Below, piece by piece: positions 1 to 64,000 of a stretch of 64,000 nucleotides of DNA (its first letter is position 1; the number at the start of each line of letters is the position of its first letter). The notes below the pieces were generated by a model, which worked only from the letters and a program-made list of their open reading frames with translations, had not been told where the DNA came from and did not search any database. The position numbers and the translations under genes were made by a program. The stretch comes from Solibacillus merdavium. GTDB taxonomy: Bacteria; Bacillota; Bacilli; Bacillales_A; Planococcaceae. The stretch is taken from positions 62,001 to 126,000 of the forward strand of contig NZ_JACSPW010000010.1 in assembly GCF_014836935.1 (NCBI RefSeq). Direction: 5' to 3'.

Positions 1-120
1 GCACCAATGATTTACGTACACCACCAAGCCTATATTTCAGGATTAAGTGAAAAAATTGAAGGACACTGGATTAATGATTCAGGACATCATAAGCTTCAGG
101 AAGTGAAATTTGTAAAGTAA
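1..120 (+). CDS. Unknown protein, C-terminal fragment (gene enters from the left edge)
   Basis: The window opens inside this gene. Only the last 39 codons are present, read in frame from base 1 to the TAA at 118-120. The visible tail is hydrophilic and His-rich (YVHHQAY near its beginning, SGHHK near its end), with no membrane segment and no motif I recognise, so no function is offered. A strong hairpin terminator follows 11 bases after the stop, which supports this being a true gene end. The start and the rest of the protein lie outside the window. Confidence 0.6.
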   Translation, partial: APMIYVHHQAYISGLSEKIEGHWINDSGHHKLQEVKFVK

Positions 121-131
121 GTATAGTAAAA

Positions 132-166
132 GGAAGCGGAACTTTTCGGAGTTCTACTTCCTTTTT
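132..166 (+). terminator. Rho-independent terminator of the left-edge gene
   Basis: GGAAG and GGAACT pair with AGTTC and CTTCC around a short loop, followed directly by five T residues. Confidence 0.85.
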
Positions 167-244
167 ATGTATTTTTTAAAGGTAAACTGGTCGTTACCGT
201 CGAAATTATTTAAGTAACGAAATCCTATTTAGGAGGTTTTATGT

Positions 245-1003
245 ATGAGATTGAAGGATAAAGTCGCAGTAATAACAGGTGCTGCATCAGGAATGGGGAA
301 GGCGACGGCCATTTTATTTGCCCGAGAAGGTGCAAAGGTTGTTGTATCGGACCTAACTCTTGAAGGTGCGGGGGCAACAGTAGCAGAAATTACAGCACTG
401 GGCGGAACGGCAACTGCTGTAGTAGCTAATGTTGCGACGGAAGCAGATATTCATAAATTAATAAAAGCCGCTTTAAATAGTTATGGTACACTTGATATTT
501 TAGTAAACAATGCTGGTATTATGGACGACTTCTCTCCAGTAGGCGATGTGAAAGATGACTTATGGGATCGCGTATTTGAAGTAAATGTAAAAGGTGTTAT
601 GCGTGCAAGCCGTCAAGCGATGCCTATTTTTCTGGAAAAGGGTGCAGGAACGATTATAAATATTGCCTCAATAGGTGGTTTATACGGCTCTAGGGCGGGG
701 GCTGCGTATACAGCATCTAAACATGCTGTTATAGGATTAACGAAAAATACAGCATTCCAATATGCGGAAAAAGGTATTAAATGTAATGCTATTGCTCCAG
801 GCGGGGTCAATACAAATATTGGTGCAAGTTTCAGCAGTGCAAATCAAGAAGGTATGACTCGTGCAATGGCAGGAGCAAGTTTTAACCCACGGAGTGGTGA
901 ACCGGAAGATATTGCGCGGGTTGCACTGTTTTTAGCATCAGAGGACTCTGATTTTGTAAATGGGGTCGTCATTACTGCAGATGCAGGATGGACAGCGTAT
1001 TAA
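245..1003 (+). CDS. Short-chain dehydrogenase/reductase (classical SDR)
   Basis: A 252-residue classical SDR, the usual length for this family of cytoplasmic NAD(P)-dependent oxidoreductases. The cofactor motif TGAASGMG is at residues 11-18, NNAG at 88-91, and the catalytic Ser, Tyr and Lys at about 142, 155 and 159 (YTASK). The start at 245 follows AGGAGG with 8 bases between; an overlapping ATG at 241 is in another frame. The gene stands alone between two terminators, so context gives no substrate. The sequence resembles 3-oxoacyl-ACP reductase and glucose 1-dehydrogenase-like members, but the family cannot be split further by eye. Fold certain, substrate unknown. Confidence 0.9.
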   Translation: MRLKDKVAVITGAASGMGKATAILFAREGAKVVVSDLTLEGAGATVAEITALGGTATAVVANVATEADIHKLIKAALNSYGTLDILVNNAGIMDDFSPVGDVKDDLWDRVFEVNVKGVMRASRQAMPIFLEKGAGTIINIASIGGLYGSRAGAAYTASKHAVIGLTKNTAFQYAEKGIKCNAIAPGGVNTNIGASFSSANQEGMTRAMAGASFNPRSGEPEDIARVALFLASEDSDFVNGVVITADAGWTAY

Positions 1004-1020
1004 TATTTTCTATTTTCAAG

Positions 1021-1048
1021 GTTCGGTAAACATACCGAACTTTTTTTT
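1021..1048 (+). terminator. Terminator after the SDR gene
   Basis: Perfect 8-bp stem GTTCGGTA / TACCGAAC with an AACA loop and a run of eight T residues. Confidence 0.9.
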
Positions 1049-1100
1049 ATGGAAAAAAATCTATCAATCTAATACTAATTCAAGAAAAATATGTTTTTTA

Positions 1101-1128
1101 TTGAATTTTATTAACTTTTTGCTATATT
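1101..1128 (+). promoter_or_regulatory. Possible sigma-A promoter of the deacetylase gene
   Basis: TTGAAT at 1101-1106 and TATATT at 1123-1128 are separated by 16 bases, with about 40 bases to the start codon. The match is reasonable but the area is AT-rich, so chance is possible. Confidence 0.4.
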
Positions 1129-1169
1129 AATACGTCTAATATATAAAGTAAAGATTGGAGGGCAATAAG

Positions 1170-2057
1170 ATGGGGAAAAAAATTGGCCTACTTGGTATTT
1201 TGTTTAGTTTCTTGTTAGTTGTTCAAGGTTACCGGTTTTGGACAGACGTACCATCCACATTTGCAGAGAGCGGGATGGTTACGATAAGCATAACTTACTC
1301 TGAACAGGTGGCTTTCGACCGTTTTATTAATAAAGCATCAAGTACAAGTGAATTAGTGAAACCCTTTTATTTATTTAATGGAGGGCTAACGCGGAGCATT
1401 CAAAACTGTGATGAATACATAGAGGTTGAAAAAATACTAGAAGACAAGAAGCGGCCTACCAATAAGCAAGGGAATGAACAGAGCCAACCGATTAGTGGAG
1501 ATAATAAGGGAAAAAGAATTGCGCTCACATTTGATGATGGTCCACATCAATCGGTGACCAATCAAATTTTATTAACGCTTCAAAAACATGAAGTGAAGGC
1601 GACATTTTTTGTGCTTGGGCAAAATGTTGTGAAGCATCCTGAAATCGTAAAAAAGGCAGATGCATCTGGGCATGAAATCGCCAACCATTCATGGGGGCAT
1701 AAAAATTTAACCAAGCTAAACGTAAGCCAAATGCAAGAGGAAATCAATCGGGCAAACGAGGCAATCTGTGATGCAATCGGGAAATATCCCACAATGTATA
1801 GACCACCATTTGGAGCGATTGACGAGACGGTACGAGAAGTAATTGAGTTAACCCCGGTTTTATGGAATATTGATACGCTCGATTGGCATCATAAAACGCC
1901 GGCAAAAACGTTGGCGAACTTGAAGGCCCAGGCAAAGAATGATGGTATTATTTTAATGCATGATATTCATCAACAATCGGCAGAAGCTTTGGAAGATGTT
2001 ATTCTATATTTAAAAGAGGAAGGCTATGAATTTGTGACAACAAGCCAATTATTATAG
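1170..2057 (+). CDS. Polysaccharide (peptidoglycan) deacetylase, NodB/CE4 family
   Basis: A 295-residue carbohydrate esterase that should remove N-acetyl groups from a cell-wall polymer outside the membrane. An N-terminal hydrophobic segment (about residues 6-22) looks like a signal anchor. The NodB domain covers about 114-293 and shows all motifs in order: TFDDGP at about 120-125, the metal-binding H-x3-H (HSWGH) at about 173-177, RPPFGA at about 211-216, an LDWH motif near 237-240 and HDIH at about 264-267. The start chosen is ATG 1170, seven bases after GGAGGG; the TTG at 1155 lies upstream of that ribosome site. A spacer of about 90 residues separates anchor and catalytic domain. Substrate class is inferred from the family. 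Confidence 0.88.
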   Translation: MGKKIGLLGILFSFLLVVQGYRFWTDVPSTFAESGMVTISITYSEQVAFDRFINKASSTSELVKPFYLFNGGLTRSIQNCDEYIEVEKILEDKKRPTNKQGNEQSQPISGDNKGKRIALTFDDGPHQSVTNQILLTLQKHEVKATFFVLGQNVVKHPEIVKKADASGHEIANHSWGHKNLTKLNVSQMQEEINRANEAICDAIGKYPTMYRPPFGAIDETVREVIELTPVLWNIDTLDWHHKTPAKTLANLKAQAKNDGIILMHDIHQQSAEALEDVILYLKEEGYEFVTTSQLL

Positions 2058-2073
2058 TGTGAGAGTTTCTAAA

Positions 2074-2103
2074 GGAAGTAGTGAGGGCTATTTCCTTTTT
2101 TTA
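2074..2103 (+). terminator. Terminator between the deacetylase and RlmA-like genes
   Basis: GGAAGTAG pairs with CTATTTCC (one G-T pair) and is followed by eight T residues. It lies inside a possible upstream extension of the next reading frame and argues against that extension. Confidence 0.75.
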
Positions 2104-2157
2104 TTTTTATCAGTTTATGGTACGATACAAGCGAACACATACGAAGGAGGATCCGTC

Positions 2158-2994
2158 GTGGGTCTATTATCAAAACGAGCGTTAAGTATTCAACAATTTC
2201 AATTAAACAGTAAAATTTTTGCTTGTCCTTTTTGTAAACAGCAAATGAATATGAGTGATGAAGGGAAAATGAGCTGTGCCTTGAATCATACATTTGATGT
2301 AGCAAAGCAAGGTTATTTATATATGTTAAATCGACCAGTACAGTCGATGTATGGTAAAGAGCTATTCGTATCACGGCATACGATTATTAATGCGGGGATA
2401 TATGACAAAGTGCAAAAAGCGATTGCCAGTGAAATCAAACAGCAAAACCCGGTCATTTTAGATACAGGCTGTGGGGAAGGTTCCCATTTACACCGCATCT
2501 GTGAGCAATTGGACGGTGCTGTTGGTATCGGAATCGATATTTCAAAAGAAGGAATCATGGCCGCTGCCAAGTTTTATAACGAACAGCTTTGGTGCGTGGG
2601 TGATTTGGCAAATAGTCCATATAATGAGCAATCCTTTGATGCCATACTCAATATTTTATCACCTGCCAACTATGAAGAATTTAAACGATTGCTTAAGCCA
2701 GGAGGAAAAGTTATTAAAGTTGTTCCCCAGGAAAATTATTTAATGGAGCTACGCAAGCAAGCCTTTGCAGATTCTGAAAAGGAAAGCTATACAAATGCTC
2801 AAACTGTGGAACGTTTTAAGACAGCCTTTGGACATGTTGAAGTGAAGCGTATTACGTATACCGTCCCACTTGAAGCGCATCTAGTACAAAACTTACTCGA
2901 AATGACACCAATGGGTTGGCACATTGAAGAAAAAGAGAATATTCAATTACGGGAAATTACAATTGATTTAGATTTATTAATTGGAATGGAGTGA
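2158..2994 (+). CDS. 23S rRNA (guanine-N1)-methyltransferase, RlmA/TlrB family
   Basis: A 278-residue SAM-dependent methyltransferase of the RlmA type, which methylates N1 of a guanine (G745 or G748) in 23S rRNA. The family's N-terminal zinc finger is present: C23-x2-C26 followed by C40-x3-H44. The SAM-binding motif (VILDTGCGEG) lies around residues 99-108. The start is GTG 2158, seven bases after AAGGAGG; the open frame extends upstream to 2059 but that stretch contains a terminator hairpin. The next gene starts seven bases after the stop, so the two are probably co-transcribed. Some members of this family give macrolide resistance, but eye inspection cannot separate RlmA(I) from RlmA(II). 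Confidence 0.85.
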   Translation: MGLLSKRALSIQQFQLNSKIFACPFCKQQMNMSDEGKMSCALNHTFDVAKQGYLYMLNRPVQSMYGKELFVSRHTIINAGIYDKVQKAIASEIKQQNPVILDTGCGEGSHLHRICEQLDGAVGIGIDISKEGIMAAAKFYNEQLWCVGDLANSPYNEQSFDAILNILSPANYEEFKRLLKPGGKVIKVVPQENYLMELRKQAFADSEKESYTNAQTVERFKTAFGHVEVKRITYTVPLEAHLVQNLLEMTPMGWHIEEKENIQLREITIDLDLLIGME

Positions 2995-3000
2995 TGATGG

Positions 3001-3888
3001 ATGAAGAAAATTTTAGTATTAGGTGGAACACGTTTTTTTGGAAGGAAATTAGTAGATTTATTACTGGAGCAAAAGCATGAAGTAACGATTGTAACGCGAG
3101 GGGTTTCTGAAAATCCGTTTGGTGAAGCGGTGGAACATATTAAAGTCGACCGCAAAGAAAAGGCTGCGTTTGAGAAAGCTTTGGAAAATCGCACTTTTGA
3201 TATTGTTTACGATAATATTTGCTATTCACCGAATGAAGCGAAGCAACTATGTGACATGTTTAAAGGAAAAATCGGTAAACTTGTTTTCACCTCTACATTA
3301 GCTACATATGAGGCAGATGGTATGCCCCATGCAGAGGGGGATTTTGACCCAACTTCATATGAAATCGTAATGGGTGATACGCATGAATTTACTTACGGTG
3401 AAGGAAAGCGTTTAGCGGAAGCGGTCTTTTATAGATTTGCCGATTTCCCTGTCGTGGCTGTTCGCTTCCCGATTGTGATGGGTGAGGATGATTATACGCG
3501 CCGCTTGCATTTCCATATTGAGCGCATCGTAAATAATGAGCCGATTGGATTTAGTAATATGGATGCTGAAATGTCGTTCATTCAAGCAACAGAAGCAGCA
3601 AGATTTTTAATGTGGGCAGGAATGGGAAATGTTGAAGGACCGATTAATGCTACGGCGAATGGTGTTATAGCATTAAAAGATTTGATTTCACTTATAGAAG
3701 AAAAAACGGGTGAACGTGCAAAAATAGCACTGCTCGGTACTGAAGAAATCCGTTCACCATATGCAATCCCTGCTTCATGGTATATGAAAAATGATAAATC
3801 ACAGCAACTAGGATTTAAATTTAGTCATATTGATGATTGGTTGCCTCAGTTAGTCGAAGAAATTGCAAAATCTACACCAAAACAGTAA
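3001..3888 (+). CDS. NAD(P)-dependent epimerase/dehydratase-like protein (extended SDR)
   Basis: A 295-residue Rossmann-fold protein of the extended SDR family. The nucleotide-binding glycine motif GGTRFFG is at residues 8-14, and a YxxxK pair is present at Tyr132 and Lys136 (YGEGK). It resembles bacterial proteins annotated as NAD-dependent epimerases and related to the plant CSP41 RNA-binding proteins, for which the substrate is usually unknown. It starts seven bases after the rRNA methyltransferase stop and is probably translated from the same mRNA. No pathway partner is nearby, so the reaction cannot be named. Confidence 0.75.
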   Translation: MKKILVLGGTRFFGRKLVDLLLEQKHEVTIVTRGVSENPFGEAVEHIKVDRKEKAAFEKALENRTFDIVYDNICYSPNEAKQLCDMFKGKIGKLVFTSTLATYEADGMPHAEGDFDPTSYEIVMGDTHEFTYGEGKRLAEAVFYRFADFPVVAVRFPIVMGEDDYTRRLHFHIERIVNNEPIGFSNMDAEMSFIQATEAARFLMWAGMGNVEGPINATANGVIALKDLISLIEEKTGERAKIALLGTEEIRSPYAIPASWYMKNDKSQQLGFKFSHIDDWLPQLVEEIAKSTPKQ

Positions 3889-3955
3889 TGATTGTATAGC
3901 AATACGACTATAGATTACAATAGATTGAGAATCAAACATAAGGTAGGAATGAAAA

Positions 3956-4558
3956 GTGTATAAATTTATTGCAAATATTGTATATGGTATTTTAGGGGTT
4001 AACGGGTCAAAGGCAAAGGTATATGGGAAAGAAAATATACCGAAAGAAGGAGGCTTTGTCATTGCTTGTACACATAATGGCTATATCGACATTTTAAATT
4101 TGGGAATATCGATGTTGCCACGAGAAGTACATTTTATGGCTAAAAAGCAATTGTTCGATGTTAAAGGCATAGGTTGGCTTATTAAAAGGCTGAACGCATT
4201 TCCGGTCGATCGTGATAATCCAGGGCCTAGTGTAATTAAAATCCCTCGACAACTTATTAAAGAGGGAAAGGTTGTAGGGATATTCCCAAGTGGTACAAGA
4301 AGCTCTGAAAACTCAGAATTAAAAGCCGGTGCCGTGACAATCGCCCAGCTGGCTAAGGCAGAAATTGTGCCGGCTGCCTATATCGGTCCGAAAAATGCAA
4401 AGGGTGTATTCAAACGTCAAAAAGGCTATTTGATTTACGGCAAGCCATTTACAGTGGAATCGGGAAAAGAAGGTCGTGAACAATCGGTACAGTTTTTGGA
4501 ACAAGAGCTCAACCGACTGACTGCCCACCTTAAAGAATTGCATCCAGAGGTAAAATAA
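3956..4558 (+). CDS. plsC: 1-acyl-sn-glycerol-3-phosphate acyltransferase (PlsC)
   Basis: A 200-residue membrane-associated acyltransferase that converts lysophosphatidic acid to phosphatidic acid, the second acylation step in phospholipid synthesis. The catalytic H-x4-D motif is at His40 and Asp45 (HNGYID), and the substrate-phosphate motif (FPSGTR) at about 110-115, where many relatives have EGTR. The length matches short Gram-positive PlsC proteins. The start is GTG 3956 after AAGGTAGGA with 7 bases between. A 67-base gap separates it from the epimerase gene and a strong terminator follows. A paralogous role on another acyl acceptor cannot be excluded. Confidence 0.85.
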   Translation: MYKFIANIVYGILGVNGSKAKVYGKENIPKEGGFVIACTHNGYIDILNLGISMLPREVHFMAKKQLFDVKGIGWLIKRLNAFPVDRDNPGPSVIKIPRQLIKEGKVVGIFPSGTRSSENSELKAGAVTIAQLAKAEIVPAAYIGPKNAKGVFKRQKGYLIYGKPFTVESGKEGREQSVQFLEQELNRLTAHLKELHPEVK

Positions 4559-4560
4559 TA

Positions 4561-4593
4561 GAAGCTGCCAAAATTTTTTTGGCGGCTTCTTTA
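4561..4593 (+). terminator. Terminator after plsC
   Basis: A 13-bp stem (GAAGCTGCCAAAA / TTTTGGCGGCTTC, one G-T pair) with a short T loop and trailing T residues. The next gene's ribosome site follows immediately. Confidence 0.85.
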
Positions 4594-4608
4594 TGAGGAG
4601 GAGTCAAT

Positions 4609-5073
4609 ATGAAACAAGTGTTATTCGTATGCTTAGGAAATATTTGCCGTTCTCCAATGGCAGAGGCGGTTATGCGTGATTTAATAGAAAAGCGCGGTTT
4701 GTCCGATCAGATTAAAGTCGATTCAGCAGGAACGAGCAACTACCATATCGGCGAACCGCCACACAAAGGGACAAAGGCAAAACTACAGGAATTCGGCATT
4801 ACTACAAGTGGGATGCAAGCTCGCCAGTTACGAAGCTCCGATTTGCATAACTTTGATTATATTGTGTGTATGGATGAAAGTAATGTAGCTAATACAATTG
4901 AAATGCTACGTGCAGAAGGGGATGTAAAAATATTTCGCTTCCTTGATTTAACTACTCATAAGAAGGATGTTCCTGACCCATGGTATACAGGCGACTTCCA
5001 GGAAACTTATGAACTTTGTTTGGAAGGGTGCGAGGCACTACTGAACCGAATTTTGGACGACTTTAAAAAATAA
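4609..5073 (+). CDS. Low-molecular-weight protein tyrosine/arginine phosphatase
   Basis: A 154-residue cytoplasmic phosphatase of the LMW-PTP family. The phosphate-binding loop C-x5-R is at Cys8-Arg14 (CLGNICR followed by S), and the general acid lies in DPWY at residues 123-126. Gram-positive members remove phosphate from tyrosine or, for YwlE types, from arginine; the family cannot be divided by sight. AGGAGGAG precedes the ATG. The gene lies alone between two terminators, so context does not name a substrate. Confidence 0.9.
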   Translation: MKQVLFVCLGNICRSPMAEAVMRDLIEKRGLSDQIKVDSAGTSNYHIGEPPHKGTKAKLQEFGITTSGMQARQLRSSDLHNFDYIVCMDESNVANTIEMLRAEGDVKIFRFLDLTTHKKDVPDPWYTGDFQETYELCLEGCEALLNRILDDFKK

Positions 5074-5111
5074 AATAGCGGGGCTGATGAAGACATCAGT
5101 CCCGCTATTTA
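5072..5111. terminator. Bidirectional terminator between convergent genes
   Basis: A long stem (AAATAGCGGG, CTGATG / CATCAG, CCCGCTATTT) flanked by A residues on the left and T residues on the right. It serves the phosphatase gene and the minus-strand anti-sigma-like gene. Confidence 0.9.
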
Positions 5112-5113
5112 TT

Positions 5114-6469
5114 TTAGTATGGTAATGAAACTTCGATAATTTTGGTTTTTTGCTGTTTTGTCTGTCGCCATTTATAGATTGTTGGCGATTCATAGTTTTC
5201 AATATCAGGCACTTCCGCTTGGATTGTCTTGTCATCTATCCATTCATAATGAAAAATTGGGTACCATGGATGAGTAAAATAATCTTGCTTAGAGCTTGGC
5301 AGATTGACTTCCATCTTATCGATATTGAGCACGTGAAGCATTGCTCGAGGAAGTAAAGTGTCTTCATAATATTCATCAAGGGTAATGGACATTAAGATGT
5401 TTTCATAATTTGGTGACAGCTTGAAGCTCTGTAATTTACCCCAAACTAAACTGCCGAATGTAATATCCTCACCAAGCCTTTTAACGAATGCATTTTCACA
5501 ATATTGTTCTAGACAATTATATTTGAAAACGCCAATTTCTGTATCTTTATCTGTAAATAGAGGTTCATACGTCAATTCAAAGTTATCTGCCTCATATTTG
5601 TATAGTAAAAGTTGGTTTAAAAATGTCAACTGATAAAACGGGATCTCTTCTACTGTATTATTCAAAGTGTTTTTAAACGAAATGACTTTCTCTTTATTTA
5701 TTGTTGGTAGTTCATTGATTGATCCTAATAATGATAATATTTCATGGCCATCATTCGTAATAAACTGCTTGGCAACAAGTCCGTCGCCATTATCGTAATA
5801 AAAGTAGTTTTTCCCTCCCTCAATCTCCTTGGTAATTTGTACTAAGTTATCGTACTCCTTGTATGGTGTTATAAGTTTTACTGGATACGACATCGCCTGC
5901 CCTTCAAATGTGAAACCATCCTTTACAGGCAATTTTATAATAGTTTGTATAGGGTCTAGCTGGTTTAACTGTGTTAAGGTAAAAGACTTTTTTTCAAATT
6001 CCATAATTTCCTCATACACAAGTTCTATCGCATCAGTTTTTATACGATAAACTTTTTGCATTACTGCTCCAGTATTATCTTCCAATATTTCAACATATTC
6101 ATCGGACAGCCAGGTCGTTGTTTCTGTAAACCCTGCATATTCATTTCCCATTCCTAAGAAGTAAGCAACATCGCCGTCCTCTTTAAAATATTTTTGTAAT
6201 GGTAATTCTTCTATCGTTTCTTTGATTTCTTCATCTACAGGTACGGTTGGGGTCGTTTGGCTGAAGTCATTTAGGGACCATGGATTCATCACAAGAATTG
6301 TAAGGGTAATCATCGCTAAAAAGATTACAAATGTTGCATAGTATAAACGGTTGGATTTTTTGAATGGCTGCTTTTGCCGTTTTCGAACGTTTACTTTTGC
6401 CATTACTTGTTCCGATCTTTTAGATGTGGAGCCCATTTTTTTATTGAGCTGACGTTTTATTTCATTCAT
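5114..6469 (-). CDS. Membrane-anchored putative regulator of the adjacent ECF sigma factor
   Basis: A 451-residue protein with a basic cytoplasmic N-terminus (about 40 residues), one membrane segment at about 42-64, and a large outer domain of nearly 390 residues with no motif I recognise. The start ATG 6469 sits seven bases after GGGAGGTG, and the first codons overlap the sigma gene stop by eight bases, so translation is probably coupled. Position and topology fit an anti-sigma factor that holds the sigma factor at the membrane and senses an external signal. I see no zinc-binding HxxxCxxC anti-sigma motif, so the role is inferred from context only. Confidence 0.7.
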   Translation of the reverse strand: MNEIKRQLNKKMGSTSKRSEQVMAKVNVRKRQKQPFKKSNRLYYATFVIFLAMITLTILVMNPWSLNDFSQTTPTVPVDEEIKETIEELPLQKYFKEDGDVAYFLGMGNEYAGFTETTTWLSDEYVEILEDNTGAVMQKVYRIKTDAIELVYEEIMEFEKKSFTLTQLNQLDPIQTIIKLPVKDGFTFEGQAMSYPVKLITPYKEYDNLVQITKEIEGGKNYFYYDNGDGLVAKQFITNDGHEILSLLGSINELPTINKEKVISFKNTLNNTVEEIPFYQLTFLNQLLLYKYEADNFELTYEPLFTDKDTEIGVFKYNCLEQYCENAFVKRLGEDITFGSLVWGKLQSFKLSPNYENILMSITLDEYYEDTLLPRAMLHVLNIDKMEVNLPSSKQDYFTHPWYPIFHYEWIDDKTIQAEVPDIENYESPTIYKWRQTKQQKTKIIEVSLPY

Positions 6470-6980
6470 TGGCAAGCACCTCCCATTCCTCTGAAGATAG
6501 TTTTTCCTTTAATAATTGTCTTGCTCTCCGCATCCTCGTTTTTACAGTGTTATCGGATATCCTTAATAAACTTGCAACTTCCAGGACGGAAAGCTCCTCA
6601 TAATAGTAGTGAACAATGACTTCCCTTAAAGGTATAGGCAATTGTAAAATTGCTTCTGCAATATCGAGCCGTTCTGCTTGTTGAAGCATTTTTTGTGGAT
6701 CTATTTTTGTTTGAAAAAAATGGTTTGTTAATTGTTGCTTTCGGTATGTCCAGCTTTTTAAATAGTCTTTGCTCTTATTTATAACAATGCGTACAAGGTA
6801 AGTTTTTAACGAAGCGCGTTCTTCAAACTGTTCGAACTTAACGTAATACGATAAAAAGGAGTCCTGCACAATATCCTCTGCCACTTGCCAATCCTTCACA
6901 TATAAAAAGGCAATGCGGAGCAAATAATCGCTATACGTTTCCATTACTTGTTGAAATGCTTGCTCATCGGAAAGCATCAT
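6462..6980 (-). CDS. ECF-type RNA polymerase sigma factor
   Basis: A 172-residue sigma-70 family protein with only regions 2 and 4, the hallmark of the extracytoplasmic-function group. Region 2 includes the stretch WQVAEDIVQDSFL; region 4 ends in a helix-turn-helix (SVLEVASLLRISDNTVKTRMRRARQ is split here as SVLEVASLLRIS and NTVKTRMRRARQ). The start ATG 6980 follows AAAGGAG; an in-frame extension to 7034 would read through the proposed promoter. The downstream partner overlaps by eight bases. An ECF-like promoter just upstream suggests the factor transcribes its own operon. The target regulon cannot be read from this window. Confidence 0.92.
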   Translation of the reverse strand: MMLSDEQAFQQVMETYSDYLLRIAFLYVKDWQVAEDIVQDSFLSYYVKFEQFEERASLKTYLVRIVINKSKDYLKSWTYRKQQLTNHFFQTKIDPQKMLQQAERLDIAEAILQLPIPLREVIVHYYYEELSVLEVASLLRISDNTVKTRMRRARQLLKEKLSSEEWEVLANE

Positions 6981-7015
6981 ACAATAAGCACTCCTTTCTA
7001 TTGATTTATTCATTA

Positions 7016-7042
7016 GACGAATCAGATGTAGCATTCGTTTTA
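7016..7042 (-). promoter_or_regulatory. ECF-type promoter upstream of the sigma gene
   Basis: Read on the minus strand, TAAAAC (7042-7037) and CGTC (7019-7016) are 17 bases apart. Bacillus SigM, SigX and SigW promoters have TGAAAC and CGTC/CGTA at this spacing. The predicted transcript start lies about 30 bases before the sigma gene ATG. This suggests autoregulation. Confidence 0.6.
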
Positions 7043-7210
7043 GTAAACAATAAATTTTAAAATGTATTAAGAAAAAATGCTACAGGTTTTACATTTTTTT
7101 GAGAAGGCAATTTAATTTTTTTTAGACTTTATGTATAATGAGTAAGTTAAATAATATTTTTTCGTTTTTAAATAATGTGATGAATAGATAATCGAAAGAG
7201 AGTGGATATA

Positions 7211-7930
7211 ATGGGTCGTAAATGGAATAACATTAAAGATAAAAAAGCTGGGAAAGATGCAGCTAACAGTCGTATTTATGCGAAATTTGGCCGTGAAATT
7301 TATGTAGCAGCTAAATCAGGTGAACCAAATCCAGAATCAAACCGAGCGTTAAAAACAGTTTTAGAACGTGCGAAAACATATTCAGTGCCAAAGCATATTA
7401 TTGAAAAAGCAATCGATAAAGCAAAAGGTGGCGGCGATGAGCAATTCGATGAGTTACGCTATGAAGGTTTTGGTGTAGCGGGTACAATGGTTATCGTTGA
7501 TGCACTAACAAACAATGTAAATCGTACAGCTTCAGAAGTACGTGCTGCATTCGGTAAAAACGGCGGAAATATGGGTGTATCAGGCTCTGCGGCACATATG
7601 TTCCAAAATACTGCTGTATTCGGTATTGAAGGCAAAACAGAAGATGAAATTCTTGAAATCTTAATGGAAGCTGACTTGGATATGCGCGATATTATGGAAG
7701 AAGAAGGAACTATTATCGTATACGTTGAGCCGGAGCAATTCCATGCAACACAGGAAGCATTTAAGGCAGCGGGTATAGAAGAATTTACCGTTGCAGAGTT
7801 AACGATGCTACCAATGACAGAAGTAGCATTAGCAGGCGATGATCTAGTGAAATTTGAAAAGATGATCGATGCACTGGAAGATTTAGAAGACGTACAGCGT
7901 GTGTACCATAACGCTGATTTAGGAGAATAA
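7211..7930 (+). CDS. yeeI: YebC/PmpR-family DNA- or ribosome-associated protein (YeeI type)
   Basis: A 239-residue cytoplasmic protein that begins [12 protein letters not shown] and closely matches my memory of Bacillus subtilis YeeI along its length. YebC-family proteins were first described as transcription regulators; more recently members have been linked to helping ribosomes through proline-rich stretches. The start ATG 7211 follows a GAAAGAGAGTGG ribosome site; a GTG nine bases upstream (7202) overlaps that site. The protein has the family's three-domain length, with the acidic C-terminal part including an [14 protein letters not shown] ending. The gene is monocistronic, ending in a strong terminator. 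Confidence 0.9.
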
Positions 7931-7938
7931 TTATTCTA

Positions 7939-7968
7939 GCCCAAAATATAAAATTTTGGGCTTTTTTT
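7939..7968 (+). terminator. Terminator after yeeI
   Basis: AGCCCAAAAT pairs with ATTTTGGGCT around a four-base loop, followed by seven T residues. Confidence 0.9.
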
Positions 7969-8104
7969 AATGCTTATATAGGTAAATTTGTACAATATTT
8001 ATACTAAATGTTAATGAATATGTTGGATTAAGCAGAATTGGTTGCATTTAATATTCGAATAATTCAAAATACATATATTATGAATAAACTAGGAGACGAA
8101 GCAT

Positions 8105-9853
8105 ATGAAAAAAAGGGATAAACTTGGTACTAGAATCATAGCGATAATTGGTATTATTTTTGCAGTGATTCTATTACTAAACATAGCTTTAATGAACTAC
8201 AATTCCTCGCAATCCGTAGAGTCAGCTGTTAAAGAACGTACGGTTGAAGTAGCGAGTAATATTGTAAATTTTATTGATATAGAAAAGTATGAGCAGTTAA
8301 TTAATAATCCAGGCGAAAATGAAATTTATTGGGAATTGCGTGAAGAGCTTAATGCCCTACGTGAATATAACGGTGTGTTATATGCGTACACGTATTTTGT
8401 TCCAGAAAAAGATGGGGATGTCATATTTTTAGTAGATGGTATGCCAGCAGATGATATAGAGGGGGCTGGAAAAATAGGTGATCCTTCTTCTGCGACAAAA
8501 TATGAGCATATCGAATCTGTAATAAGAGAAGGGCGCTATGCTACGGATATTTTAAGTAACAATTTCGGTGAATATATCACAGGTATTGTCCCTGTGAAAA
8601 ACGCTTCAGGAGAAACAATTGCTTACTTAGGTGTCGATATCGATGCTTCATATATTGCATCCTTAACAGGTAATGTTGCAAAGCAAGTAGTTCCATTGAT
8701 GGCAATTATATTTATCGTAATTATTAGTGGAGCCTTAATTGGTATTTATGCCTATATACGTCGTGCGTTATTACCTTTAGTTACTTTAAATGTAGCTGCT
8801 GAGCATTTAGCTTCAGGGGATATTGCTCAATCAAAAGCAGTTATTGAAGGTATGAAATTTAAAACGAATAATGAGATTATGGCATTCGCCACAAATTTCC
8901 AAAACTCATTAGGTGATTTATCGACAACTTTCCAGATTCTCAAGGACCGAACAAATGGTTTAACAGAAGTAGTTGATATGATTGAAGCATCGACTGCGAG
9001 TGTTAATACCTCCAATGAAAAAATGGTAGAAAATATTGCAACGATTTCTCAAAGTGGAGCAATGCAAAAAGTAAGTAATACAGAAGTAAATGCAGCGATG
9101 AGCGAAATGGCGATTGGTATTCAAAAGCTTGCCGACACAATTAGTGAAATAGCAGAAATATCAACAGATATGACAAGTACCGTGGAAATTGGTGCACAGA
9201 ACGCAGAAAAGGTTATAGCTCAAATTCAAGGGGTAGAAAACTCGGTAGAAAATACTTCAAGCCTCGTGAAAGATATGGGTGAAAGCTTCCAATCCATTAA
9301 AGAGATGGTCAACGTTATTACGAGTATTGCAGATCAGACAAACTTATTAGCGCTTAATGCAGCAATAGAAGCTGCTAGAGCTGGAGAAGCAGGGAAAGGA
9401 TTTGCTGTTGTTGCTGATGAAGTGAAAAAACTGGCTGAAATGTCTCGTCATTCTGCAGAAGAAATTTCAGGACATCTTCAAAAATTCTCGACGATTACAA
9501 ATAAAGTTTTAGTTGAGATGGATATGACAACATCAGATGTAAAAGAAGGGACAATTGCGGTAGGAGAAATTGGTCAACAATTACATCAAATTTTAGATTC
9601 AGTTTTAGAAGTAAATAACCGGATTCAGGATGACTCAGCCGTTGTAGAGCAAATGTCTGCAGGTGCAGAACAAATTTTAGCTTCTACTGAAGAAATGAGC
9701 GGCTTAGTGAATAATACTTCAGACAATGCAAAAAATTTAGCTTATGTTTCAGATGAACAAACACAAGTAGTAGATGATTTAACAAAAGCCGTTACTCAAT
9801 TAGACGAGCATTCTCAACAAGTTGTGTTAGAAATGAATAAGTTTAAAATATAA
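8105..9853 (+). CDS. Methyl-accepting chemotaxis protein
   Basis: A 582-residue transmembrane chemoreceptor. The first membrane segment is at about residues 11-29, an extracellular ligand-binding domain of roughly 165 residues follows (Cache-like in appearance, ligand unknown), and the second membrane segment is at about 196-219. A HAMP region leads into the coiled-coil signalling domain, whose conserved hairpin tip ([20 protein letters not shown], then [16 protein letters not shown]) lies at about 411-450. This tip contacts CheA and CheW. The gene has AGGAG before its ATG, is monocistronic and ends in a terminator. No other chemotaxis gene is in the window. Confidence 0.92.
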
Positions 9854-9877
9854 AGATATTGATTGTTTCATAAATGA

Positions 9878-9914
9878 TAAACAGTGGCGACAATTCTCCA
9901 CTGTTTATTTTTTC
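9878..9914 (+). terminator. Terminator after the chemoreceptor gene
   Basis: A 10-bp perfect stem TAAACAGTGG / CCACTGTTTA followed by a T-rich run. Confidence 0.88.
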
Positions 9915-10018
9915 ATTTCACTAGAAATGGTTAAATATTCTGAAATTAATTGCAATTTCTGGCAATATAATAAATAATAAAAGAGTGAATTTCGAATTAT
10001 TAGATGGGGTGAATGAGT

Positions 10019-11716
10019 TTGGTAACATTTAAAGATTTTGAATATATACGTCCAGATTTTGAACAAATGAAAGAACAAAACGAGGCACTATTAGAAGAGT
10101 TTAAAGCTGCAACTACAGTAGATGAACAAAGCGAAGTTATAGAAAAATTAAATGCAATCCGCAATACATTTTCAACAATGGCTAATATCGTATATGTACG
10201 CGCTTCAATCGATACGAATGATGACTATTATCAAAAAGAGCGGGACTTTATTGATGAAGTAAGTCCAATGGTAGATGAGCTTGTTTTTAATTACTATACA
10301 GAGCTTGTAAAATCGCCATTTCGTGATCAGTTGGAAGAAAAATGGGGTACACAGCTATTTGCTTTAGCAGAAAACTTATTAAAAGGTTTCTCGCCTAAAG
10401 TTATAGAGCTTATGCAAAAGGAAAATAGATTAACATCTGAATACAGTAAGCTAGTTGCTTCAGCTCAGATTGAATTTGACGGCAAAACGTTGACATTGGC
10501 ACAACTGGGACCATATGCAGAATCTACCGAGCGCGAAGTACGTAAAGCAGCCCGTAAAGCGACTGCAGACTTTTATGCTTCCAATAAGGAAAAATTTGAT
10601 CAAATTTATGATGATTTAGTAAAGCTGCGCCATAAAATCGCGACAAAATTAGGCTTCAAAAACTATGTGGAACTTGGCTATGTCAATATGAACCGTATTG
10701 ACTACAATGCGGAGATGGTCGCAAAATTCCGCGAGCAAGTGCGCGAAAATATCGTGCCGCTTGCAACAAAACTATACGAGCGCCAAGCTGAACGCATCGG
10801 TGTGGAAGACTTTAAATTCTATGATGAGGGCTTAACTTTCTTAACAGGAAATGCTGTACCACAAGGTGATCCGCAATGGATTATTGATAATGGTAAAAAA
10901 ATGTACGAAGAACTATCTAAAGAAACGGGCGAGTTCTTCAACTATATGATCGAGCATGACCTGATGGATTTAGTTGCGAAAAAAGGTAAGGAGAGCGGTG
11001 GATACTGCACGTTTATTGAAGACTATGAATCTCCGTACATCTTCTCGAACTTTAATGGCACATCAGGAGATATCGATGTACTGACACATGAGGCAGGGCA
11101 TGCATTCCAAGTATATTCAAGCCGAAACATTGGCATTCCAGAATACTTATGGCCGACATATGAGTCAGCAGAAATTCATTCAATGAGTATGGAGTTCTTC
11201 ACATGGCCATGGATGGAGCTATTTTTCGAGCATCAAACAGATAAGTATAAGTTCTCACATTTAAGCAGCGGATTACTATTCTTACCGTATGGTGTAGCAG
11301 TAGATGAGTTCCAGCATATTGTGTATGAAAATCCAGAAATGACACCAGCTGAGCGTAATGGTGCATGGAAGGAAATCGAAGCGAAATATTTACCGCATCG
11401 TAATTATGATGGTCATGATTATTTAGAGTCAGGTGCTTTTTGGCAACGACAAGGACATATATATTCAAGTCCATTCTATTATATCGATTATACGTTAGCG
11501 CAAATTTGTGCATTCCAATTTTGGAAACGTTCGCGCGAGGATTTTGAAGGAGCGTGGAAGGACTATCTTCACCTATGTGGTCTAGGCGGTTCGTTTGCTT
11601 TCACAAAACTTGTTGAAGAAGCGGGTTTAATCTCTCCATTTGAGGATGGTTGTGTAGAATCAGTTATTGGCACGATTGAAGATTATTTAAATTCAATAGA
11701 TGATAAAAAGCTATAG
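10019..11716 (+). CDS. M3-family oligoendopeptidase (PepF-like)
   Basis: A zinc metallopeptidase of about 565 residues that cleaves short peptides in the cytoplasm. The thermolysin-type HEAGH motif lies at about residues 357-361, with the third zinc ligand probably in the downstream stretch ESAEIHSMSMEF. Length and the late active site match the M3B group. Start choice: TTG 10019 lies seven bases after GGGGTG, whereas the in-frame ATG 10013 abuts that site, so TTG is preferred (protein beginning MVTFKDFEY). The gene is monocistronic and ends in a very strong terminator. Confidence 0.9.
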   Translation: MVTFKDFEYIRPDFEQMKEQNEALLEEFKAATTVDEQSEVIEKLNAIRNTFSTMANIVYVRASIDTNDDYYQKERDFIDEVSPMVDELVFNYYTELVKSPFRDQLEEKWGTQLFALAENLLKGFSPKVIELMQKENRLTSEYSKLVASAQIEFDGKTLTLAQLGPYAESTEREVRKAARKATADFYASNKEKFDQIYDDLVKLRHKIATKLGFKNYVELGYVNMNRIDYNAEMVAKFREQVRENIVPLATKLYERQAERIGVEDFKFYDEGLTFLTGNAVPQGDPQWIIDNGKKMYEELSKETGEFFNYMIEHDLMDLVAKKGKESGGYCTFIEDYESPYIFSNFNGTSGDIDVLTHEAGHAFQVYSSRNIGIPEYLWPTYESAEIHSMSMEFFTWPWMELFFEHQTDKYKFSHLSSGLLFLPYGVAVDEFQHIVYENPEMTPAERNGAWKEIEAKYLPHRNYDGHDYLESGAFWQRQGHIYSSPFYYIDYTLAQICAFQFWKRSREDFEGAWKDYLHLCGLGGSFAFTKLVEEAGLISPFEDGCVESVIGTIEDYLNSIDDKKL

Positions 11717-11721
11717 TAAAT

Positions 11722-11772
11722 AAAAAGGATTGTTTTGCAAAAATTCAGTTGCAAAACAATTCCTTTTTATTT
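11722..11772 (+). terminator. Terminator after the M3 peptidase gene
   Basis: A stem of about 19 bp (AAAAAGGATTGTTTTGCAA against its near-complement ending in CCTTTTT), with T residues after it. The A-rich left arm means it could work in both directions. Confidence 0.9.
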
Positions 11773-11863
11773 TGTATTTTATGAAGCTTTATGGCATGCT
11801 AAAACGTACATAATCTATAGTGATTAAGAAAAGAAAAAGAGAGTTGAGAAAGAGAGTGAGCCG

Positions 11864-12952
11864 ATGACAAGGAAGCTGTGGTTTCAAGTTGGGGTAGGAA
11901 TTTTAATTACTTTATTAATTATCAAATATTTCATTGAAATTCATACGATTTTTAATCCGATTATCATCATTTTTACGACAATTCTTGTACCGTTATTACT
12001 GGGTGGGGTGCTCTATTATATTTCAGAGCCGTTACAGCGTATATTGGAAAAACGGGGAATGCCGAGATGGGGAAGTTTAATAACAATTGTTCTTATAATT
12101 GCCGGTTTATTCGCAAGTTTTTTGATTTTAGTTGGTTCTCCAATTGCAACCCAAGTAAACAGACTTGTAGAAAATGCACCAACAATTGCTAAGGATATTG
12201 AAAAAACAGCTGATTTTATTTTAGACAATAAGGAAAATATTCCGATGTTACCTCCGCAGGTAGAAGAGTTTATCGGGTCGGTAACCAATTCCATTCAAGA
12301 CATTGCTGTCGCAAGTAGTAAATATCTTATGTCCTTCTTAAGTGGAGCGGTTACGGTAACATTAACATTAGTATTAGCGCCGTTCTTCTATATTTTTATG
12401 TTGAAAGACCATGAAAAGTTTGCTCCTCAAATTTATGGTATATTTTCCGGGGAACGCCGCACGTGGGTGAAGAAAACATTAGAAGATATTGATAACGTAT
12501 TAAGAAGCTATGTACAAGGGCAAGTATTGGTCAGCTTTTTACTCGCGATCATGATGTACATTGGTTATTTAATCATTGGTTTGGAGTATTCATTATTACT
12601 TGCTTTATTTGCATTTTTCATGAATATGATTCCATTTATCGGTCCGTGGATTTCCCTTGTACCGGCAGTGATTGTAGCATTGATTTATGATCCGTTTGAC
12701 GTTATTTGGGTTGGTGTTGTAACGCTTGTCGCACAACAAGTAGAAAGTAACTTAATTACACCAAATGTTATGGGGCGATCTTTGGATATTCACCCGTTGA
12801 CAGTAATTTCAATCGTATTGGCAGCAGGAAATATCGCTGGATTTATCGGAATTTTAATCGCCATTCCTACGTACTGTGTCATTAAAGTAATCGTTCAGAA
12901 TATTTATGAAGAACGTAAACAAATTAAAGAGACAGCCAATAAGACAGTATAG
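11864..12952 (+). CDS. AI-2E family permease
   Basis: A 362-residue integral membrane protein of the AI-2E transporter family (YdbI/YtvI/YueF-like in Bacillus). The layout is typical: hydrophobic pairs at about residues 8-27, 31-52 and 64-92, a soluble region of roughly 60 residues, then about five more membrane segments. A conserved-looking PFIGPW stretch is present near residue 263. Despite the family name, few members are shown to move autoinducer-2; several act as Na+/H+ antiporters or have unknown substrates. The ATG follows a weak GAGAGTGAG site. No neighbour indicates the substrate. Confidence 0.85.
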   Translation: MTRKLWFQVGVGILITLLIIKYFIEIHTIFNPIIIIFTTILVPLLLGGVLYYISEPLQRILEKRGMPRWGSLITIVLIIAGLFASFLILVGSPIATQVNRLVENAPTIAKDIEKTADFILDNKENIPMLPPQVEEFIGSVTNSIQDIAVASSKYLMSFLSGAVTVTLTLVLAPFFYIFMLKDHEKFAPQIYGIFSGERRTWVKKTLEDIDNVLRSYVQGQVLVSFLLAIMMYIGYLIIGLEYSLLLALFAFFMNMIPFIGPWISLVPAVIVALIYDPFDVIWVGVVTLVAQQVESNLITPNVMGRSLDIHPLTVISIVLAAGNIAGFIGILIAIPTYCVIKVIVQNIYEERKQIKETANKTV

Positions 12953-13067
12953 TTTATTTTATATTGCTAAATTGCGGGGTATATGTGACAAACATATGCT
13001 TCGCTTTTTAATTTTCGCTGGACGCGGTATACTTAATAATTGAAAAGACATTTAAAAGGAGCATACA

Positions 13068-13532
13068 ATGCTAACATTTGAACAAAAACAAGAAATTATT
13101 GAATCATTCCCACAGCTGACAAAAAAGGAAATTTCGTTAAAGCGTGTGAATTATCACTTTGAAGAAAGTCTTTATGAAAAAACAATTGTTGTAGAAAAGT
13201 TGCACCCTAACGGCAATGGCTTTGTTTTCGTGGGAGACTTATTAAAATATGAAAAAGAAGCGAGCGACAATGGACTTGTGAACATTCGTGATTATGATGA
13301 AGAAGCGCTACGTGAAATTGTACGTGATGCCATCGACTATTTATCTGAAGAAGAAGTAGAGGACTTGCCTATTATCGAAACATGGGTATCTCGTGAAGGT
13401 ACGAAGCTGAATCTCGAATTTAATGATCGTTCTTGGAATATTTATCACCAGGGAAATTTAGAGGAAACATTCGGTACGCGTGAAGACGCTGTCGCTTATT
13501 TACGTGAAGATGGTTTCCGACTTTCAAAATAG
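13068..13532 (+). CDS. Conserved-looking protein of unknown function
   Basis: A 154-residue soluble, strongly acidic protein. I do not recognise its family. AAAGGAG lies seven bases before the ATG, codon use matches its neighbours and the frame is free of odd features, so it is a real gene. It has no signal peptide or membrane segment. The C-terminal half contains alternating short strands (KLNLEFNDRSWNIYHQG) and an EDAVAYLREDGF ending that looks like a small alpha/beta domain. The next gene begins 20 bases downstream and is probably in the same transcript. Confidence 0.75.
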   Translation: MLTFEQKQEIIESFPQLTKKEISLKRVNYHFEESLYEKTIVVEKLHPNGNGFVFVGDLLKYEKEASDNGLVNIRDYDEEALREIVRDAIDYLSEEEVEDLPIIETWVSREGTKLNLEFNDRSWNIYHQGNLEETFGTREDAVAYLREDGFRLSK

Positions 13533-13552
13533 ATAAGTGGGGGTTATGAAGG

Positions 13553-13780
13553 ATGGGGCAAGAGCAACAATCAAAAGAGATGTCAGGGAATAAAATGGTG
13601 AAAATTATCATCGGTATAATTTTAATTGCTTCCATCATTATCGTTGTTGCGATTCAAGCATTCTACATGCTGTGGGAGCCTAAAGAGCCAAAGCAAATTG
13701 AACAACAAAACGAAACTGAGCAGCCAAGCTATTCGAAATCGGCACAAAATTTTTATGAAGAGCTACTTTATTTAGGTTAA
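13553..13780 (+). CDS. Small single-pass membrane protein of unknown function
   Basis: A 75-residue protein with a hydrophilic N-terminus, one membrane segment at about residues 18-40 and a polar, Gln/Glu-rich tail. The ATG 13553 is nine bases after GGGGG; another ATG at 13546 gives only a short frame. It follows the 154-residue unknown gene by 20 bases and precedes a terminator, so both are likely one unit. I see no motif that tells its function. The C-terminal YEELLYLG may be a folded helix. Confidence 0.65.
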   Translation: MGQEQQSKEMSGNKMVKIIIGIILIASIIIVVAIQAFYMLWEPKEPKQIEQQNETEQPSYSKSAQNFYEELLYLG

Positions 13781-13793
13781 TATAGTGAGCTAA

Positions 13794-13829
13794 TCCCTCT
13801 TGTTGTTTATACGACGAGAGGGACTTTTA
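13794..13829 (+). terminator. Terminator after the small membrane protein gene
   Basis: TCCCTCT pairs with AGAGGGA across a 16-base loop and is followed by ACTTTTAA. The T stretch is short, so strength is moderate. Confidence 0.6.
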
Positions 13830-14031
13830 ATAGTAGTCTGCGGTTTTCTAATAAGTAGACTGACGTTTCTAAAATATTTTCAAAATATCTAATATAAGTG
13901 CGGCTTTCTAATATCCAAGCGCGGTGTGCTAATAAGTGTTAGAGATGTTCTAATATAGGCTGTAGGTTTTCTAAAATCATTTCCAGTTGTTCTAATATCC
14001 GTATAGTTTGTTCAAATAAAATCATCCGCCT
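13825..14031. repeat. Degenerate tandem array, ten units of about 21 bp
   Basis: Ten units begin at 13825, 13846, 13867, 13887, 13906, 13927, 13948, 13969, 13990 and 14011. Spacing is 21 bases except for one 20 and one 19. Each unit opens with a version of TTCTAATA (most often TTCTAATAT or TTCTAATAA), followed by 12-13 variable bases that are often G-rich. The array fills the non-coding gap between convergent genes and has stop codons in its conserved core on both strands, so it does not encode a repeat peptide. Function unknown. Confidence 0.75.
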
Positions 14032-14060
14032 CCAACGTAAGACCAAAAGAGATTCTGCAT

Positions 14061-14098
14061 AAAAAAGCCATCCATCCCGATTAAGAGGATGGATGGCT
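14061..14098 (-). terminator. Terminator of the MMPL gene
   Basis: AGCCATCCATCC pairs with GGATGGATGGCT around an eight-base loop. On the minus strand it is followed by six T residues. Confidence 0.9.
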
Positions 14099-14112
14099 AT
14101 TTTACTTTCTTC

Positions 14113-16230
14113 CTATTTCGGTCTCGTGTCTTTTCTAAACGGCAGCCACCAGTTCCAATCGCCGAACAGCTTCATGAAACTAGGGACAAGCATGAGTCGG
14201 ATAATTGTTGCATCAATGGCAATAGCTATTGCAATACCGACACCAATTTGTTTAACAGGCATTACATCAGTAAATGCAAATGCGCCAGTAATGACAATCA
14301 TAATGAGTGCCGCTGAAGTAATGATTTTACTTGTTGAGACAAGTCCATCTATTGTTGCCTTTGTATTTGTCGCCCCTTTTAAATATTCCTCTTGAATACG
14401 GGAAATTAAAAATACCTCGTAGTCCATACTTAATCCGAATACTAAACAGAATATAAGAACAGGAACAATCAACACAAGTGTTGTTGCTTCCAAACCGAAA
14501 TGCCCATATTGGAATATGTAGACGAGAATCCCAAACGTTGCACCAAGCCCTAAAATGTTCATGATAATCGCCTTTAATGGAATTAAAATCGATCGGAATG
14601 CCACCATTAAAATAAAGAAAGTTGAAACGATGATAATCGCAATTGCAATAAGTACCTTACTTGCTATTTCATCAAATATTTCCTGGTTGAACTTCGCTTG
14701 ACCAGACAATGCGAAATCAACGCCTAAATCTTTATCCATCCAGTCGCGTACAAAATCCTGTGCTTCTGAAGTTGCACCAGTTGTATTTAAATAGGCCACC
14801 ATATACATTTTATCTTCTTTAATAAAGTTATCAGCAACTTCATCGAGTACTCCCGGCGCTTGTGGGTTACTATTTGCCATTTCCCACATTTCAGCAGATT
14901 CAATATTTGCCACCGTAAACATAGAAGTTACCCGGTCTACCAATGGATCATCTAATAGCTGCTGTTGAATATCGAATATTTTTTCGCGTCCTTCTTTCGT
15001 ATCCCAGTCATCATAGTTTTCAGCAAACAAGAAGACAGGTGTATTTTCAGCTATGCCAAATTCTTCATCCAGTTTATCAAAAGTTTGGCGAGATTCATAA
15101 GAAGTCGGTAATGACTCCGTTGAAGGAATCGTTAACTCAATATCTTTAATCGGTACCATTGCAATGATTAGAAGGATAACGGCAACGAAAATAATAGTGA
15201 TGGGACGCTTCATAACGAAAGCGGCAAATTTTTGCCAACGAGAGGCAGTCGGCTTGATACGGAGAATACGTCCTTTATTTAAACGATCACCGAGCAGAAT
15301 AAGAGTTGCAGGTAAAAGAGTTAGCCCTGTTAATACCGCCAATAGCACAACAATTGTTCCACCCAATGCAATATTCATGAAAATCTCAACATCGATGACA
15401 ACCATAGCACCGAGTCCGATCATGACACAAAGCGCGGAGAATATAATCGAGCGCCCTGCTGTTTGGATGGCGATTTGTACAGATTGTTCAATTGACTGTG
15501 TATTGCGCTCTTCACGATAACGATTTATTAATAATAAAGCAAAATCGATGCTTAACGCCAAACCGAGCATTGGTACAATATTTAATACGAAAATGGATAG
15601 GTTAACTGAATCCCCTAAAAGTGTCAAAATACCGAGAGTCATTACAACAGTTGCACCACCAACAAAAATTGGCAGTAATGAAGCAACAATAGTACCGAAT
15701 GCAAGTAGTAAGACAATCAATGCAATAGGTAAACCAATTGTCTCTGCTTTAATTAAATCATTTTGGCTAGCTAAATTAATATCTTTTGAAATAACAGGTT
15801 CGCCCGTAATGGAAATGCCATTATTTTCTCCAAGCTTTTCCCTCAGTTCGTCAATAATAGGGAAATAATCGACGACTGTATTATCAAATTCTAAAAGACC
15901 GTAAGCAAAATCATTGTTATTTAATTCTTCCACACCTATTGGGGAGGTAATAGTTTGTATTTCCTCGATCGTTTCTAAACTTTCAAGTGCCGAATTGATT
16001 TCTTCTTCGGTTTTATCTTCAAACAATACGAAAATCGTTTTTGCAGGAAGATTGAAAGTTTCGGAAAGTTCATCTGTTACATAAGAATGATCCCCATCAT
16101 AAAAAAATCCATCCCCTTGCAGTTTAGCGGGAAGTTGTAGTGCCAAATAGGCAAGAATGACTAAAAGCGTACACCATATAATAACTATGGGCTTTGCGAA
16201 CTTTGTGACAAATGCTGCGAACTGTTTCAT
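14113..16230 (-). CDS. MMPL/RND-type membrane exporter
   Basis: A 705-residue polytopic membrane protein with two similar halves, each a membrane segment, a large outer loop and then a cluster of about five more segments, twelve in all. Each half has the membrane Asp-containing motif typical of MMPL proteins (SIDFALLLINRYREE and SMDYEVFLISRIQEE), thought to carry protons. Members export lipids, hydrophobic compounds or drugs. AAAGGCGG precedes the ATG at 16230 with a suitable gap. Exporters of this type often have a TetR or MarR neighbour, but none is present here, so the substrate cannot be inferred. Confidence 0.88.
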   Translation of the reverse strand: MKQFAAFVTKFAKPIVIIWCTLLVILAYLALQLPAKLQGDGFFYDGDHSYVTDELSETFNLPAKTIFVLFEDKTEEEINSALESLETIEEIQTITSPIGVEELNNNDFAYGLLEFDNTVVDYFPIIDELREKLGENNGISITGEPVISKDINLASQNDLIKAETIGLPIALIVLLLAFGTIVASLLPIFVGGATVVMTLGILTLLGDSVNLSIFVLNIVPMLGLALSIDFALLLINRYREERNTQSIEQSVQIAIQTAGRSIIFSALCVMIGLGAMVVIDVEIFMNIALGGTIVVLLAVLTGLTLLPATLILLGDRLNKGRILRIKPTASRWQKFAAFVMKRPITIIFVAVILLIIAMVPIKDIELTIPSTESLPTSYESRQTFDKLDEEFGIAENTPVFLFAENYDDWDTKEGREKIFDIQQQLLDDPLVDRVTSMFTVANIESAEMWEMANSNPQAPGVLDEVADNFIKEDKMYMVAYLNTTGATSEAQDFVRDWMDKDLGVDFALSGQAKFNQEIFDEIASKVLIAIAIIIVSTFFILMVAFRSILIPLKAIIMNILGLGATFGILVYIFQYGHFGLEATTLVLIVPVLIFCLVFGLSMDYEVFLISRIQEEYLKGATNTKATIDGLVSTSKIITSAALIMIVITGAFAFTDVMPVKQIGVGIAIAIAIDATIIRLMLVPSFMKLFGDWNWWLPFRKDTRPK

Positions 16231-16280
16231 CTAATACCGCCTTTCTTTCTCAGTAATTACAGTGTAATAGATTCCTGGAA

Positions 16281-16336
16281 AAAAAGAAAAGAGGGAGGTT
16301 TGCCCGAAAGAAATTTCGGAACATACCTACCCTCCA
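16281..16336 (-). terminator. Terminator of the ykaA-pit operon
   Basis: On the minus strand GGAGGGTAGGT pairs with ACCTCCC around an inner hairpin CCGAAA / TTTCGG, followed by a TTTTCTTTTTTT tract. Confidence 0.75.
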
Positions 16337-16337
16337 A

Positions 16338-17354
16338 CTAAAAGAATATGTTTAATATTGTGTAAATAACTGCTGCCATGACAGCAGAGATAGGCATTGT
16401 AATAATCCAAGTAGTGACTATTTTACGAGCCATTCCCCAGTTTACGCCTTTAACATTTTGAGCCGCACCAACACCCATAATCGCAGATGAAATAACATGT
16501 GTTGTAGATACCGGTAAATGGATTAGTGTTGCCCCAAAAATAATCGATGCAGAAGAAATATCGGCTGCTGCACCATTTACAGGGCGGATTTTCATGATTT
16601 TCCCGCCGACTGTTTTAATAATTTTATAACCACCAATTGATGTACCTAGACCCATTGCTAAAGCACAGGCGAAACGTACCCAGCTTTGCACATCATCAGT
16701 CGTTTGCCAATTGGCTGCAATAAGTGCCATTGTAATAATACCCATTGCTTTTTGCGCATCGTTTGTACCGTGCGTAAATGACTGGATCGCAGCCGTAAAA
16801 ATTTGCATAATACGGAAGCCCTTATTTGTTTTATAAAGATTCATATCTTTAAAAAGGAATTTCATAAGTGTCATCATAATATATCCGACAGTAATAGCGA
16901 TGATTGGTGAAGCTAATAAAGCGATAAGAATTTTAGAAAAGCCACTATAATTTAAAACACCAATTCCAGATGCTGCAATGGCTGCACCGGCAATTGAACC
17001 AATCAATGTATGTGAAGAACTTGATGGAATCCCAAAATACCAAGTGACTAAGTTCCAAGTAATCGCAGATAATAATGCTGCTAGTATAACAACAGAACCG
17101 ATTAATGGTGCATCAGGGGTTGATAATGCAAATGGATCAACAATATCTGATGCAATCGCTTTTGCTACGCCTACGAATGTAATGGCACCTAAAAAGTTCA
17201 TGATTGCTGCCATGATTACCGCTACTCGAGGTGGTAGGGCACGTGTAGAAACAGATGTTGCAATCGCATTTGCAGTATCATGAAAACCATTAATGAAGTC
17301 AAATGCAAGTGCAAAAAAGACTACTAAGACGGTAATGATAAGTAGTGTGTTCAT
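16338..17354 (-). CDS. pit: Inorganic phosphate transporter, PiT family
   Basis: A 338-residue polytopic membrane protein that moves phosphate, usually as a metal-phosphate complex driven by the proton gradient. The two PiT signature copies are visible: FINGFHDTANA at about residues 20-30 and THGTNDAQKAMG at about 193-204. About ten hydrophobic segments are present. It follows the DUF47 gene by 18 bases on the minus strand, the same pairing as ykaA-pit in Bacillus subtilis, so both are co-transcribed and a terminator lies just after pit. No Pho box was clear. Confidence 0.93.
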   Translation of the reverse strand: MNTLLIITVLVVFFALAFDFINGFHDTANAIATSVSTRALPPRVAVIMAAIMNFLGAITFVGVAKAIASDIVDPFALSTPDAPLIGSVVILAALLSAITWNLVTWYFGIPSSSSHTLIGSIAGAAIAASGIGVLNYSGFSKILIALLASPIIAITVGYIMMTLMKFLFKDMNLYKTNKGFRIMQIFTAAIQSFTHGTNDAQKAMGIITMALIAANWQTTDDVQSWVRFACALAMGLGTSIGGYKIIKTVGGKIMKIRPVNGAAADISSASIIFGATLIHLPVSTTHVISSAIMGVGAAQNVKGVNWGMARKIVTTWIITMPISAVMAAVIYTILNIFF

Positions 17355-17372
17355 AAAAGGACTCCCTATATT

Positions 17373-17993
17373 TTACGCGTTACGCATAATGATTGTTTCA
17401 ATTGTGTTTGCCACTGTTTGACAGTAGTCAGCAATTTCTTCTAACTGCTCATAGATGTCTTTAAACTTAATTAAACGAATTGGATCTTTTTCATTTAAAA
17501 ATAATTTTTTTATAGAAGAACGTAATACTTCATCGCATTCGCGCTCATAATCTTTAATTAAAATTGCATGCTGGCGCATACCAACAAGATCCTTTTTGTT
17601 TAATAGCTCCATTGCTTTTACAATTTCATCAGTTGATTTGGCAATATAGGCTAGGAAATTACGCATCGAGTCATCGATTTCTGTTAAAGAGAACATTTCA
17701 AAATGTCCGATTGTGCCTTCTGTTCCATCTAAAACATCATCCATACGGATAGCTAATGACAAAATATCTTCACGCTCGATAGGCGTCATAAATGACTTGT
17801 TAAGCATAACGATCAATTCATGTATTAATTTATCGCCCGCTGTTTCATATTGTTTCATTCGAATACTAATTTCTTTTAAATCTGCAACCGTCTCGATACG
17901 GAAATCATTTGCATAGTGAATGCCTTCACGCATATTTTCAGCAATTTTCAATAATGCCGAGAAAAACGGGTCTTGCTTCTTTGAACTAAACAT
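17373..17993 (-). CDS. DUF47/PhoU-like partner of the Pit transporter
   Basis: A 206-residue all-helical cytoplasmic protein of the DUF47 family, related to PhoU. It carries acidic and metal-binding patches typical of the fold (EREDILSLAIRMDDVLDG at about 107-124, and a YERECDEVLRSS helix near 158-169). Such proteins are encoded with PiT transporters and are thought to gate or regulate them. The start ATG 17993 has a GGAGG-type site upstream (cctcc at 18001-18005 on the plus strand). It is the first gene of the operon; about 200 bases upstream are free of genes. Confidence 0.9.
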   Translation of the reverse strand: MFSSKKQDPFFSALLKIAENMREGIHYANDFRIETVADLKEISIRMKQYETAGDKLIHELIVMLNKSFMTPIEREDILSLAIRMDDVLDGTEGTIGHFEMFSLTEIDDSMRNFLAYIAKSTDEIVKAMELLNKKDLVGMRQHAILIKDYERECDEVLRSSIKKLFLNEKDPIRLIKFKDIYEQLEEIADYCQTVANTIETIIMRNA

Positions 17994-18197
17994 GGAATTG
18001 CCTCCTGAATTTATATAATAGAAAAATTATTTTAAAAATTAACCTCAATTATCATAACAAAAACTTAAAAAAATCTATACAAAATTTACGTTGATAGTGA
18101 TAAACTTTACAATTCTGTAACATAAGGAAAAGATGAATATTTACTTATATTTAGTCACTGTAGAGATAATTTTTGATGATAAGAGAATATACTTATG
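17994..18197. other. Leader region of the DUF47-pit operon
   Basis: About 200 AT-rich bases without a gene, between the DUF47 gene start and the stop of the methyltransferase gene. It must hold the operon's promoter. I see no clear regulator site and no confident terminator for the methyltransferase gene. Confidence 0.4.
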
Positions 18198-19361
18198 TTA
18201 TTTCAATAAAAATTGCAGTTCATTTTCCAAAAAGGGCTTTGCATTTAAAAAGCGCACAAACTCGTCATATTTTACTCGTTGTTCATTTGTTGGCTTTTTC
18301 CCGGTGAAATATGCACGGATTAGAATATTCTTTGGTGTATTTTCCATATCGATAAACTCTAATAGCTGTGTGTCATAGCCAACAAGTGATAATAGTTCAG
18401 CTCGAATGGAATCTGTCGCTAATGCAGCAAAGCGCTCCTTCACTAACCCGTGTTGTGTCATAACTGATAAAGTTGGTGCTTGAAGCTGACGATTAAGTTC
18501 ATGTTGACAGCAAGGGACACTTAAAATTACTTTTGCTCCCCATTTCACTGCACGAGCTAATGCCATATCTGTCGCGACATCGCAAGCATGGAGAGTTACA
18601 ACCATATCGACTTGAGTTTCTTCATTAAAGTCATTAATATCACCTACTAGAAATTGCAGATTTTCATACTGCAAATCTTGTGCAATGCGATTACATTCAT
18701 CGATTACTTCTTTTTTTAAGTCTAGACCTGTGACTTGAATATCGAGTTCTTTTTCAACCTTTAAATAATAATAAAGCGCAAATGTTAAATAGGATTTACC
18801 AGAACCAAAATCTAAAATGCGAATTGTTTTGTCTCTTGGTAAATGCGCTAAAGAATCGTCGATGAATTCAACAAATCGATTAATTTGTTTAAACTTATCA
18901 TATTTTTGTTTTTTGATTTTGCCGTCCTCTGCCTGCACCCCTAAACGAACTAAAAATGGGTGCACTCTTGAGTCATCTAATAAATACCGTTTTTTACGGT
19001 TATGGGATAAATCAACTTGTTTTGCCGTCGCATTTTGACTCGATTTCCAGAGTACTTTGTTCTTTTTAGAAAGCTGTACCTGTATCGTTTGCTCCTGAAA
19101 CTCGGCATGTACTTGCCTGAATTGTTCGAAAAGCATGTCGAGCTTAGCAGCCAAATCCTGTATTGCCACATTTTCATGCTTTAAAATTCGTTCATATTGA
19201 TATTCAAGCTGAATCATATATTCCTCGCGTATTTCTACTGGCTTTAGCTTTACGCGCTTTAAGTCATTTGATTTTTGACGTGGTTGGCTAATTGTTGCTT
19301 GGAGTAATGTTTTATTAGAAATAAGTGCGAGCAGTTGCACTTTCATTTGTTCAAATTCCAT
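18198..19361 (-). CDS. SAM-dependent methyltransferase (GSTCD/Methyltransf_32-like)
   Basis: A 387-residue cytoplasmic protein with a long N-terminal helical region (about residues 1-150) and a C-terminal class I methyltransferase domain. The SAM motif ILDFGSGKSY is at about 184-193, an acidic VTGLDLKKE strand near 217-225, VGDIND near 246-251, and the conserved HACDVATDMAL followed by SVPCCQHE at about 262-297. The PCCQHE stretch is typical of the Methyltransf_32 family, whose substrate is poorly known (RNA is often guessed). AAGGCGG precedes the ATG. It is monocistronic and diverges from hflX. Confidence 0.82.
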   Translation of the reverse strand: MEFEQMKVQLLALISNKTLLQATISQPRQKSNDLKRVKLKPVEIREEYMIQLEYQYERILKHENVAIQDLAAKLDMLFEQFRQVHAEFQEQTIQVQLSKKNKVLWKSSQNATAKQVDLSHNRKKRYLLDDSRVHPFLVRLGVQAEDGKIKKQKYDKFKQINRFVEFIDDSLAHLPRDKTIRILDFGSGKSYLTFALYYYLKVEKELDIQVTGLDLKKEVIDECNRIAQDLQYENLQFLVGDINDFNEETQVDMVVTLHACDVATDMALARAVKWGAKVILSVPCCQHELNRQLQAPTLSVMTQHGLVKERFAALATDSIRAELLSLVGYDTQLLEFIDMENTPKNILIRAYFTGKKPTNEQRVKYDEFVRFLNAKPFLENELQFLLK

Positions 19362-19497
19362 AAAAACCGCCTTTTCTTTTTCCGAAATAATCTTGTTCCT
19401 TTAGTATAATAATGCGCCTTTGTCGTCTTATTGTACAGGCTTTTGAATTGTATGATACGATGGGAAAAAGTTTTAATGTAAGCAAGGAGGCAATAGT

Positions 19498-20775
19498 TTG
19501 AAAGATGTTGAGGTATTAATTGAACGCGGTGTATTGGTTGGAGTCAATTTACAAAAGAATGAGCATTTTGATTATTCAATGGAAGAATTGGCAAATCTAG
19601 CGGAAGCTTTGAATGTGGAAGTTCTCGGTATGGTAACGCAAAATTTAGAGCGTGTAACACCGTCACATTATGTAGGCACTGGAAAGATTGAAGAAATTAA
19701 AGCGTTTTTTGAAGAAACGAATGCAAACATTGTTATTTTTAATGATGAACTGTCCCCTTCGCAAATTCGAAATTTAGAGCGGGATTTAGAATGTAAAGTA
19801 ATTGACCGCACAATGCTCATTTTGGATATTTTTAGTCGACGTGCAAAAACACGTGAAGCGCAATTGCAAGTGGAGCTTGCTCAATTACAATATATGCTTC
19901 CACGCTTAGTTGGGCTTCATGCATCGTTATCACGTCAAGGCGGTGGCACAGGTGGTGGCTTTAAAAACCGTGGTGCCGGAGAAACGAAGCTTGAGTTGGA
20001 CCGTCGAAAGATTGAAGATCAAATTTCGAAAATCAAAAAAGAATTGGAAGTTGTTAAAGAACAGCGCGAAACACAACGTAAGCAACGACGTAAAAATGCT
20101 GTACCGGTCGTTTCTATTGTAGGATATACAAACGCAGGGAAATCCACGATTATGAATCAGCTTCTTGCAAAAGCGGGACAAGATGTTACAAAGCAAGTTT
20201 TTGAAAAAGATATGCTATTCGCAACACTGGAAACTTCTGTCCGTAATATTGAACTCGAAGACAATAAATCATTTTTACTTACGGATACAGTAGGTTTTGT
20301 TAGTAAATTACCTCACCACTTAGTAAAGGCTTTCCGTTCCACATTGGAAGAAGCGCGTGAAGCGGATTTACTATTGCATGTAGTCGATGTATCCAATGAA
20401 GAATACCGCTTCATGATGGATGTGACAAATGAAACATTAAAGGCTATCGATGTTGAGAATATTCCTACCCTTTATGTGTACAATAAATCCGATTTGGCAA
20501 GCTTAGAATACCCGCTAGTAAGTGGCGATAATATTTGGCTTTCTGCAAAGCAAAATATCGGATTGGATGAATTGTTACAGCTTATTCGCAAACAAGTTTT
20601 CGCCAACTATATCACCTGTCAAATGCTGATTCCTTACAATCAAGGAGCCGTGGTTTCTTATTTAAATGAACAGGCCACAATTTTTGAAACGGCCTATGAA
20701 GAGAATGGTACGTTACTAACGCTAGAGCTTAAAGAAGCTGACTATCAGAGATACGACAACTATGTCGTGAAATAA
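19498..20775 (+). CDS. hflX: Ribosome-associated GTPase HflX
   Basis: A 425-residue GTPase that splits or rescues stalled 70S ribosomes, especially after heat stress. The N-terminal HflX domain covers about 1-180 and includes the glycine-rich SRQGGGTGGGF linker (about 144-154). The G domain shows G1 GYTNAGKST at about 209-217, G3 DTVGF near 265-269 and G4 NKSD near 334-337. The start is TTG 19498, seven bases after AAGGAGG. Length fits the family. The gene is monocistronic with a strong terminator. Confidence 0.95.
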   Translation: MKDVEVLIERGVLVGVNLQKNEHFDYSMEELANLAEALNVEVLGMVTQNLERVTPSHYVGTGKIEEIKAFFEETNANIVIFNDELSPSQIRNLERDLECKVIDRTMLILDIFSRRAKTREAQLQVELAQLQYMLPRLVGLHASLSRQGGGTGGGFKNRGAGETKLELDRRKIEDQISKIKKELEVVKEQRETQRKQRRKNAVPVVSIVGYTNAGKSTIMNQLLAKAGQDVTKQVFEKDMLFATLETSVRNIELEDNKSFLLTDTVGFVSKLPHHLVKAFRSTLEEAREADLLLHVVDVSNEEYRFMMDVTNETLKAIDVENIPTLYVYNKSDLASLEYPLVSGDNIWLSAKQNIGLDELLQLIRKQVFANYITCQMLIPYNQGAVVSYLNEQATIFETAYEENGTLLTLELKEADYQRYDNYVVK

Positions 20776-20790
20776 AGTATTAATCATTCA

Positions 20791-20834
20791 ATCTAAGGTA
20801 CAGTGCAATATGGCATTGTACCTTAGATTTTTTT
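20791..20834 (+). terminator. Terminator after hflX
   Basis: A 16-bp stem starting ATCTAAGGTACA with its complement ending TACCTTAGAT, followed by seven T residues. Confidence 0.92.
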
Positions 20835-20981
20835 ATGGCTTTTTATCCAACAAGAGGAAGAGTCAAAATATTTCCTTTATATAATTAATTAATTTATAAT
20901 TCAGAAGTCTAAATTGTAATGATACGTCTTAATTATTTGAAAATATAGAAAAATAACATAATTATAACATTTTGATTATTT

Positions 20982-20997
20982 GTTGATTTTGATCAAC
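20982..20997. promoter_or_regulatory. Inverted repeat in the POT transporter leader
   Basis: Perfect 6-4-6 inverted repeat GTTGAT-TTTG-ATCAAC, 87 bases before the start codon. It may be an operator; no regulator can be assigned. Confidence 0.35.
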
Positions 20998-21049
20998 TGT
21001 TACGCTAAAGTGTTGAAGTATATTATTTCAAATGTCAGACAACAGACTT

Positions 21050-21064
21050 TATTGTCAGAATATT
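21050..21064 (+). promoter_or_regulatory. CodY-like box ahead of the peptide transporter
   Basis: The 15-mer TATTGTCAGAATATT matches the CodY consensus AATTTTCWGAAAATT at 12 of 15 positions. A weaker copy with the same GTCAGA core lies about 20 bases upstream. CodY, which senses branched-chain amino acids and GTP, commonly represses peptide uptake genes in Bacillales. Confidence 0.4.
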
Positions 21065-21084
21065 TATTAATCGGAGGATTTCAA

Positions 21085-22569
21085 ATGTATTCAAAAGAAG
21101 AAATAGTGAAATCTGTTCCTCAAACAGGATTTGTTGGTCAACCTAAAGGTTTATTTACATTATTCTTTACAGAGTTTTGGGAACGATTTTCATATTATGG
21201 AATGCGTGCCATTCTACTTTTCTACATGTACTATGCTGTTAAAGATGGTGGATTAGGACTAGACCGTACGCAAGCTAACATTATCATGTCGATATATGGT
21301 TCATTAATCTACATGTCAGGTATTATTGGCGGATGGATTGCTGACCGTATAACAGGCACGCGTAAAGCCGTATTCTATGGCGGTATATTAATTATGGTCG
21401 GTCATATTTTATTGGCATTACCGCTGGGCGTAAACGCTCTGTATTCATCAATGTTCTTTATTATAATTGGTACAGGGTTACTTAAACCGAACGTATCATC
21501 AGTTGTAGGTGACTTATATGCGCCGACTGATGCTCGTCGTGATTCTGGATTCTCAATTTTCTATATGGGTATTAACATGGGTGGTTTCTTAGCACCATTA
21601 TTAGTTGGACTATTCCAAAAGAACTGGGGCTTCCATGCTGGATTTGCAGTAGCTGCAGTAGGTATGTTCATCGGATTAGTTGTATATTTAATGTCTCAGA
21701 AGAGTCTTGGTTTAGCAGGTTCATTTGCACCAAACCCTCTTACTAATGTAGAGAAGAAAAAATCAGCTCGCAACTTTACAATTGGTGGTTTAGTCATTGT
21801 AATTTTAGGTTTCATTGCATACCAAACAGGTAATGCAAATATCGAAAACTTCTCATTATTAATTACAGCATTAGGTATTATCATCCCAACTTTATTTATT
21901 ACCTATATGTATCGTAGTCCAAAAACAAATGCAGATGAAAAATCACGTTTGTTGGCATATATTCCATTGTTCCTATGTGCGGTAATGTTCTGGGCAATTG
22001 CAGAACAGTCTTCTACAATTCTTGCAACATTTATTGATACACGGACAAATCTAACGTTTTTAGGATTTGAAATACCAGCTGCATGGTTCCAATCGTTTAA
22101 CCCATTATTCATTATTCTAATCGCACCATTATTTGCGGTTCTTTGGACAAAGTTAGGTGATCGTGGTCCTTCAACACCGAAGAAGTTTGCGCTTTCGCTA
22201 TTCTTCTCAGGTACTTCATTCCTAATAATGATCGCTGCAATCGTTTTAACGCCTGCAGATACATTAGTTAATCCATTATGGGTTGTATTCTCGATTTTCC
22301 TAGTTGTATTAGGTGAATTATTGCTTTCACCAGTTGGTTTATCTGCAACAACTAAGCTAGCACCAGCAGCATTTGCTGGACAAACAATGGCTTTATGGTT
22401 CTTGGCAGCAGCAGCAGCTCAGGCAATTAATGCACAGTTAGTTCGTGTATACGAGCAGGTCTCAGAAACAACATACTTCGGTGTTTTAGGTATTTTATCT
22501 ATTGTACTAGGTATAGTTATTTTAATCATCTCACCAATCATTACGAAAGCTATGCGCGGTGTAAAATAA
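21085..22569 (+). CDS. Proton-dependent di/tripeptide transporter, POT family
   Basis: A 494-residue polytopic membrane protein of the POT/PTR family (DtpT- or YclF-like) that imports di- and tripeptides with protons. The family signature ExxER at Glu30-Arg34 followed by FSYYGMR is present at the first membrane segment. About fourteen hydrophobic segments fit the bacterial POT layout. The start is ATG 21085 with GGAGG eight bases before it; a longer in-frame extension to 20980 runs through the leader and inverted repeat. A CodY-like box sits directly upstream of the ribosome site, consistent with control by amino-acid supply. Monocistronic. Confidence 0.92.
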   Translation: MYSKEEIVKSVPQTGFVGQPKGLFTLFFTEFWERFSYYGMRAILLFYMYYAVKDGGLGLDRTQANIIMSIYGSLIYMSGIIGGWIADRITGTRKAVFYGGILIMVGHILLALPLGVNALYSSMFFIIIGTGLLKPNVSSVVGDLYAPTDARRDSGFSIFYMGINMGGFLAPLLVGLFQKNWGFHAGFAVAAVGMFIGLVVYLMSQKSLGLAGSFAPNPLTNVEKKKSARNFTIGGLVIVILGFIAYQTGNANIENFSLLITALGIIIPTLFITYMYRSPKTNADEKSRLLAYIPLFLCAVMFWAIAEQSSTILATFIDTRTNLTFLGFEIPAAWFQSFNPLFIILIAPLFAVLWTKLGDRGPSTPKKFALSLFFSGTSFLIMIAAIVLTPADTLVNPLWVVFSIFLVVLGELLLSPVGLSATTKLAPAAFAGQTMALWFLAAAAAQAINAQLVRVYEQVSETTYFGVLGILSIVLGIVILIISPIITKAMRGVK

Positions 22570-22576
22570 TTTTTTA

Positions 22577-22620
22577 ACCTTAATTTGTAGAATTTTTTAC
22601 GAATTAAGGTTTTTTCTTTT
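22577..22620 (+). terminator. Terminator after the POT gene
   Basis: ACCTTAATT pairs with AATTAAGGT across a 16-base loop, then TTTTTTCTTTT. Confidence 0.85.
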
Positions 22621-22675
22621 GGAAAAAAAGGAATAATAAAAGTTAACTACTTAAAAAGGTAGCTTGTGGTATATA

Positions 22676-22804
22676 ATGGAATTGGGAGAAGCCTTACTAA
22701 AATGTCTCCATAAAGATTTTAGTTGGGAAGTTATAAATACAGCACTTGATATACAGAATATTCCCGATGGTTACAAGGATCTCATTAAGCAATGTAATCG
22801 ATAG
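22676..22804 (+). CDS. Possible 42-residue small protein
   Basis: An ATG-to-TAG frame encoding MELGEALLKC... up to ...LIKQCNR, 42 residues. It is soluble, with two Cys and one Trp, and its codon mix resembles neighbouring genes. A weak AAAGGT ribosome-like site lies about 16 bases upstream, which is too far to be convincing. It occupies the otherwise empty 300-base gap between the POT terminator and the GNAT gene. It could be a genuine small gene or the remnant of a longer one. I do not recognise it. Confidence 0.35.
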   Translation: MELGEALLKCLHKDFSWEVINTALDIQNIPDGYKDLIKQCNR

Positions 22805-22878
22805 CTATGAGATGCAAATTATTGTTTTAACATTTTTAGTGGCACGATGAAAAAGTAACTATAGGGGAGGCAAAATTT

Positions 22879-23712
22879 ATGTTAGAATCAGTAACGATTA
22901 AGGAATTGACGACTATTGAACAAATTGAAGAGGCACGTGAATTAGAGCATGAGATTTGGGCAGTCGGTAGCATCCCTGTTCATCAAACCATTGCAACAAT
23001 ACGTAATGGTGGAATTGTTCTTGGAGCTTATTTAAATGACGAAATTATTGGCTTTAACTATAGTTGTCCTGGATATATGGATGAGCAAGTGTATTTATAT
23101 TCCCATATGATCGGTATTAAACGTAACTACCGTGAACAAGGTGTAGGAGAATTACTAAAAAACTATTTAAAAGATATCGCTATCGAACGCGGTTATAGAA
23201 CTTGCCGTTGGACGTTTGATCCACTTGAAGCGCGTAGTGGTCATTTAAACTTTTCAAAGTTACGTAGTTATAGTGATACTTATATAGAGAATTGCTATGG
23301 TGAGATGGAGGATCCATTTAATAAATTATTGCCTACAGACCGCCTTTGTGTAGAGTGGCAGCTTGTTGATAATGATTATTTACGTTGGGATGCAAAAGTA
23401 GAAGAATTACTTGATGAAGCAAAACCTATCGTAGATTGGGAAGCAAATATTGTAGGGTTGCCTACATTGGATAAGGAACAGAAGTTTCGTAAAGAGGAAA
23501 CGCTTATCCATGATGCATATACATTACCTATTCCAACAAACTTCCAAAAAATCAAAGTTGAGAGTGTCGCTTTAGCAGAAGACTGGCGATATAAAACGAG
23601 AAATATATTACAAGCAATGTTTGACCAAAATTACAAAATTATTTACTTAATGAAAAAAGATGAGCAAATAAGCCATTACCTACTTGTAAAGCGTTCTTTA
23701 TTTGCCCTTTAA
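22879..23712 (+). CDS. GNAT-family N-acyltransferase, probable partner of the adjacent racemase
   Basis: A 277-residue protein with an N-terminal GNAT acetyltransferase domain (about residues 4-150). The acyl-CoA binding region reads RNYREQGVGELL at about 83-94. The C-terminal 120 residues are unlike ordinary GNAT enzymes. It lies 71 bases upstream of the OSBS/racemase gene on the same strand. In Geobacillus a GNAT succinyltransferase encoded beside an N-succinylamino acid racemase acts in converting D- to L-amino acids, so acylation of D-amino acids is the inferred role. Substrate is not shown by the sequence. GGGGAGG precedes the ATG. Confidence 0.75.
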   Translation: MLESVTIKELTTIEQIEEARELEHEIWAVGSIPVHQTIATIRNGGIVLGAYLNDEIIGFNYSCPGYMDEQVYLYSHMIGIKRNYREQGVGELLKNYLKDIAIERGYRTCRWTFDPLEARSGHLNFSKLRSYSDTYIENCYGEMEDPFNKLLPTDRLCVEWQLVDNDYLRWDAKVEELLDEAKPIVDWEANIVGLPTLDKEQKFRKEETLIHDAYTLPIPTNFQKIKVESVALAEDWRYKTRNILQAMFDQNYKIIYLMKKDEQISHYLLVKRSLFAL

Positions 23713-23716
23713 TTCC

Positions 23717-23754
23717 TTTTTCAGCGGGTGTTTACCGCCCGCTGAAAAACTTTT
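23717..23754 (+). terminator. Hairpin between the GNAT and racemase genes
   Basis: TTTTTCAGCGGG pairs with CCCGCTGAAAAA; TTTT follows after one C. It may be a full or partial terminator, so the downstream gene could be expressed at a lower level or from its own promoter. Confidence 0.7.
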
Positions 23755-23783
23755 AAAGTAATGAATCAGTAGGAGCAATGAAC

Positions 23784-24893
23784 ATGAAATTAGTGGAAGT
23801 CACGATGCATGAACTTATAATGCGAATGAAAACGCCTTTTACAACGAGCTTAGGGTCAATGCAAGATAAGCGATTTTTAGTATTGGAGGCGAAGGATGAA
23901 AGTGGTTTTGTCGGTTGGGGAGAGGGCGTTGCTTTTGAAGAACCATCCTACACAGAAGAAACTTTTAAAACTTCCCGCCATATGCTGGAAGATTTTTTAA
24001 TTCCGGCGTTATTGGGAGCTGAATTGAAGCATCCAGATGAAGTGTTTGACATGTTTCGATCCATTCGTCGCAATAATATGGCAAAAGCAGCAATTGAAGG
24101 CGCAGTATGGGATATTTATGCCCAATTAATGAACCAACCATTAGCGCATGTCATTGGTGGGTCCCAGGAAAAAATCGAAGTGGGAATTAGTATTGGTTTA
24201 CAGCCTACAGATGAACAGCTTATCCAAACGATTCAGCATTATTTGGATGAAGGCTATAAACGAATAAAAGTAAAAATCAAACCTGGAAAAGATATTGAAC
24301 TTTTACATACAATTCGCCAAGCATTTCCTACCATTCCTTTAATGGCGGATGCAAACTCAGCGTATACATTAGATGATATGGAAAGTTTAAAAAAGCTGGA
24401 TGAATTTAATTTAATGATGATCGAACAGCCACTTGCCCATGATGATTTAGTCGACCATGCATTATTACAAAAGCAAATCAAGACACCGATTTGTTTGGAT
24501 GAAAGCATTACTTCTCTAGAGGATACACGTAAGGCTATTCAGTTGGGGAGCTGTGGTGTAATAAACATTAAAATTGCACGAGTAGGCGGTATCAGTGAAG
24601 CGAAGCGCATTCATGATTATTGCATGGAGCACCATATTCCCGTATGGTGTGGGGGGATGCTTGAAGCAGGAATAGGCCGAGCGCATAATGTTGCCATTAC
24701 TAGTCTAGCTAATTTTATAATGCCCGGGGATACTGCTGCCTCAAGTCGTTATTGGTACGAAGATATTATTAGCCCAGAAGTAACAGTAGAAAATGGCTAT
24801 ATTAAAGTTCCCAAAAAACATGGAATCGGCTATGAAGTAAATCGTGCATTATTGGAAAAGTATAGTGTCAATAAAACGACATATCGGATATAG
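23784..24893 (+). CDS. menC: o-Succinylbenzoate synthase / N-acylamino acid racemase (enolase superfamily)
   Basis: A 369-residue enolase-superfamily enzyme of the MenC2/NSAR branch. The catalytic Lys pair KVKIK lies at about 162-166 and the second Lys at about 263 (NIKIARVGG). The metal ligands are Asp189 (ADANSAY), Glu214 (IEQPL) and Asp239 (LDES). Proteins of this branch make o-succinylbenzoate for menaquinone, racemise N-succinylamino acids, or do both. No other men gene is nearby, while an acyltransferase gene is adjacent, which favours the amino-acid role. Start chosen at ATG 23784, eight bases after AGGAG; ATG 23778 is only two bases from that site. Confidence 0.85.
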
Positions 24894-24898
24894 ATGCA

Positions 24899-24927
24899 AA
24901 CCACGAATTAAAATTTGTGGTTTTTTC
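24899..24927 (+). terminator. Terminator after the racemase gene
   Basis: AACCACGAATT pairs with AATTTGTGGTT (one mismatch or G-T pair), followed by six T residues. Confidence 0.82.
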
Positions 24928-25045
24928 TTGTTTCATCTAATTTCCTATATATACTGTAACTTGTAAATAAAGCGACTAATTGCTCTTAAAATACAATTTT
25001 CATTATATTGGTTATTCAAAAGTGCCTTATTTTTAAATCGTGCGT

Positions 25046-25074
25046 TTGATTTTCATTATTAGCAATTATATAAT
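25046..25074 (+). promoter_or_regulatory. Sigma-A promoter of the siderophore importer operon
   Basis: TTGATT at 25046-25051 and a consensus TATAAT at 25069-25074, 17 bases apart. The Fur-like repeat lies just downstream of the expected transcript start. Confidence 0.7.
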
Positions 25075-25090
25075 GATGTAGGGAAAGAAA

Positions 25091-25115
25091 TGATTCTCAT
25101 TTTCATTGAGAATCA
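25091..25115. promoter_or_regulatory. Fur-type operator
   Basis: A perfect inverted repeat TGATTCTCA-N7-TGAGAATCA. Its arms resemble the Bacillus Fur half sites (TGATAAT-N-ATTATCA) and the site overlaps the early transcribed region of the promoter at 25046-25074, the usual place for iron repression. Confidence 0.7.
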
Positions 25116-25232
25116 GTGAATATATCTTGGCGTATGGCAATCAGATTTATTAGTTCACTCAAAATTCAGCAGCGTTTGTCTAGTTGAATTAAAATAAAAA
25201 TAAAAATATATAAAGAATAGTGGGAAAATGAA

Positions 25233-26189
25233 ATGAGACTTTGGATGCTCGTTGCAGCAACCATCGTTCTGTCCTTTATATCATTATTTATTGGGGCAAT
25301 CGACATAAAACCATCTGATTTATTGGATTGGGATTCAGATAAGACACAAATTTTCCTGATGAGTCGAGTGCCGCGATTAATGGCGATCATACTTGCTGGG
25401 GCAGGGATGGGTATTTCAGGCTTAATTATGCAAAGTTTAAGCCGTAATAAATTCGTATCACCGACAACATCCGGTACACTGGATGCGGCTAAACTAGGTA
25501 TTGTAGTATCGATGGTATTTTTCACAAGTGTAGGTTATATGGAGAAAATTCTCTTTAGTTTTACATTCGCGCTTATTGGTATGATGATTTTCATGCGCCT
25601 TCTGGAAAGCATTAAATTTAAAGATGTAATTTTTGTGCCTCTAATCGGGATTATGTATGGGAATATTATTGGTGCGATATCCACATTTATTGCTTATGAA
25701 GCAGATGTTTTACAAAGTGTAGATACATTCTTTTTAGGGAGTTTTACACTTGTTGTTTCAGGACGTTATGAGTTGCTTTATGTAGCTGTCCCGGCGATTA
25801 TTCTTGCTTACTTATATGCAAATAAGTTTACAGTGGCAGGAATGGGAGAAGATTTTGCGAAAAATCTAGGGTTGAGCTACCGTACTGTGTTAAATCTCGG
25901 TTTAGTGCTTGTCGCGATTATTTCAACAACTGTAGTATTAACAGTGGGGATTATTCCTTTCTTAGGGTTAATTGTGCCAAACATAGTTTCATTATATATG
26001 GGAGACAATTTACGTAAAACGATTCCGCATACAATTTTCTTAGGGGCAGCATTCCTATTGATGTGTGATATCTTGAGTCGTCTTATTGTGTATCCGTTTG
26101 AGATTCCTGTAAACACAACGGTTGCGGTAATCGGCAGTGCAATCTTCTTAGTAATGTTGTTTAGGGGGAAAGCATATGCGAAAAAATAG
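25233..26189 (+). CDS. yclN: Iron-siderophore ABC transporter permease (FecCD family, YclN-like)
   Basis: A 318-residue polytopic membrane protein of the FecCD permease family, forming half of the channel that imports ferric siderophore. About eight to nine hydrophobic segments are visible, with SRVPRLMAIILAGAGMGISG near residues 48-67 as the family's conserved first loop and a GIIPFLGLIVPNI stretch near 243-255. The four-gene order permease, permease, ATPase, lipoprotein matches Bacillus yclNOPQ, the petrobactin importer. It overlaps the next gene by 14 bases. It is first in an operon under a Fur-type operator. Siderophore identity is inferred from the resemblance only. Confidence 0.88.
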   Translation: MRLWMLVAATIVLSFISLFIGAIDIKPSDLLDWDSDKTQIFLMSRVPRLMAIILAGAGMGISGLIMQSLSRNKFVSPTTSGTLDAAKLGIVVSMVFFTSVGYMEKILFSFTFALIGMMIFMRLLESIKFKDVIFVPLIGIMYGNIIGAISTFIAYEADVLQSVDTFFLGSFTLVVSGRYELLYVAVPAIILAYLYANKFTVAGMGEDFAKNLGLSYRTVLNLGLVLVAIISTTVVLTVGIIPFLGLIVPNIVSLYMGDNLRKTIPHTIFLGAAFLLMCDILSRLIVYPFEIPVNTTVAVIGSAIFLVMLFRGKAYAKK

Positions 26190-27132
26190 GACGAAGCTTA
26201 TTGTTTTAGCTATAATCGCGATTATTAGTATACTGTTATTTTGTCTATATAATATTCAAGGTGGATTTAGTTACGCCTTTCCAAAACGTGTAGAACGCGT
26301 ATTGGCAATGATTATTACCGGTACTGCCATTGCGTATGCAACAGTAACATTCCAGACGGTTACGCATAATCGGTTATTAACACCTTCAATGATGGGTGTT
26401 GACTCGATGTATGAAGTCGTACAGACAGTCATATTCTTCTTTGCAGGGTCTGCTTCTATATTTGTAGTAAGTCGTTATTTAAATTTTGGATTATCAATTG
26501 CTGCGATGGTTTTATTCGCACTTATTTTATACAGATTTCTATTCAGGGCAGATAAGCATCCAATCTTCCTACTGCTGCTAGCAGGGATGATTATAGGGAC
26601 ACTGCTCGGTAGCTTAGTAACATTTTTACAAGTTATTATAGACCCGGTAGAATATGAAAGCTTACAATCTCGTTTATTTGCAAGCTTTATGAATGTGAAA
26701 ACTGAGCTTTTACTTATTGCTATCGTTATATTAGTGGCTTCGTTTATATACGGTTATCGTTTATTAAGGGATTTAGATGTAATGTCATTAGGACGTGAAA
26801 ATGCAATAAACTTAGGTGTGAATTACGATAAGATAGTATTGAAAGTTCTAATTTTATCTTCTGTTCTAATTGCAACATCTACTGCGCTTGTCGGTCCAAT
26901 TACGTTTTTAGGGTTAATCGTTTCAAACTTAGCGTATCAATTTTTTGCTACGTACAAGCATTCCGTTTTAATTGTGGGTGCAAGTCTCATTAGTATTATT
27001 GCACTTGTCGGTGGGCAGTTTTTAGTACTGCATGTGTTCCAATTAAGTACAACGATAAGCGTAATTATAAACTTTATCGGTGGATTGTACTTTATTTATC
27101 TAATACTGAAGGAAAGTAGGAAAGCAGGATGA
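26176..27132 (+). CDS. yclO: Iron-siderophore ABC transporter permease (FecCD family, YclO-like)
   Basis: The second 318-residue FecCD-type permease, pairing with the preceding one. It has a hydrophobic N-terminus, the conserved PKRVERVLAMIITGTAIAYA region near 36-55, and a VGPITFLGLIVSNL stretch near 239-252. The ATG lies inside the upstream gene (14-base overlap) and its own stop overlaps the ATPase gene by four bases, so translation of all three is coupled. Compared with FecD-like permeases it matches the FatC/YclO subgroup in layout. Confidence 0.88.
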   Translation: MRKNRTKLIVLAIIAIISILLFCLYNIQGGFSYAFPKRVERVLAMIITGTAIAYATVTFQTVTHNRLLTPSMMGVDSMYEVVQTVIFFFAGSASIFVVSRYLNFGLSIAAMVLFALILYRFLFRADKHPIFLLLLAGMIIGTLLGSLVTFLQVIIDPVEYESLQSRLFASFMNVKTELLLIAIVILVASFIYGYRLLRDLDVMSLGRENAINLGVNYDKIVLKVLILSSVLIATSTALVGPITFLGLIVSNLAYQFFATYKHSVLIVGASLISIIALVGGQFLVLHVFQLSTTISVIINFIGGLYFIYLILKESRKAG

Positions 27133-27896
27133 TTGAAATTAAAGGGCTTTCTAAAAGCTTTGGAAAGAAACCAGTTGTTGAAAACGTATCATTAACTATC
27201 CAGCCAAAAGCAATCACTTCATTTATTGGACCAAACGGTGCCGGTAAGTCAACATTATTATCCATGGTAAGCCGATTGCTTGATTCAGATACAGGAGAGG
27301 TATTTTTGGATCAAAGTGATGTGAAAAAAATGAAATCAAATGAATTTGCTAAACGTGTGGCAATTTTACGTCAATCAAATCATTTAAATGTGCGTTTAAC
27401 TGTACGTGAGCTCGTGGCATTTGGCCGTTACCCTTATTCAAAAGGACGTTTAACACCAGAGGACGAAGAACATATTGACCGTGCAATTGAATATATGACA
27501 TTGGGCGATATGGAACAAAAATTTTTAGATGAATTATCTGGTGGTCAAAAGCAACGTGCTTTTATCTCGATGGTAATTGCACAAGATACTGAGTATATTT
27601 TGTTGGATGAGCCATTAAATAATCTGGATATGAAGCACTCGGTTCAGATTATGAAAATTTTACGCAAGCTTGTAGATGAATTAGGGAAAACTGTTGTGAT
27701 TGTATTGCATGACATTAACTTTGCTTCTGTGTATTCGGATCGTATTGTCGCTTTAAAAGATGGACGTCTTGTAAAAGATGGTCCAACTAATGACATTATT
27801 AATTCAGAAGCACTGCGGGAAGTGTATGATATGCATATTCCGGTTCAAGAGCAAGATGGCTGTAGAATTTGTGTATACTTTAATTCCCATAGCTAA
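27129..27896 (+). CDS. yclP: Iron-siderophore ABC transporter ATPase (YclP-like)
   Basis: A 255-residue ABC ATPase that powers the importer from the cytoplasm. Walker A GPNGAGKST is at 34-42, the Q-loop region near 82, the signature LSGGQ at 136-140, Walker B ILLDEP at 157-162 and the switch His in VLHDIN near 193. The start overlaps the permease stop (ATGA). It is followed by 178 bases holding a second promoter and Fur site before the binding-protein gene, so the lipoprotein can be made separately in higher amount. Confidence 0.92.
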   Translation: MIEIKGLSKSFGKKPVVENVSLTIQPKAITSFIGPNGAGKSTLLSMVSRLLDSDTGEVFLDQSDVKKMKSNEFAKRVAILRQSNHLNVRLTVRELVAFGRYPYSKGRLTPEDEEHIDRAIEYMTLGDMEQKFLDELSGGQKQRAFISMVIAQDTEYILLDEPLNNLDMKHSVQIMKILRKLVDELGKTVVIVLHDINFASVYSDRIVALKDGRLVKDGPTNDIINSEALREVYDMHIPVQEQDGCRICVYFNSHS

Positions 27897-27981
27897 AAAT
27901 AAGTAAATGTATAGGTTATTCTCGCTTATGCATTTATTTTCTGACATTAAATGAGAATGAATATTAATTTCATAAAAACAA

Positions 27982-28010
27982 TTGACAACATTAAACAGTT
28001 GATTTAGACT
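27982..28010 (+). promoter_or_regulatory. Second promoter, for the siderophore-binding lipoprotein
   Basis: A consensus TTGACA at 27982-27987 and TAGACT at 28005-28010, 17 bases apart, within the gap after the ATPase gene. Confidence 0.65.
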
Positions 28011-28023
28011 TACGTTAGTTAAT

Positions 28024-28038
28024 TGAAAACGATTATCA
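28024..28038. promoter_or_regulatory. Fur box at the lipoprotein promoter
   Basis: TGAAAAC-G-ATTATCA matches the Bacillus 7-1-7 Fur consensus TGATAAT-N-ATTATCA at 12 of 14 defined bases, with a perfect right half. It lies just after the expected transcript start. Confidence 0.75.
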
Positions 28039-28074
28039 CTCTCGATTGAGAGAAAAGTAGGAGGAAATTTTAAC

Positions 28075-29118
28075 ATGAAAAAGTGGAAATTCTTAACGGC
28101 AGCAGCATTAACTTTAATGCTAGCAGCATGTGGTTCAGATGAAGAAAAAACAACTGAAACAAATGAACCAGCTACAACTGAAAACGGTGAAACATCTACA
28201 TCTACATCTACAGAAACAGCAGCATTCCCAATGACAGTTTCTCCATTATCAGCGGGCAGTGAAACAGAAGATGGAAAATCAATTTCCTTTGAAGATGTAA
28301 CATTTGAAGAAATGCCAAAAAACATCGTAGTACTTGACTACGGTTTCTTAGATACACTTGATGCATTAGGCGTTGAAGGAATTGTTGGTATCGCTGCAAA
28401 CGGCGGTAAAGGGAATATCCCGGCGCATCTTAAAGAGAAATACGTAACAGATTCAGTAGCAGACGTTGGTACTTTAAAGCAAATCGACTTTGAGAAAGTA
28501 GCAGCTGCTAACCCAGATGCAATTTTCATCTCTGGTCGTCAGGCTCCATTCTATGAAGAGTTAAAAGAAATCACTCCAAACGTAGTATTCATCGGTTCTG
28601 ATAACTCAAACTATGTTGACGGTGTATTTGAAACTGTAGACTTAGCAGCACAAATCTTCGGTAAAGAAGAAAAAGCTGAAGAGTTAAAAGCAAACCTACA
28701 AGCTAAAGTTGATGAAGTGAAAGAAAAAGCAGTTGGCTATGAAAATGCATTAGTAGCAATGTACAACGACAAAAAAATCTCTGGTTTCGATAACGGTGAA
28801 GATTCTCGTTTTGCATATGTATATAATGATTTTGGCTTCAAACCTTCAACTACAGATATTAAAGCATCTTCACACGGTTCAGACTTCTCTTATGAGTCAA
28901 TCCTTTCTGTAGATCCAGAAGTATTATTAATCATCGACCGTACAGCTTCTGATGTAGATACTATTAAAGCTGACATCGAAAATGATATCATCAAAAAGAC
29001 TCGTGCTTACAAAGAAGGTAAAATCGTTTATCTTGATGGTGTAAACTGGTACTTCTCTTCTAACGGTGTAACAACTGAAGCAGAAAAATTAGATGAAATC
29101 TTAAACGAATTAAAATAA
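28075..29118 (+). CDS. yclQ: Siderophore-binding lipoprotein (YclQ-like)
   Basis: A 347-residue substrate-binding lipoprotein of the FepB/BtuF type. The N-terminus MKKWKF, a hydrophobic stretch and LMLAAC give a lipobox with the modified Cys at residue 19. A Thr/Glu/Ser-rich linker covers about 20-60, then two globular lobes bind ferric siderophore and deliver it to the YclN/YclO permeases. AGGAGG precedes the ATG. Its own promoter and Fur box separate it from the transporter genes. Longer than Bacillus YclQ, mostly because of the linker. Petrobactin as the ligand is inferred. Confidence 0.9.
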   Translation: MKKWKFLTAAALTLMLAACGSDEEKTTETNEPATTENGETSTSTSTETAAFPMTVSPLSAGSETEDGKSISFEDVTFEEMPKNIVVLDYGFLDTLDALGVEGIVGIAANGGKGNIPAHLKEKYVTDSVADVGTLKQIDFEKVAAANPDAIFISGRQAPFYEELKEITPNVVFIGSDNSNYVDGVFETVDLAAQIFGKEEKAEELKANLQAKVDEVKEKAVGYENALVAMYNDKKISGFDNGEDSRFAYVYNDFGFKPSTTDIKASSHGSDFSYESILSVDPEVLLIIDRTASDVDTIKADIENDIIKKTRAYKEGKIVYLDGVNWYFSSNGVTTEAEKLDEILNELK

Positions 29119-29131
29119 TATTATAAATAGG

Positions 29132-29161
29132 GCATGTCTCATTTTGAGGCATGCTTTTTTT
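29132..29161 (+). terminator. Terminator after the lipoprotein gene
   Basis: GCATGTCTC pairs with GAGGCATGC (one T-G pair), with an ATTTT loop and seven T residues. Confidence 0.85.
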
Positions 29162-29182
29162 AAAGAAAAGGAGCGATAGATT

Positions 29183-29515
29183 ATGTTTGTACAAATACGT
29201 AAATGGGTTGTAACTGAGGGAAACTCAGAAAAAATTATTGAACGTTTTAGTAGAAAGCCGGATCAAGGTCCATCGAAATTGGAACAACGCGAAGGTTTTA
29301 TTGGTCGCGAATTATTGGTGAAAAATGTTCGCCGTGGTGAAGAAGAAGTGGTCATGATCATCCGTTGGGAATCCGAAGAAGCATGGAAGGCTTGGGAAAA
29401 GAGCCCTGAACATATCGCTGGCCATAAAGCGAAAATAAAAGAACATGGTGGTAAACCTCCAAAGCCGGAATTCGTCATTTCGATGGAGCACGGAAATTAC
29501 ACTGTTGTAGAATAA
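29183..29515 (+). CDS. Haem-degrading monooxygenase, IsdG/HmoA family
   Basis: A 110-residue cytoplasmic protein of the dimeric alpha/beta-barrel monooxygenase fold. The segment MIIRWESEEAWKAWEKSPEH at about 58-77 and a following His81 match the helix bearing the conserved Trp and haem-ligand His of IsdG-like enzymes, and it looks most like Bacillus HmoA. Such enzymes open haem to release iron. The canonical N-terminal Asn of IsdG is not obvious here (MFVQIRK instead). It lies just after the siderophore operon, separated by a terminator, so a shared iron theme is likely though no separate Fur box was seen. Confidence 0.8.
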   Translation: MFVQIRKWVVTEGNSEKIIERFSRKPDQGPSKLEQREGFIGRELLVKNVRRGEEEVVMIIRWESEEAWKAWEKSPEHIAGHKAKIKEHGGKPPKPEFVISMEHGNYTVVE

Positions 29516-29527
29516 TTAAACTTGTAA

Positions 29528-29564
29528 AACTACTTTGCTGAAAATTTTGGCAAAGTAGTTTTTT
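29528..29564 (+). terminator. Terminator after the monooxygenase gene
   Basis: An 11-bp perfect stem AACTACTTTGC / GCAAAGTAGTT followed by TTTT and a further T run. Confidence 0.9.
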
Positions 29565-29631
29565 GTTTTTTTATATAGTGTATATAATTTCGGGTAAAAG
29601 AATAGATGTATATAGAAAGAGGTGGATGTTA

Positions 29632-30243
29632 TTGAAAAAAGGGGCTTATTTATTCGCACTAGTCACTCTGGCTGTATTTATCATAATTTCTTTGAATTAT
29701 AGAACAGCAAACTTTGAAACAATGGATGCAAAAATTCAATCTATACTACGTGGTAATGAGAGTATTATTCTATTCCACTATTTAGGTGAAACAGAATTTA
29801 TTGTAATGATTACTGTCCTCCTTTTACTCTTTCTAGGAATTTGCAAAAGAAATTACCGTGGTATGTTATTTACTTTGTTAACAATCGGAGTGGGGAACAG
29901 TATTAATCAACTTTTAAAGCATTTTTTTGAAAGACCTCGACCGGAGATTTTAGATCAGCTTATTACATATAGCTTTCCATCTGGGCATTCTCAAATGAGT
30001 GTGCTGTATTTGTTCACCATAGCATACTTATTTTCTAATATGACTAATAGTAATTTAAAGGCAATGACTATATGGAGTATAGCGATTGTATTAGCTTTCT
30101 TTATTGGTTTAGCACGTATTGCTGAAGGTCGACACTATCCAACAGACGTCTTAGCTGGATGGAGTATAGGTTATAGTTGGTTTATTATTTGCGTATTATG
30201 GTATGAGTCTAGTAAACATCGTCTTAAACAAGGGAATTCCTAA
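29632..30243 (+). CDS. PAP2-family membrane phosphatase
   Basis: A 203-residue membrane protein with about six hydrophobic segments and the three-part acid phosphatase motif: K-x6-RP (KHFFERPRP), PSGH (FPSGHS) and R-x5-H-x3-D (RIAEGRHYPTD). The active site faces outside and removes phosphate from lipid phosphates such as phosphatidate or undecaprenyl pyrophosphate. The start chosen is TTG 29632, six bases after AGAGGTGG; the ATG 29626 abuts that site and the upstream frame covers the previous terminator. Substrate cannot be decided. The terminator hairpin begins inside the last codons. Confidence 0.88.
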   Translation: MKKGAYLFALVTLAVFIIISLNYRTANFETMDAKIQSILRGNESIILFHYLGETEFIVMITVLLLLFLGICKRNYRGMLFTLLTIGVGNSINQLLKHFFERPRPEILDQLITYSFPSGHSQMSVLYLFTIAYLFSNMTNSNLKAMTIWSIAIVLAFFIGLARIAEGRHYPTDVLAGWSIGYSWFIICVLWYESSKHRLKQGNS

Positions 30244-30263
30244 ATAGTAGGGATTCTTTTTTT
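30234..30263 (+). terminator. Terminator overlapping the end of the PAP2 gene
   Basis: GAATTCCTA pairs with TAGGGATTC (one mismatch), followed by seven T residues. Its left arm includes the stop codon. Confidence 0.75.
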
Positions 30264-30373
30264 AAACTGAAAGTTGGTTTGTTACATAAGATGTTACCTG
30301 GATAAAAAAAGTTGCATTAAGGAAACATCTGGCATATAATTTTAGAAATGAATAAATTACAAAGGAGAATTGT

Positions 30374-31195
30374 ATGGATGATAACGTATTATTAGCTTTA
30401 GGGTTAACGTTGTTTGCAGGGCTTGCTACAGGAATCGGTAGCTTAATAGCCTTTTTTACAACGCGTACGAATAAAAAGTTTTTATCAATTGCCTTAGGAT
30501 TTTCAGCTGGGGTCATGATATATGTATCGCTTATTGAAATTTTTGTGAAAGCAAAAGATTCATTAGTGAACGTTCATGGGGAAACGACTGGATATTGGTA
30601 TACTTTGTTTGGATTCTTCGGGGGGATGCTTTTAATTGCATTAATTGATCGCTTTATTCCAAAGGGCAACAATCCCCATGAAGTAAAATCTGTAGAAGAT
30701 GTTCAAAAAGCACAATTAATTGTTAATGAAGAAGTAGAAGCTGACCGTCTCATGAAGATGGGGCTCTTCACAGCAATGGCGATTGCCATTCATAACTTCC
30801 CAGAAGGTATTGCTACTTTTATGGCGGTTTTACAAGATCCCAATGTAGGAATTGCCATTGCCATTGCTGTAGCTATTCATAATATCCCAGAAGGTATAGC
30901 TGTAGCCATTCCTATTTTTTATGCAACAGGGAAGCGGATGAAGGCGTTTAAATGGTCGTTTGCTTCGGGTTTATCAGAGCCTTTAGGTGCATTAATCGCT
31001 TATTTTTTACTTATGCAGTTTATGACTGATACAATGTTTGGTATTATTTTTGCCGGTGTTGCTGGTATTATGGTCTTCATTTCTATTGATGAATTACTCC
31101 CGGCTGCCAAAAAATACGATGAAGCCCATTCGTCTATTTATGGTTTAGTGGCAGGTATGGCCGTTATGGCAATAAGCCTAGTAATGTTAACTTAA
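30374..31195 (+). CDS. zupT: ZIP-family zinc transporter ZupT
   Basis: A 273-residue membrane protein with eight hydrophobic segments that imports zinc and other divalent metals. The metal-binding motifs of the ZIP core are HNFPEG at about 140-145 and HNIPEG at about 169-174. A variable, charged loop covers about 95-125. AAAGGAG precedes the ATG. No Zur-type site was recognised in the 110-base upstream gap. A bidirectional terminator separates it from the convergent reductase gene. Confidence 0.92.
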   Translation: MDDNVLLALGLTLFAGLATGIGSLIAFFTTRTNKKFLSIALGFSAGVMIYVSLIEIFVKAKDSLVNVHGETTGYWYTLFGFFGGMLLIALIDRFIPKGNNPHEVKSVEDVQKAQLIVNEEVEADRLMKMGLFTAMAIAIHNFPEGIATFMAVLQDPNVGIAIAIAVAIHNIPEGIAVAIPIFYATGKRMKAFKWSFASGLSEPLGALIAYFLLMQFMTDTMFGIIFAGVAGIMVFISIDELLPAAKKYDEAHSSIYGLVAGMAVMAISLVMLT

Positions 31196-31207
31196 TCAGG
31201 ACAGTGT

Positions 31208-31240
31208 AAAAGCCAGCATCATCAACCGGATGCTGGCTTA
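31208..31240. terminator. Bidirectional terminator between convergent genes
   Basis: An 11-bp perfect stem AAGCCAGCATC / GATGCTGGCTT with an eight-base loop. T tracts are modest on both sides. Confidence 0.75.
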
Positions 31241-31253
31241 AGTGTGTTTGTTT

Positions 31254-31901
31254 CTAGGAAGCAGCTGTTACATTTTCAGATGCAACAGTAAAAGTTGTAT
31301 TCGGGTATTCATTTTTTTCTATTTCATCGAGCAATGCTACGGCAAAGTCTGCATAACTAATATAACTGTTAAATTGTGAGTTTACTAAAATTTTCTCGGC
31401 CCCTTTAATATAATGACCTGTACGCGGTCCGTCAGAATCGAACATAGCTGAAGGAATCGCAAAGGACCATTGGATTGAGGAACTTTCTAAATCCTGTAAA
31501 TTTTGTAATTGTGCCCTTGCTGTGTCAACAAGGTCTTCTGGATAATCTTCCAGGTCCATAAGGCGAACGGTCTTTTCGCGGTTCACAAATAGACAGCCTG
31601 AGCTACCTACAACAAATAGCTTTTTATTCGTTCCTTCTAATAAGGAAATTAAGAATTCTCCCGCCGTTACATGCAAATGTTCTTCCCCCGGTAGTGGGGC
31701 AAAGGCATTAATTAAAATATCAAAAGGTTCAATTTGCTCTTTCGTCAAATTAAACAAGTCGCTTTCTATAATTGCTATATTATCTTCCTGTAATGTTGCC
31801 TTATTTTTTACAATAGCTGTTACATCGTAATTTCTCATTAAAGCCTCACGTAAAATATGAGTCCCTGCTTTACCAGCAGCACCAATAACTGCAATTTTCA
31901 T
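31254..31901 (-). CDS. NAD(P)H-binding Rossmann-fold reductase (YwnB-like)
   Basis: A 215-residue protein of the NAD(P)H-binding atypical SDR group. The N-terminus MKIAVIGAAGKAGTHIL carries the glycine-rich nucleotide motif at about residues 7-13. A second conserved stretch VVGSSGCLFV near 94-103 is typical of these proteins, which act as quinone or flavin reductases or as redox sensors. Start at 31901, eight bases after AAAGGGG; the ATG at 31907 is only two bases from that site. It stands alone, so the substrate is open. Confidence 0.8.
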   Translation of the reverse strand: MKIAVIGAAGKAGTHILREALMRNYDVTAIVKNKATLQEDNIAIIESDLFNLTKEQIEPFDILINAFAPLPGEEHLHVTAGEFLISLLEGTNKKLFVVGSSGCLFVNREKTVRLMDLEDYPEDLVDTARAQLQNLQDLESSSIQWSFAIPSAMFDSDGPRTGHYIKGAEKILVNSQFNSYISYADFAVALLDEIEKNEYPNTTFTVASENVTAAS

Positions 31902-32030
31902 AAACATTACCCCTTTCTAACAGTAGATTTATTAATATACCCAATATTGAAAGGAATTATGCATATTTTGGGATGAAAGATAAGTGAACATTGTTTGTAG
32001 AGGGCAAAGTTAGTGGGCTTCATCTAACTA

Positions 32031-32070
32031 AAAAAGGGTCGCAAATTTAATAACTAAATTTTGCGACCCT
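32031..32070 (-). terminator. Terminator of the thrC-thrB operon
   Basis: AGGGTCGCAAA and its complement TTTGCGACCCT form a long stem; the minus strand continues with six T residues. Confidence 0.92.
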
Positions 32071-32078
32071 GGTGTATT

Positions 32079-32990
32079 TTAATTACTATTTGAATAAGTA
32101 GTGACTTGTATTCCTGCAGAAGCTCCTGTCGTTAAAACAATTTGATGTGTAGGAAATTGCTTTTTCATAGCTTCAATAAATTGTCCTTGTATCGATAGTG
32201 GAATGATGGAAATTAATGTTGGCCCCGCACCACTTAATGCAGTCCCGTAGGCTCCGGCCAATTTTGCTGCTTCATGAATTTCGTTGTAGTTTGGTATAAG
32301 CTCTGCACGGAACGGCTCATGGAATAAATCCGCCTCCATATAACGCCCGATACGTACATAATCTTTGGCAATTAGAGAAGCCGCCAGCATATTTGCATTT
32401 GCACTTGCTCGGACAGCATAGCCCCGCTCTAATTGGCTTGGTAAAACACCACGTGAATCAGATGTTTTTAACTCAACATTTGGAATAAACACTACAAATG
32501 CTGCATCCATTTCCTGAATATGAAGAGTATCGACATTTCCTTGTTCATCCATAGAAGAAATAGTTAGCCCCCCTAATACAGAGGCAGTAGCATTATCAGG
32601 ATGTCCTTCAATTTGAGAGGAAATATTCAACTTGTCCTGTGTCGATAAGTTTAACTCTCCTAAAATATTCGCTAACTCGATGGCCGCAACTATAGCTGCT
32701 GCACTACTGCCGAGTCCTCTTGCTAGAGGAAGCTCGCTCTTCATTTCAACTTTGCATGGTCGTAATGAAGCATTGTACTGTTTGCCCACTTGTTGGGCAA
32801 TTTTATAAATTAAATGTTTTTCAACTGTTGTATCTGAAGGTACATTGTCTCCAATATGAACAAATTCCCACTCATTTTGTAAAGTTACTTCCAAAGTTAA
32901 ATAAAGTGATAGTCCAAGACCAATCGAGTCAAATCCAGGTCCTAAATTTGCTGTACTGCCTGGGACTTTGATTTGCCAACTGTTGCTCAT
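32079..32990 (-). CDS. thrB: Homoserine kinase
   Basis: A 303-residue GHMP-family kinase that phosphorylates homoserine with ATP, the step before threonine synthase. The GHMP ATP-binding motif [12 protein letters not shown] lies at about residues 88-99, and [13 protein letters not shown] near 10-22 is the family's N-terminal substrate region. It overlaps thrC by four bases (ATGA), so the two are translated together. Homoserine dehydrogenase (hom), which usually precedes thrC in Bacillus, is absent here. Confidence 0.95.
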
Positions 32991-34045
32991 AAACTGAATA
33001 CGCTCTCGATATAGCTGCGAATTTCCTGTTCATCATTTTTAAGTGCAACTAAGTCAACAGTTGAAACATTCATTGCTGTATCAGGATCTTTTAAACCATT
33101 GCCTGTAAATACTGATACTACTTTGCTGCCCGGAAAAATCTTACCAGCTTTAACGGATTTGATGACACCTGCTAATGATGCAGCAGAGCCTGGTTCAATG
33201 AAAATTCCCTCTTTTTGGGCAATTAACTTATAGGCTTCCAAAATTTCCTCATCTGTAACGGCCTCGATTAAACCACCTGATTCATCACGTGCTGCTTCTG
33301 CATATTTCCAGCTCGCAGGATTCCCAATGCGAATTGCTGTCGCAACTGTTTCTGGATTTGCAATTGGAGCTCCATTTACGATGGCAGCTGCACCTTCTGC
33401 TTCAAAGCCATACATTTTTGGCAGACCGCTTTGTTTTGCTTCATTATATTCTTTAAAGCCTTTCCAGTATGCTGTGATATTACCAGCATTACCCACTGGG
33501 ATGCATAGGTAATCCGGTGCTTGGCCTAATTGATCAACTATTTCAAATGCTGCTGTTTTTTGCCCTTCAATACGGTAAGGGTTAACTGAATTTACTAATG
33601 CGATTGGAGTAGTTTCTCCTATTTTGCGCACAATATTTAATGCATCATCAAAGTTACCATCAATCTCGATAATTTTAGCGCCATACATCGTAGCTTGTGC
33701 TAATTTTCCAAGTGCTACTTTACCTTTTGGAATCACTACGATTGATTGAATGCCTGCACGTGCTGCATATGCTGCAGCTGCAGCTGAAGTATTACCTGTA
33801 GAGGCACAAATAACTACTTTTGAACCTTCTTCAATAGCTTTCGCAACGGCAAATACCATGCCCCGATCTTTAAAAGAGCCGGTTGGGTTGGCGCCTTCTA
33901 TTTTTCCATATAATTCAATCCCTAGTTCCTTCGATAAATTCACTAAAGGAATTAAGGGAGTATTTCCTTCATTTAAAGAGAGAGCAGGTGTATTTTCAGT
34001 AATAGGTAAATACTGTTTATATTCTTCAATAAGACCTTTCCACAT
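32987..34045 (-). CDS. thrC: Threonine synthase
   Basis: A 352-residue PLP enzyme that makes threonine from O-phosphohomoserine. The start [10 protein letters not shown] and the whole length match Bacillus ThrC. The PLP Lys is Lys59 in [10 protein letters not shown], and the glycine-rich phosphate site is near [10 protein letters not shown]. An in-frame upstream frame exists to 34099, but GAAGGAG lies eleven bases before ATG 34045; a TTG six bases upstream is an alternative start with closer spacing. It is first in the thrC-thrB unit and diverges from niaP. Confidence 0.95.
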
Positions 34046-34102
34046 AGACAATTTAACTCCTTCTGTTCTCGGTAGATGAACATTTGTTTTTGTATACAAG
34101 AC

Positions 34103-34131
34103 ATTTTAAACCTATGTGCCTCTTATTTCAA
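34103..34131 (-). promoter_or_regulatory. Promoter of thrC-thrB
   Basis: On the minus strand TTGAAA (34131-34126) and TAAAAT (34108-34103) are 17 bases apart, giving a leader of about 50 bases. Confidence 0.6.
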
Positions 34132-34142
34132 TAGGAATCGAT

Positions 34143-34160
34143 AAATTGTCGGAACAATTT
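34143..34160. promoter_or_regulatory. Inverted repeat between divergent thrC and niaP promoters
   Basis: A perfect 7-4-7 repeat AAATTGT-CGGA-ACAATTT placed between the two -35 regions. It could bind a regulator acting on either gene. Confidence 0.4.
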
Positions 34161-34177
34161 GTTAAGTAAAAAAGATG

Positions 34178-34206
34178 TTGTCACTTTTAAGAAAGAAATG
34201 TATGAT
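34178..34206 (+). promoter_or_regulatory. Promoter of niaP
   Basis: TTGTCA at 34178-34183 and TATGAT at 34201-34206, 17 bases apart. Confidence 0.65.
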
Positions 34207-34225
34207 AAGAATGTTGTTAAGTCAA

Positions 34226-34237
34226 GTGTAAAGACAC
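34226..34237. promoter_or_regulatory. Candidate NiaR-type operator before niaP
   Basis: GTGT-AAAG-ACAC, a short inverted repeat in the early transcribed region. In Firmicutes, niaP genes are repressed by NiaR (YrxA) when nicotinate is abundant. I could not verify the exact consensus, so the link is inferred from the target gene. Confidence 0.4.
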
Positions 34238-34256
34238 ATGGAGGGTGGAGTAGTAA

Positions 34257-35489
34257 ATGTCAGTGGAAGTAAATGAACAAAAGCCTTTATCACGTAATAA
34301 ATTATTGGGCATTGCTGGTGTCGGTTGGATGTTTGACGCTATGGATGTCGGAATTCTCTCCTTTATCATTGCTGCACTTGCAGTGGATTGGGGATTAAAC
34401 AGTAGCCAAATGGGGTGGATAGGTAGTGTAAACTCCATCGGTATGATGGTAGGTGCATTAGTGTTTGGGCTACTAGCAGATAAAGTAGGCCGTAAGCAAA
34501 TTTTTATGTGGACACTTATTTTGTTTTCTGTAGCAAGTGGATTGTCTGCATTTACAACTACATTAACCCTTTTTCTAATTTTACGTTTCTTCGTAGGAAT
34601 GGGTCTTGGTGGAGAATTGCCGGTTGCTTCCACATTAGTATCTGAAAGCGTGAAAGCAGAAGAAAGAGGAAGAGTCGTTGTTCTATTAGAGAGCTTTTGG
34701 GCAGCGGGATGGTTATTGGCAGCAATCATATCTTATTTTGTAATTCCTGCAGATTTTTGGCCAATTGAAGGATGGCGCGTTGCGTTACTAATTACTGCAA
34801 TACCAGCATTTTATGCTATCTATATACGAATGAAATTACCTGATTCACCGCAGTTTAGGGTAAAAGAAGAGTCTAAAAAGCGATCTGTATTTCAGAACAT
34901 TGCTGAAGTTTGGGCAAAAAAGTATGCACGCTCTACCGTTATGCTCTGGATACTGTGGTTTACAGTTGTGTTTTCCTATTACGGTATGTTCTTATGGTTG
35001 CCAAGTGTAATGGTTGGAAAAGGGTTCGACTTAATATCGAGCTTTAAATATGTACTTATAATGACATTAGCTCAATTGCCAGGTTATTTCACTGCCGCCT
35101 GGTTTATCGAGAAATTTGGGCGTAAATTTGTATTGGTTACATATTTGTTAGGTACTGCAGCAAGTGCATTTGTTTTTGGAGGTGCCGAAACAATCACAAC
35201 TTTACTGATTTCTGGAATGTTGCTTTCATTCTTTAACTTAGGGGCATGGGGAGCTTTATATGCCTACACACCAGAGCAGTATCCAGCGATTGTACGCGGT
35301 ACAGGTGCGGGAATGGCTGCGGCAGTAGGGCGTGTTGGTGGTATTTTTGGACCGTTATTAGTCGGCTCACTTTTAACAAAAGGGTATGATATTAGCTATA
35401 TATTTACCATTTTCTGTGGTGCTATTGTTATAGGTGTGTTAGCTGTAATTTTCTTAGGAAAAGAAACAAAACAAACTGAATTACAATAA
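34257..35489 (+). CDS. niaP: Niacin/nicotinamide transporter (MFS)
   Basis: A 410-residue MFS permease with twelve membrane segments. It resembles Bacillus YceI/NiaP very closely as I remember it, from FDAMDVGILSFIIAAL near the N-terminus through WIGSVNSIGM and GMGLGGELPVASTLVSE to the C-terminal KETKQTEL. NiaP imports nicotinate for NAD synthesis. GGAGGGTGGAG precedes the ATG. It is monocistronic, with its own promoter and a short inverted repeat that may be a NiaR operator. The name YceI for this permease should not be confused with the unrelated YceI-family protein at 40909. Confidence 0.9.
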   Translation: MSVEVNEQKPLSRNKLLGIAGVGWMFDAMDVGILSFIIAALAVDWGLNSSQMGWIGSVNSIGMMVGALVFGLLADKVGRKQIFMWTLILFSVASGLSAFTTTLTLFLILRFFVGMGLGGELPVASTLVSESVKAEERGRVVVLLESFWAAGWLLAAIISYFVIPADFWPIEGWRVALLITAIPAFYAIYIRMKLPDSPQFRVKEESKKRSVFQNIAEVWAKKYARSTVMLWILWFTVVFSYYGMFLWLPSVMVGKGFDLISSFKYVLIMTLAQLPGYFTAAWFIEKFGRKFVLVTYLLGTAASAFVFGGAETITTLLISGMLLSFFNLGAWGALYAYTPEQYPAIVRGTGAGMAAAVGRVGGIFGPLLVGSLLTKGYDISYIFTIFCGAIVIGVLAVIFLGKETKQTELQ

Positions 35490-35497
35490 AAGTAAAA

Positions 35498-35540
35498 GGA
35501 AGGACCTGTGCAGATTAAACATGCACAGGTCCTTTTAAAC
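35498..35540 (+). terminator. Terminator after niaP
   Basis: A 13-bp perfect stem AAGGACCTGTGCA / TGCACAGGTCCTT, followed by TTAAAC; the T tract is short. Confidence 0.8.
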
Positions 35541-35857
35541 ATAATTTATACAGTTTATGATATACAACTAATTTAATTTGAACAGTTAGTTTTAGGGGTA
35601 TATTTTTACTTTTATACAATATATTTTCAAATAATTGTCTATTTTATACATAAAATATCCAGTTCTTTAGCATAATGAAGTTTTTTCAGAAAACTCATTG
35701 TATTCTATTAATATTCATGATAATGTATTTTTTATTATTAGAAATTACTGCACGGAATTTACATCATAATAGTTATCATTTTCTATTTTAGTTATCATAA
35801 CCATGTTAACTCATTAGTGGGTATTTAAGATGATTTTAAGAAAGGGAGATGTGGAGT
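35541..35857. other. AT-rich leader of the RpiR regulator gene
   Basis: About 310 bases without a gene. It is rich in A and T, and contains AGTTATCAT twice (35767-35775 and 35790-35798), a direct repeat spaced 23 bases apart that may bind a regulator. No clear terminator or structured RNA was seen. Confidence 0.4.
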
Positions 35858-36706
35858 TTGAGTATATGTGATGATATTAAAAAAAGATATATTCGATTGT
35901 CAAAAGGACAACGTAAAGTAGCACAGTTTGTTATAGATAATCCGAATGTGGTTGCTACACAAATTGCTTCTGAAGTAGGTAGGCTTGCAGATGTTAGTGA
36001 ATCAACGGTTATTCGATTTTGTTATGCAATGGACCTTTCAGGTTTTAGTGACCTTCAGGACAAAGTGAAAGGTTACTTAATTGAAAAAGGGGGAACGATT
36101 GAAGCAAAAAAGGCAGTTGCAAAGAATAAAATTAGAAAGCAAATTGGCGTTGAAATTGTAAAGCAGGATATTGCCGGGATTTCCAAAACTTTTAATGCAT
36201 TAAAAGAGCATGATGTTGAAGAAGTTGTACAATTGTTGCATCAATCAAAAAGAATACACTTTTTAGGATTTAGACACTCGGAACCAGCTGCTTTTTGGAT
36301 GTTTAGCAATTTAAAAATGCTGCGCGATCAAGTATATTTTATTCCACATGAAGCGGACAAAATTGCACAACAATTAGCATTTATGGATGAAGACTCTTTA
36401 CTATTTGTTATTTCATTGAATGATGATTATGAAGATTTGGCAACAACAGTAGAGATTGCGAAAAGAAAAAATGTAAAAATTGTTGCGATTCGAGATAAAG
36501 AGCTGTCTTCTATAAAGGATCCTGCAAATCCAGTACTCATTGTTCCTTCGGCAAAAGAAGGCGGAGCGACGTGCACAATTGCAATATTTTCTTTATTACA
36601 TATTTTAGTGGAAACAATGGTAATGCTAAATCCAGAGAAATATAAGGGATATGATGATAAAGGCAACACTAAAAAAAAGCAAATTAATTTAACAGCAATG
36701 AGCTGA
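35858..36706 (+). CDS. RpiR/MurR-family transcriptional regulator
   Basis: A 282-residue regulator with an N-terminal RpiR-type helix-turn-helix (about residues 1-77, including EVGRLADVSESTVIRFC) and a C-terminal SIS sugar-phosphate-binding domain (about 120-260; SKRIHFLGFRHSE then VISLNDDYEDLATTVEIAK). Such proteins sense phosphosugars. The start is TTG 35858, nine bases after AAAGGGAG; the ATG 35849 overlaps that site. No sugar gene is adjacent, so its targets are unknown; it may control itself through the AGTTATCAT repeats upstream. Confidence 0.88.
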   Translation: MSICDDIKKRYIRLSKGQRKVAQFVIDNPNVVATQIASEVGRLADVSESTVIRFCYAMDLSGFSDLQDKVKGYLIEKGGTIEAKKAVAKNKIRKQIGVEIVKQDIAGISKTFNALKEHDVEEVVQLLHQSKRIHFLGFRHSEPAAFWMFSNLKMLRDQVYFIPHEADKIAQQLAFMDEDSLLFVISLNDDYEDLATTVEIAKRKNVKIVAIRDKELSSIKDPANPVLIVPSAKEGGATCTIAIFSLLHILVETMVMLNPEKYKGYDDKGNTKKKQINLTAMS

Positions 36707-36707
36707 G

Positions 36708-36744
36708 AAAACGTAAAGGCTATTATTAGGCCTTTACGTTTTTT
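36708..36744 (+). terminator. Terminator after the RpiR gene
   Basis: AAACGTAAAGGC pairs with GCCTTTACGTTT, followed by a T run. Confidence 0.9.
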
Positions 36745-36838
36745 GTACGTTCTCCACCAATGATAAATCTTGTTTTTCACTTTCATATCATTATGTTAAA
36801 ATGGAGAGCGAACAGTATTTTATATAGGAGGCTCAATT

Positions 36839-37765
36839 ATGAGTAAAACATTAGTTTTTGGACATAAAAACCCTGATACAGATACAATTACTTCGGCAAT
36901 TGTTTATGCATACTTAAAGCAACAGTTAGGATTAGATGCAGAGGCGGTACGTCTTGGAGAATTAAATAACGAAACAAAATTTGCATTGGAAAAGTTCGGC
37001 TTTGAAGCACCTCGCCTCATCGGAAATGTTAAAGACGAAGCAACCCAAGTAATTTTGGTCGATCATAACGAATTTCAACAATCGGCTGACGGCATAGAGG
37101 AAGTACAAATTTCAGAAGTAATAGACCACCACCGTATTGCTAATTTCCAAACAGCGGATCCACTATACTTCCGTGCTGAACCTGTAGGATGTACGGCAAC
37201 AATCTTAAATAAATTATTTAAAGAAAATAATGTTGAAATCCCAGCTAATATTGCAGGCTTAATGCTTTCAGCTATTATTTCGGATACGCTATTATTTAAA
37301 TCGCCTACATGCACAGAGCAGGATGTTAAAGCAGGTAATGAATTAGCTGCGATTGCGAATGTTGATTCGGCACAATATGGTTTAGCTATGCTTAAAGCGG
37401 GCGCCGACCTTTCGGATAAATCATTGGAAGATTTATTGTCGCTTGATGCAAAAGCTTTTGAATTCGGTGAATATAAAGCAACTGTTGCACAAGTAAACGC
37501 TGTAGATATTGAAGATGTACTCGGGCGTCAAAAAGAGCTTGAAAACTTATTAAACAAAAATATAGCGGAGAACGGGTTAGATTTATTCTTCTTCGTCGTA
37601 ACAGATATTTTAAATAACGATTCAACAGCAGTGGCTGCTGGACAAGTTGCGGAAAACGCAGCAAAGGCATTTGGAGCAGCAATCGTTAATGGACGCATTA
37701 GTTTACCAGGAGTTGTATCACGTAAAAAGCAAATAGTGCCAGTATTGACTGAAGGCTTAAAATAA
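36839..37765 (+). CDS. ppaC: Manganese-dependent inorganic pyrophosphatase
   Basis: A 308-residue family II pyrophosphatase that hydrolyses the pyrophosphate released in biosynthesis. The DHH-family metal ligands are visible: His9, Asp13 and Asp15 (GHKNPDTD), Asp75 (VDHNE) and the D96-H97-H98 triad. A C-terminal DHHA2 domain ends with the substrate-binding SRKKQ at about 297-301. AGGAGG precedes the ATG. It is monocistronic and ends in a strong bidirectional terminator shared with the convergent Rieske gene. Confidence 0.95.
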
Positions 37766-37768
37766 TCT

Positions 37769-37812
37769 AAAAAAATCCGGTACTCCATTTAATTGGAGTT
37801 ACCGGATTTTTT
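37769..37812. terminator. Bidirectional terminator between ppaC and the FAD/Rieske gene
   Basis: A long stem AAAATCCGGTACTCCA against TGGAGTTACCGGATTTT (one unpaired base), flanked by A and T tracts. It overlaps the last codons of the minus-strand gene. Confidence 0.92.
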
Positions 37813-39168
37813 GATATCTAAAGGATAAACAGCAGGACCTTCTATTACTTGTCCTTCAGCATTATAGCGTGAACCGTGACATGGGCAGTCATACGTTTGA
37901 TCGGCTTCATTCCATCTTGTTTTACAGCCTAAATGGGTACAGCGCGGAGCTTTAGGGCGTTTTATATATCCTTCAATGAACTCCTTGCCAATAACCCCAC
38001 CTGTCTGAAGCATGAAATAGAGTGTCTTACCAAAGCTCGATCGATGTGGAGAGAATAGGTTTGATGCTTTATTTGGTACGTTTTTTATAAGGTCTGTAAG
38101 AAGATCACCTGCAACAAGTGAAGTCGATAACCCCCACTTATTAAAGCCCGTTGCAATATACAGGCTTTCATCGTCTGGAGAAAGCTGACCGATATAAGGG
38201 ACCTGGTCGGCAGTCATAATATCTTGTGCGCTCCATGCATACTCGAATGGAGGCAGTTCAAAATCTGCTGTCAACTCATGCTGTAATGTTTCGTAAAACC
38301 GATTGGTCTCGCCTGTGGCTCCTGCTAAGTGGGACTGGCCTCCGTATATGAAGTAAGGCTGATTATCGATAAGTGCACTTCGGATGGTACGACTTTGATC
38401 ATCAATACTTAAATATTGACCCTCTAACAGCTGAGAATATTTTGTAGCAGTTAAATACGAACGACTTACTTGCAGTTTTATCGAATAAAGTTGGCGAATA
38501 GATTCGATTGGATAATGGGTGCATAAAATTAGTTTATTATACTGAACGGTGTAGCCATTGCTTGTACGAACCTGGTTATTCCGTAGTTCGATACTTGTAA
38601 TGCGAGTATTTAAATAGAGCTGTGCACCGTATTTTCTTGCTAAATGAACGTAAGTATTTGTGAATTGTACAGGATTAATCTGTCCCTCATTTTTTATGCC
38701 GAGTGCCAATTTTACAGGAAGATTAAGCTCAGTTTCATTTGTTGCTACAAATGGAATACCGATTTTTTTATATTGCTCAGCTTCATTTAATAGCTTTTCT
38801 TTTCCTTGGGAAGTGGAAGTGTATAAATAGGAAGTAGCTCTAGTAAATCCGCCGCTATTTTCGGAAATGGCCTTTTCGATTGCATTTTTGTTTGCTTCAT
38901 AATAGATTTTCCCATCTTCCGGTGTTAATTTCGAATAAATAAGATTATGCTGCACAGTTAATTTTCCTGTAGAATAGGCAGTTGTTCCATGTGCAAATTG
39001 TGGAAGTGCTTCAATTAGTACAACTTTAAATCCTTCCTTAGCAAGTGAATAAGCAGTATATACCCCACTAATCCCACCCCCAATAATGCAGATGTCACAT
39101 TGAATGGGTTCCTGAATGGATGGAGAGGAAAAACCTGAATCTGTTGGGAGCCAAAGCGATTGTTTCAA
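37789..39168 (-). CDS. FAD-dependent oxidoreductase with C-terminal Rieske [2Fe-2S] domain
   Basis: A 459-residue fusion. The N-terminal DAO-type FAD domain starts with CDICIIGGGISGVYTAYSLA, a glycine-rich Rossmann motif at about residues 29-36. The C-terminal Rieske domain has the cluster ligands Cys410-x-His412 and Cys428-x2-His431. Bacillus YhfW has the same architecture. The electron donor and acceptor are unknown. The start is TTG 39168, preceded by AAAGGTGA. The gene is divergent from a DsbA-like protein gene, 153 bases away. The last codons lie in the terminator shared with ppaC. Confidence 0.85.
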   Translation of the reverse strand: MKQSLWLPTDSGFSSPSIQEPIQCDICIIGGGISGVYTAYSLAKEGFKVVLIEALPQFAHGTTAYSTGKLTVQHNLIYSKLTPEDGKIYYEANKNAIEKAISENSGGFTRATSYLYTSTSQGKEKLLNEAEQYKKIGIPFVATNETELNLPVKLALGIKNEGQINPVQFTNTYVHLARKYGAQLYLNTRITSIELRNNQVRTSNGYTVQYNKLILCTHYPIESIRQLYSIKLQVSRSYLTATKYSQLLEGQYLSIDDQSRTIRSALIDNQPYFIYGGQSHLAGATGETNRFYETLQHELTADFELPPFEYAWSAQDIMTADQVPYIGQLSPDDESLYIATGFNKWGLSTSLVAGDLLTDLIKNVPNKASNLFSPHRSSFGKTLYFMLQTGGVIGKEFIEGYIKRPKAPRCTHLGCKTRWNEADQTYDCPCHGSRYNAEGQVIEGPAVYPLDIKKSGNSN

Positions 39169-39321
39169 AATATCACCTTTTTATTTTTAGCTTAGGATAT
39201 TTTTTGTTTTTTTATTCAACTAGAGTAAAAATCGGAAATTCTATTACGAATGCATCGGATTTGAAAAGTTGTACTTTTGCAACACAGCTCGTTACAATAC
39301 AAGACAAGGAGAGTGATTAGC

Positions 39322-40026
39322 ATGAAAATAGAAGTTTGGTCTGATTATGTTTGCCCATTTTGCTATATCGGCAAAAAACAGCTCGAAATCGCCTTGGAAG
39401 AATTGGGGTATGGGGAGAGTATTGAAGTTGAGTATAAAAGCTACCTTTTGGATCCTACTACACCAGTGGATACGGATAGCTTGGTTTATGAAGAGCTACA
39501 ACGTAAATATCAAATGTCGTTGGATGAAGTAAAGAAAATGACTGCTAATGTTACTGCTCGGGCAAAAGAAGTTGGATTAGTCTACAATTTTGATGAAATG
39601 AAAAGTGCAAACACAGTAAAAGCCCACCGTTTGGCAAAATGGGCTGAATCAGAAGGTAAAGGGAAAGATTTTACTGAACGAGTTTTGAAGGCGTACTTTT
39701 TGGAAGGAAAGGCAATTGGTCAAACCGATGTCCTCCTATCATTAGTAAGTGAAGTGAATTTATCGATAGAAAAGGCTAGACAAGTTATTGAAAATGATGA
39801 CTATATTAAAGAAGTGGAGCACGACATCGCAATTGCCCAAAATCTAGGTGTACGCGGTGTACCATTCTTTGTTATCGATAATAAGTATGGTATTTCAGGA
39901 GCGCAGCCACAAGATGTGTTCGAACAAACAATTGAAAAGGCAGCACAAGAACTGGGCTTGCGAAAACCTTTAAAAATGCAGGGGGATAAAGGTGCAGCTT
40001 GTACCGATGATTCATGCAATATTTAA
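39322..40026 (+). CDS. DsbA-family oxidoreductase (FrnE-like)
   Basis: A 234-residue thioredoxin-fold protein of the FrnE/HCCA isomerase-like DsbA group (YwbO-like). The active site CPFC lies at residues 11-14 in WSDYVCPFCYIG, and the cis-Pro loop is RGVPFFV near 191-197. A second Cys pair sits at the very C-terminus (ACTDDSCNI), as reported for FrnE of Deinococcus. It has no signal peptide, so it acts in the cytoplasm, probably in oxidative-stress handling. Start ATG 39322 follows AAGGAG; the longer upstream frame begins before it. Confidence 0.85.
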   Translation: MKIEVWSDYVCPFCYIGKKQLEIALEELGYGESIEVEYKSYLLDPTTPVDTDSLVYEELQRKYQMSLDEVKKMTANVTARAKEVGLVYNFDEMKSANTVKAHRLAKWAESEGKGKDFTERVLKAYFLEGKAIGQTDVLLSLVSEVNLSIEKARQVIENDDYIKEVEHDIAIAQNLGVRGVPFFVIDNKYGISGAQPQDVFEQTIEKAAQELGLRKPLKMQGDKGAACTDDSCNI

Positions 40027-40216
40027 TTACCCCCACTTTATAGCGCTCCCAAACGTAAAATGCCATCTTATATTCAGTCAAAAGTATGAGGGTATTCATG
40101 TTGATTTTCTTTGAATATTATTTTATTATATTAAAGTACCTCGAATTTGAGATGTTTAAAAATAAGATAAAAATTCAAAAAATAAATAAACTAATTTAGT
40201 AGGGAGCAATAAAAAA
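40027..40216. other. Gap between the DsbA-like and azoreductase genes
   Basis: About 190 AT-rich bases. An imperfect CTCGAA/TTTGAG inverted repeat at 40141-40152 lies before the azoreductase ribosome site. I saw no convincing terminator for the DsbA-like gene. Confidence 0.3.
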
Positions 40217-40855
40217 ATGACAAACGTATTAGTAGTAAAAGCAAATAACCGCCCAGATGGTGTATCAACTAAAATGTATGAAACTTTCATGGCTGAAGTA
40301 GGTACTGTACAAGGTGTAAACGTAACAACTTTTGATGTATTTGAAGAAAACATGCCGTATTTTGGTCAGGAATTATTCAACGCATTCGGTAAAGCACAAG
40401 CGGGTGAAGAATTATCGGCAATTGAGGCAGGTTCTTTAGCTGCTTTCAATAAATCACGTGAAGCATTAACAGCTGCAGATGTAGTTGTATTTGCATTCCC
40501 ATTATGGAACTTAACAATCCCAGCTGCATTACAATCATTCATTGATTACACATACGGTGCTGGATATACATTCAAATATAACGAACAAGGTCAATTAGTA
40601 AGCTTAATGACGGACAAAAAATATATCGTATTAAATGCACGTGGCGGTATTTACTCTTCGCCTGAAGCAGCTCCATCTGAAATGTCAGTAAACTATATTA
40701 ACGCAGTTATTGGCGGCGTATATGGTATGGAAAAAATTGATGAAGTAATTATTGAAGGTCACGCTTCTAATCCGGCAGGTGCAGAACAAATTATTTCTGA
40801 TGGTTTAGAGAAAGTAAAAGCTGCAGCTAAAAACTTAGCGAAAGTAACAGCATAA
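40217..40855 (+). CDS. azoR: FMN-dependent NADH-azoreductase
   Basis: A 212-residue flavodoxin-fold enzyme of the AzoR type that reduces quinones and azo compounds with NADH. The family's FMN-phosphate region is near the N-terminus (VVKANNRPDGVSTKMYETF), with the FMN-ring region FPLWNLTIPAALQSFID at about 95-111 and ARGGIYS near 143-149. In Bacillus, azoR genes are repressed by the HxlR-type regulators YodB or CatR and are induced by quinones. An HxlR-type gene lies 0.8 kb downstream, but no shared operator was visible at azoR. Confidence 0.92.
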   Translation: MTNVLVVKANNRPDGVSTKMYETFMAEVGTVQGVNVTTFDVFEENMPYFGQELFNAFGKAQAGEELSAIEAGSLAAFNKSREALTAADVVVFAFPLWNLTIPAALQSFIDYTYGAGYTFKYNEQGQLVSLMTDKKYIVLNARGGIYSSPEAAPSEMSVNYINAVIGGVYGMEKIDEVIIEGHASNPAGAEQIISDGLEKVKAAAKNLAKVTA

Positions 40856-40872
40856 TTTTATAGTTTTATTGG

Positions 40873-40911
40873 AAAAAGGGGGCTCATCATATGGTGAGCG
40901 CCCCTTTTTTA
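40873..40911. terminator. Bidirectional terminator between azoR and the YceI-family gene
   Basis: AAAAAGGGGGCTCA pairs with GTGAGCGCCCCTTTTTT (one unpaired base), with A and T tracts on the two sides. Confidence 0.92.
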
Positions 40912-41433
40912 GTTTTTATTTAATTGTAATTCGACGGAAATTTTTACTTGCTCAGAGATTAAAAGTCCCCCCGATTCAAGTGAGTCATTGTATGTTAAAT
41001 TGAAATCGCTTCTATTGATCTCGGTTTGGCAAGTATAGCCGTATGTATCGATATCCCATGGATTTTTGATACAACCATTATATATTACCTCGAAAGTAAC
41101 TGGCCGTGTAACATCTTTAATGGTTAAATCTCCATGTAGTTTAATTTGATTATTGTCGCTTATAACTTCTTTACTTATAAATGTAATCTTAGGATAACGA
41201 TCAGCATTAAAGAAATCTGCGGAAATTAAATGTTGATCCCTTGAAATGTCCCGTGTATTAATACTCGCTACATCTATATCAAAGCGTATATAAGAATCAT
41301 TAAACTCTTCTATTTTACTCGCCTCTATATGAGCAGCAAAAGAATCAAATGTACCATGTACATTTGTAATCATCATGTGTTTAATGGAAAAATTAATTGA
41401 TGAATGAAAAAAATCTACCGAATAAGTCGTCAT
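40909..41433 (-). CDS. YceI-family lipocalin-like protein
   Basis: A 174-residue protein of the YceI family, an extended beta-barrel that binds polyisoprenoid lipids or quinones. Conserved features include VDFFHSSINFSIKHMMITNVHG near the N-terminus (about residues 6-27) and ADFFNADRYPKITFIS near 67-82. It lacks a signal peptide, so it is cytoplasmic, unlike Escherichia coli YceI. GAGGTG precedes the ATG. The 179 bases between it and the divergent HxlR gene hold a palindrome and two identical leader segments, suggesting control by that regulator. Confidence 0.9.
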   Translation of the reverse strand: MTTYSVDFFHSSINFSIKHMMITNVHGTFDSFAAHIEASKIEEFNDSYIRFDIDVASINTRDISRDQHLISADFFNADRYPKITFISKEVISDNNQIKLHGDLTIKDVTRPVTFEVIYNGCIKNPWDIDTYGYTCQTEINRSDFNLTYNDSLESGGLLISEQVKISVELQLNKN

Positions 41434-41435
41434 AG

Positions 41436-41453
41436 TTTCACCTCAAATTTATT
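41436..41453 (-). repeat. Mirrored 18-base leader, left copy
   Basis: On the minus strand this reads AATAAATTTGAGGTGAAA and includes the yceI ribosome site. The identical 18-mer occurs on the plus strand at 41592-41609 before the HxlR gene. The two copies are symmetric about the palindrome at 41514-41530. Confidence 0.85.
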
Positions 41454-41469
41454 ACAATATGTTAATTCC

Positions 41470-41498
41470 ATCATAAAATAGAAGATATTTTTTTACAA
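41470..41498 (-). promoter_or_regulatory. Promoter of the YceI-family gene
   Basis: On the minus strand TTGTAA (41498-41493) and TATGAT (41475-41470) with 17 bases between. Confidence 0.55.
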
Positions 41499-41513
41499 CA
41501 TGAATTAAGTTCT

Positions 41514-41530
41514 AAGTAAGCTACTTACTT
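41514..41530. promoter_or_regulatory. Palindromic operator between yceI and the HxlR gene
   Basis: A perfect 7-3-7 inverted repeat AAGTAAG-CTA-CTTACTT at the centre of the divergent region, 15 bases upstream of the yceI -35 and next to the expected HxlR-gene -35. HxlR regulators bind such short palindromes as dimers. Confidence 0.65.
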
Positions 41531-41591
41531 TTCGTAATCTATAAAAGGTGGTAATATAATATTAAGGAGTTAAATAAAGTTTATTTTAAGC

Positions 41592-41609
41592 AATAAATTT
41601 GAGGTGAAA
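41592..41609 (+). repeat. Mirrored 18-base leader, right copy
   Basis: AATAAATTTGAGGTGAAA, identical to the minus-strand copy at 41436-41453. It includes the ribosome site of the HxlR gene. Confidence 0.85.
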
Positions 41610-41612
41610 AAA

Positions 41613-41918
41613 ATGAAGGAATCAGCATTATGTCCACGTTTGTCCAAGGCTATGGAACTTGTAGGAAAACGGTGGACAGCTTTAATTATTTATCAACTAT
41701 TGGAAGGTCCGCAACGTTTTAATGCGATTGAATCAGCATTGCCGATAAGTGGAAGATTATTGTCGGAACGTTTAAAGGAACTTGAAAAAGAGGGCATTGT
41801 TGAACGAAAAGTATTTTCCGAAGTCCCGATTCGTGTGGAATATAATTTAACAAAAAAAGGCCAATCACTTGAACAAACGGTTAGAGAAATTGAAAATTGG
41901 GCGAAAAGTTGGTTATAA
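41613..41918 (+). CDS. HxlR-family transcriptional regulator
   Basis: A 101-residue winged-helix regulator. The HxlR hallmark N-terminal Cys is at residue 7 (ALCPRLSKAMELVGKRW), as in the redox sensors YodB, CatR and HypR, where this Cys reacts with quinones or disulfide stress. The helix-turn-helix covers about 22-70, ending in the wing ERKVFSEVPIRVEY. Start ATG 41613, six bases after GAGGTG; a GTG at 41604 overlaps that site. It diverges from the YceI-family gene and probably controls it. The azoR gene just beyond yceI is a typical target type. Confidence 0.88.
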   Translation: MKESALCPRLSKAMELVGKRWTALIIYQLLEGPQRFNAIESALPISGRLLSERLKELEKEGIVERKVFSEVPIRVEYNLTKKGQSLEQTVREIENWAKSWL

Positions 41919-41994
41919 ATCATATTGTTTTACTTGTAAAAAGCGCGTCAAAAACAGATACTAAAAAGGTATGTCAGCTTTTGAGGAAAGGAAA

Positions 41995-42915
41995 ATGGCT
42001 TTTATGACAATTCAACAATGGGAAAATGATTTATTACAGTGGATACCTTCAAATAATATAAAAACAAATGAAACGTTAAAAAAATATACGATGACAAAAC
42101 TTGGAGGTAAGGCAGATATTCTCGTGCTACCAGAAACTGAAGAACAAGCAGCAGCTGTTGTAAAGTATGCATCTGAAAATAATGTGCCCCTGTTGATGCT
42201 GGGGAATGGCTCTAACATGGTTGTACGTGATGGCGGTGTCCGCGGAATCGTCCTTCACTTTGCCTTATTGGATGAAATTCGTATTGAGGGCAATATTGTC
42301 TATGCTCAAAGTGGAGCTTTAATTAAGGAAGTATCAAAGCAAGTAGCAGCGAAAAGCTTAACAGGTTTCGAATTTGCATGTGGAATACCAGGATCAATTG
42401 GTGGTGCAATGGCTATGAACGCCGGAGCATATGGTGGAGAAATTAAAGACGTTGTTATAGCCTGTACGATTTTAACGCCTGAAGGTGAGCGGATTGTATT
42501 GAACAATGAGCAGCTGGAGCTTTCCTACCGCAAAAGCATTATTGCTAAAAAAGGTTATTATGTATTGTCTGCTACATTTGAATTAGCGCAAGGCGATCAA
42601 CAAGAAATCGATGATAAAATTGCAGACCTAACATTTCAGCGTGAATCAAAACAGCCTCTTGAATACCCGTCAGCAGGCAGTGTATTTAAACGTCCACCCG
42701 GTTACTTCGCAGGTAAATTAATTCAGGATAGTGAATTGCAGGGGAAAGGCATCGGCGGCGCAGAGGTTTCTACAAAGCATGCCGGATTTATCGTAAATAA
42801 AAACAATGCAACAGCTAAAGACTATATTGAAACAATTCAAATGGTACAGCGTGTCGTGAAGGATAAGTTCGATATCGATTTAGAGATGGAAGTAAAAATC
42901 GTCGGTGAGGATTAA
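41995..42915 (+). CDS. murB: UDP-N-acetylenolpyruvoylglucosamine reductase
   Basis: A 306-residue FAD flavoprotein that reduces UDP-GlcNAc-enolpyruvate to UDP-MurNAc, an essential cytoplasmic step of peptidoglycan synthesis. FAD-binding stretches LGNGSNMVVRDGG (about 72-84) and CGIPGSIGGAMAMNAGAYGG (about 129-148) are clear, and the YPSAGSVFKRP region near 223-233 holds the catalytic Ser, as in type II MurB proteins. Length equals Bacillus MurB. Start ATG 41995, eight bases after GAGG; an earlier ATG at 41971 lacks a ribosome site. Here murB is outside the division cluster. Confidence 0.95.
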   Translation: MAFMTIQQWENDLLQWIPSNNIKTNETLKKYTMTKLGGKADILVLPETEEQAAAVVKYASENNVPLLMLGNGSNMVVRDGGVRGIVLHFALLDEIRIEGNIVYAQSGALIKEVSKQVAAKSLTGFEFACGIPGSIGGAMAMNAGAYGGEIKDVVIACTILTPEGERIVLNNEQLELSYRKSIIAKKGYYVLSATFELAQGDQQEIDDKIADLTFQRESKQPLEYPSAGSVFKRPPGYFAGKLIQDSELQGKGIGGAEVSTKHAGFIVNKNNATAKDYIETIQMVQRVVKDKFDIDLEMEVKIVGED

Positions 42916-42927
42916 TCTTGGTAGATA

Positions 42928-42971
42928 AAAAGACTTCAACTCGTGCTAATTCGGCACGGGTTATCTTTTTG
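42928..42971 (+). terminator. Terminator after murB
   Basis: AACTCGTGC pairs with GCACGGGTT inside a longer imperfect stem AAAGA/TCTTT, followed by five T residues. Confidence 0.8.
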
Positions 42972-43082
42972 TGGATAAGAAAGCGATAAGATGTGTTTTT
43001 ACTAAAACATTTCCTTACTAATCATATTGGCAGAAATGGTATCAATTATAAATCAGCATATAACATAGGGGGAGCACAAAAG

Positions 43083-43841
43083 ATGAAATTCATTTCGTGG
43101 AATGTAAATGGTATACGCGCATGTGTTAATAAAGGCTTTTTAGATTATTTTCATGAAATGCAAGCTGACTTTTTCTGTATTCAAGAAACTAAATGTCAGG
43201 AAGGACAAATTGACCTTCAATTGAAAGGATATTATCAGTATTGGCATTCAGCAGTAAAAAAGGGGTATGCAGGTACAGCAGTATTTACGAAACATAAACC
43301 ATTGGCGGTATTTTATGGTATTGAAAATGAAATTGCACCTGATGAGGGGCGTATTATTACATTAGAATACGAGAATTTTTATTTAGTAAATACTTACACA
43401 CCGAACGCAAAACGTGATTTAACACGCTTAATAGAACGTCTCCTTTGGGAAGACCGTATGGCGAATTATTTAAGGGAACTTGATGCAAAAAAGCCCGTCA
43501 TTTATTGTGGGGATTTAAATGTTGCACACGGCGAGCTTGATATAAAAAACGTCAAATCCAATATTGGCAATTCCGGATTTACATATGAAGAGCGAGGTAA
43601 AATGACCGACTTACTTGACAGTGGATTTACAGATACATTCCGCCATTTCCACCCGAATGAAACGGATCATTATACGTGGTGGAGCTATATGTCAAAAGTG
43701 CGTGAGCGAAATATTGGATGGCGAATTGATTACTTTATTATTTCGAACCGCCTCGTTGAACAAATTGAAGAAGCGTCCATACATTTTCAAGTTTTAGGTA
43801 GCGATCATTGCCCTATCGTATTAAAATTAAAAACAGTGTAA
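43083..43841 (+). CDS. exoA: Exodeoxyribonuclease III / AP endonuclease
   Basis: A 252-residue exonuclease III family enzyme that nicks abasic sites in base-excision repair. Motifs in order: MKFISWNVNGIRA at the N-terminus (metal/phosphate site), FCIQETK at about 35-41 with the catalytic Glu, VNTYTPNA near 102-109, CGDLNVAH near 140-147 with the active Asp/Asn pair, and GSDHCPI near 240-246 with the general-base His. Start ATG 43083 follows GGGGGAG; the upstream in-frame extension is unsupported. Monocistronic. Confidence 0.95.
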   Translation: MKFISWNVNGIRACVNKGFLDYFHEMQADFFCIQETKCQEGQIDLQLKGYYQYWHSAVKKGYAGTAVFTKHKPLAVFYGIENEIAPDEGRIITLEYENFYLVNTYTPNAKRDLTRLIERLLWEDRMANYLRELDAKKPVIYCGDLNVAHGELDIKNVKSNIGNSGFTYEERGKMTDLLDSGFTDTFRHFHPNETDHYTWWSYMSKVRERNIGWRIDYFIISNRLVEQIEEASIHFQVLGSDHCPIVLKLKTV

Positions 43842-43921
43842 GATAAAGAGAATTATAGAAAACTATTTTTTGTAAAGCAGAAATCACACTTTGCAAAATA
43901 CAAGATAAAGAGGTGGATTTA

Positions 43922-46333
43922 ATGGCACAACAGGCGACAAAGGCAAAAGGGCGCAAAATTGTTAACATTGTCATTTGGACAATTGGGATTTTAATTGTTC
44001 TGGGCGGTTCAGCAGTTGCTGGGTTACATTTATACGTATCTAACTCGAAGCCTTTAATTGAAGGTGAGAAGATTGTTACGATTTTAGATGAAGATGTAGA
44101 AGTTACGAGGGATGGTGTAGGGGTTCCTCATATTGAGGCGAAGTCAGATGCAGATCTTTATCGCGCTCAGGGCTATGTCCAAGCGCAGGATCGTTTATTC
44201 CAAATGGATTTAGCTCGTCGTCAGGCAAGCGGTACTTTAGCGGAAGTTGTTGGTGCATCTGCAGTTAATACCGATAAATTTTTCCGTACATTCAGCTTGC
44301 GTCATGCAGCAGAAAATTCATGGGAAGATTATGATGCGGGATCTAAGCAAATTTTAGAATGGTATACAGAAGGTGTAAATGCTTTTATTGATGAAGTAAA
44401 AGGGACTAGCAAGCTTACCTATGAATTTAAGCTGCTTGGTTATACACCAGAAGCCTGGACACCAATTGATTCATTGGTAATAGGAAAATATATGGCATAC
44501 GACCTTGGTGGGAACTGGAATCAACAAGCATTCCGTTCATGGGCGTTACAAAATTATACAGAAGAGCAGGCTAAAGAATTATTTGTAGAATACCCGGAAA
44601 ATGCAAAGTCAATTATTGAGGCAAATTTAAATATAGAAACGGATATTACGACTGCCTTTACAACAGATTATTTACCTCAGGAATTTAACGGAAGTAACAA
44701 CTGGGTAATTGGCGGGAAGTTTACGAAATCAGGGAAACCGCTACTTGCGGATGACCCACATCTAGGCTTAGGTACGCCATCTGTTTGGTATCAAATGCAC
44801 TTAAAATCCCCTGAACAAAATGTGAGCGGTGTTATTTTTGCGGGAATTCCAGGCATTATTTTAGGACATAACGAACAAATTGCATGGGGAGTTACGAATG
44901 TAAATCCTGATGTACAGGATCTATATATCGAAACTCCAAACCCGGAAAATCCATATCAATTTGAATATGATGGTAAATGGGAAGATGCAACTGTTCGAGA
45001 AGAACCTATAAAAGTAAAAGACGGTAAAACGATTGACTTCGAAGTAGTGGAAACACGTCATGGTCCAATCATTTCAAACATAATGCTAAAGGAAACAGAA
45101 GTTAAAGAGCAGTTTTCAATGCAGTGGACAGCGCTTCAATCCACACAGGAATTAAAAGCAGTATTAGGCTTCAATAAAGCAACAAATTGGGAGGAGTTTG
45201 AAGTTGCATTAGAAGACTTCAAAGCACCCGCACAAAACTTTGTATTTGCTTCAACAGACGGTACGATTGCCTATAAAGCCAATGGTTTAGTGCCGATTCG
45301 TAAACAAGGTACAGGGGCATTACCGGTACCAGGGAATTCTTCTGAATACGGTTGGGAAAGCTATATTCCATTTGATGAGTTACCGACTGTCATTAATCCA
45401 GAAGAAGGTTATATTGCGACAGCAAACAATCAAATAGTAGGCGAAGAATATCCATATCATATTTCCAACCTTTGGGCACAGCCATATCGTTATGAACGTA
45501 TTGTGGAAATGATTGAAACACCTGTTTATAACGACGAGACGGGAGAATTATTAAAGCTAACAGCTGCGGAAATGAAAGGGATGCAAATGGATAAGAAAAA
45601 CTTGCATGCCGCAGAGTTTTTACCAAGCCTACTGGAAACGATTAAAGCGCAGGATACAGAGGGCAAATATAAAAAGGTTATTACACTATTGGAAGAGTGG
45701 GAGTATTATGATGATAAAGAGCAGGGTGCACCGCTCGTATATCACTTCCTAATTGAAAATATGGAAAATGCCTTATTTAAAGATGCGATGCCAGAAGATG
45801 TCTTCAAATTAATGCCAGGAAAATCTCAGATTACCGATCAAATGCTTCGTGATGCATATGCCGGCAATCCAGGGGTATGGATTACAGAAGAAGGCGGCTT
45901 AGATCAATTCGTTTATACTGCATTTGAAGATGCTGTAACGAAAATTGAAGGTAAATTTGGTACAGCAGTTTCAAAATGGAAATGGGGAAGTTACAATAAA
46001 TTAACTTTCAGCCATCCATTAGCAAGTGCATCTGACTTCTTAGCAGATTACGTAAATCCAGAAAGGCTGGCAGTAGGCGGTTCGAGTGTAACAGTTCAGG
46101 CTGCTTCAGAAGACGGAAACGGAAATGTGAAGCATGGTGCATCTTGGCGCTTTGTAGCTGATTTAAATAATTTATCTACAGCGCATCATATTGTTGGTCC
46201 TGGTCAAAGCGGGCATATGAAGTCGAAATGGTATGACAATCAAGTATCAAATTGGGTATATGGTCGTTATCACAAAACTAATATCGATGGCACTATTAAT
46301 ACGAGATACGAGTTGATTTTGAAAGCCGAATAA
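43922..46333 (+). CDS. Penicillin acylase family Ntn-hydrolase, membrane-anchored
   Basis: An 803-residue member of the penicillin G/acyl-homoserine lactone acylase family, which cleaves amide bonds of acyl side chains. A hydrophobic anchor is at about residues 14-35; an alpha-like chain runs to about 257. The autoproteolytic nucleophile is Ser258 in NGSNNWV, starting the beta chain, followed by the conserved LLADDPHLGL near 270-279. The natural substrate could be N-acyl amino acids, signals or beta-lactams; nothing here decides it. GAGGTGG precedes ATG 43922. Monocistronic with a terminator. Confidence 0.9.
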   Translation: MAQQATKAKGRKIVNIVIWTIGILIVLGGSAVAGLHLYVSNSKPLIEGEKIVTILDEDVEVTRDGVGVPHIEAKSDADLYRAQGYVQAQDRLFQMDLARRQASGTLAEVVGASAVNTDKFFRTFSLRHAAENSWEDYDAGSKQILEWYTEGVNAFIDEVKGTSKLTYEFKLLGYTPEAWTPIDSLVIGKYMAYDLGGNWNQQAFRSWALQNYTEEQAKELFVEYPENAKSIIEANLNIETDITTAFTTDYLPQEFNGSNNWVIGGKFTKSGKPLLADDPHLGLGTPSVWYQMHLKSPEQNVSGVIFAGIPGIILGHNEQIAWGVTNVNPDVQDLYIETPNPENPYQFEYDGKWEDATVREEPIKVKDGKTIDFEVVETRHGPIISNIMLKETEVKEQFSMQWTALQSTQELKAVLGFNKATNWEEFEVALEDFKAPAQNFVFASTDGTIAYKANGLVPIRKQGTGALPVPGNSSEYGWESYIPFDELPTVINPEEGYIATANNQIVGEEYPYHISNLWAQPYRYERIVEMIETPVYNDETGELLKLTAAEMKGMQMDKKNLHAAEFLPSLLETIKAQDTEGKYKKVITLLEEWEYYDDKEQGAPLVYHFLIENMENALFKDAMPEDVFKLMPGKSQITDQMLRDAYAGNPGVWITEEGGLDQFVYTAFEDAVTKIEGKFGTAVSKWKWGSYNKLTFSHPLASASDFLADYVNPERLAVGGSSVTVQAASEDGNGNVKHGASWRFVADLNNLSTAHHIVGPGQSGHMKSKWYDNQVSNWVYGRYHKTNIDGTINTRYELILKAE

Positions 46334-46341
46334 CAAGAGTG

Positions 46342-46378
46342 AAAAACCTTCCTTTTATTAAAGGGAGGTTTTTTTTTA
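46342..46378 (+). terminator. Terminator after the acylase gene
   Basis: AAAACCTTCC pairs with GGGAGGTTTT (one G-T pair), followed by nine T residues. It abuts the first cad operator. Confidence 0.88.
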
Positions 46379-46401
46379 CATTCAAACAATCATTTGAATG
46401 T
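46378..46401. promoter_or_regulatory. CadC operator 1
   Basis: A perfect 9-6-9 inverted repeat ACATTCAAA-N6-TTTGAATGT overlapping the -35 of the cad promoter. It resembles ArsR/SmtB sites with TTCAAA cores. Confidence 0.75.
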
Positions 46402-46422
46402 AAAAAGTGCATAAGCTATAAT
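46394..46422 (+). promoter_or_regulatory. Promoter of cadC-cadA
   Basis: TTGAAT at 46394-46399 and a consensus TATAAT at 46417-46422, 17 bases apart, lying between and partly within the two operators. Confidence 0.8.
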
Positions 46423-46446
46423 ACATTCAAACCAATATTTGAATGA
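46423..46446. promoter_or_regulatory. CadC operator 2
   Basis: A second 9-6-9 repeat ACATTCAAA-N6-TTTGAATGA, one mismatch from perfect, directly after the -10 and covering the transcript start. Confidence 0.75.
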
Positions 46447-46456
46447 GGTGCGGAAA

Positions 46457-46798
46457 TTGAAGGATACTTGTGATGTAACAAAGGTAAATGAGGAAGCATT
46501 GGAAGCTGTAAAAGAGCAAATGCCCGATCTTTCCAGGTTAGCAAAATTTTTAAAGGCACTTGCAGATGAAACCCGTCTGAAAATTACATTTGCATTGACA
46601 ATAGAAAAGCGACTTTGTGTATGTGATGTAGCAGCAATCATCGGTATGAGTACAGCAACAGCTTCCCACCACTTACGTTATTTAAAAGAGCATGGTTTGG
46701 CAAAGTCTACACGTGTAGGGAAATTAGTATATTATTCGTTAGCAGATGACCATGTGCATCAAATTGTCATGATTGCTTATGAACATTCAAAGGAGTGA
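46457..46798 (+). CDS. cadC: Metal-responsive ArsR/SmtB repressor, CadC type
   Basis: A 113-residue winged-helix repressor that releases DNA when it binds Cd, Pb or Zn. The CadC-type thiolate site is seen: Cys5 in the N-terminal arm and Cys54 and Cys56 in LCVCD. The recognition helix is STATASHHLRYLKEHGL (about 66-82), and the C-terminal DDHVHQIVMIAYEH carries the second, zinc-type site of this family. Start TTG 46457, six bases after GAGGTG, gives MKDTCDV, close to known CadC proteins. It lies five bases before cadA and is flanked by two operators. Confidence 0.9.
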   Translation: MKDTCDVTKVNEEALEAVKEQMPDLSRLAKFLKALADETRLKITFALTIEKRLCVCDVAAIIGMSTATASHHLRYLKEHGLAKSTRVGKLVYYSLADDHVHQIVMIAYEHSKE

Positions 46799-46803
46799 AT
46801 CGC

Positions 46804-48918
46804 ATGGTGACAAAAACAGAACAGTATCGCTTGGAAAATTTGTCCTGTGCAAACTGTGCTGCAAAATTTGAGCGAAACTTAAGGGGAATTGATTCGGTTG
46901 AAGATGTACTTTTGAATTTCGGTGCAGCCAAGCTAACGGTAACAGGTGAAGTAACAATTGATCAACTAGAAGCTGCAGGAGCTTTTGATGGAATTAAAGT
47001 TGTCCGCGCAAATGAGCGATTAATGGTAGAAACGATACCGTTTTATAAGCGTCGAGAAAATAAACTTGCTGCATTTTCATTATTATTTGTATTAGTTGGA
47101 ATCCTTTGCAGTTACATATTTCAGGAGGGACACATTATCGTAAATAGTCTTTATGCGGTCGCCATCGTTGTAGGAGGCTATGCTACTTTCCTAACGGGGA
47201 TAAAGAACTTATTCCATTTGGAATTCGATATGAAGACATTAATAACAATTGCGATAATCGGAGCGGCCATTATAGGCGAATGGCAAGAGGCTGCAATTGT
47301 CGTATTTCTCTTTGCGGTAAGTGAAGCTTTGGAAGCATATTCGATGAATAAAGCCCGCCAATCCATTTCCCAATTAATCGATTTGGCGCCAGATACAGCG
47401 ACTATTAGGCAAGCGCATGATGGGCACTCTGATGAAAGAGAAGTCCCAACTGATATGATTCAAGTTGGGGATATTTTAATTGTTAAACCAGGACAGAAAA
47501 TTGCTATGGATGGTGTCGTAGTTACTGGTACTTCCACCGTCAATCAAGCAGCGATTACAGGTGAACCAATCCCTATTGCCAAACAGATTGGGGATGCAGT
47601 ATTTGCGGGGACAATAAATGAAGCAGGTGCCTTAGAGGTAAAAGTGACCAAACGGGTAGAAGATACAACGATTGCTAAGATTATTCATTTAGTTGAAGAA
47701 GCACAGGCTGAAAAAGCACCATCACAAAAGTTTGTTGACCGGTTTGCAAAATATTATACGCCAGCAATTATAGTTGTTGCATTATTAGTAACGATTGTAC
47801 CGAGCATCATAACGGGCGATTGGCTACATTGGGTTTATCAAGGTTTGGCAGTCTTGGTTGTAGGGTGTCCGTGTGCGCTTGTAATTTCAACACCTGTTGC
47901 TATCGTCACAGCAATTGGTAATGCCGCTCGCAACGGTGTATTAATTAAGGGTGGGGTTTATTTAGAGGAATTGGCCCGCATTAAAGCAGTTGCTTTTGAT
48001 AAAACTGGAACTTTAACAAAAGGTCAACCAGAGGTAATGGCAATTGAAATGGAAGATGATAAAAATACGGATATATTACTCGCAAAAGTAGCCGCTGTCG
48101 AAAAAAAATCACAGCATCCTTTAGCCCGAGCAATTTTAGCGAAAGCTTTTGATAAAAAGATTCTTATTCCCGATGCTGTTGATTTTCAGTCAGTGACAGG
48201 AAAAGGTGCCTATGCATCGGTAAATGGTGAAGTAATTTATGTAGGAAGTGTGAAATGGATTCAATCAATTGTGCCTATTTCCAAGTACTTATTACAAAAA
48301 GTTGAACAGCATGCATCAAGCGGTCATTCGGTAATCGTAGCTGCAAATGAGAAACGCATTTTAGGTGTTTTATCGATTGCCGATCAACTTAGACCGGAAA
48401 GTAAAGAAGTCATTGCAGCACTGCACGAAAATGATATTCAGCATACTGTAATGCTGACAGGTGATGAATCATTAACAGCAGAAAAAATTGCAGGGCAACT
48501 TCAGATCGATGACGTAAGAGCAAACCTTTTGCCGCAGTCCAAGTTACAGGCAATGAAGGACTTGCAACAACAATATCATTTCGTCGCAATGGTTGGAGAT
48601 GGGGTAAATGACGCGCCTGCCTTAGCATCAGCTAATATCGGGATAGCAATGGGAGGAGCAGGAACTGACGCAGCACTTGAGACAGCCCAAATTGTTTTTA
48701 TGGCAGATGACCTTACAAAACTACCGTATACGATGAAGTTGAGTAAAAAAGCAATGAAAATAATTAAACAAAATATTACGTTCGCACTCGGATTGAAACT
48801 TCTTGCGCTTTTACTTATTATACCTGGGTGGTTGACCTTATGGATTGCAATCTTTGCTGATATGGGTGCGACATTGCTAGTTATTTTAAATGCATTACGC
48901 TTACTGAAAATTAATTAG
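46804..48918 (+). CDS. cadA: Cd/Zn/Pb-exporting P1B-type ATPase
   Basis: A 704-residue P-type ATPase that pumps Cd, Zn or Pb out of the cell. An N-terminal HMA domain has C15-x2-C18 (SCANCAAK). About eight membrane helices are seen; the sixth carries the metal-selecting CPC at about 355-357. The phosphorylated Asp is about 399 in DKTGTLTKG, the HP motif is SQHPLA, and GDGVNDAP lies near 598. The CPC motif and CadC partner indicate a P1B-2 pump. Start ATG 46804 is eight bases after AGGAG; a GTG at 46795 lies inside that site. Confidence 0.93.
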   Translation: MVTKTEQYRLENLSCANCAAKFERNLRGIDSVEDVLLNFGAAKLTVTGEVTIDQLEAAGAFDGIKVVRANERLMVETIPFYKRRENKLAAFSLLFVLVGILCSYIFQEGHIIVNSLYAVAIVVGGYATFLTGIKNLFHLEFDMKTLITIAIIGAAIIGEWQEAAIVVFLFAVSEALEAYSMNKARQSISQLIDLAPDTATIRQAHDGHSDEREVPTDMIQVGDILIVKPGQKIAMDGVVVTGTSTVNQAAITGEPIPIAKQIGDAVFAGTINEAGALEVKVTKRVEDTTIAKIIHLVEEAQAEKAPSQKFVDRFAKYYTPAIIVVALLVTIVPSIITGDWLHWVYQGLAVLVVGCPCALVISTPVAIVTAIGNAARNGVLIKGGVYLEELARIKAVAFDKTGTLTKGQPEVMAIEMEDDKNTDILLAKVAAVEKKSQHPLARAILAKAFDKKILIPDAVDFQSVTGKGAYASVNGEVIYVGSVKWIQSIVPISKYLLQKVEQHASSGHSVIVAANEKRILGVLSIADQLRPESKEVIAALHENDIQHTVMLTGDESLTAEKIAGQLQIDDVRANLLPQSKLQAMKDLQQQYHFVAMVGDGVNDAPALASANIGIAMGGAGTDAALETAQIVFMADDLTKLPYTMKLSKKAMKIIKQNITFALGLKLLALLLIIPGWLTLWIAIFADMGATLLVILNALRLLKIN

Positions 48919-48978
48919 ACTAAAAAGGTATATAGAGTAAAGATAAGAGTCAAAGGAACTAGCTCTTGAGTTATTTTT

Positions 48979-49006
48979 ATTAAAGTTATATTATTAAAGT
49001 TATATT
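48979..49006. repeat. Tandem duplication of 14 bases
   Basis: TATTAAAGTTATAT occurs twice, back to back, upstream of the ComFB-like gene. It looks like a slippage duplication in AT-rich DNA. Confidence 0.8.
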
Positions 49007-49038
49007 ACTGAAAAGAGGCGGAAGGTCTAAATATCAAA

Positions 49039-49320
49039 ATGTCAAATATAAAATTAGTAAATGTTACAGAAGAGATTGTAAGAGGAATTGTAAGTTTTTT
49101 GTTGCATGGCGTGGAATACCAGACATTTTGTCACTGCAAACAATGTGAAATGGATGTAGCTGCCATAGCATTGAATTCTTTACCTGCTCGATATGTCGCT
49201 TCAGAAGAATCCAGAGATGCTGCATTCAACCAAATGAACACACCTGAAAGTATTGAAGAAATCAACAAACAAATTATCCGTGCACTTCATCTCGTCAATC
49301 GATACCCAAGTCATCCATAA
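49039..49320 (+). CDS. ComFB-family protein
   Basis: A 93-residue cytoplasmic protein of the ComFB family. The likely zinc-binding Cys residues are in FCHCKQCEMDVAAIALNSLPARYV at about 30-53 (Cys31, Cys33, Cys36), the family core. ComFB lies in the comF operon of Bacillus; members elsewhere have been reported as cyclic-dinucleotide receptors. Here it is alone, with no com gene nearby, so it is probably a paralogue of unknown function. The ribosome site is weak: GAAGG lies 12 bases before the ATG. Confidence 0.8.
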   Translation: MSNIKLVNVTEEIVRGIVSFLLHGVEYQTFCHCKQCEMDVAAIALNSLPARYVASEESRDAAFNQMNTPESIEEINKQIIRALHLVNRYPSHP

Positions 49321-49396
49321 TTCCTTGGGGGAAAATCAATGATATGTATAAATTATGTAGCTGTATGGCAACCTTTAACATAGATTTAAAATAAGA

Positions 49397-49439
49397 GGGT
49401 ATTCAATTAGGGACAAACTAATTCGAATAACCCTTTTTT
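49397..49439 (+). terminator. Terminator after the ComFB-like gene
   Basis: GGGTATTC, ATTAG pair with CTAAT, GAATAACCC (small bulges), followed by seven T residues. Confidence 0.82.
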
Positions 49440-49518
49440 AACGTTCACTGTTTTCAGTTAACTTTTTGTATGAAATTGTAGTAAACTTAAAGGAGCAATT
49501 GAAAGAGAGGGAACAGTT

Positions 49519-49938
49519 ATGCCAACACCTAGCATGGAGGACCACATTGAACAAATTTATTTATTGATAGAAAATAAAGGGTATGCTCGTGTGTCCGATA
49601 TCGCAGAAGCTTTATCTGTTCTACCTTCCTCCGTTACGAAAATGGTGCAGAAATTAGATAAAGATGGATATTTACTGTATGAGAAATATAGAGGCTTAAC
49701 ATTGACGCCAAAAGGGCAAAAATTAGGAAAGCGACTTGTTCAACGACATGACTTGCTGGAACAATTCTTGCGTTTAATTGGGGTAAATGAAGAACATATT
49801 TATGAAGATGTCGAAGGTATCGAACATCATTTAAGTTGGAATTCGATTGATCGTATTGCCGATTTAGTACAGCTTTTAGAAGAAGAGCCGGACATGACAA
49901 GGAAGCTAGAAGAAATGAAATCAAATCATAATATGTAA
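49519..49938 (+). CDS. mntR: Manganese-dependent transcriptional regulator MntR
   Basis: A 139-residue DtxR-family repressor of manganese uptake genes. All manganese ligands known from Bacillus MntR are present: Asp8, Glu11, His77, Glu99, Glu102 and His103. The helix-turn-helix is near 24-46 ([22 protein letters not shown]). It lacks the SH3-like domain of longer DtxR proteins, as expected for MntR. GAGAGGG precedes the ATG. No Mn transporter is next to it; its usual targets (mntH, mntABC) must be elsewhere. Confidence 0.95.
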
Positions 49939-49964
49939 TGATTGACGAGAAAAAGGAGAATATC

Positions 49965-50828
49965 ATGAATCAATTAATTAAATCAGGACAAGTAGTGGAA
50001 TTAACTGTATTAGAGGAACAAGGATCACGATATGTATTAACTAACGGTGATTTAGAAATCCCATTAAACGCTTCTGATGTAATAGAGACGGTAGCGATTG
50101 GGGATATAGTAAAGGTTTTCTTATATGCGGACAGACGTGGAGATCTTCAAGCGACAACAGCAATTCCCCATATTACAGAAGCAGATTATGGTTGGGCACG
50201 CGTTTTAAAAGTTACAAAAGAAGGTGCATTTTGCGATATTGGCACATCTCGTGAAGTTTTAGTCCGTGCAGAAGATTTACCAGCTATTTCCGAAGTATGG
50301 CCGGAGTCAGGCGACCATTTGTACATGACATTGCGTACAGATCGCAACGGTGATTTGTTTGGTCGTTTAGTTACAGAAGAAAAGGTAAATGACATGTATG
50401 AGGGTGCTGAAGCAGAGCTGTTCAATAAAAACATTACAGCTCGCCCATATCGTCTATTACCAGTAGGGTCATTTTTACTGGGTGTTGAAAAACCTTATCG
50501 TATATTCGTACATGAGTCAGAAATGAAAGCTGAACCTCGCTTAGGACAAGATGTACAGGTACGAATTATTGATGTGAAGGAAGATGGATCACTAAACGGA
50601 TCATTTTTACCTCGAAAGCATGAACGCTTAGGAGAAGATGCAGAAAAAATCTTCGCTTATTTAGAAAGCATCGGTGGTAAAATGCCGTTCGGAGATAAGT
50701 CAACACCGGAAGAAATTACGGAAATGTTCAAAATGAGTAAAGGCTCGTTTAAACGTGCACTTGGTACATTAATGAAAGCACGTAAAATTACACAAAAAGA
50801 TGGCTGGACGGAAATCGTCAGAGATTAA
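49965..50828 (+). CDS. cvfB: S1 RNA-binding domain protein, CvfB family
   Basis: A 287-residue protein of the CvfB/YitL family. It has S1-type RNA-binding folds (about 4-65, 68-135 with WARVLKVTKEGAFCDIG, and 145-215) and a C-terminal winged-helix segment (about 225-285). In Staphylococcus CvfB binds RNA and influences virulence gene expression; its role in Bacillus is less clear. Start ATG 49965, six bases after AAAAAGGAG; the ATG at 49938 overlaps the mntR stop and lacks a ribosome site. It may be co-transcribed with mntR (26-base gap). Confidence 0.88.
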   Translation: MNQLIKSGQVVELTVLEEQGSRYVLTNGDLEIPLNASDVIETVAIGDIVKVFLYADRRGDLQATTAIPHITEADYGWARVLKVTKEGAFCDIGTSREVLVRAEDLPAISEVWPESGDHLYMTLRTDRNGDLFGRLVTEEKVNDMYEGAEAELFNKNITARPYRLLPVGSFLLGVEKPYRIFVHESEMKAEPRLGQDVQVRIIDVKEDGSLNGSFLPRKHERLGEDAEKIFAYLESIGGKMPFGDKSTPEEITEMFKMSKGSFKRALGTLMKARKITQKDGWTEIVRD

Positions 50829-50839
50829 ATACGTTCTTT

Positions 50840-50884
50840 GAAAAGTAAAAGGTGAGATAAATTTTGCAACCTTTTACTTTTTTT
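50840..50884 (+). terminator. Terminator after cvfB
   Basis: AAAAGTAAAAGGT pairs with ACCTTTTACTTTT, a perfect 13-bp stem, followed by a T run. Confidence 0.9.
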
Positions 50885-50968
50885 ATTCGTATTAATAGAG
50901 AATGTATATGAAATTAGGACAAGATTAGGTGAAAATGGGAATATACATTTAAAAAGGGGGATTTAATA

Positions 50969-51889
50969 ATGAAACAAAAATGGATTGCATTAGTTGCGAC
51001 GTTTGCACTATTAATCTCGGTAGTATTACCATTGAATGCGTCTGCAGCAACAACTGATCAAAAAAATCCAATCAATGAAAAATTAGGGGTGCCAATCGTA
51101 GTTTATGGATCGAATTTATCCGAGAGTGAAAAAGAGATTGTAAAAACTGCTTTGCGTGTCTCTCAAGAAACAGAAGTTGATGAAATTACCATATCAGGAC
51201 AAGATTTAGCTAAATATATAAAAGACAGCAACCCTAGTTCCCGCATGTTCTCATCTGCTAAAATTACGCGTCAAGATGCAGGGAAAGGATTGACAATTAG
51301 CATAGTTACTCCAAATGATATTACACAAGTAACATCAGAAATGTATGCAAGCGCAATGTTAACTGCAGGTATTGAAGACGCGATTGTAGAAATTGCAGCA
51401 CCAAAACCAGTAACAGGTCACTCTGCGTTAGTGGGAATTTATAAAGCTTATGAAGTAAAAACAGGCGAAACATTGGATATTGAACGTACAGATGTTGCTA
51501 ATGATGAATTGTCAGTTGCCACTTCACTTGCCGAGTCAGCAGGTGTTACAGATGAACAGGTAGCAGAGCTATTAACACAAATTAAAAAAGAGATTGCTGA
51601 AAACAAGCCGGCTACCAAAGAGGAAGTTCAACAAATTGTTGAAGAACAATTGGATAAGCTGCAAATTAATTTAAGTGAGAAAGACCGTCAATTATTAGTG
51701 GATTTAATGGACCGTATCAGTAATCTAAATATTGATTTTAGTAAACTATCTTCGCAGCTTTCAGATTTAACTGCAAAATTTGATGAAACTTTCGGCGGTA
51801 TTTTAGAAGATGAAGGATTCTGGCAAGGTGTCAAAAACTTTTTCACTAATTTAATCGATACGATTTCATCTTGGTTTAAGAAAGAATAG
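50969..51889 (+). CDS. Secreted DUF1002 protein (YpuA-like)
   Basis: A 306-residue exported protein. The signal peptide (MKQKWIALVATFALL and following hydrophobic residues) ends near ASA at about residues 25-27. The DUF1002 domain follows, with VPIVVYGSNLSESEK and MYASAMLTAGIEDA as recognisable parts, and ends near 190. The C-terminal half is helical and charged, with amphipathic repeats (about 195-280). Bacillus YpuA is the closest family member; its function is unknown, probably cell-envelope related. GGGGG precedes the ATG. Monocistronic. Confidence 0.88.
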   Translation: MKQKWIALVATFALLISVVLPLNASAATTDQKNPINEKLGVPIVVYGSNLSESEKEIVKTALRVSQETEVDEITISGQDLAKYIKDSNPSSRMFSSAKITRQDAGKGLTISIVTPNDITQVTSEMYASAMLTAGIEDAIVEIAAPKPVTGHSALVGIYKAYEVKTGETLDIERTDVANDELSVATSLAESAGVTDEQVAELLTQIKKEIAENKPATKEEVQQIVEEQLDKLQINLSEKDRQLLVDLMDRISNLNIDFSKLSSQLSDLTAKFDETFGGILEDEGFWQGVKNFFTNLIDTISSWFKKE

Positions 51890-51896
51890 TACTATT

Positions 51897-51929
51897 TAAA
51901 AGCGCTCATGATTGGGTGCTTTTATTTTT
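51897..51929 (+). terminator. Terminator after the DUF1002 gene
   Basis: AAAAGCGC pairs with GTGCTTTT (one G-T pair) across a ten-base loop, followed by ATTTTT. Confidence 0.78.
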
Positions 51930-51982
51930 CAAGAAAATTCAAACTATGATATATTATTGTGAATAGTAAAGGAGGGGAAATG

Positions 51983-52264
51983 ATGGAATTTACGTACAAA
52001 GACCACGGAAATAACAATGGAGCTTTTGAATATGAAGTGAACGGGGAACGTCTAGCGGAGATTACTTGGGTGTTACGCGATGGGGTCATGGTTATGGATC
52101 ATACGTATGTATCAAATGAGTTGCGCGGTCAAGGGGTAGCTAAAAAACTTTTGGATGAAGCGGCAAACTATGCCCGAGAAAATAATTATAAGATGAAAGC
52201 CCTTTGCTCATATGTCGTATCTTCATTTGATAATAGTGATGCATATGATGATGTAAAAGTATAA
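51983..52264 (+). CDS. Small GNAT-type N-acetyltransferase (YjdJ-like)
   Basis: A 93-residue minimal GNAT protein. It has the family pattern of a short substrate half (FEYEVNGERLAEITWV), then MVMDHTYVSNELRGQGVAKKLLDEAANYARE near 34-64, where RGQGVAKKL is the acyl-CoA binding turn. Members of this short group lack the N-terminal part of ordinary GNAT enzymes and their targets are mostly unknown. AAGGAGG is seven bases before ATG 51983; ATG 51980 just upstream is the alternative. Monocistronic. Confidence 0.82.
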   Translation: MEFTYKDHGNNNGAFEYEVNGERLAEITWVLRDGVMVMDHTYVSNELRGQGVAKKLLDEAANYARENNYKMKALCSYVVSSFDNSDAYDDVKV

Positions 52265-52271
52265 AAAATGC

Positions 52272-52313
52272 AAAAACACGAATTCCCACTGTGGTGGGGA
52301 ATCGTGTTTTTCT
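52272..52313. terminator. Terminator after the YjdJ-like gene, possibly bidirectional
   Basis: AAAACACGAATTCCC pairs with GGGGAATCGTGTTTT (one unpaired base), with A residues on the left and T residues on the right. It could also end the small minus-strand gene at 52344-52448. Confidence 0.85.
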
Positions 52314-52343
52314 TTATACATATTAAATAAAATTAATTTTTGA

Positions 52344-52448
52344 TTAAAAGCCGACAAAAAGTGAAATTATAAAAGTAATGACTCCAGAGACGCCAAGAAG
52401 AGTGAGCATTTCAGTGCCTTTGTATGTAATTTCCTTTTTTTGGATCAT
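52344..52448 (-). CDS. Small membrane peptide, 34 residues
   Basis: A minus-strand frame with ATG 52448 and TAA at 52344, preceded by AAAGGGGTG six bases upstream, a good ribosome site. It encodes a charged N-terminus (MIQKKEITYKGTE) and one hydrophobic segment (MLTLLGVSGVITFIISLFVGF), the shape of a single-pass membrane peptide. It lies in the 330-base gap between two plus-strand genes and points to the terminator at 52272-52313. I do not recognise it. A toxin-like peptide or a membrane-protein regulator would both fit the shape. Confidence 0.6.
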   Translation of the reverse strand: MIQKKEITYKGTEMLTLLGVSGVITFIISLFVGF

Positions 52449-52598
52449 AGTCAACACCCCTTTATTTTGCTTTATTACTTATTAATATCCGTTTTTTGGA
52501 TTTTTTAATCCTAAATAGTTAAGGTTTTAAAAGAAATTCACAGGGTATATTAGTAATATGAATGGAAAACAAAATCAAATGATATTGGAGGTAATATT

Positions 52599-53003
52599 AT
52601 GGCTAAATTAAAAGGTAAAGGTGTTGTAATGGCGGGTTTAATAGCTGGAGCAGCGTCTTTCTTAAGTAAGAAAGAAAACCGTGATAAAGCAATGGATTAT
52701 TTAAATAAAGCAAAAGGTAAAGTAGATGAAAAGGGTGGCATGCAAGGTTTAATGCAGAAAGCCCAAGAAAAAGTAACCGGTAACGATGCGGCCCATTCTC
52801 CAATTACGAAAGATCTGAATACGAATATTGCTAAGTCTGCCTCTGTCGGAAAAGATGACTATGAGGAAGAAACGTTGGAAGAAGTTGCAATGACAGCCGG
52901 AGATGTTGCCGATCATACTTTAGAAGGTAACCAAATGGTTGAAGAAGGCGCTCAAACAACAACGGATTATTACAATGAAGAGCAGGATAAACGTTCTAAA
53001 TAA
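52599..53003 (+). CDS. Unknown protein with YtxH-like N-terminus
   Basis: A 134-residue protein. The N-terminus has a short glycine/alanine-rich hydrophobic segment (GVVMAGLIAGAASFLSKKENRDKA, split here as GVVMAGLIAGAASFL and SKKENRDKA), resembling the start of YtxH-type stress proteins. The rest is hydrophilic: a Lys/Gly-rich helix to about residue 65 and an acidic tail (DDYEEETLEEVAMTAGD). It has no other motif. GGAGG precedes the ATG. The charge pattern suggests a soluble or peripherally membrane-bound helical protein; role unknown. Confidence 0.72.
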   Translation: MAKLKGKGVVMAGLIAGAASFLSKKENRDKAMDYLNKAKGKVDEKGGMQGLMQKAQEKVTGNDAAHSPITKDLNTNIAKSASVGKDDYEEETLEEVAMTAGDVADHTLEGNQMVEEGAQTTTDYYNEEQDKRSK

Positions 53004-53023
53004 ATAATTAAAAACTATAGCAA

Positions 53024-53072
53024 CAAAAAAAGGGTTTGTCTGAATAGTCATAAAGACTTTCAGACAAACCCT
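53024..53072. terminator. Terminator between convergent genes
   Basis: AGGGTTTGTCTGA pairs with TCAGACAAACCCT around a 16-base loop. On the minus strand seven T residues follow, so it mainly serves the CoA-transferase gene. Confidence 0.9.
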
Positions 53073-53088
53073 ATATGTGTGCATGAAA

Positions 53089-54609
53089 TTAAGATTTAGC
53101 TACTTCTTTTTTCATTGTTTTATTTTTAGCAAGGTTTACGTGCCAAGAAAGAGCTTCCTCTAAAATGTGAGGAGTTTGCGCGCCGCCTGTAGCTTCGTAA
53201 GCGCGGTTGTAGTAATCCCATAATTGATCTTTGAAATCTGGGTGTGCACAGTTTTCGATGATTAACTTAACACGCTCTTGTGGAGCAAGTCCGCGTAAGT
53301 CCGCGATACCTTGTTCAGTTACGATTACGTCTACATCATGCTCAGTGTGGTCTACGTGAGAAACCATCGGTACGATTGAAGAAATCGCGCCGCCTTTTGC
53401 ATATGATTTCGTTACGAAGATACCAAGACGAGCGTTACGTGCGAAGTCACCAGAACCGCCGATACCATTCATCATTTTTGTACCTGAAACGTGTGTAGAG
53501 TTTACGTTACCATAGATGTCCAACTCAAGAGCAGTGTTGATTGAGATTAAGCCCAAACGACGGATAAGCTCTGGGTGGTTAGAAATTTCCTGTGGACGTA
53601 AGCAAATTTTATCAGCATACTTTTCTAAGTTGCCGTATACTTTTTTCTGTAATTCTTCAGTAAGTGTAATTGATGTTGCAGCTGCAAAGCGAACTTTACC
53701 AGCGTCAATTAAGTTGAATACAGCGTCTTGTAATACTTCAGAAGCTACTACTAAGTTTTCGAATTCTGAATCAGCAAAACCGTCAAGTACAGCATTAGCT
53801 ACAGAACCTACACCAGATTGTAATGGCATTAATTCATTTGTTAAACGACCAGCTTTGATTTCATCGCGGAAGAAGTCTAATAAGATGTTTGCCATGTTTT
53901 GAGTTTCCTCATCTGGAGGAACGATTAATGAAGGAGCGTCTGGCTCTTCAGAAATAACGATTGCTTGAATTTTGTCTAAATCTACGCGAATACCAATTTC
54001 ACCAATACGTTGCTCAGCATTTGTCATTGGAATAGCATCACGCTTACCTTGTTCACCTGGAACGTAAATATCGTGAATACCGATTAATGCTTCTGGATGT
54101 GAGATATTTAATTCGATAATAATGTTCTCAGCATACTCAGCAAAAATTGGCGAGTTACCTACAGAGTTTGATGGAATAATTAATCCATCTTCTGTAATAG
54201 CTACAGCTTCTAAAATTAAGTGCTTGATAGGGCCGATAATTCCTTGGCGCACTAACTCAGCATTATGAGAAAGGTGAGCGTCTACATAAGAAATTTCGCC
54301 TTTGTTAATTAAACCGCGCATTACTGCATCTCCCTGGAAAGGACCGCGTTTGTTAATAACACCAGCAGCAGCTAAATGGTTATCAACTTCAGGACCTAAT
54401 GAAGCCCCTGTATATACATCAATTTTAATTTTTTCATTTTTAGCGCGCTCAACTAAAGCCATTGGTACTACTTTAGCATCCCCTGCACGTGTGAATCCGG
54501 ACATCCCTACTACTGTACCGTTTTCGATTAAAGCAGCTGCTTGTTCAGCTGTTACAATTTTATCTGCTAACCCTTTTAAACCTAAACGTTTCTCAACTCG
54601 TGGATCCAT
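53089..54609 (-). CDS. Acetyl-CoA hydrolase / succinyl-CoA:acetate CoA-transferase family enzyme
   Basis: A 506-residue class I CoA-transferase of the Ach1/AarC/Cat1 group, which swaps CoA between acetyl-CoA, succinate and related acids. The likely catalytic Glu is Glu291 (VVASEVLQD), preceded by the GVGSVANAVL loop near 266-275, and the CoA-binding GIGGSGDFARNA lies near 383-394. Length fits the family. AGGGGAGG precedes ATG 54609. A cre-like site lies about 140 bases upstream and a LytTR regulator gene is next upstream on the same strand. Confidence 0.9.
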   Translation of the reverse strand: MDPRVEKRLGLKGLADKIVTAEQAAALIENGTVVGMSGFTRAGDAKVVPMALVERAKNEKIKIDVYTGASLGPEVDNHLAAAGVINKRGPFQGDAVMRGLINKGEISYVDAHLSHNAELVRQGIIGPIKHLILEAVAITEDGLIIPSNSVGNSPIFAEYAENIIIELNISHPEALIGIHDIYVPGEQGKRDAIPMTNAEQRIGEIGIRVDLDKIQAIVISEEPDAPSLIVPPDEETQNMANILLDFFRDEIKAGRLTNELMPLQSGVGSVANAVLDGFADSEFENLVVASEVLQDAVFNLIDAGKVRFAAATSITLTEELQKKVYGNLEKYADKICLRPQEISNHPELIRRLGLISINTALELDIYGNVNSTHVSGTKMMNGIGGSGDFARNARLGIFVTKSYAKGGAISSIVPMVSHVDHTEHDVDVIVTEQGIADLRGLAPQERVKLIIENCAHPDFKDQLWDYYNRAYEATGGAQTPHILEEALSWHVNLAKNKTMKKEVAKS

Positions 54610-54754
54610 TTAAAAATCCTCCCCTAAAAAAGTTTTTTAATCGTTTGATTAATCAGAAAATAATATTAGAATTTTCTGTTTTTTTAACCAGGTACTAAAC
54701 TGGCATTTACGTTAATAATATCACCAAATTGTCACAATAACTTCACACATAGCA

Positions 54755-54768
54755 TAAAAGCGCTTAAA
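54755..54768. promoter_or_regulatory. cre-like CcpA site before the CoA-transferase gene
   Basis: TAAAAGCGCTTAAA matches the catabolite-response element TGWAARCGYTWNCA at 12 of 14 positions, with the central GCGC intact. A carbon-repression site fits an enzyme of acetate metabolism. Confidence 0.5.
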
Positions 54769-54901
54769 AGACGATTATTCGAGAACTATAAAGTTTAAAG
54801 TAGATAAATTCGCTTTTAAGGTTAATTTATTTGTGTTGGTAATGAGCAGATTTTTACAATTAATATAAAAAAGTGCTTGAAAAGGGGAAAGCAATCAGTT
54901 T

Positions 54902-54940
54902 AAAAAAAGATAAAAGCGACTTGTTATAAACAAGTCGCTT
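54902..54940 (-). terminator. Terminator after the LytTR gene
   Basis: AAGCGACTTGTT pairs with AACAAGTCGCTT; the minus strand continues into TTTATCTTTTTTT. Confidence 0.9.
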
Positions 54941-54952
54941 AGTAAATTTCGT

Positions 54953-55603
54953 TTAGAATCCTAAAGAGCGGCGGAAGTAGCTGGCATAGCGTTGGCTAAC
55001 GGGAATGCGTGTGCCGTCTTTCATAATTAATAAGAAAGTAGAATGTGAATCGGGTTGGATTTCTTCAATATAATCGATGTTCACGATATATGAACGGTGG
55101 CATCGAATAAATGAATCAGGTGCCAAGAACAGCTCCAAGTCACTTAGATTCAAACGGTGGTAGCCTTCGCGTTGCATCGTTTTAACAAAAGTTTTACGTA
55201 ATTGAGTTTCCAAATAGATAACCTGATTATGTTTAATTGGGTACCAACAATCATCAATTTTCACTGTAATATAATTTGTTAAGAACGGTGAGGGCTTTTG
55301 AGGGAAAATGGCCGTAATGGCACCTTTTGTTTCACCTTCTTCGATGAGGGGAATGCTCATTCCGTAATAAGGAACCCCGAATACATCCGATTCAATGTAA
55401 GAATTAATCTTCTGACCATACGTTAATGCTTTGTAAGCTGCTGAACCTTCTTTAATTGGGTCACCTGGCTTAATTTTTAAATCTACTTTTTTGCTTGGTT
55501 GGTAGTAAATGTACTCATTCGTATCTGAAATAGCAATGGAAGTATTTTCAGGGAAAAATTCTTTAATGACTTCCATAATTTCTTCTATTTGTTTTGGTTC
55601 CAC
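54953..55603 (-). CDS. LytTR-family transcriptional regulator with PAS-like sensor
   Basis: A 216-residue regulator. The N-terminal half (about 1-105) looks like a PAS-type sensory domain (IAISDTNEYIYYQPSKK then IKPGDPIKEGSAAYKAL and a VFGVPYYGMSIPL strand), similar to that of some soluble chemoreceptor-like proteins. The C-terminal LytTR DNA-binding domain is about 115-216, with RCHRSYIVNIDYIEEI near 170-185. There is no receiver domain. Start GTG 55603 is seven bases after AAAGAGGTG. It is upstream of the CoA-transferase gene and likely senses a small ligand. Confidence 0.85.
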   Translation of the reverse strand: MEPKQIEEIMEVIKEFFPENTSIAISDTNEYIYYQPSKKVDLKIKPGDPIKEGSAAYKALTYGQKINSYIESDVFGVPYYGMSIPLIEEGETKGAITAIFPQKPSPFLTNYITVKIDDCWYPIKHNQVIYLETQLRKTFVKTMQREGYHRLNLSDLELFLAPDSFIRCHRSYIVNIDYIEEIQPDSHSTFLLIMKDGTRIPVSQRYASYFRRSLGF

Positions 55604-56027
55604 TTTATAACACCTCTTTATAAGCATTTTATACAATTATGAACTATTTTGCTACATATTAAAAGAGATTAAGGTTAAGAAGATTTTTTTTATAAATAAT
55701 TAGTTTTTACATAAAAGTAAAGTGAATTTTATTGGAAATATTTATTGGCTAAATGTATTCCATTTATAATCTAAAAAAGGTTTGATTTACTAGTAATATA
55801 AATTCATTTACGGATACTATTTCTAAAAAAGGGAAGTATCATAATCATTTAGAACTATACTGAATGTTAAAATTAGGTTGAAAGAAAAAGTTAGAATATG
55901 TTAATATTCACTATAGTTACTAATAAATGCACAATTATATACGAAATATATTATAGTTAATTAAACTCTAATACGTATAAATAATTACTTCACATAATAA
56001 TTTGTAAAATTTATTAAAGAAATTTTA

Positions 56028-56062
56028 GCAGATTGGATGGAGCGGTAGGCATCTCTATCTGC
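56028..56062 (+). promoter_or_regulatory. Nested hairpin in the AraC gene leader
   Basis: GCAGAT pairs with ATCTGC, and inside it GATG pairs with CATC around a GAGCGGTAGG loop. It has no T tract, so it is not a terminator. It is either a leader-RNA element or a DNA operator. Confidence 0.4.
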
Positions 56063-56120
56063 AATGTAAGGACAATATCACGTACTTTTTGTATTTGAGT
56101 TGTCTTTCTAAGTTAAGAAA

Positions 56121-56136
56121 CAGAATGTCTATTCTG
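56121..56136. promoter_or_regulatory. Inverted repeat before the AraC ribosome site
   Basis: A perfect 6-4-6 repeat CAGAAT-GTCT-ATTCTG, ending 20 bases before the start codon. Confidence 0.4.
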
Positions 56137-56155
56137 AAGAAAGATGGGGTAATTT

Positions 56156-56950
56156 ATGCAACTACATCAGTATTCGATTTCGGAAACAATTTCAAAGCGC
56201 TACTTTCAGGAGATTGACAATATTAATCAATACGCAGGTATTGAGGATTTTTTTGTGTTGGAATCTCGATTAATTTTTGAAATTTATCATTTAGAAGCAA
56301 CAAAGGCGAAAAAGACACTACATGAAATAATAGACATTTTATCTGCACGCTTTGGAAAACAAGTGATAAAAGTAGTACGTTCATATTTTGTTACTTTATC
56401 TTCAATTGTGGCACGTAAGCTGTTGGACAACCAAGTTCCATCTAAAAAAGCATTTGCCTTTAACTTAGCATGTGCGGATATGGTAGAAAACAAAATGAAA
56501 GATGCCGAGTTTCTACAATTTGCGGATGATTTAGTAGAATTTTATGTATACTTTATCGCTGATCGTAAACAGCCAACATTCCGTCACCAGACAGTAAACA
56601 AAGTGATTATGTACATAAATGATGAGCTCGAAAATGATCTTACAGTTGAAAGTATTGCAGCAAACTTCCATATTAGTACGAGTCATCTATCTCGAATATT
56701 CCGTGAGCATGTTGGTATAACATTGGTGGAATATTTAAATGTTCGTCGAGTAGAAGAATCTCAATATTATTTGCGCCATACAAATAAGAGCATTACATCA
56801 ATTTCTGAACAATTCCATTTTTGTAATCAAAGCTACTTCACAAGAATATTTAAGAAATATACTGGTGTAACACCGAAACATTTCCGTGATGAGTTGCATC
56901 ATGAATTTTTCCGCTTTGAAATGGCTGAAATCGTATATGAAAATGTATGA
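56156..56950 (+). CDS. AraC-family transcriptional regulator
   Basis: A 264-residue regulator. The C-terminal AraC domain (about 150-250) has two helix-turn-helix units: TVESIAANFHISTSHLSRIFREHVG and SISEQFHFCNQSYFTRIFKKYTG (each named in part). The N-terminal 145 residues are helical and lack the usual cupin arm, with no recognised ligand-binding fold. GATGGGGTAA precedes ATG 56156. The gene has a long 5-prime region and its targets may be the divergent LytTR and CoA-transferase genes or the downstream membrane genes; neither is shown. Confidence 0.87.
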   Translation: MQLHQYSISETISKRYFQEIDNINQYAGIEDFFVLESRLIFEIYHLEATKAKKTLHEIIDILSARFGKQVIKVVRSYFVTLSSIVARKLLDNQVPSKKAFAFNLACADMVENKMKDAEFLQFADDLVEFYVYFIADRKQPTFRHQTVNKVIMYINDELENDLTVESIAANFHISTSHLSRIFREHVGITLVEYLNVRRVEESQYYLRHTNKSITSISEQFHFCNQSYFTRIFKKYTGVTPKHFRDELHHEFFRFEMAEIVYENV

Positions 56951-57056
56951 TGTTTTAAATTTACAACGTAAAATTATAATCAACTTATTCAAAAAATCAT
57001 GTTTTTGACAGGAAGGTTTTAATAATAAATTTCAGAAAAAAAAGAAAAATATTTCA

Positions 57057-57100
57057 AAACTCTGCATGGTATATAGTGTTACATGTAGAGTTTTTCTTTT
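57057..57100 (+). terminator. Terminator after the AraC gene
   Basis: AAAACTCTGCATG pairs with CATGTAGAGTTTT (one mismatch) and is followed by CTTTT. Confidence 0.78.
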
Positions 57101-57134
57101 GTTAAAATGAAACAAATGATTAAGATTTTCAAAA

Positions 57135-57169
57135 TTGATTCTCAATCAAACTAGTTTTATACTAACTAG
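57135..57169. promoter_or_regulatory. Two adjacent inverted repeats before a small membrane gene
   Basis: TTGATT-CTC-AATCAA (57135-57149) is followed directly by CTAGTT-N7-AACTAG (57151-57169), both perfect. They may be operators of the downstream gene. Confidence 0.4.
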
Positions 57170-57233
57170 AGATTAAAAAATAGGTTGCCTTAATTGAATA
57201 GTGAATTTGCAATCATAGTTTAAGGAGAGAAAC

Positions 57234-57488
57234 ATGAAAAAGTATGAAAAAGCAATATCGCTCGTATTAGTAGCAGGAGCAAGTTTATCTGCATTGTTTT
57301 TTATAGTAAAACAAAATATGGAAGCAGCGATTTTATCAATGACAATTATGTTTACGTTTACGAATTTTTTCCGTGCAAGGACATTTAAAGAAAAAGGTCA
57401 TGAAAAAGAAGCAAAATGGATGCGTAATATGTCTACTTTGTTTGCGGTTTTAACGATTGTCGTATTATTAGTAATTCTCAACGGATAA
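57234..57488 (+). CDS. Small membrane protein of unknown function
   Basis: An 84-residue protein with two or three hydrophobic segments (about 8-24, 29-46 and 65-82) and a charged, Lys/Glu-rich middle. AAGGAG precedes ATG 57234 with good spacing. It lies 25 bases before the VanY-type carboxypeptidase gene, so the two are likely co-transcribed. I do not recognise the family. The charged loop (RTFKEKGHEKEAKWMRN) would be on the cytoplasmic side by the positive-inside rule. Confidence 0.75.
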   Translation: MKKYEKAISLVLVAGASLSALFFIVKQNMEAAILSMTIMFTFTNFFRARTFKEKGHEKEAKWMRNMSTLFAVLTIVVLLVILNG

Positions 57489-57513
57489 CATTAGAAGAAG
57501 AAGGCGAACTTTA

Positions 57514-58398
57514 ATGAACCAAAAAGCAAAAAGAAAGAGCCCTATCGTATTGATTTTTTCCATATCCATCATATTATTGATTGCGATTTTAGGCACTATT
57601 TATTATAAATATAATACCGCTCAGTCAAGCACGCTCGAGGAACCTGTCGTCCCATCGGAGCAGGAGGAAAAAACTGAACCAGATAACACATCTAATCCTT
57701 CACAACTGGAAGGTAACGATAACTCTGGTATAAAGCCACAGGAGGAAAAACCTCTTTCTTTGCCAGGTGAGCAAAAAGAAGAACCGAATGGAGATAAGTC
57801 GGAAACACCTTCAACAGACACTAAAGAAGAAGTAATACTTGAAAATGGCTATATTGTAGGACAAGAACCTGCAACAGACCCTACTTATGTAAAAGGGGTT
57901 TTAATAGTAAATAAAAAAATACCTCTTCCAGCATCATATAATAAAGGTGAGGATTCCAAGGCGCGCTCAGCATTTGACAAAATGGCTGAAGCTGCTAAGG
58001 GAGAAGGAATAGAGCTAGTTGCATTTAGTGGCTTCCGTTCTTATGAGTACCAAAAGACATTATATGATCGTTATGTAAAAAGAGACGGTAAAGATGCTGC
58101 TGACCGATACAGTGCAAGACCGGGGTATTCCGAACACCAAACAGGCTTAGCCTTTGATATTGGCGAAAAGGGTCAAGAGGATTTATGGTTGACGAATGCT
58201 TTCGGTGAAACAAAAGCAGGGCAATGGTTAGCTCAAAATTCTCATAAATTCGGATTTATATTGCGTTACCCTAAAGGTAAGGAGCAAATTACCGGCTTTA
58301 TGCATGAATCTTGGCATTTCCGTTATTTAGAGGGCGATTTAGCAACAAAGGTTTATGAAGCAGGAGTTACATTGGAAGAATATTTAGGGATAAATTAA
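57514..58398 (+). CDS. D-alanyl-D-alanine carboxypeptidase, VanY/M15B type
   Basis: A 294-residue envelope peptidase. A membrane anchor is at about 12-30, followed by a Ser/Glu/Pro-rich linker of about 90 residues, then the M15B domain. Zinc-site motifs are clear: SEHQTGLAFD near 206-215 (His and Asp ligands), and ESWHFRY near 266-272 with the catalytic Glu and third His. Such enzymes trim the terminal D-Ala from peptidoglycan stem peptides, as in VanY or LdcB. The ribosome site (GAAGAAGAAGG) is weak but the start is unique. It follows a small membrane-protein gene. Confidence 0.88.
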   Translation: MNQKAKRKSPIVLIFSISIILLIAILGTIYYKYNTAQSSTLEEPVVPSEQEEKTEPDNTSNPSQLEGNDNSGIKPQEEKPLSLPGEQKEEPNGDKSETPSTDTKEEVILENGYIVGQEPATDPTYVKGVLIVNKKIPLPASYNKGEDSKARSAFDKMAEAAKGEGIELVAFSGFRSYEYQKTLYDRYVKRDGKDAADRYSARPGYSEHQTGLAFDIGEKGQEDLWLTNAFGETKAGQWLAQNSHKFGFILRYPKGKEQITGFMHESWHFRYLEGDLATKVYEAGVTLEEYLGIN

Positions 58399-58438
58399 AA
58401 AAATGGGGTGTGCTGTTCATAAGCACATCCCATTTTTT
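58399..58438. terminator. Bidirectional terminator between the VanY-type gene and cls
   Basis: AAAATGGGGTGTGCT pairs with AGCACATCCCATTTT (one unpaired G), with A residues left and T residues right. Confidence 0.88.
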
Positions 58439-59903
58439 ATAAGATTGGTGATAACAACCGTGATATCGATTCTCTGAATTTAGTGTAGTTCGACCGGTTT
58501 TTATAAAGCTCCAATGTAAGCTCGGAGCAATCCATTATGTCACTTTCAAATATTTCTGCAAGGCTGTGGGCCAATGCGCGGTCATAGATAAGTGCGTTAA
58601 CTTCAAAGTTTAAACTAAAACTTCGTACATCAATATTGGCTGTTCCGACAGAAGCAATCTCATCATCAACGACAATCGTTTTGGCATGAATAAAGCCTTT
58701 TTCATAATGATATACTTTGGCGCCTGCTTCAACAAGTGGGCCTACATATGAATAAGTTGCCCAGTAGACAAACATGTGGTCCGGCTTATTTGGAATCATG
58801 ATGCGTACATCAATACCTGAGAGAGCTGCGATACGGATGGCATCAAAAAATGATTCATCTGGAATGAAATACGGGGACTGTATGTACACGTATTTTTTTG
58901 CATTTGCTATTAAATGCAAGTAATTATTTTTGATTACTTCCCATTCTGTATCAGGTCCGCTTGAAATAATTTGAAGGGCGGCCGTTCCTTTTTGCGGAAT
59001 AATGGGAAAATAACGCTCTGCATAGATAAGATCTTTTTTGGCACTCGCCTGATTCCAATCCAAAATGAACCGTGTCTGTAATGGATGGACAGCACTTCCT
59101 TCAATACGCAGATGGGTATCCCGCCAGTATCCGAATCGATCGGATAGCCCTAAATATTCGTCCCCTACGTTAAACCCACCTATATAGCCAATTCGACCAT
59201 CTATAACAGCGATTTTACGATGATTTCGGAAGTTTAATCGAGGATTAATTAAAGGGAGGATAGATGGGAAAAACACTTCTACTTCCCCGCCAGCTTCAAT
59301 CAGCTCTTTAAAATGACGTTTGCGAGTGCCACGGGAGCCCATCTCATCAAATAGAACCCGTACCTGTACACCTTGCTTTGCCTTTTTTATTAACGCATTT
59401 ATAATTCTTTGCCCTAAATTATCCAATTTAAAAATATAATATTGAATGTGGATATGATTTTTTGCGTGGTTTATATCACTGATAAGTGACTCGAACTTGT
59501 CACTGCCATCTTCGAAAATCTTAATATCATTATCTTGGGTTAAAACGGCATTACTTGTTTTTAAATTCATATACATAAGGCGGGTATAATTTCTTATATG
59601 TTCTGTGCGCAGCTCCAACTCATTATTTTCTATTGTTTCAATTTGATAATAGATTAGTTGTTCAATTCCAATATCTTTTCTTCCATCCCACCGGAATAAG
59701 TGCTTTTTCCTCAATTGTCTTCCCAATAATAAATAGAGAAAAAATCCAACAAACGGGAGGAAAAAAAGAACAAGTAACCATGCCCAAGTGGATGAAGGCT
59801 TTTTGCGCTCTAGAAAGATAACGGTTAAAGCAAAAATAATATTTAAAAACATTATAATAGGAAATAAAAAATAGCCTTGAATAATAGCGTTCAAAAAGTT
59901 CAC
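58437..59903 (-). CDS. cls: Cardiolipin synthase (phospholipase D type)
   Basis: A 488-residue membrane enzyme that joins two phosphatidylglycerols into cardiolipin. Two N-terminal membrane segments are at about 8-31 and 39-60. The two HKD motifs of the phospholipase D superfamily are His228-Lys230-Asp235 and His406-Lys408-Asp413, each followed by the usual GG or GTAN stretch. Start GTG 59903, six bases after GAAGGA; a TTG four codons further is possible. Monocistronic, convergent with the VanY-type gene. Confidence 0.94.
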   Translation of the reverse strand: MNFLNAIIQGYFLFPIIMFLNIIFALTVIFLERKKPSSTWAWLLVLFFLPFVGFFLYLLLGRQLRKKHLFRWDGRKDIGIEQLIYYQIETIENNELELRTEHIRNYTRLMYMNLKTSNAVLTQDNDIKIFEDGSDKFESLISDINHAKNHIHIQYYIFKLDNLGQRIINALIKKAKQGVQVRVLFDEMGSRGTRKRHFKELIEAGGEVEVFFPSILPLINPRLNFRNHRKIAVIDGRIGYIGGFNVGDEYLGLSDRFGYWRDTHLRIEGSAVHPLQTRFILDWNQASAKKDLIYAERYFPIIPQKGTAALQIISSGPDTEWEVIKNNYLHLIANAKKYVYIQSPYFIPDESFFDAIRIAALSGIDVRIMIPNKPDHMFVYWATYSYVGPLVEAGAKVYHYEKGFIHAKTIVVDDEIASVGTANIDVRSFSLNFEVNALIYDRALAHSLAEIFESDIMDCSELTLELYKNRSNYTKFRESISRLLSPIL

Positions 59904-59946
59904 CTACTTTCCTTCTCTCCTTCATTATATCGTATGAAGGCTAAAC

Positions 59947-59986
59947 AAAAAAAGAAACACTCGACAATTCTATAAGAGCGAGTGTA
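59947..59986 (-). terminator. Terminator of the DUF1963 gene
   Basis: ACACTCG pairs with CGAGTGT around a 15-base loop; on the minus strand TTCTTTTTTT follows. Confidence 0.8.
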
Positions 59987-59997
59987 TCTTAATTTTC

Positions 59998-60798
59998 TTA
60001 ATATTCCTCCACATGGAAGTATATATCCGAGAAATCACATTGCGCTAATTTTTCCGAGTTGATAAAGAAGCTAATAATCCCGCTATCTCCCCACATTATA
60101 TTTTGTTCATCGTTAGAAACGATTTGTAGCAATAATGTATCATAATGCTGCAAATACATAGAGGTTTTTCGGAAATCCTGGTGAATAAAATAAGGGTAGC
60201 CTCCGATTTTATGTTCAGCTGCTAAATAACTTTCTAAATAAACATCTTCGAATGAACGGTCATCCAATGTAATAGATGCATTCATCATTTCAGGGTTGAA
60301 ATAATTATGTAGCCGATAATCCATGGCTGATACGGGTTCAAACTGAGTAGTAGGGAGAAGCTTCATTTCATGTTGAATTGGAAAATTATTTAAGTCTACG
60401 TATTCTAAATAGGTGAAATCATGAATAAATTGATTATAGTGCCCAATATCAGGGATATATTGAACTTTAAAATGACAATAATCCGAATGGAATTTTACTT
60501 TCTCATAACATTGTTGAGCAATATAAAATTGTAAAATACCATCCTTAGGAAATGGGTGACCTAGCTTTATTTCCGAGAAATTTAGTTGTGCCAAAAAAAG
60601 CATATATCGATTCTGTCTATCTTTTGGATGCTCCATTTCATGTGTTAAAAACGGTAGCCCTGCAAATTTACTCTCATGTAAAAACGCCGGCTGCATTACT
60701 GGTTTTAATATGGCTACCTGTTCAGCAGAGTGACTTAAACTCGTATGGAAATTAATTAACTCCTTAGGGATAAATATATTCTTATCTAAATGTGCCAT
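59998..60798 (-). CDS. DUF1963 (YwqG-like) protein
   Basis: A 266-residue cytoplasmic protein of the DUF1963 family, with a GLPFLTHEMEHPKD loop near 47-60, LFLAQLNFSEI near 67-77, GILQFYIA near 86-93, GGYPYFIHQDFR near 199-210 and LLQIVSN followed by WGDSGIISFFI near 221-244. The WGD(S/A)G and LAQ(L/I)N stretches are the family's conserved core. Bacillus YwqG has the same build and no known biochemical role; some relatives sit beside toxin or immunity genes, but none is here. GGAGGGACATC precedes ATG 60798. Confidence 0.8.
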   Translation of the reverse strand: MAHLDKNIFIPKELINFHTSLSHSAEQVAILKPVMQPAFLHESKFAGLPFLTHEMEHPKDRQNRYMLFLAQLNFSEIKLGHPFPKDGILQFYIAQQCYEKVKFHSDYCHFKVQYIPDIGHYNQFIHDFTYLEYVDLNNFPIQHEMKLLPTTQFEPVSAMDYRLHNYFNPEMMNASITLDDRSFEDVYLESYLAAEHKIGGYPYFIHQDFRKTSMYLQHYDTLLLQIVSNDEQNIMWGDSGIISFFINSEKLAQCDFSDIYFHVEEY

Positions 60799-61197
60799 TT
60801 GATGTCCCTCCTTTTGAAGTAATTCTATTCGAAATAGTCAATATTACTCCAAAATTGTTCGTGATAATAACACTATTTCCACTTGTAAAATTTGCTAAAC
60901 ATGCCTAAAATTTAAATACAATTTGTTTTTAATATGTATATAATAAACATTTGTTAAAAATAAATAAATTCCCTTGTAAACGAGTAAATTTTCACAAAAA
61001 ATCAGTTAAGGGGGTTTATTTAATTTGCGAAAAGGTTAAGTTTAACTATATTTAACTTTTGTAACGAAACTGAAAAATAAAAATAAGCTTTTCCATGATA
61101 CCATAGAGAAGTAGAAGGTCTGACCTTTGAAAATTGAAACTTTTAAAACATAAAATCGTTATATATATTAGAATAGGAAAGTTTGAGGTGTAATCAA
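60799..61197. other. Leader of the 45-residue small gene
   Basis: About 400 AT-rich bases. It includes an imperfect inverted repeat AAGTTTAA-N5-TTTAACTT (61038-61058) and a perfect palindrome AAGGTC-T-GACCTT (61115-61127) 70 bases before the small gene. No other open frame was supported. Confidence 0.45.
61115..61127. promoter_or_regulatory. Perfect palindrome in the small gene leader
   Basis: AAGGTC-T-GACCTT, 6-1-6, a candidate operator. Confidence 0.4.
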
Positions 61198-61335
61198 ATG
61201 GCGAAAGAGATTGATTTAAAGCGTATTGTTACAAACTTATCAAAAATAGGTGTTACGGCGACAGTTACGAAATCTCGTCTTGAGCTTTTAAAAGTTTTAA
61301 CACCACCAACACAAACTCCACAACCACAAAATTAA
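61198..61335 (+). CDS. Small protein, 45 residues
   Basis: ATG 61198 to TAA 61333-61335, with GAGGTG seven bases upstream, encoding MAKEIDLKRIVTNLSKIG... and ending in a Thr/Pro/Gln-rich tail (TPPTQTPQPQN). It is basic overall and has no membrane segment. It has its own 400-base leader and two strong terminators just downstream, which together are convincing evidence for a real transcript. The N-terminal 33 residues could form an amphipathic helix-turn structure. I do not recognise it. Confidence 0.68.
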   Translation: MAKEIDLKRIVTNLSKIGVTATVTKSRLELLKVLTPPTQTPQPQN

Positions 61336-61337
61336 AG

Positions 61338-61381
61338 AAATTCAGGTAGGATGAAAGTTATCTTCATCCTACCTGAATTTC
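61338..61381 (+). terminator. First terminator after the small gene
   Basis: An 18-bp perfect stem beginning AAATTCAGGTAGG with a seven-base loop, starting three bases after the stop codon. Confidence 0.88.
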
Positions 61382-61390
61382 TAAGTAGTA

Positions 61391-61424
61391 GAGGACCCTT
61401 TAAAACGGGTCCTTTCATTTTATT
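61391..61424. terminator. Second hairpin, between the small gene and rodA
   Basis: AGGACCC pairs with GGGTCCT across an eight-base loop, followed on the plus strand by TTTCATTTTATT. It backs up the first terminator and may also serve the convergent rodA gene. Confidence 0.7.
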
Positions 61425-62610
61425 CATTGTCGGGATCATTTGTAGTAAACATATATGTGCGGTAATGAAATTTCATACTGTACACGAGTCCGATTGCAAG
61501 AGCGTTCCCCATCATTGAACTTCCTCCGTAACTAATGAAAGGTAATGGAATCCCTGTGATAGGTAATAGTTGTATCGTCATCCCGATGTTTTCAAATACA
61601 TGGAACGTAATCATGGCAATAATACCTGCACATACATAAGTACAAAATGGATCTTTAAGTAACAGCGTCATTTTCGTTAAATGGTAAATTAACAAAAAGT
61701 ATAAGCAAATAACAGCACTCGCACCAACAAAGCCCCATTCTTCACCAATTACTGCGAAAATAAAGTCTGTATGGTTTTCTGCAACATATACTTCACGTGC
61801 CATAAATCCTTTTCCGAAAATTTCTCCAGAACCGATTGCATTTAGTGAGGTAATTAAATGATAGCCGTCTGAAGTTGCATATGAATACGGATCCAACCAA
61901 GAATAAATACGTGCAAATTGATATGGCTGGAATCCAAAAGCTTTTTCAAGGAAATCCTGCATGTAAAGTGCCATCCATAATAGGGAACCCCCTATAACAG
62001 CAGCACCACCGAAAAGAGGTAGAATAATCTTCCAAGTTACTCCTCCCACAATAACAAGTGCTGCGGTAATCGCGAAAAATACTAATCCTGAACCTAAGTC
62101 AGGCTGCAACATAATTAAGGAAAGAGGCACAATAAGTGTTGCTGCAATTTTACCGAGTAACATGAAATCCGATTTGATCGTTTTGATTTGGTATCTTTCG
62201 TTATGCTTACTTATTAAATAAGCAGTAGCTAAAATGAAAAATGTTTTCATGAACTCAGCGGGTTGAATGCTTCCGATTGGTGTTTCAAACCAACTTTGAG
62301 CACCATTTCGCTCGACGGTAATACCAGTCGATGTTGGAATTGCAACCACTGCAATTAATAGTAAGAGTCCAAAACCGTATAATGGCCATGCCAGTTTTTT
62401 GTATTGATCCGGATCAAAGTACATGACAAATGCGACTATAAAGGCAAAGATTGCATAGTTAAGTATTTGTCGAGGGACAAAGTTTGTTACGTATTGACCG
62501 GAAGTTTGCGCAGACGCAATAGCCAGTAAGCTTACACCAAAAAATATGAATAGGATAGTTGTAAGCGGCCAGTCGAAGCGCTTATTAAAATTATAATTGT
62601 TTGTATCCAT
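61420..62610 (-). CDS. rodA: Peptidoglycan glycosyltransferase RodA (SEDS family)
   Basis: A 396-residue polytopic membrane protein of the FtsW/RodA/SpoVE family, which polymerises lipid II for cell-wall elongation with a class B PBP. About ten membrane segments are present. Conserved SEDS stretches include IQPAEFMK near 116-123, QPDLGSGLVF near 167-176, GFMAREVYVAENHTDFIFAVIGEEWGF near 262-288 (shown in part), and PITGIPLPFISYGGSSM near 350-366. Start ATG 62610, six bases after AAGGTG; a GTG at 62619 lies inside that site. RodA rather than FtsW is chosen from length and the short termini. Confidence 0.9.
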   Translation of the reverse strand: MDTNNYNFNKRFDWPLTTILFIFFGVSLLAIASAQTSGQYVTNFVPRQILNYAIFAFIVAFVMYFDPDQYKKLAWPLYGFGLLLLIAVVAIPTSTGITVERNGAQSWFETPIGSIQPAEFMKTFFILATAYLISKHNERYQIKTIKSDFMLLGKIAATLIVPLSLIMLQPDLGSGLVFFAITAALVIVGGVTWKIILPLFGGAAVIGGSLLWMALYMQDFLEKAFGFQPYQFARIYSWLDPYSYATSDGYHLITSLNAIGSGEIFGKGFMAREVYVAENHTDFIFAVIGEEWGFVGASAVICLYFLLIYHLTKMTLLLKDPFCTYVCAGIIAMITFHVFENIGMTIQLLPITGIPLPFISYGGSSMMGNALAIGLVYSMKFHYRTYMFTTNDPDNE

Positions 62611-62896
62611 TCTTTTCACCTTAAGTTATTAAATTTAACCCATCTAGGGGTTAGAAGATACCAACAAATTGAAGGCATTTAATATGAGAACGGGTTAAAT
62701 AAATTACCAATTCCGGAAAGTATCTTGCATAAAATATAGCAATATTTTAAGCTTTATTAACTTTATCATATTCTTTGAAAAATTACTTTAGTAACTCCAA
62801 TTTAAAAGTTCGACGAAACATATGAGAAAATGTTTCATATTTGAATAAGAAGTCATATAATAATCATATTATTCATGTTAAAGGGGCGTGCAAGCT
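62611..62896. other. Divergent region between rodA and an unknown gene
   Basis: About 290 AT-rich bases that must hold two promoters. I see an A/T-rich spacer and the AAGGGG ribosome site of the right-hand gene, but no clear operator or structured RNA. Confidence 0.35.
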
Positions 62897-63646
62897 GTGG
62901 CAAAAAAAATGAAGTCTGCTGAAGATTTTATGCATCATTTATATGTCCATATGAACGATGTAGAAAATTTTGTTATTTATAGTGGGCTTACACTGAGGGG
63001 ATTTATGACTTCAGTAGAACCAGTAAAGAATGTTTTGCTATTAAGGCACGCCTATGACAATGGCTCTTTTAACATGCATACACAATTTGATTTTGTTACT
63101 AATGAAGATATGCGGGATTTTTTGAAAAGAGAAAGCGACTTAAAGCAGGATATATGCTGGGTAGATTTCGCGGCAGAGAAAAATGTCAATGCATTGACGC
63201 CGCTGGAACAGGCGGAGCTTCTCTATTTAAGTCATAAGCGTGAACCATTAGCATCACCCTTTTTTAGTAAGCTTCAAAATCGTTACGCTTATTATTCATC
63301 TGTGGCAGACAAAATGACAAAAGTATATTACCGTTTCATTGGCGACTCTGAAATACTCATATCGAATTTATTTAATCAAATGATAAGAGAAAAAGAAGGA
63401 GGAGGAAGTTTTTGGAGAAGAAAGAGCAAAAATAATTCCCCTACAATTGATCCTTCCACATTAAGATTATATAGATCATTTGCAAAAGAGGGTGCATTAC
63501 TTTCGTTATATAAATTAGATAAGCCAAATGCCCATTATGCAATTGAAGTTCGAGTGTTAAGTGACTATGATTATCCGGATGAAGTTTGGGATGATTTAGA
63601 TGAAATATTAAAACAAGGCTATGATGAATTAATACAAATTAGTTAA
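62897..63646 (+). CDS. Unknown protein upstream of ddl
   Basis: A 249-residue soluble protein that I do not recognise. It has a helical, aromatic-rich composition with stretches such as DFMHHLYVHMNDVENFVIYSG and FAKEGALLSLYKLDK, no membrane segment and no enzyme motif. A basic, Gly-rich loop (KEGGGSFWRRKSKNN) lies near 165-179. Start GTG 62897, ten bases after AAGGGG; GTG 62888 abuts that site, and ATG 62909 is the other choice. A terminator separates it from ddl. Confidence 0.75.
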   Translation: MAKKMKSAEDFMHHLYVHMNDVENFVIYSGLTLRGFMTSVEPVKNVLLLRHAYDNGSFNMHTQFDFVTNEDMRDFLKRESDLKQDICWVDFAAEKNVNALTPLEQAELLYLSHKREPLASPFFSKLQNRYAYYSSVADKMTKVYYRFIGDSEILISNLFNQMIREKEGGGSFWRRKSKNNSPTIDPSTLRLYRSFAKEGALLSLYKLDKPNAHYAIEVRVLSDYDYPDEVWDDLDEILKQGYDELIQIS

Positions 63647-63680
63647 CACTCACAGCGAACCAGGCAGTGAGTGTTTTTTA
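63645..63680 (+). terminator. Terminator before ddl
   Basis: AACACTCAC pairs with GTGAGTGTT around a 13-base loop, followed by a T run. Confidence 0.88.
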
Positions 63681-63743
63681 TCCGACTTCAGCGTACGACG
63701 GATTCGTGATAAAATAACGTTAGTAAAAATGGAGGACAAAAGA

Positions 63744-64000
63744 ATGAAAAAAAGAATCGGTTTATTATATGGTGGTAAGTCTGCCGAGCATGAAGTATCA
63801 CTTTCTACTGCAAAGGCAGTAACGCAAGCGGTAGATTTTAATGAGTTTGACGTCTTTCCGATTTTTATTACATTAAAGGGTGAATGGCGTGTTGGACCTC
63901 AATTAACTGAACCCGCTCAAACAATTGAACAATTACAATTTACAACGACTTCAGAGCAGTCTGAAAATAATATAACGCAATTTATAAATACCCATATGGA
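63744..64000 (+). CDS. ddl: D-alanine--D-alanine ligase, N-terminal part (runs off the right edge)
   Basis: The first 85 codons of an ATP-grasp ligase that joins two D-Ala for the peptidoglycan stem peptide. MKKRIGLLYGGKSAEHEVSLSTAKAV at the N-terminus (the GGKSAEHEVS motif is diagnostic; residues 10-19) covers the first D-Ala site. GGAGG is eight bases before ATG 63744. The protein should be about 350-365 residues, so roughly three quarters lie beyond the window. Its likely partner murF would follow downstream in Bacillus order. Confidence 0.93.
   Translation, partial: MKKRIGLLYGGKSAEHEVSLSTAKAVTQAVDFNEFDVFPIFITLKGEWRVGPQLTEPAQTIEQLQFTTTSEQSENNITQFINTHM

Follow-up and report, generated by a model that had tools for sequence, protein, structure and literature searches.

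Helically phased arrays of an 8-bp core, putative protein sites, behind genes of Solibacillus merdavium and its relatives

A 64,000-nucleotide stretch of the Solibacillus merdavium genome, here called the window, contains a gap between two convergent genes in which a short AT-rich word recurs about every two turns of the double helix. What is this run of words, and does it do anything as DNA, as RNA or as a peptide? An earlier note, made from the letters of the window, had described ten units with an almost exact 21-bp period in a non-coding gap, and had proposed either curved DNA or a platform for a protein. We followed these suggestions through the rest of the genome and through related genomes.

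The array in the window and its copies in the same genome

The ten words lie where the earlier note had placed them, each with zero or one mismatch to TTCTAATA, and its account of the setting was correct in every part: the gap is non-coding, its genes converge, and a terminator stands on either side (Table 1). The 21-bp peak survives shuffling, with a lag-21 self-identity of 0.489 over 13825-14031 (z 6.4) that none of 2000 dinucleotide shuffles reached. When the full 64 kb was scanned in 20-base steps at lags of 10 to 59, the most strongly periodic 207-bp segment was the array itself (start 13821, lag 21). The genes around the array encode an MMPL protein and two others that have no Pfam match above the cut-off; there is no rep or par gene among the neighbours at this locus (other loci were sampled).

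Table 1. Features of the array locus, in positions of the 64,000-nucleotide window.
Feature	Position	Strand	Remarks
Terminator hairpin of upstream gene	13794..13823	+	13 pairs, 6 G-C, loop 4; small gene at 13553-13780; followed by CTTTTAAT
TTTTAATA, unit 1 of the earlier note	13825..13832	+	overlaps terminator tail; probably outside nine-core block
Nine-core block	13846..14018	+	spacings 21, 20, 19, 21, 21, 21, 21, 21
Core 1, TTCTAATA	13846..13853	+	
Core 2, TTCTAAAA	13867..13874	+	
Core 3, ATCTAATA	13887..13894	+	19 bp to core 4 in 22/22 arrays
Core 4, TTCTAATA	13906..13913	+	
Core 5, TGCTAATA	13927..13934	+	among the tolerant central cores
Core 6, TTCTAATA	13948..13955	+	
Core 7, TTCTAAAA	13969..13976	+	among the tolerant central cores
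Core 8, TTCTAATA	13990..13997	+	
Core 9, TTCAAATA	14011..14018	+	
Terminator hairpin of convergent MMPL-family gene	14066..14098	-	13 pairs, 7 G-C; gene at 14113-16230, minus strand

The S. merdavium genome (G000) contains 76 exact core pairs, against 0 in the reversed control. From 26 stretches of this genome together with the window, we recognised 22 nine-core arrays, of which L051 is decayed, along with seven partial chains. Across the copies the spacings run 21/20, 20, 19, 21, 21, 21, 21 and 20/21, with the 19-bp step between cores 3 and 4 in 22/22, the preceding 20-bp step in 20/22, and later steps nearly all 21. Because both recur across the 22 copies, the 20 and 19 of the window array, which have the look of decay, are a family signature. 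The two-turn spacing described earlier thus holds; a plain period of 21 does not, since steps of 20 and 19 are built in. Comparison of the copies also suggests that the word at 13825 is probably not the first unit, as had been supposed, and lies outside the block. The copies are direct repeats of about 20 bp with a conserved core, the feature looked for in iterons and centromeres. Spacer letters vary between arrays, with weak unit-specific preferences, for example in unit 3. At the edge of contig C53, L069 (769-1200) holds a rearranged array with tandem copies, each of about 100 bp, of part of the element.

Cores and spacing are under purifying selection

We compared orthologous arrays between species. 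The 15 pairs that join G000 to S. faecavium/G005 differ at 30 of 1048 core bases and at 257 of 1458 spacer bases. Because nearly all of these relatives had been found by one exact triple, three cores of each array can be left out of the count, which gives 30 of 688 (p 9e-20). G005 is probably S. faecavium, to judge from the matching order of its arrays. In 46 pairs between G006 and G008, changes affected 109 of 3312 core bases and 1150 of 4435 spacer bases, and spacer length was identical in 354 of 368 cases. Per base, 3% of core and 18-26% of spacer positions differ between species, an estimate of conservation that is biased upward because pairs were counted where both sides were recognised nine-core arrays and because G000 arrays had trained the model that located the G006 and G008 loci. 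In the flanks (60 bp on each side, 12 of the 15 G000/S. faecavium pairs), 179 of 1224 bases had changed with 38 indel events; inside the arrays the G000 and S. faecavium/G005 alignments contain about seven indels over some 2500 aligned bases. Spacers change slightly faster than the flanking 60 bp (p 0.04), at a rate that resembles that of intergenic DNA close by. We conclude that the cores and the distances between them are under purifying selection and that the spacer letters are near-neutral.

Among 123 nine-core arrays (54 from G006, 49 from G008 and 20 from G000), 105-114 have the exact word at each of cores 1, 3, 4, 8 and 9, and 95 have it at core 2. The central cores are exact less often (core 5 in 60, core 6 in 44, core 7 in 55); their deviations are mostly T2G, T4A/G or T7A and nearly always come singly. 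Single deviations at cores 5, 6 and 7 number 56, 71 and 60, where permutation predicts 43, 58 and 46 (P 0.0016, 0.0008 and 0.0004, with kinship of the arrays uncorrected). We read cores 5-7 as tuned weaker sites.

Distribution, helix-turn ladder and genomic setting

The earlier note had made its reading depend on copies elsewhere in the genome and in close relatives, and the own-genome and relatives searches found the same array in both. Exact core pairs occur in 14 of 41 genomes; G009 and G033 have one match each, which we take as chance because controls reach the same level. Eight of the 16 genomes of the genus are high-copy (G000, G001, G004-G008 and G012, with 61 to 410 exact pairs), G002, G013, G014 and G015 contain 2 to 13, and the remaining four have 0 or 1, three of them none. 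Since the other eight of the 16 thus have at most 13 exact pairs, the high-copy state is dispensable for the genus. We also scanned relatives with a sequence-only model of the 22 arrays, with up to 150 candidates per genome and partial matches counted, and obtained at least 108 matches in G006, 83 in G008, 88 in G001, 98 in G004, 89 in G007 and 55 in G012.

Family-wide, TTCTAATA triples were found in 13 of 261 genomes and 2 of 19 genera, with 0 in reversed controls. A separate scan of genome contigs (93 stretches, many of them single matches in unrelated taxa) gave as named carriers S. faecavium, S. palustris, Ureibacillus manganicus and U. acetophenoni. The two Ureibacillus species carry the same word as Solibacillus in a layout of three 21-bp steps and then 40 bp (40 bp in 29 of 30 gaps, 39 bp in one), which makes a 103-bp super-unit, often in tandem, whose spacers are alike inside one locus and unlike between loci. 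Shortly downstream of the U. acetophenoni array in L128, at ~3150-3300, lies another short repeat (GGTGCCAGGTACACAAACAATTC...). Near-uniform 21-bp tandem arrays with TTCTAATA are also present in an Odoribacteraceae MAG (L087), an Acidobacteria MAG (L160) and Geomonas oryzae (L141); these and other tandem repeats holding the word in unrelated taxa were set aside, by judgement, as unrelated. Plasmids gave no match to three arrays used as query, phages none to the window array, and a search of viral contigs with the neighbour protein gave no relative; a scan of viral sequences for the pattern returned 13 stretches with a single match each.

In a 400-kb sample of two species that lack the array, TTCTAATA chains were absent, but G011 had a 21-bp array of TATGAGC. 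With spacings of 19-22 allowed, TATGAGC pairs stand at 21 bp in 11 of 11 cases in G011, and in G017 at 21 (14 pairs) or 20 (4 pairs). Of the 261 family genomes, 52, from 7 of 19 genera, contain triples at an imposed spacing of 20 or 21, with as many as 580 per genome. Steps in 30 TATGAGC loci are 20 (99) or 21 (68), plus sums of two; because these loci were picked by the 20/21 pattern, only array length past three cores is independent evidence there. Such arrays are seen in L346 (~17580-17660, G011), L405, L406, L407, L409, L412 and others, and in those of G193 two spacers alternate and steps are mostly 20. CGAGTAT, which is TATGAGC backwards and was meant as a control, forms long 21-bp arrays in five genomes, with a single match in a sixth. 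Because this reversed control is itself phased, the class of arrays exceeds one word, and from the common period and intergenic setting we infer that the three words may be one system. The CGAGTAT arrays L425-L454 (G085, G086, G108, G260 and G270) include some that are long and locally homogenised.

Many blocks are accompanied by another. Among the fetched G006 and G008 loci, 54 of 108 blocks of at least eight cores have a second chain, of at least three cores, within 200 bp, most commonly four cores at 21 bp. The distances between blocks form a ladder at about 38, 50, 60, 71, 81 and 92 bp, in steps of about one helix turn, and the inter-block gap lies outside the model with which loci were found. 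The 68 gaps between neighbouring chains in these two genomes fall at 38, 59/61, 70-72, 80-83 and 91/92 bp, with three larger values, and have a best period of 10.48 bp (resultant 0.905); in 30 loci of four further species, 33 gaps fall at 38, 49/50, 60, 71/72, 80-83 and 92. When the two sets are combined and the dominant 80-83 class is set aside, the remaining 42 gaps give a resultant of 0.88 at 10.5 bp, a value reached by 0 of 2000 uniform sets; formal p-values for this phasing are too small, because orthologous loci are not independent. Five gaps in G000 and S. faecavium loci measure 28, 40, 58, 69 and 82 bp, those of 58 and 69 falling between ladder steps; with these included, the 46 gaps outside the 80-83 class give 0.86 and all 106 gaps give 0.90. 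At the window locus the gap is 82 bp in G001, G004, G006 and G007, and 72 bp in G008.

Simple ORF calls placed 130 of the 132 arrays of at least seven cores in G000, G006 and G008. Convergent gaps hold 42, codirectional gaps 79 and divergent gaps 9; the codirectional arrays lie more often against the genes than with them when read by core strand (51 against 28, p 0.013). The convergent share exceeds that of gene pairs in the window (42/130 against 7/59, p 0.004), and the divergent deficit is not significant against the same background (9/130 against 7/59, p 0.27). Terminator-like hairpins read into the array from the left in 45 of 102 cases (13 when shuffled) and from the right in 65 of 102 (20 when shuffled). 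At the window locus, cores lie between the neighbouring genes in all eight high-copy species, with G012 keeping only six relaxed-pattern cores; six other genus genomes with a readable gap have no array there (0 or 1 relaxed-pattern word). G003 and G009 have 0 exact cores at this locus, and in G002, G015 and G011 the gap, read by eye, contains one bidirectional terminator. In G010 (L310) the next gene, read by eye, resembles a phosphate permease and not the MMPL gene.

One site is filled in G006 and G008, where the array stands between a terminator and the next promoter, and is a gap of ~55 bp between matched flanks in G000 and S. faecavium. A flanking gene is in common with a G006 array for 44 of 50 G008 arrays, so array movement must be slow, and with a G008 array for 16 of 25 G000 arrays. 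Array neighbours in Ureibacillus and Solibacillus are mostly unrelated, with only distant paralogues among immediate neighbours and one gap in common. An array lies upstream of rny in L157 (U. manganicus), L219 (G008) and L262 (G006), which could reflect descent, a hot spot or chance; with 21 Ureibacillus array loci, chance alone would, by a rough estimate, yield about one case of this kind. A VOC-family gene adjoins the array on the 5' side in L077 and L078 (S. palustris, G002) and on the 3' side in L192 and L195 (G006, G008). Among the 25 families listed, there was no convincing recurring neighbour protein; two ORF families that do recur, at 36 and 31 loci, are translations of the arrays.

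Array strand does not correspond to the replichores in G006 and G008, with ori and ter placed by local GC skew alone because a Firmicute dif word matched 0 of 5 genomes. The two genomes together have 39 arrays on the plus and 71 on the minus strand, irrespective of local GC skew. Composition flips over the element in the G006 and G008 array flanks, where G makes up 0.33 of the 20 bp that precede core 1 and C makes up 0.29 of the 20 bp that follow core 9. This opposite composition is the one feature seen at the element ends, where inverted ends were sought by eye only.

A phased row of protein sites, its rivals and its nearest known counterparts

The best fit to these observations is a DNA-level array of phased, polar, asymmetric 8-bp sites behind genes, because cores and spacing are held, nearly all frames are stopped, and there is no conserved RNA fold. 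We consider a phased array of protein sites likely, and only a shade less so when the boundary role is attached to it as the leading guess. A putative sequence-specific DNA-binding protein would most likely bind each TTCTAATA core and assemble cooperatively along the helix, one subunit per two turns, into a polar row of nine, with the spacers as passive rulers. In about half of the relatives' copies a second, shorter row would form, separated from the first by an integral number of helix turns. The complex may mark the boundary between neighbouring transcription units, either by blocking read-through or by pinning supercoils, to judge from position alone. Such a boundary role in transcription or supercoiling, with an effect like that proposed for REP-gyrase sites, is suggested by the 3'-end and terminator setting and is possible, if doubtful. 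The binder would, at best guess, be an architectural protein that marks boundaries of topology or transcription.

The two proposals of the earlier note fared differently. The protein platform is supported, and the ladder between blocks, absent from its data, supports it further. Intrinsic curvature is not: in a wedge model, the ratio of end-to-end to contour length is 0.924 for 103 arrays, below that of the same cores put out of phase (0.940) and above that of dinucleotide shuffles (0.915), which leaves room for a tiny bend at most. A repeated peptide had already been dismissed on account of stops in the core on both strands; that conclusion holds, but the argument was incomplete, as one minus-strand frame reads ILE-heptads. 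A remnant of such coiled-coil coding would account for TATTAGAA, which at a 21-bp period spells ILExxxx in one frame, and for the mechanical ORFs of at least 55 aa that cross 70 of 130 arrays. It is scarcely credible all the same, because the 20 and 19 spacings (20/20/19) shift the frame and 129 of 132 frames in the 22 arrays hold a stop (a stop-free frame exists in 2 of 22 arrays, 3 of 132 frames); the core is, moreover, conserved as DNA letters. We would give equally little credit to a neutral satellite decaying from an old tandem duplication, which the locally homogenised tandem copies of Ureibacillus would fit, but in which cores would not evolve 6-8 times more slowly than spacers or hold their spacing. 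An RNA-level element, whose transcript would act as a sponge or regulator through repeated UUCUAAUA or its complement, would suit the adjoining terminators and the liking of RNA-binding proteins for repeated 8-mers. It is very improbable, given that RNAalifold finds no conserved pair in 22 arrays, that Rfam 15 has no match in the window, that the window array lies outside both terminators, and that helix-turn quantisation over 38-92 bp is meaningless for single strands.

Two further alternatives treat the array as DNA. One is a non-autonomous mobile or self-propagating repeat, REP- or MITE-like, that spreads behind terminators and keeps its cores for its own copying. High copy number, the site filled in G006/G008 and empty in G000/S. 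faecavium, local tandem amplification in Ureibacillus, and the mostly unrelated array neighbours of Ureibacillus and Solibacillus, with the one gap in common upstream of rny, all speak for it. We nevertheless judge it quite unlikely: in orthologous copies at fixed positions the cores are retained and the spacers diverge, which implies selection on each resident copy, movement is slow (the 44 of 50 G008 arrays above), the 25 families listed include no evident cargo family, and neither plasmids (three arrays) nor phages (window array) gave a match. The other is a site for condensation, partition or nucleoid anchoring that is independent of the flanking genes, which is suggested by the tens to at least ~100 matches per genome, spread round the chromosome, and by plasmid centromeres, where phased polar site arrays act in partition. 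This too is unlikely, as the arrays have no replichore orientation (one zone, at 2.0-2.6 Mb of G008, looks sparse), and it would not require the preference for gene 3' ends and terminators.

Returning to a phased protein array behind genes, its placement recalls one known class of element and its architecture another. E. coli REPs are gyrase targets, and REP/BIME elements are likewise dispersed, high-copy, intergenic, downstream of genes and mostly in convergent or codirectional gaps (PMC3733652). REPs are palindromic, 20-40 bp long and frequently in opposite orientation, whereas the arrays have non-palindromic, helix-phased 8-bp cores in one direction, with no conserved pair in 22 arrays; the REP-like copy number and position downstream of genes are thus present and the palindromic fold is absent. 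The R6K and P1 iterons are repeats of near 19-22 bp, and pSK41 parC has 20-bp repeats. Plasmid iterons and ParR-parC centromeres resemble the arrays in their direct repeats of about two turns, their short conserved core, the several repeats per block and, here presumptively, cooperative assembly, but each replicon has them at a single locus, next to rep or par genes, whereas the arrays are scattered through the chromosome, with no such gene beside the window array and with unconstrained spacer letters. DNA uptake sequences of Neisseriaceae are single 10-12-bp words, many near terminators, with clade dialects; they share many copies near terminators and words differing by clade, but not phased arrays of fixed order and number. 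STAR, BOX and bcr are dispersed intergenic repeats of Firmicutes and other Gram-positives, and we know of none with helical phasing and neutral fixed-length spacers. Unlike CRISPR arrays, those described here repeat 8-bp cores only, without near-identical repeats, and their spacers are inherited between species. The array lacks a defining feature of each known kind that could be tested (the REP palindrome, the iteron neighbour gene at the window locus, the CRISPR repeat, the coding or RNA repeat), and we would describe it as working like an iteron array sited where REPs are. A literature search, in which subscription journals were thinly covered, found no published description of such arrays, and PMC12306157 contains none of the terms looked for in it.

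If this reading is true, gene ends in these bacteria would be marked by a helically phased protein array, apparently unannotated so far. The arrays would also offer a natural system in which to assay how phased assemblies form cooperatively on DNA, because evolution seems to have tuned their spacing, their number, the distance between blocks and the strength of the cores, those in the centre being weaker. Somewhat short of an even chance, in our estimate, is the wider proposal of a scaffold throughout the Planococcaceae/Caryophanaceae, with up to hundreds of two-turn sites behind genes, bound by architectural proteins, in which the word was switched (TTCTAATA, TATGAGC, CGAGTAT) and the geometry kept. 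A clade switch of the core word at constant geometry would make the co-evolution of a DNA-binding protein with its many sites directly testable, and, as a guess, the arrays may also account for the heptad-repeat open frames in genomes of this family.
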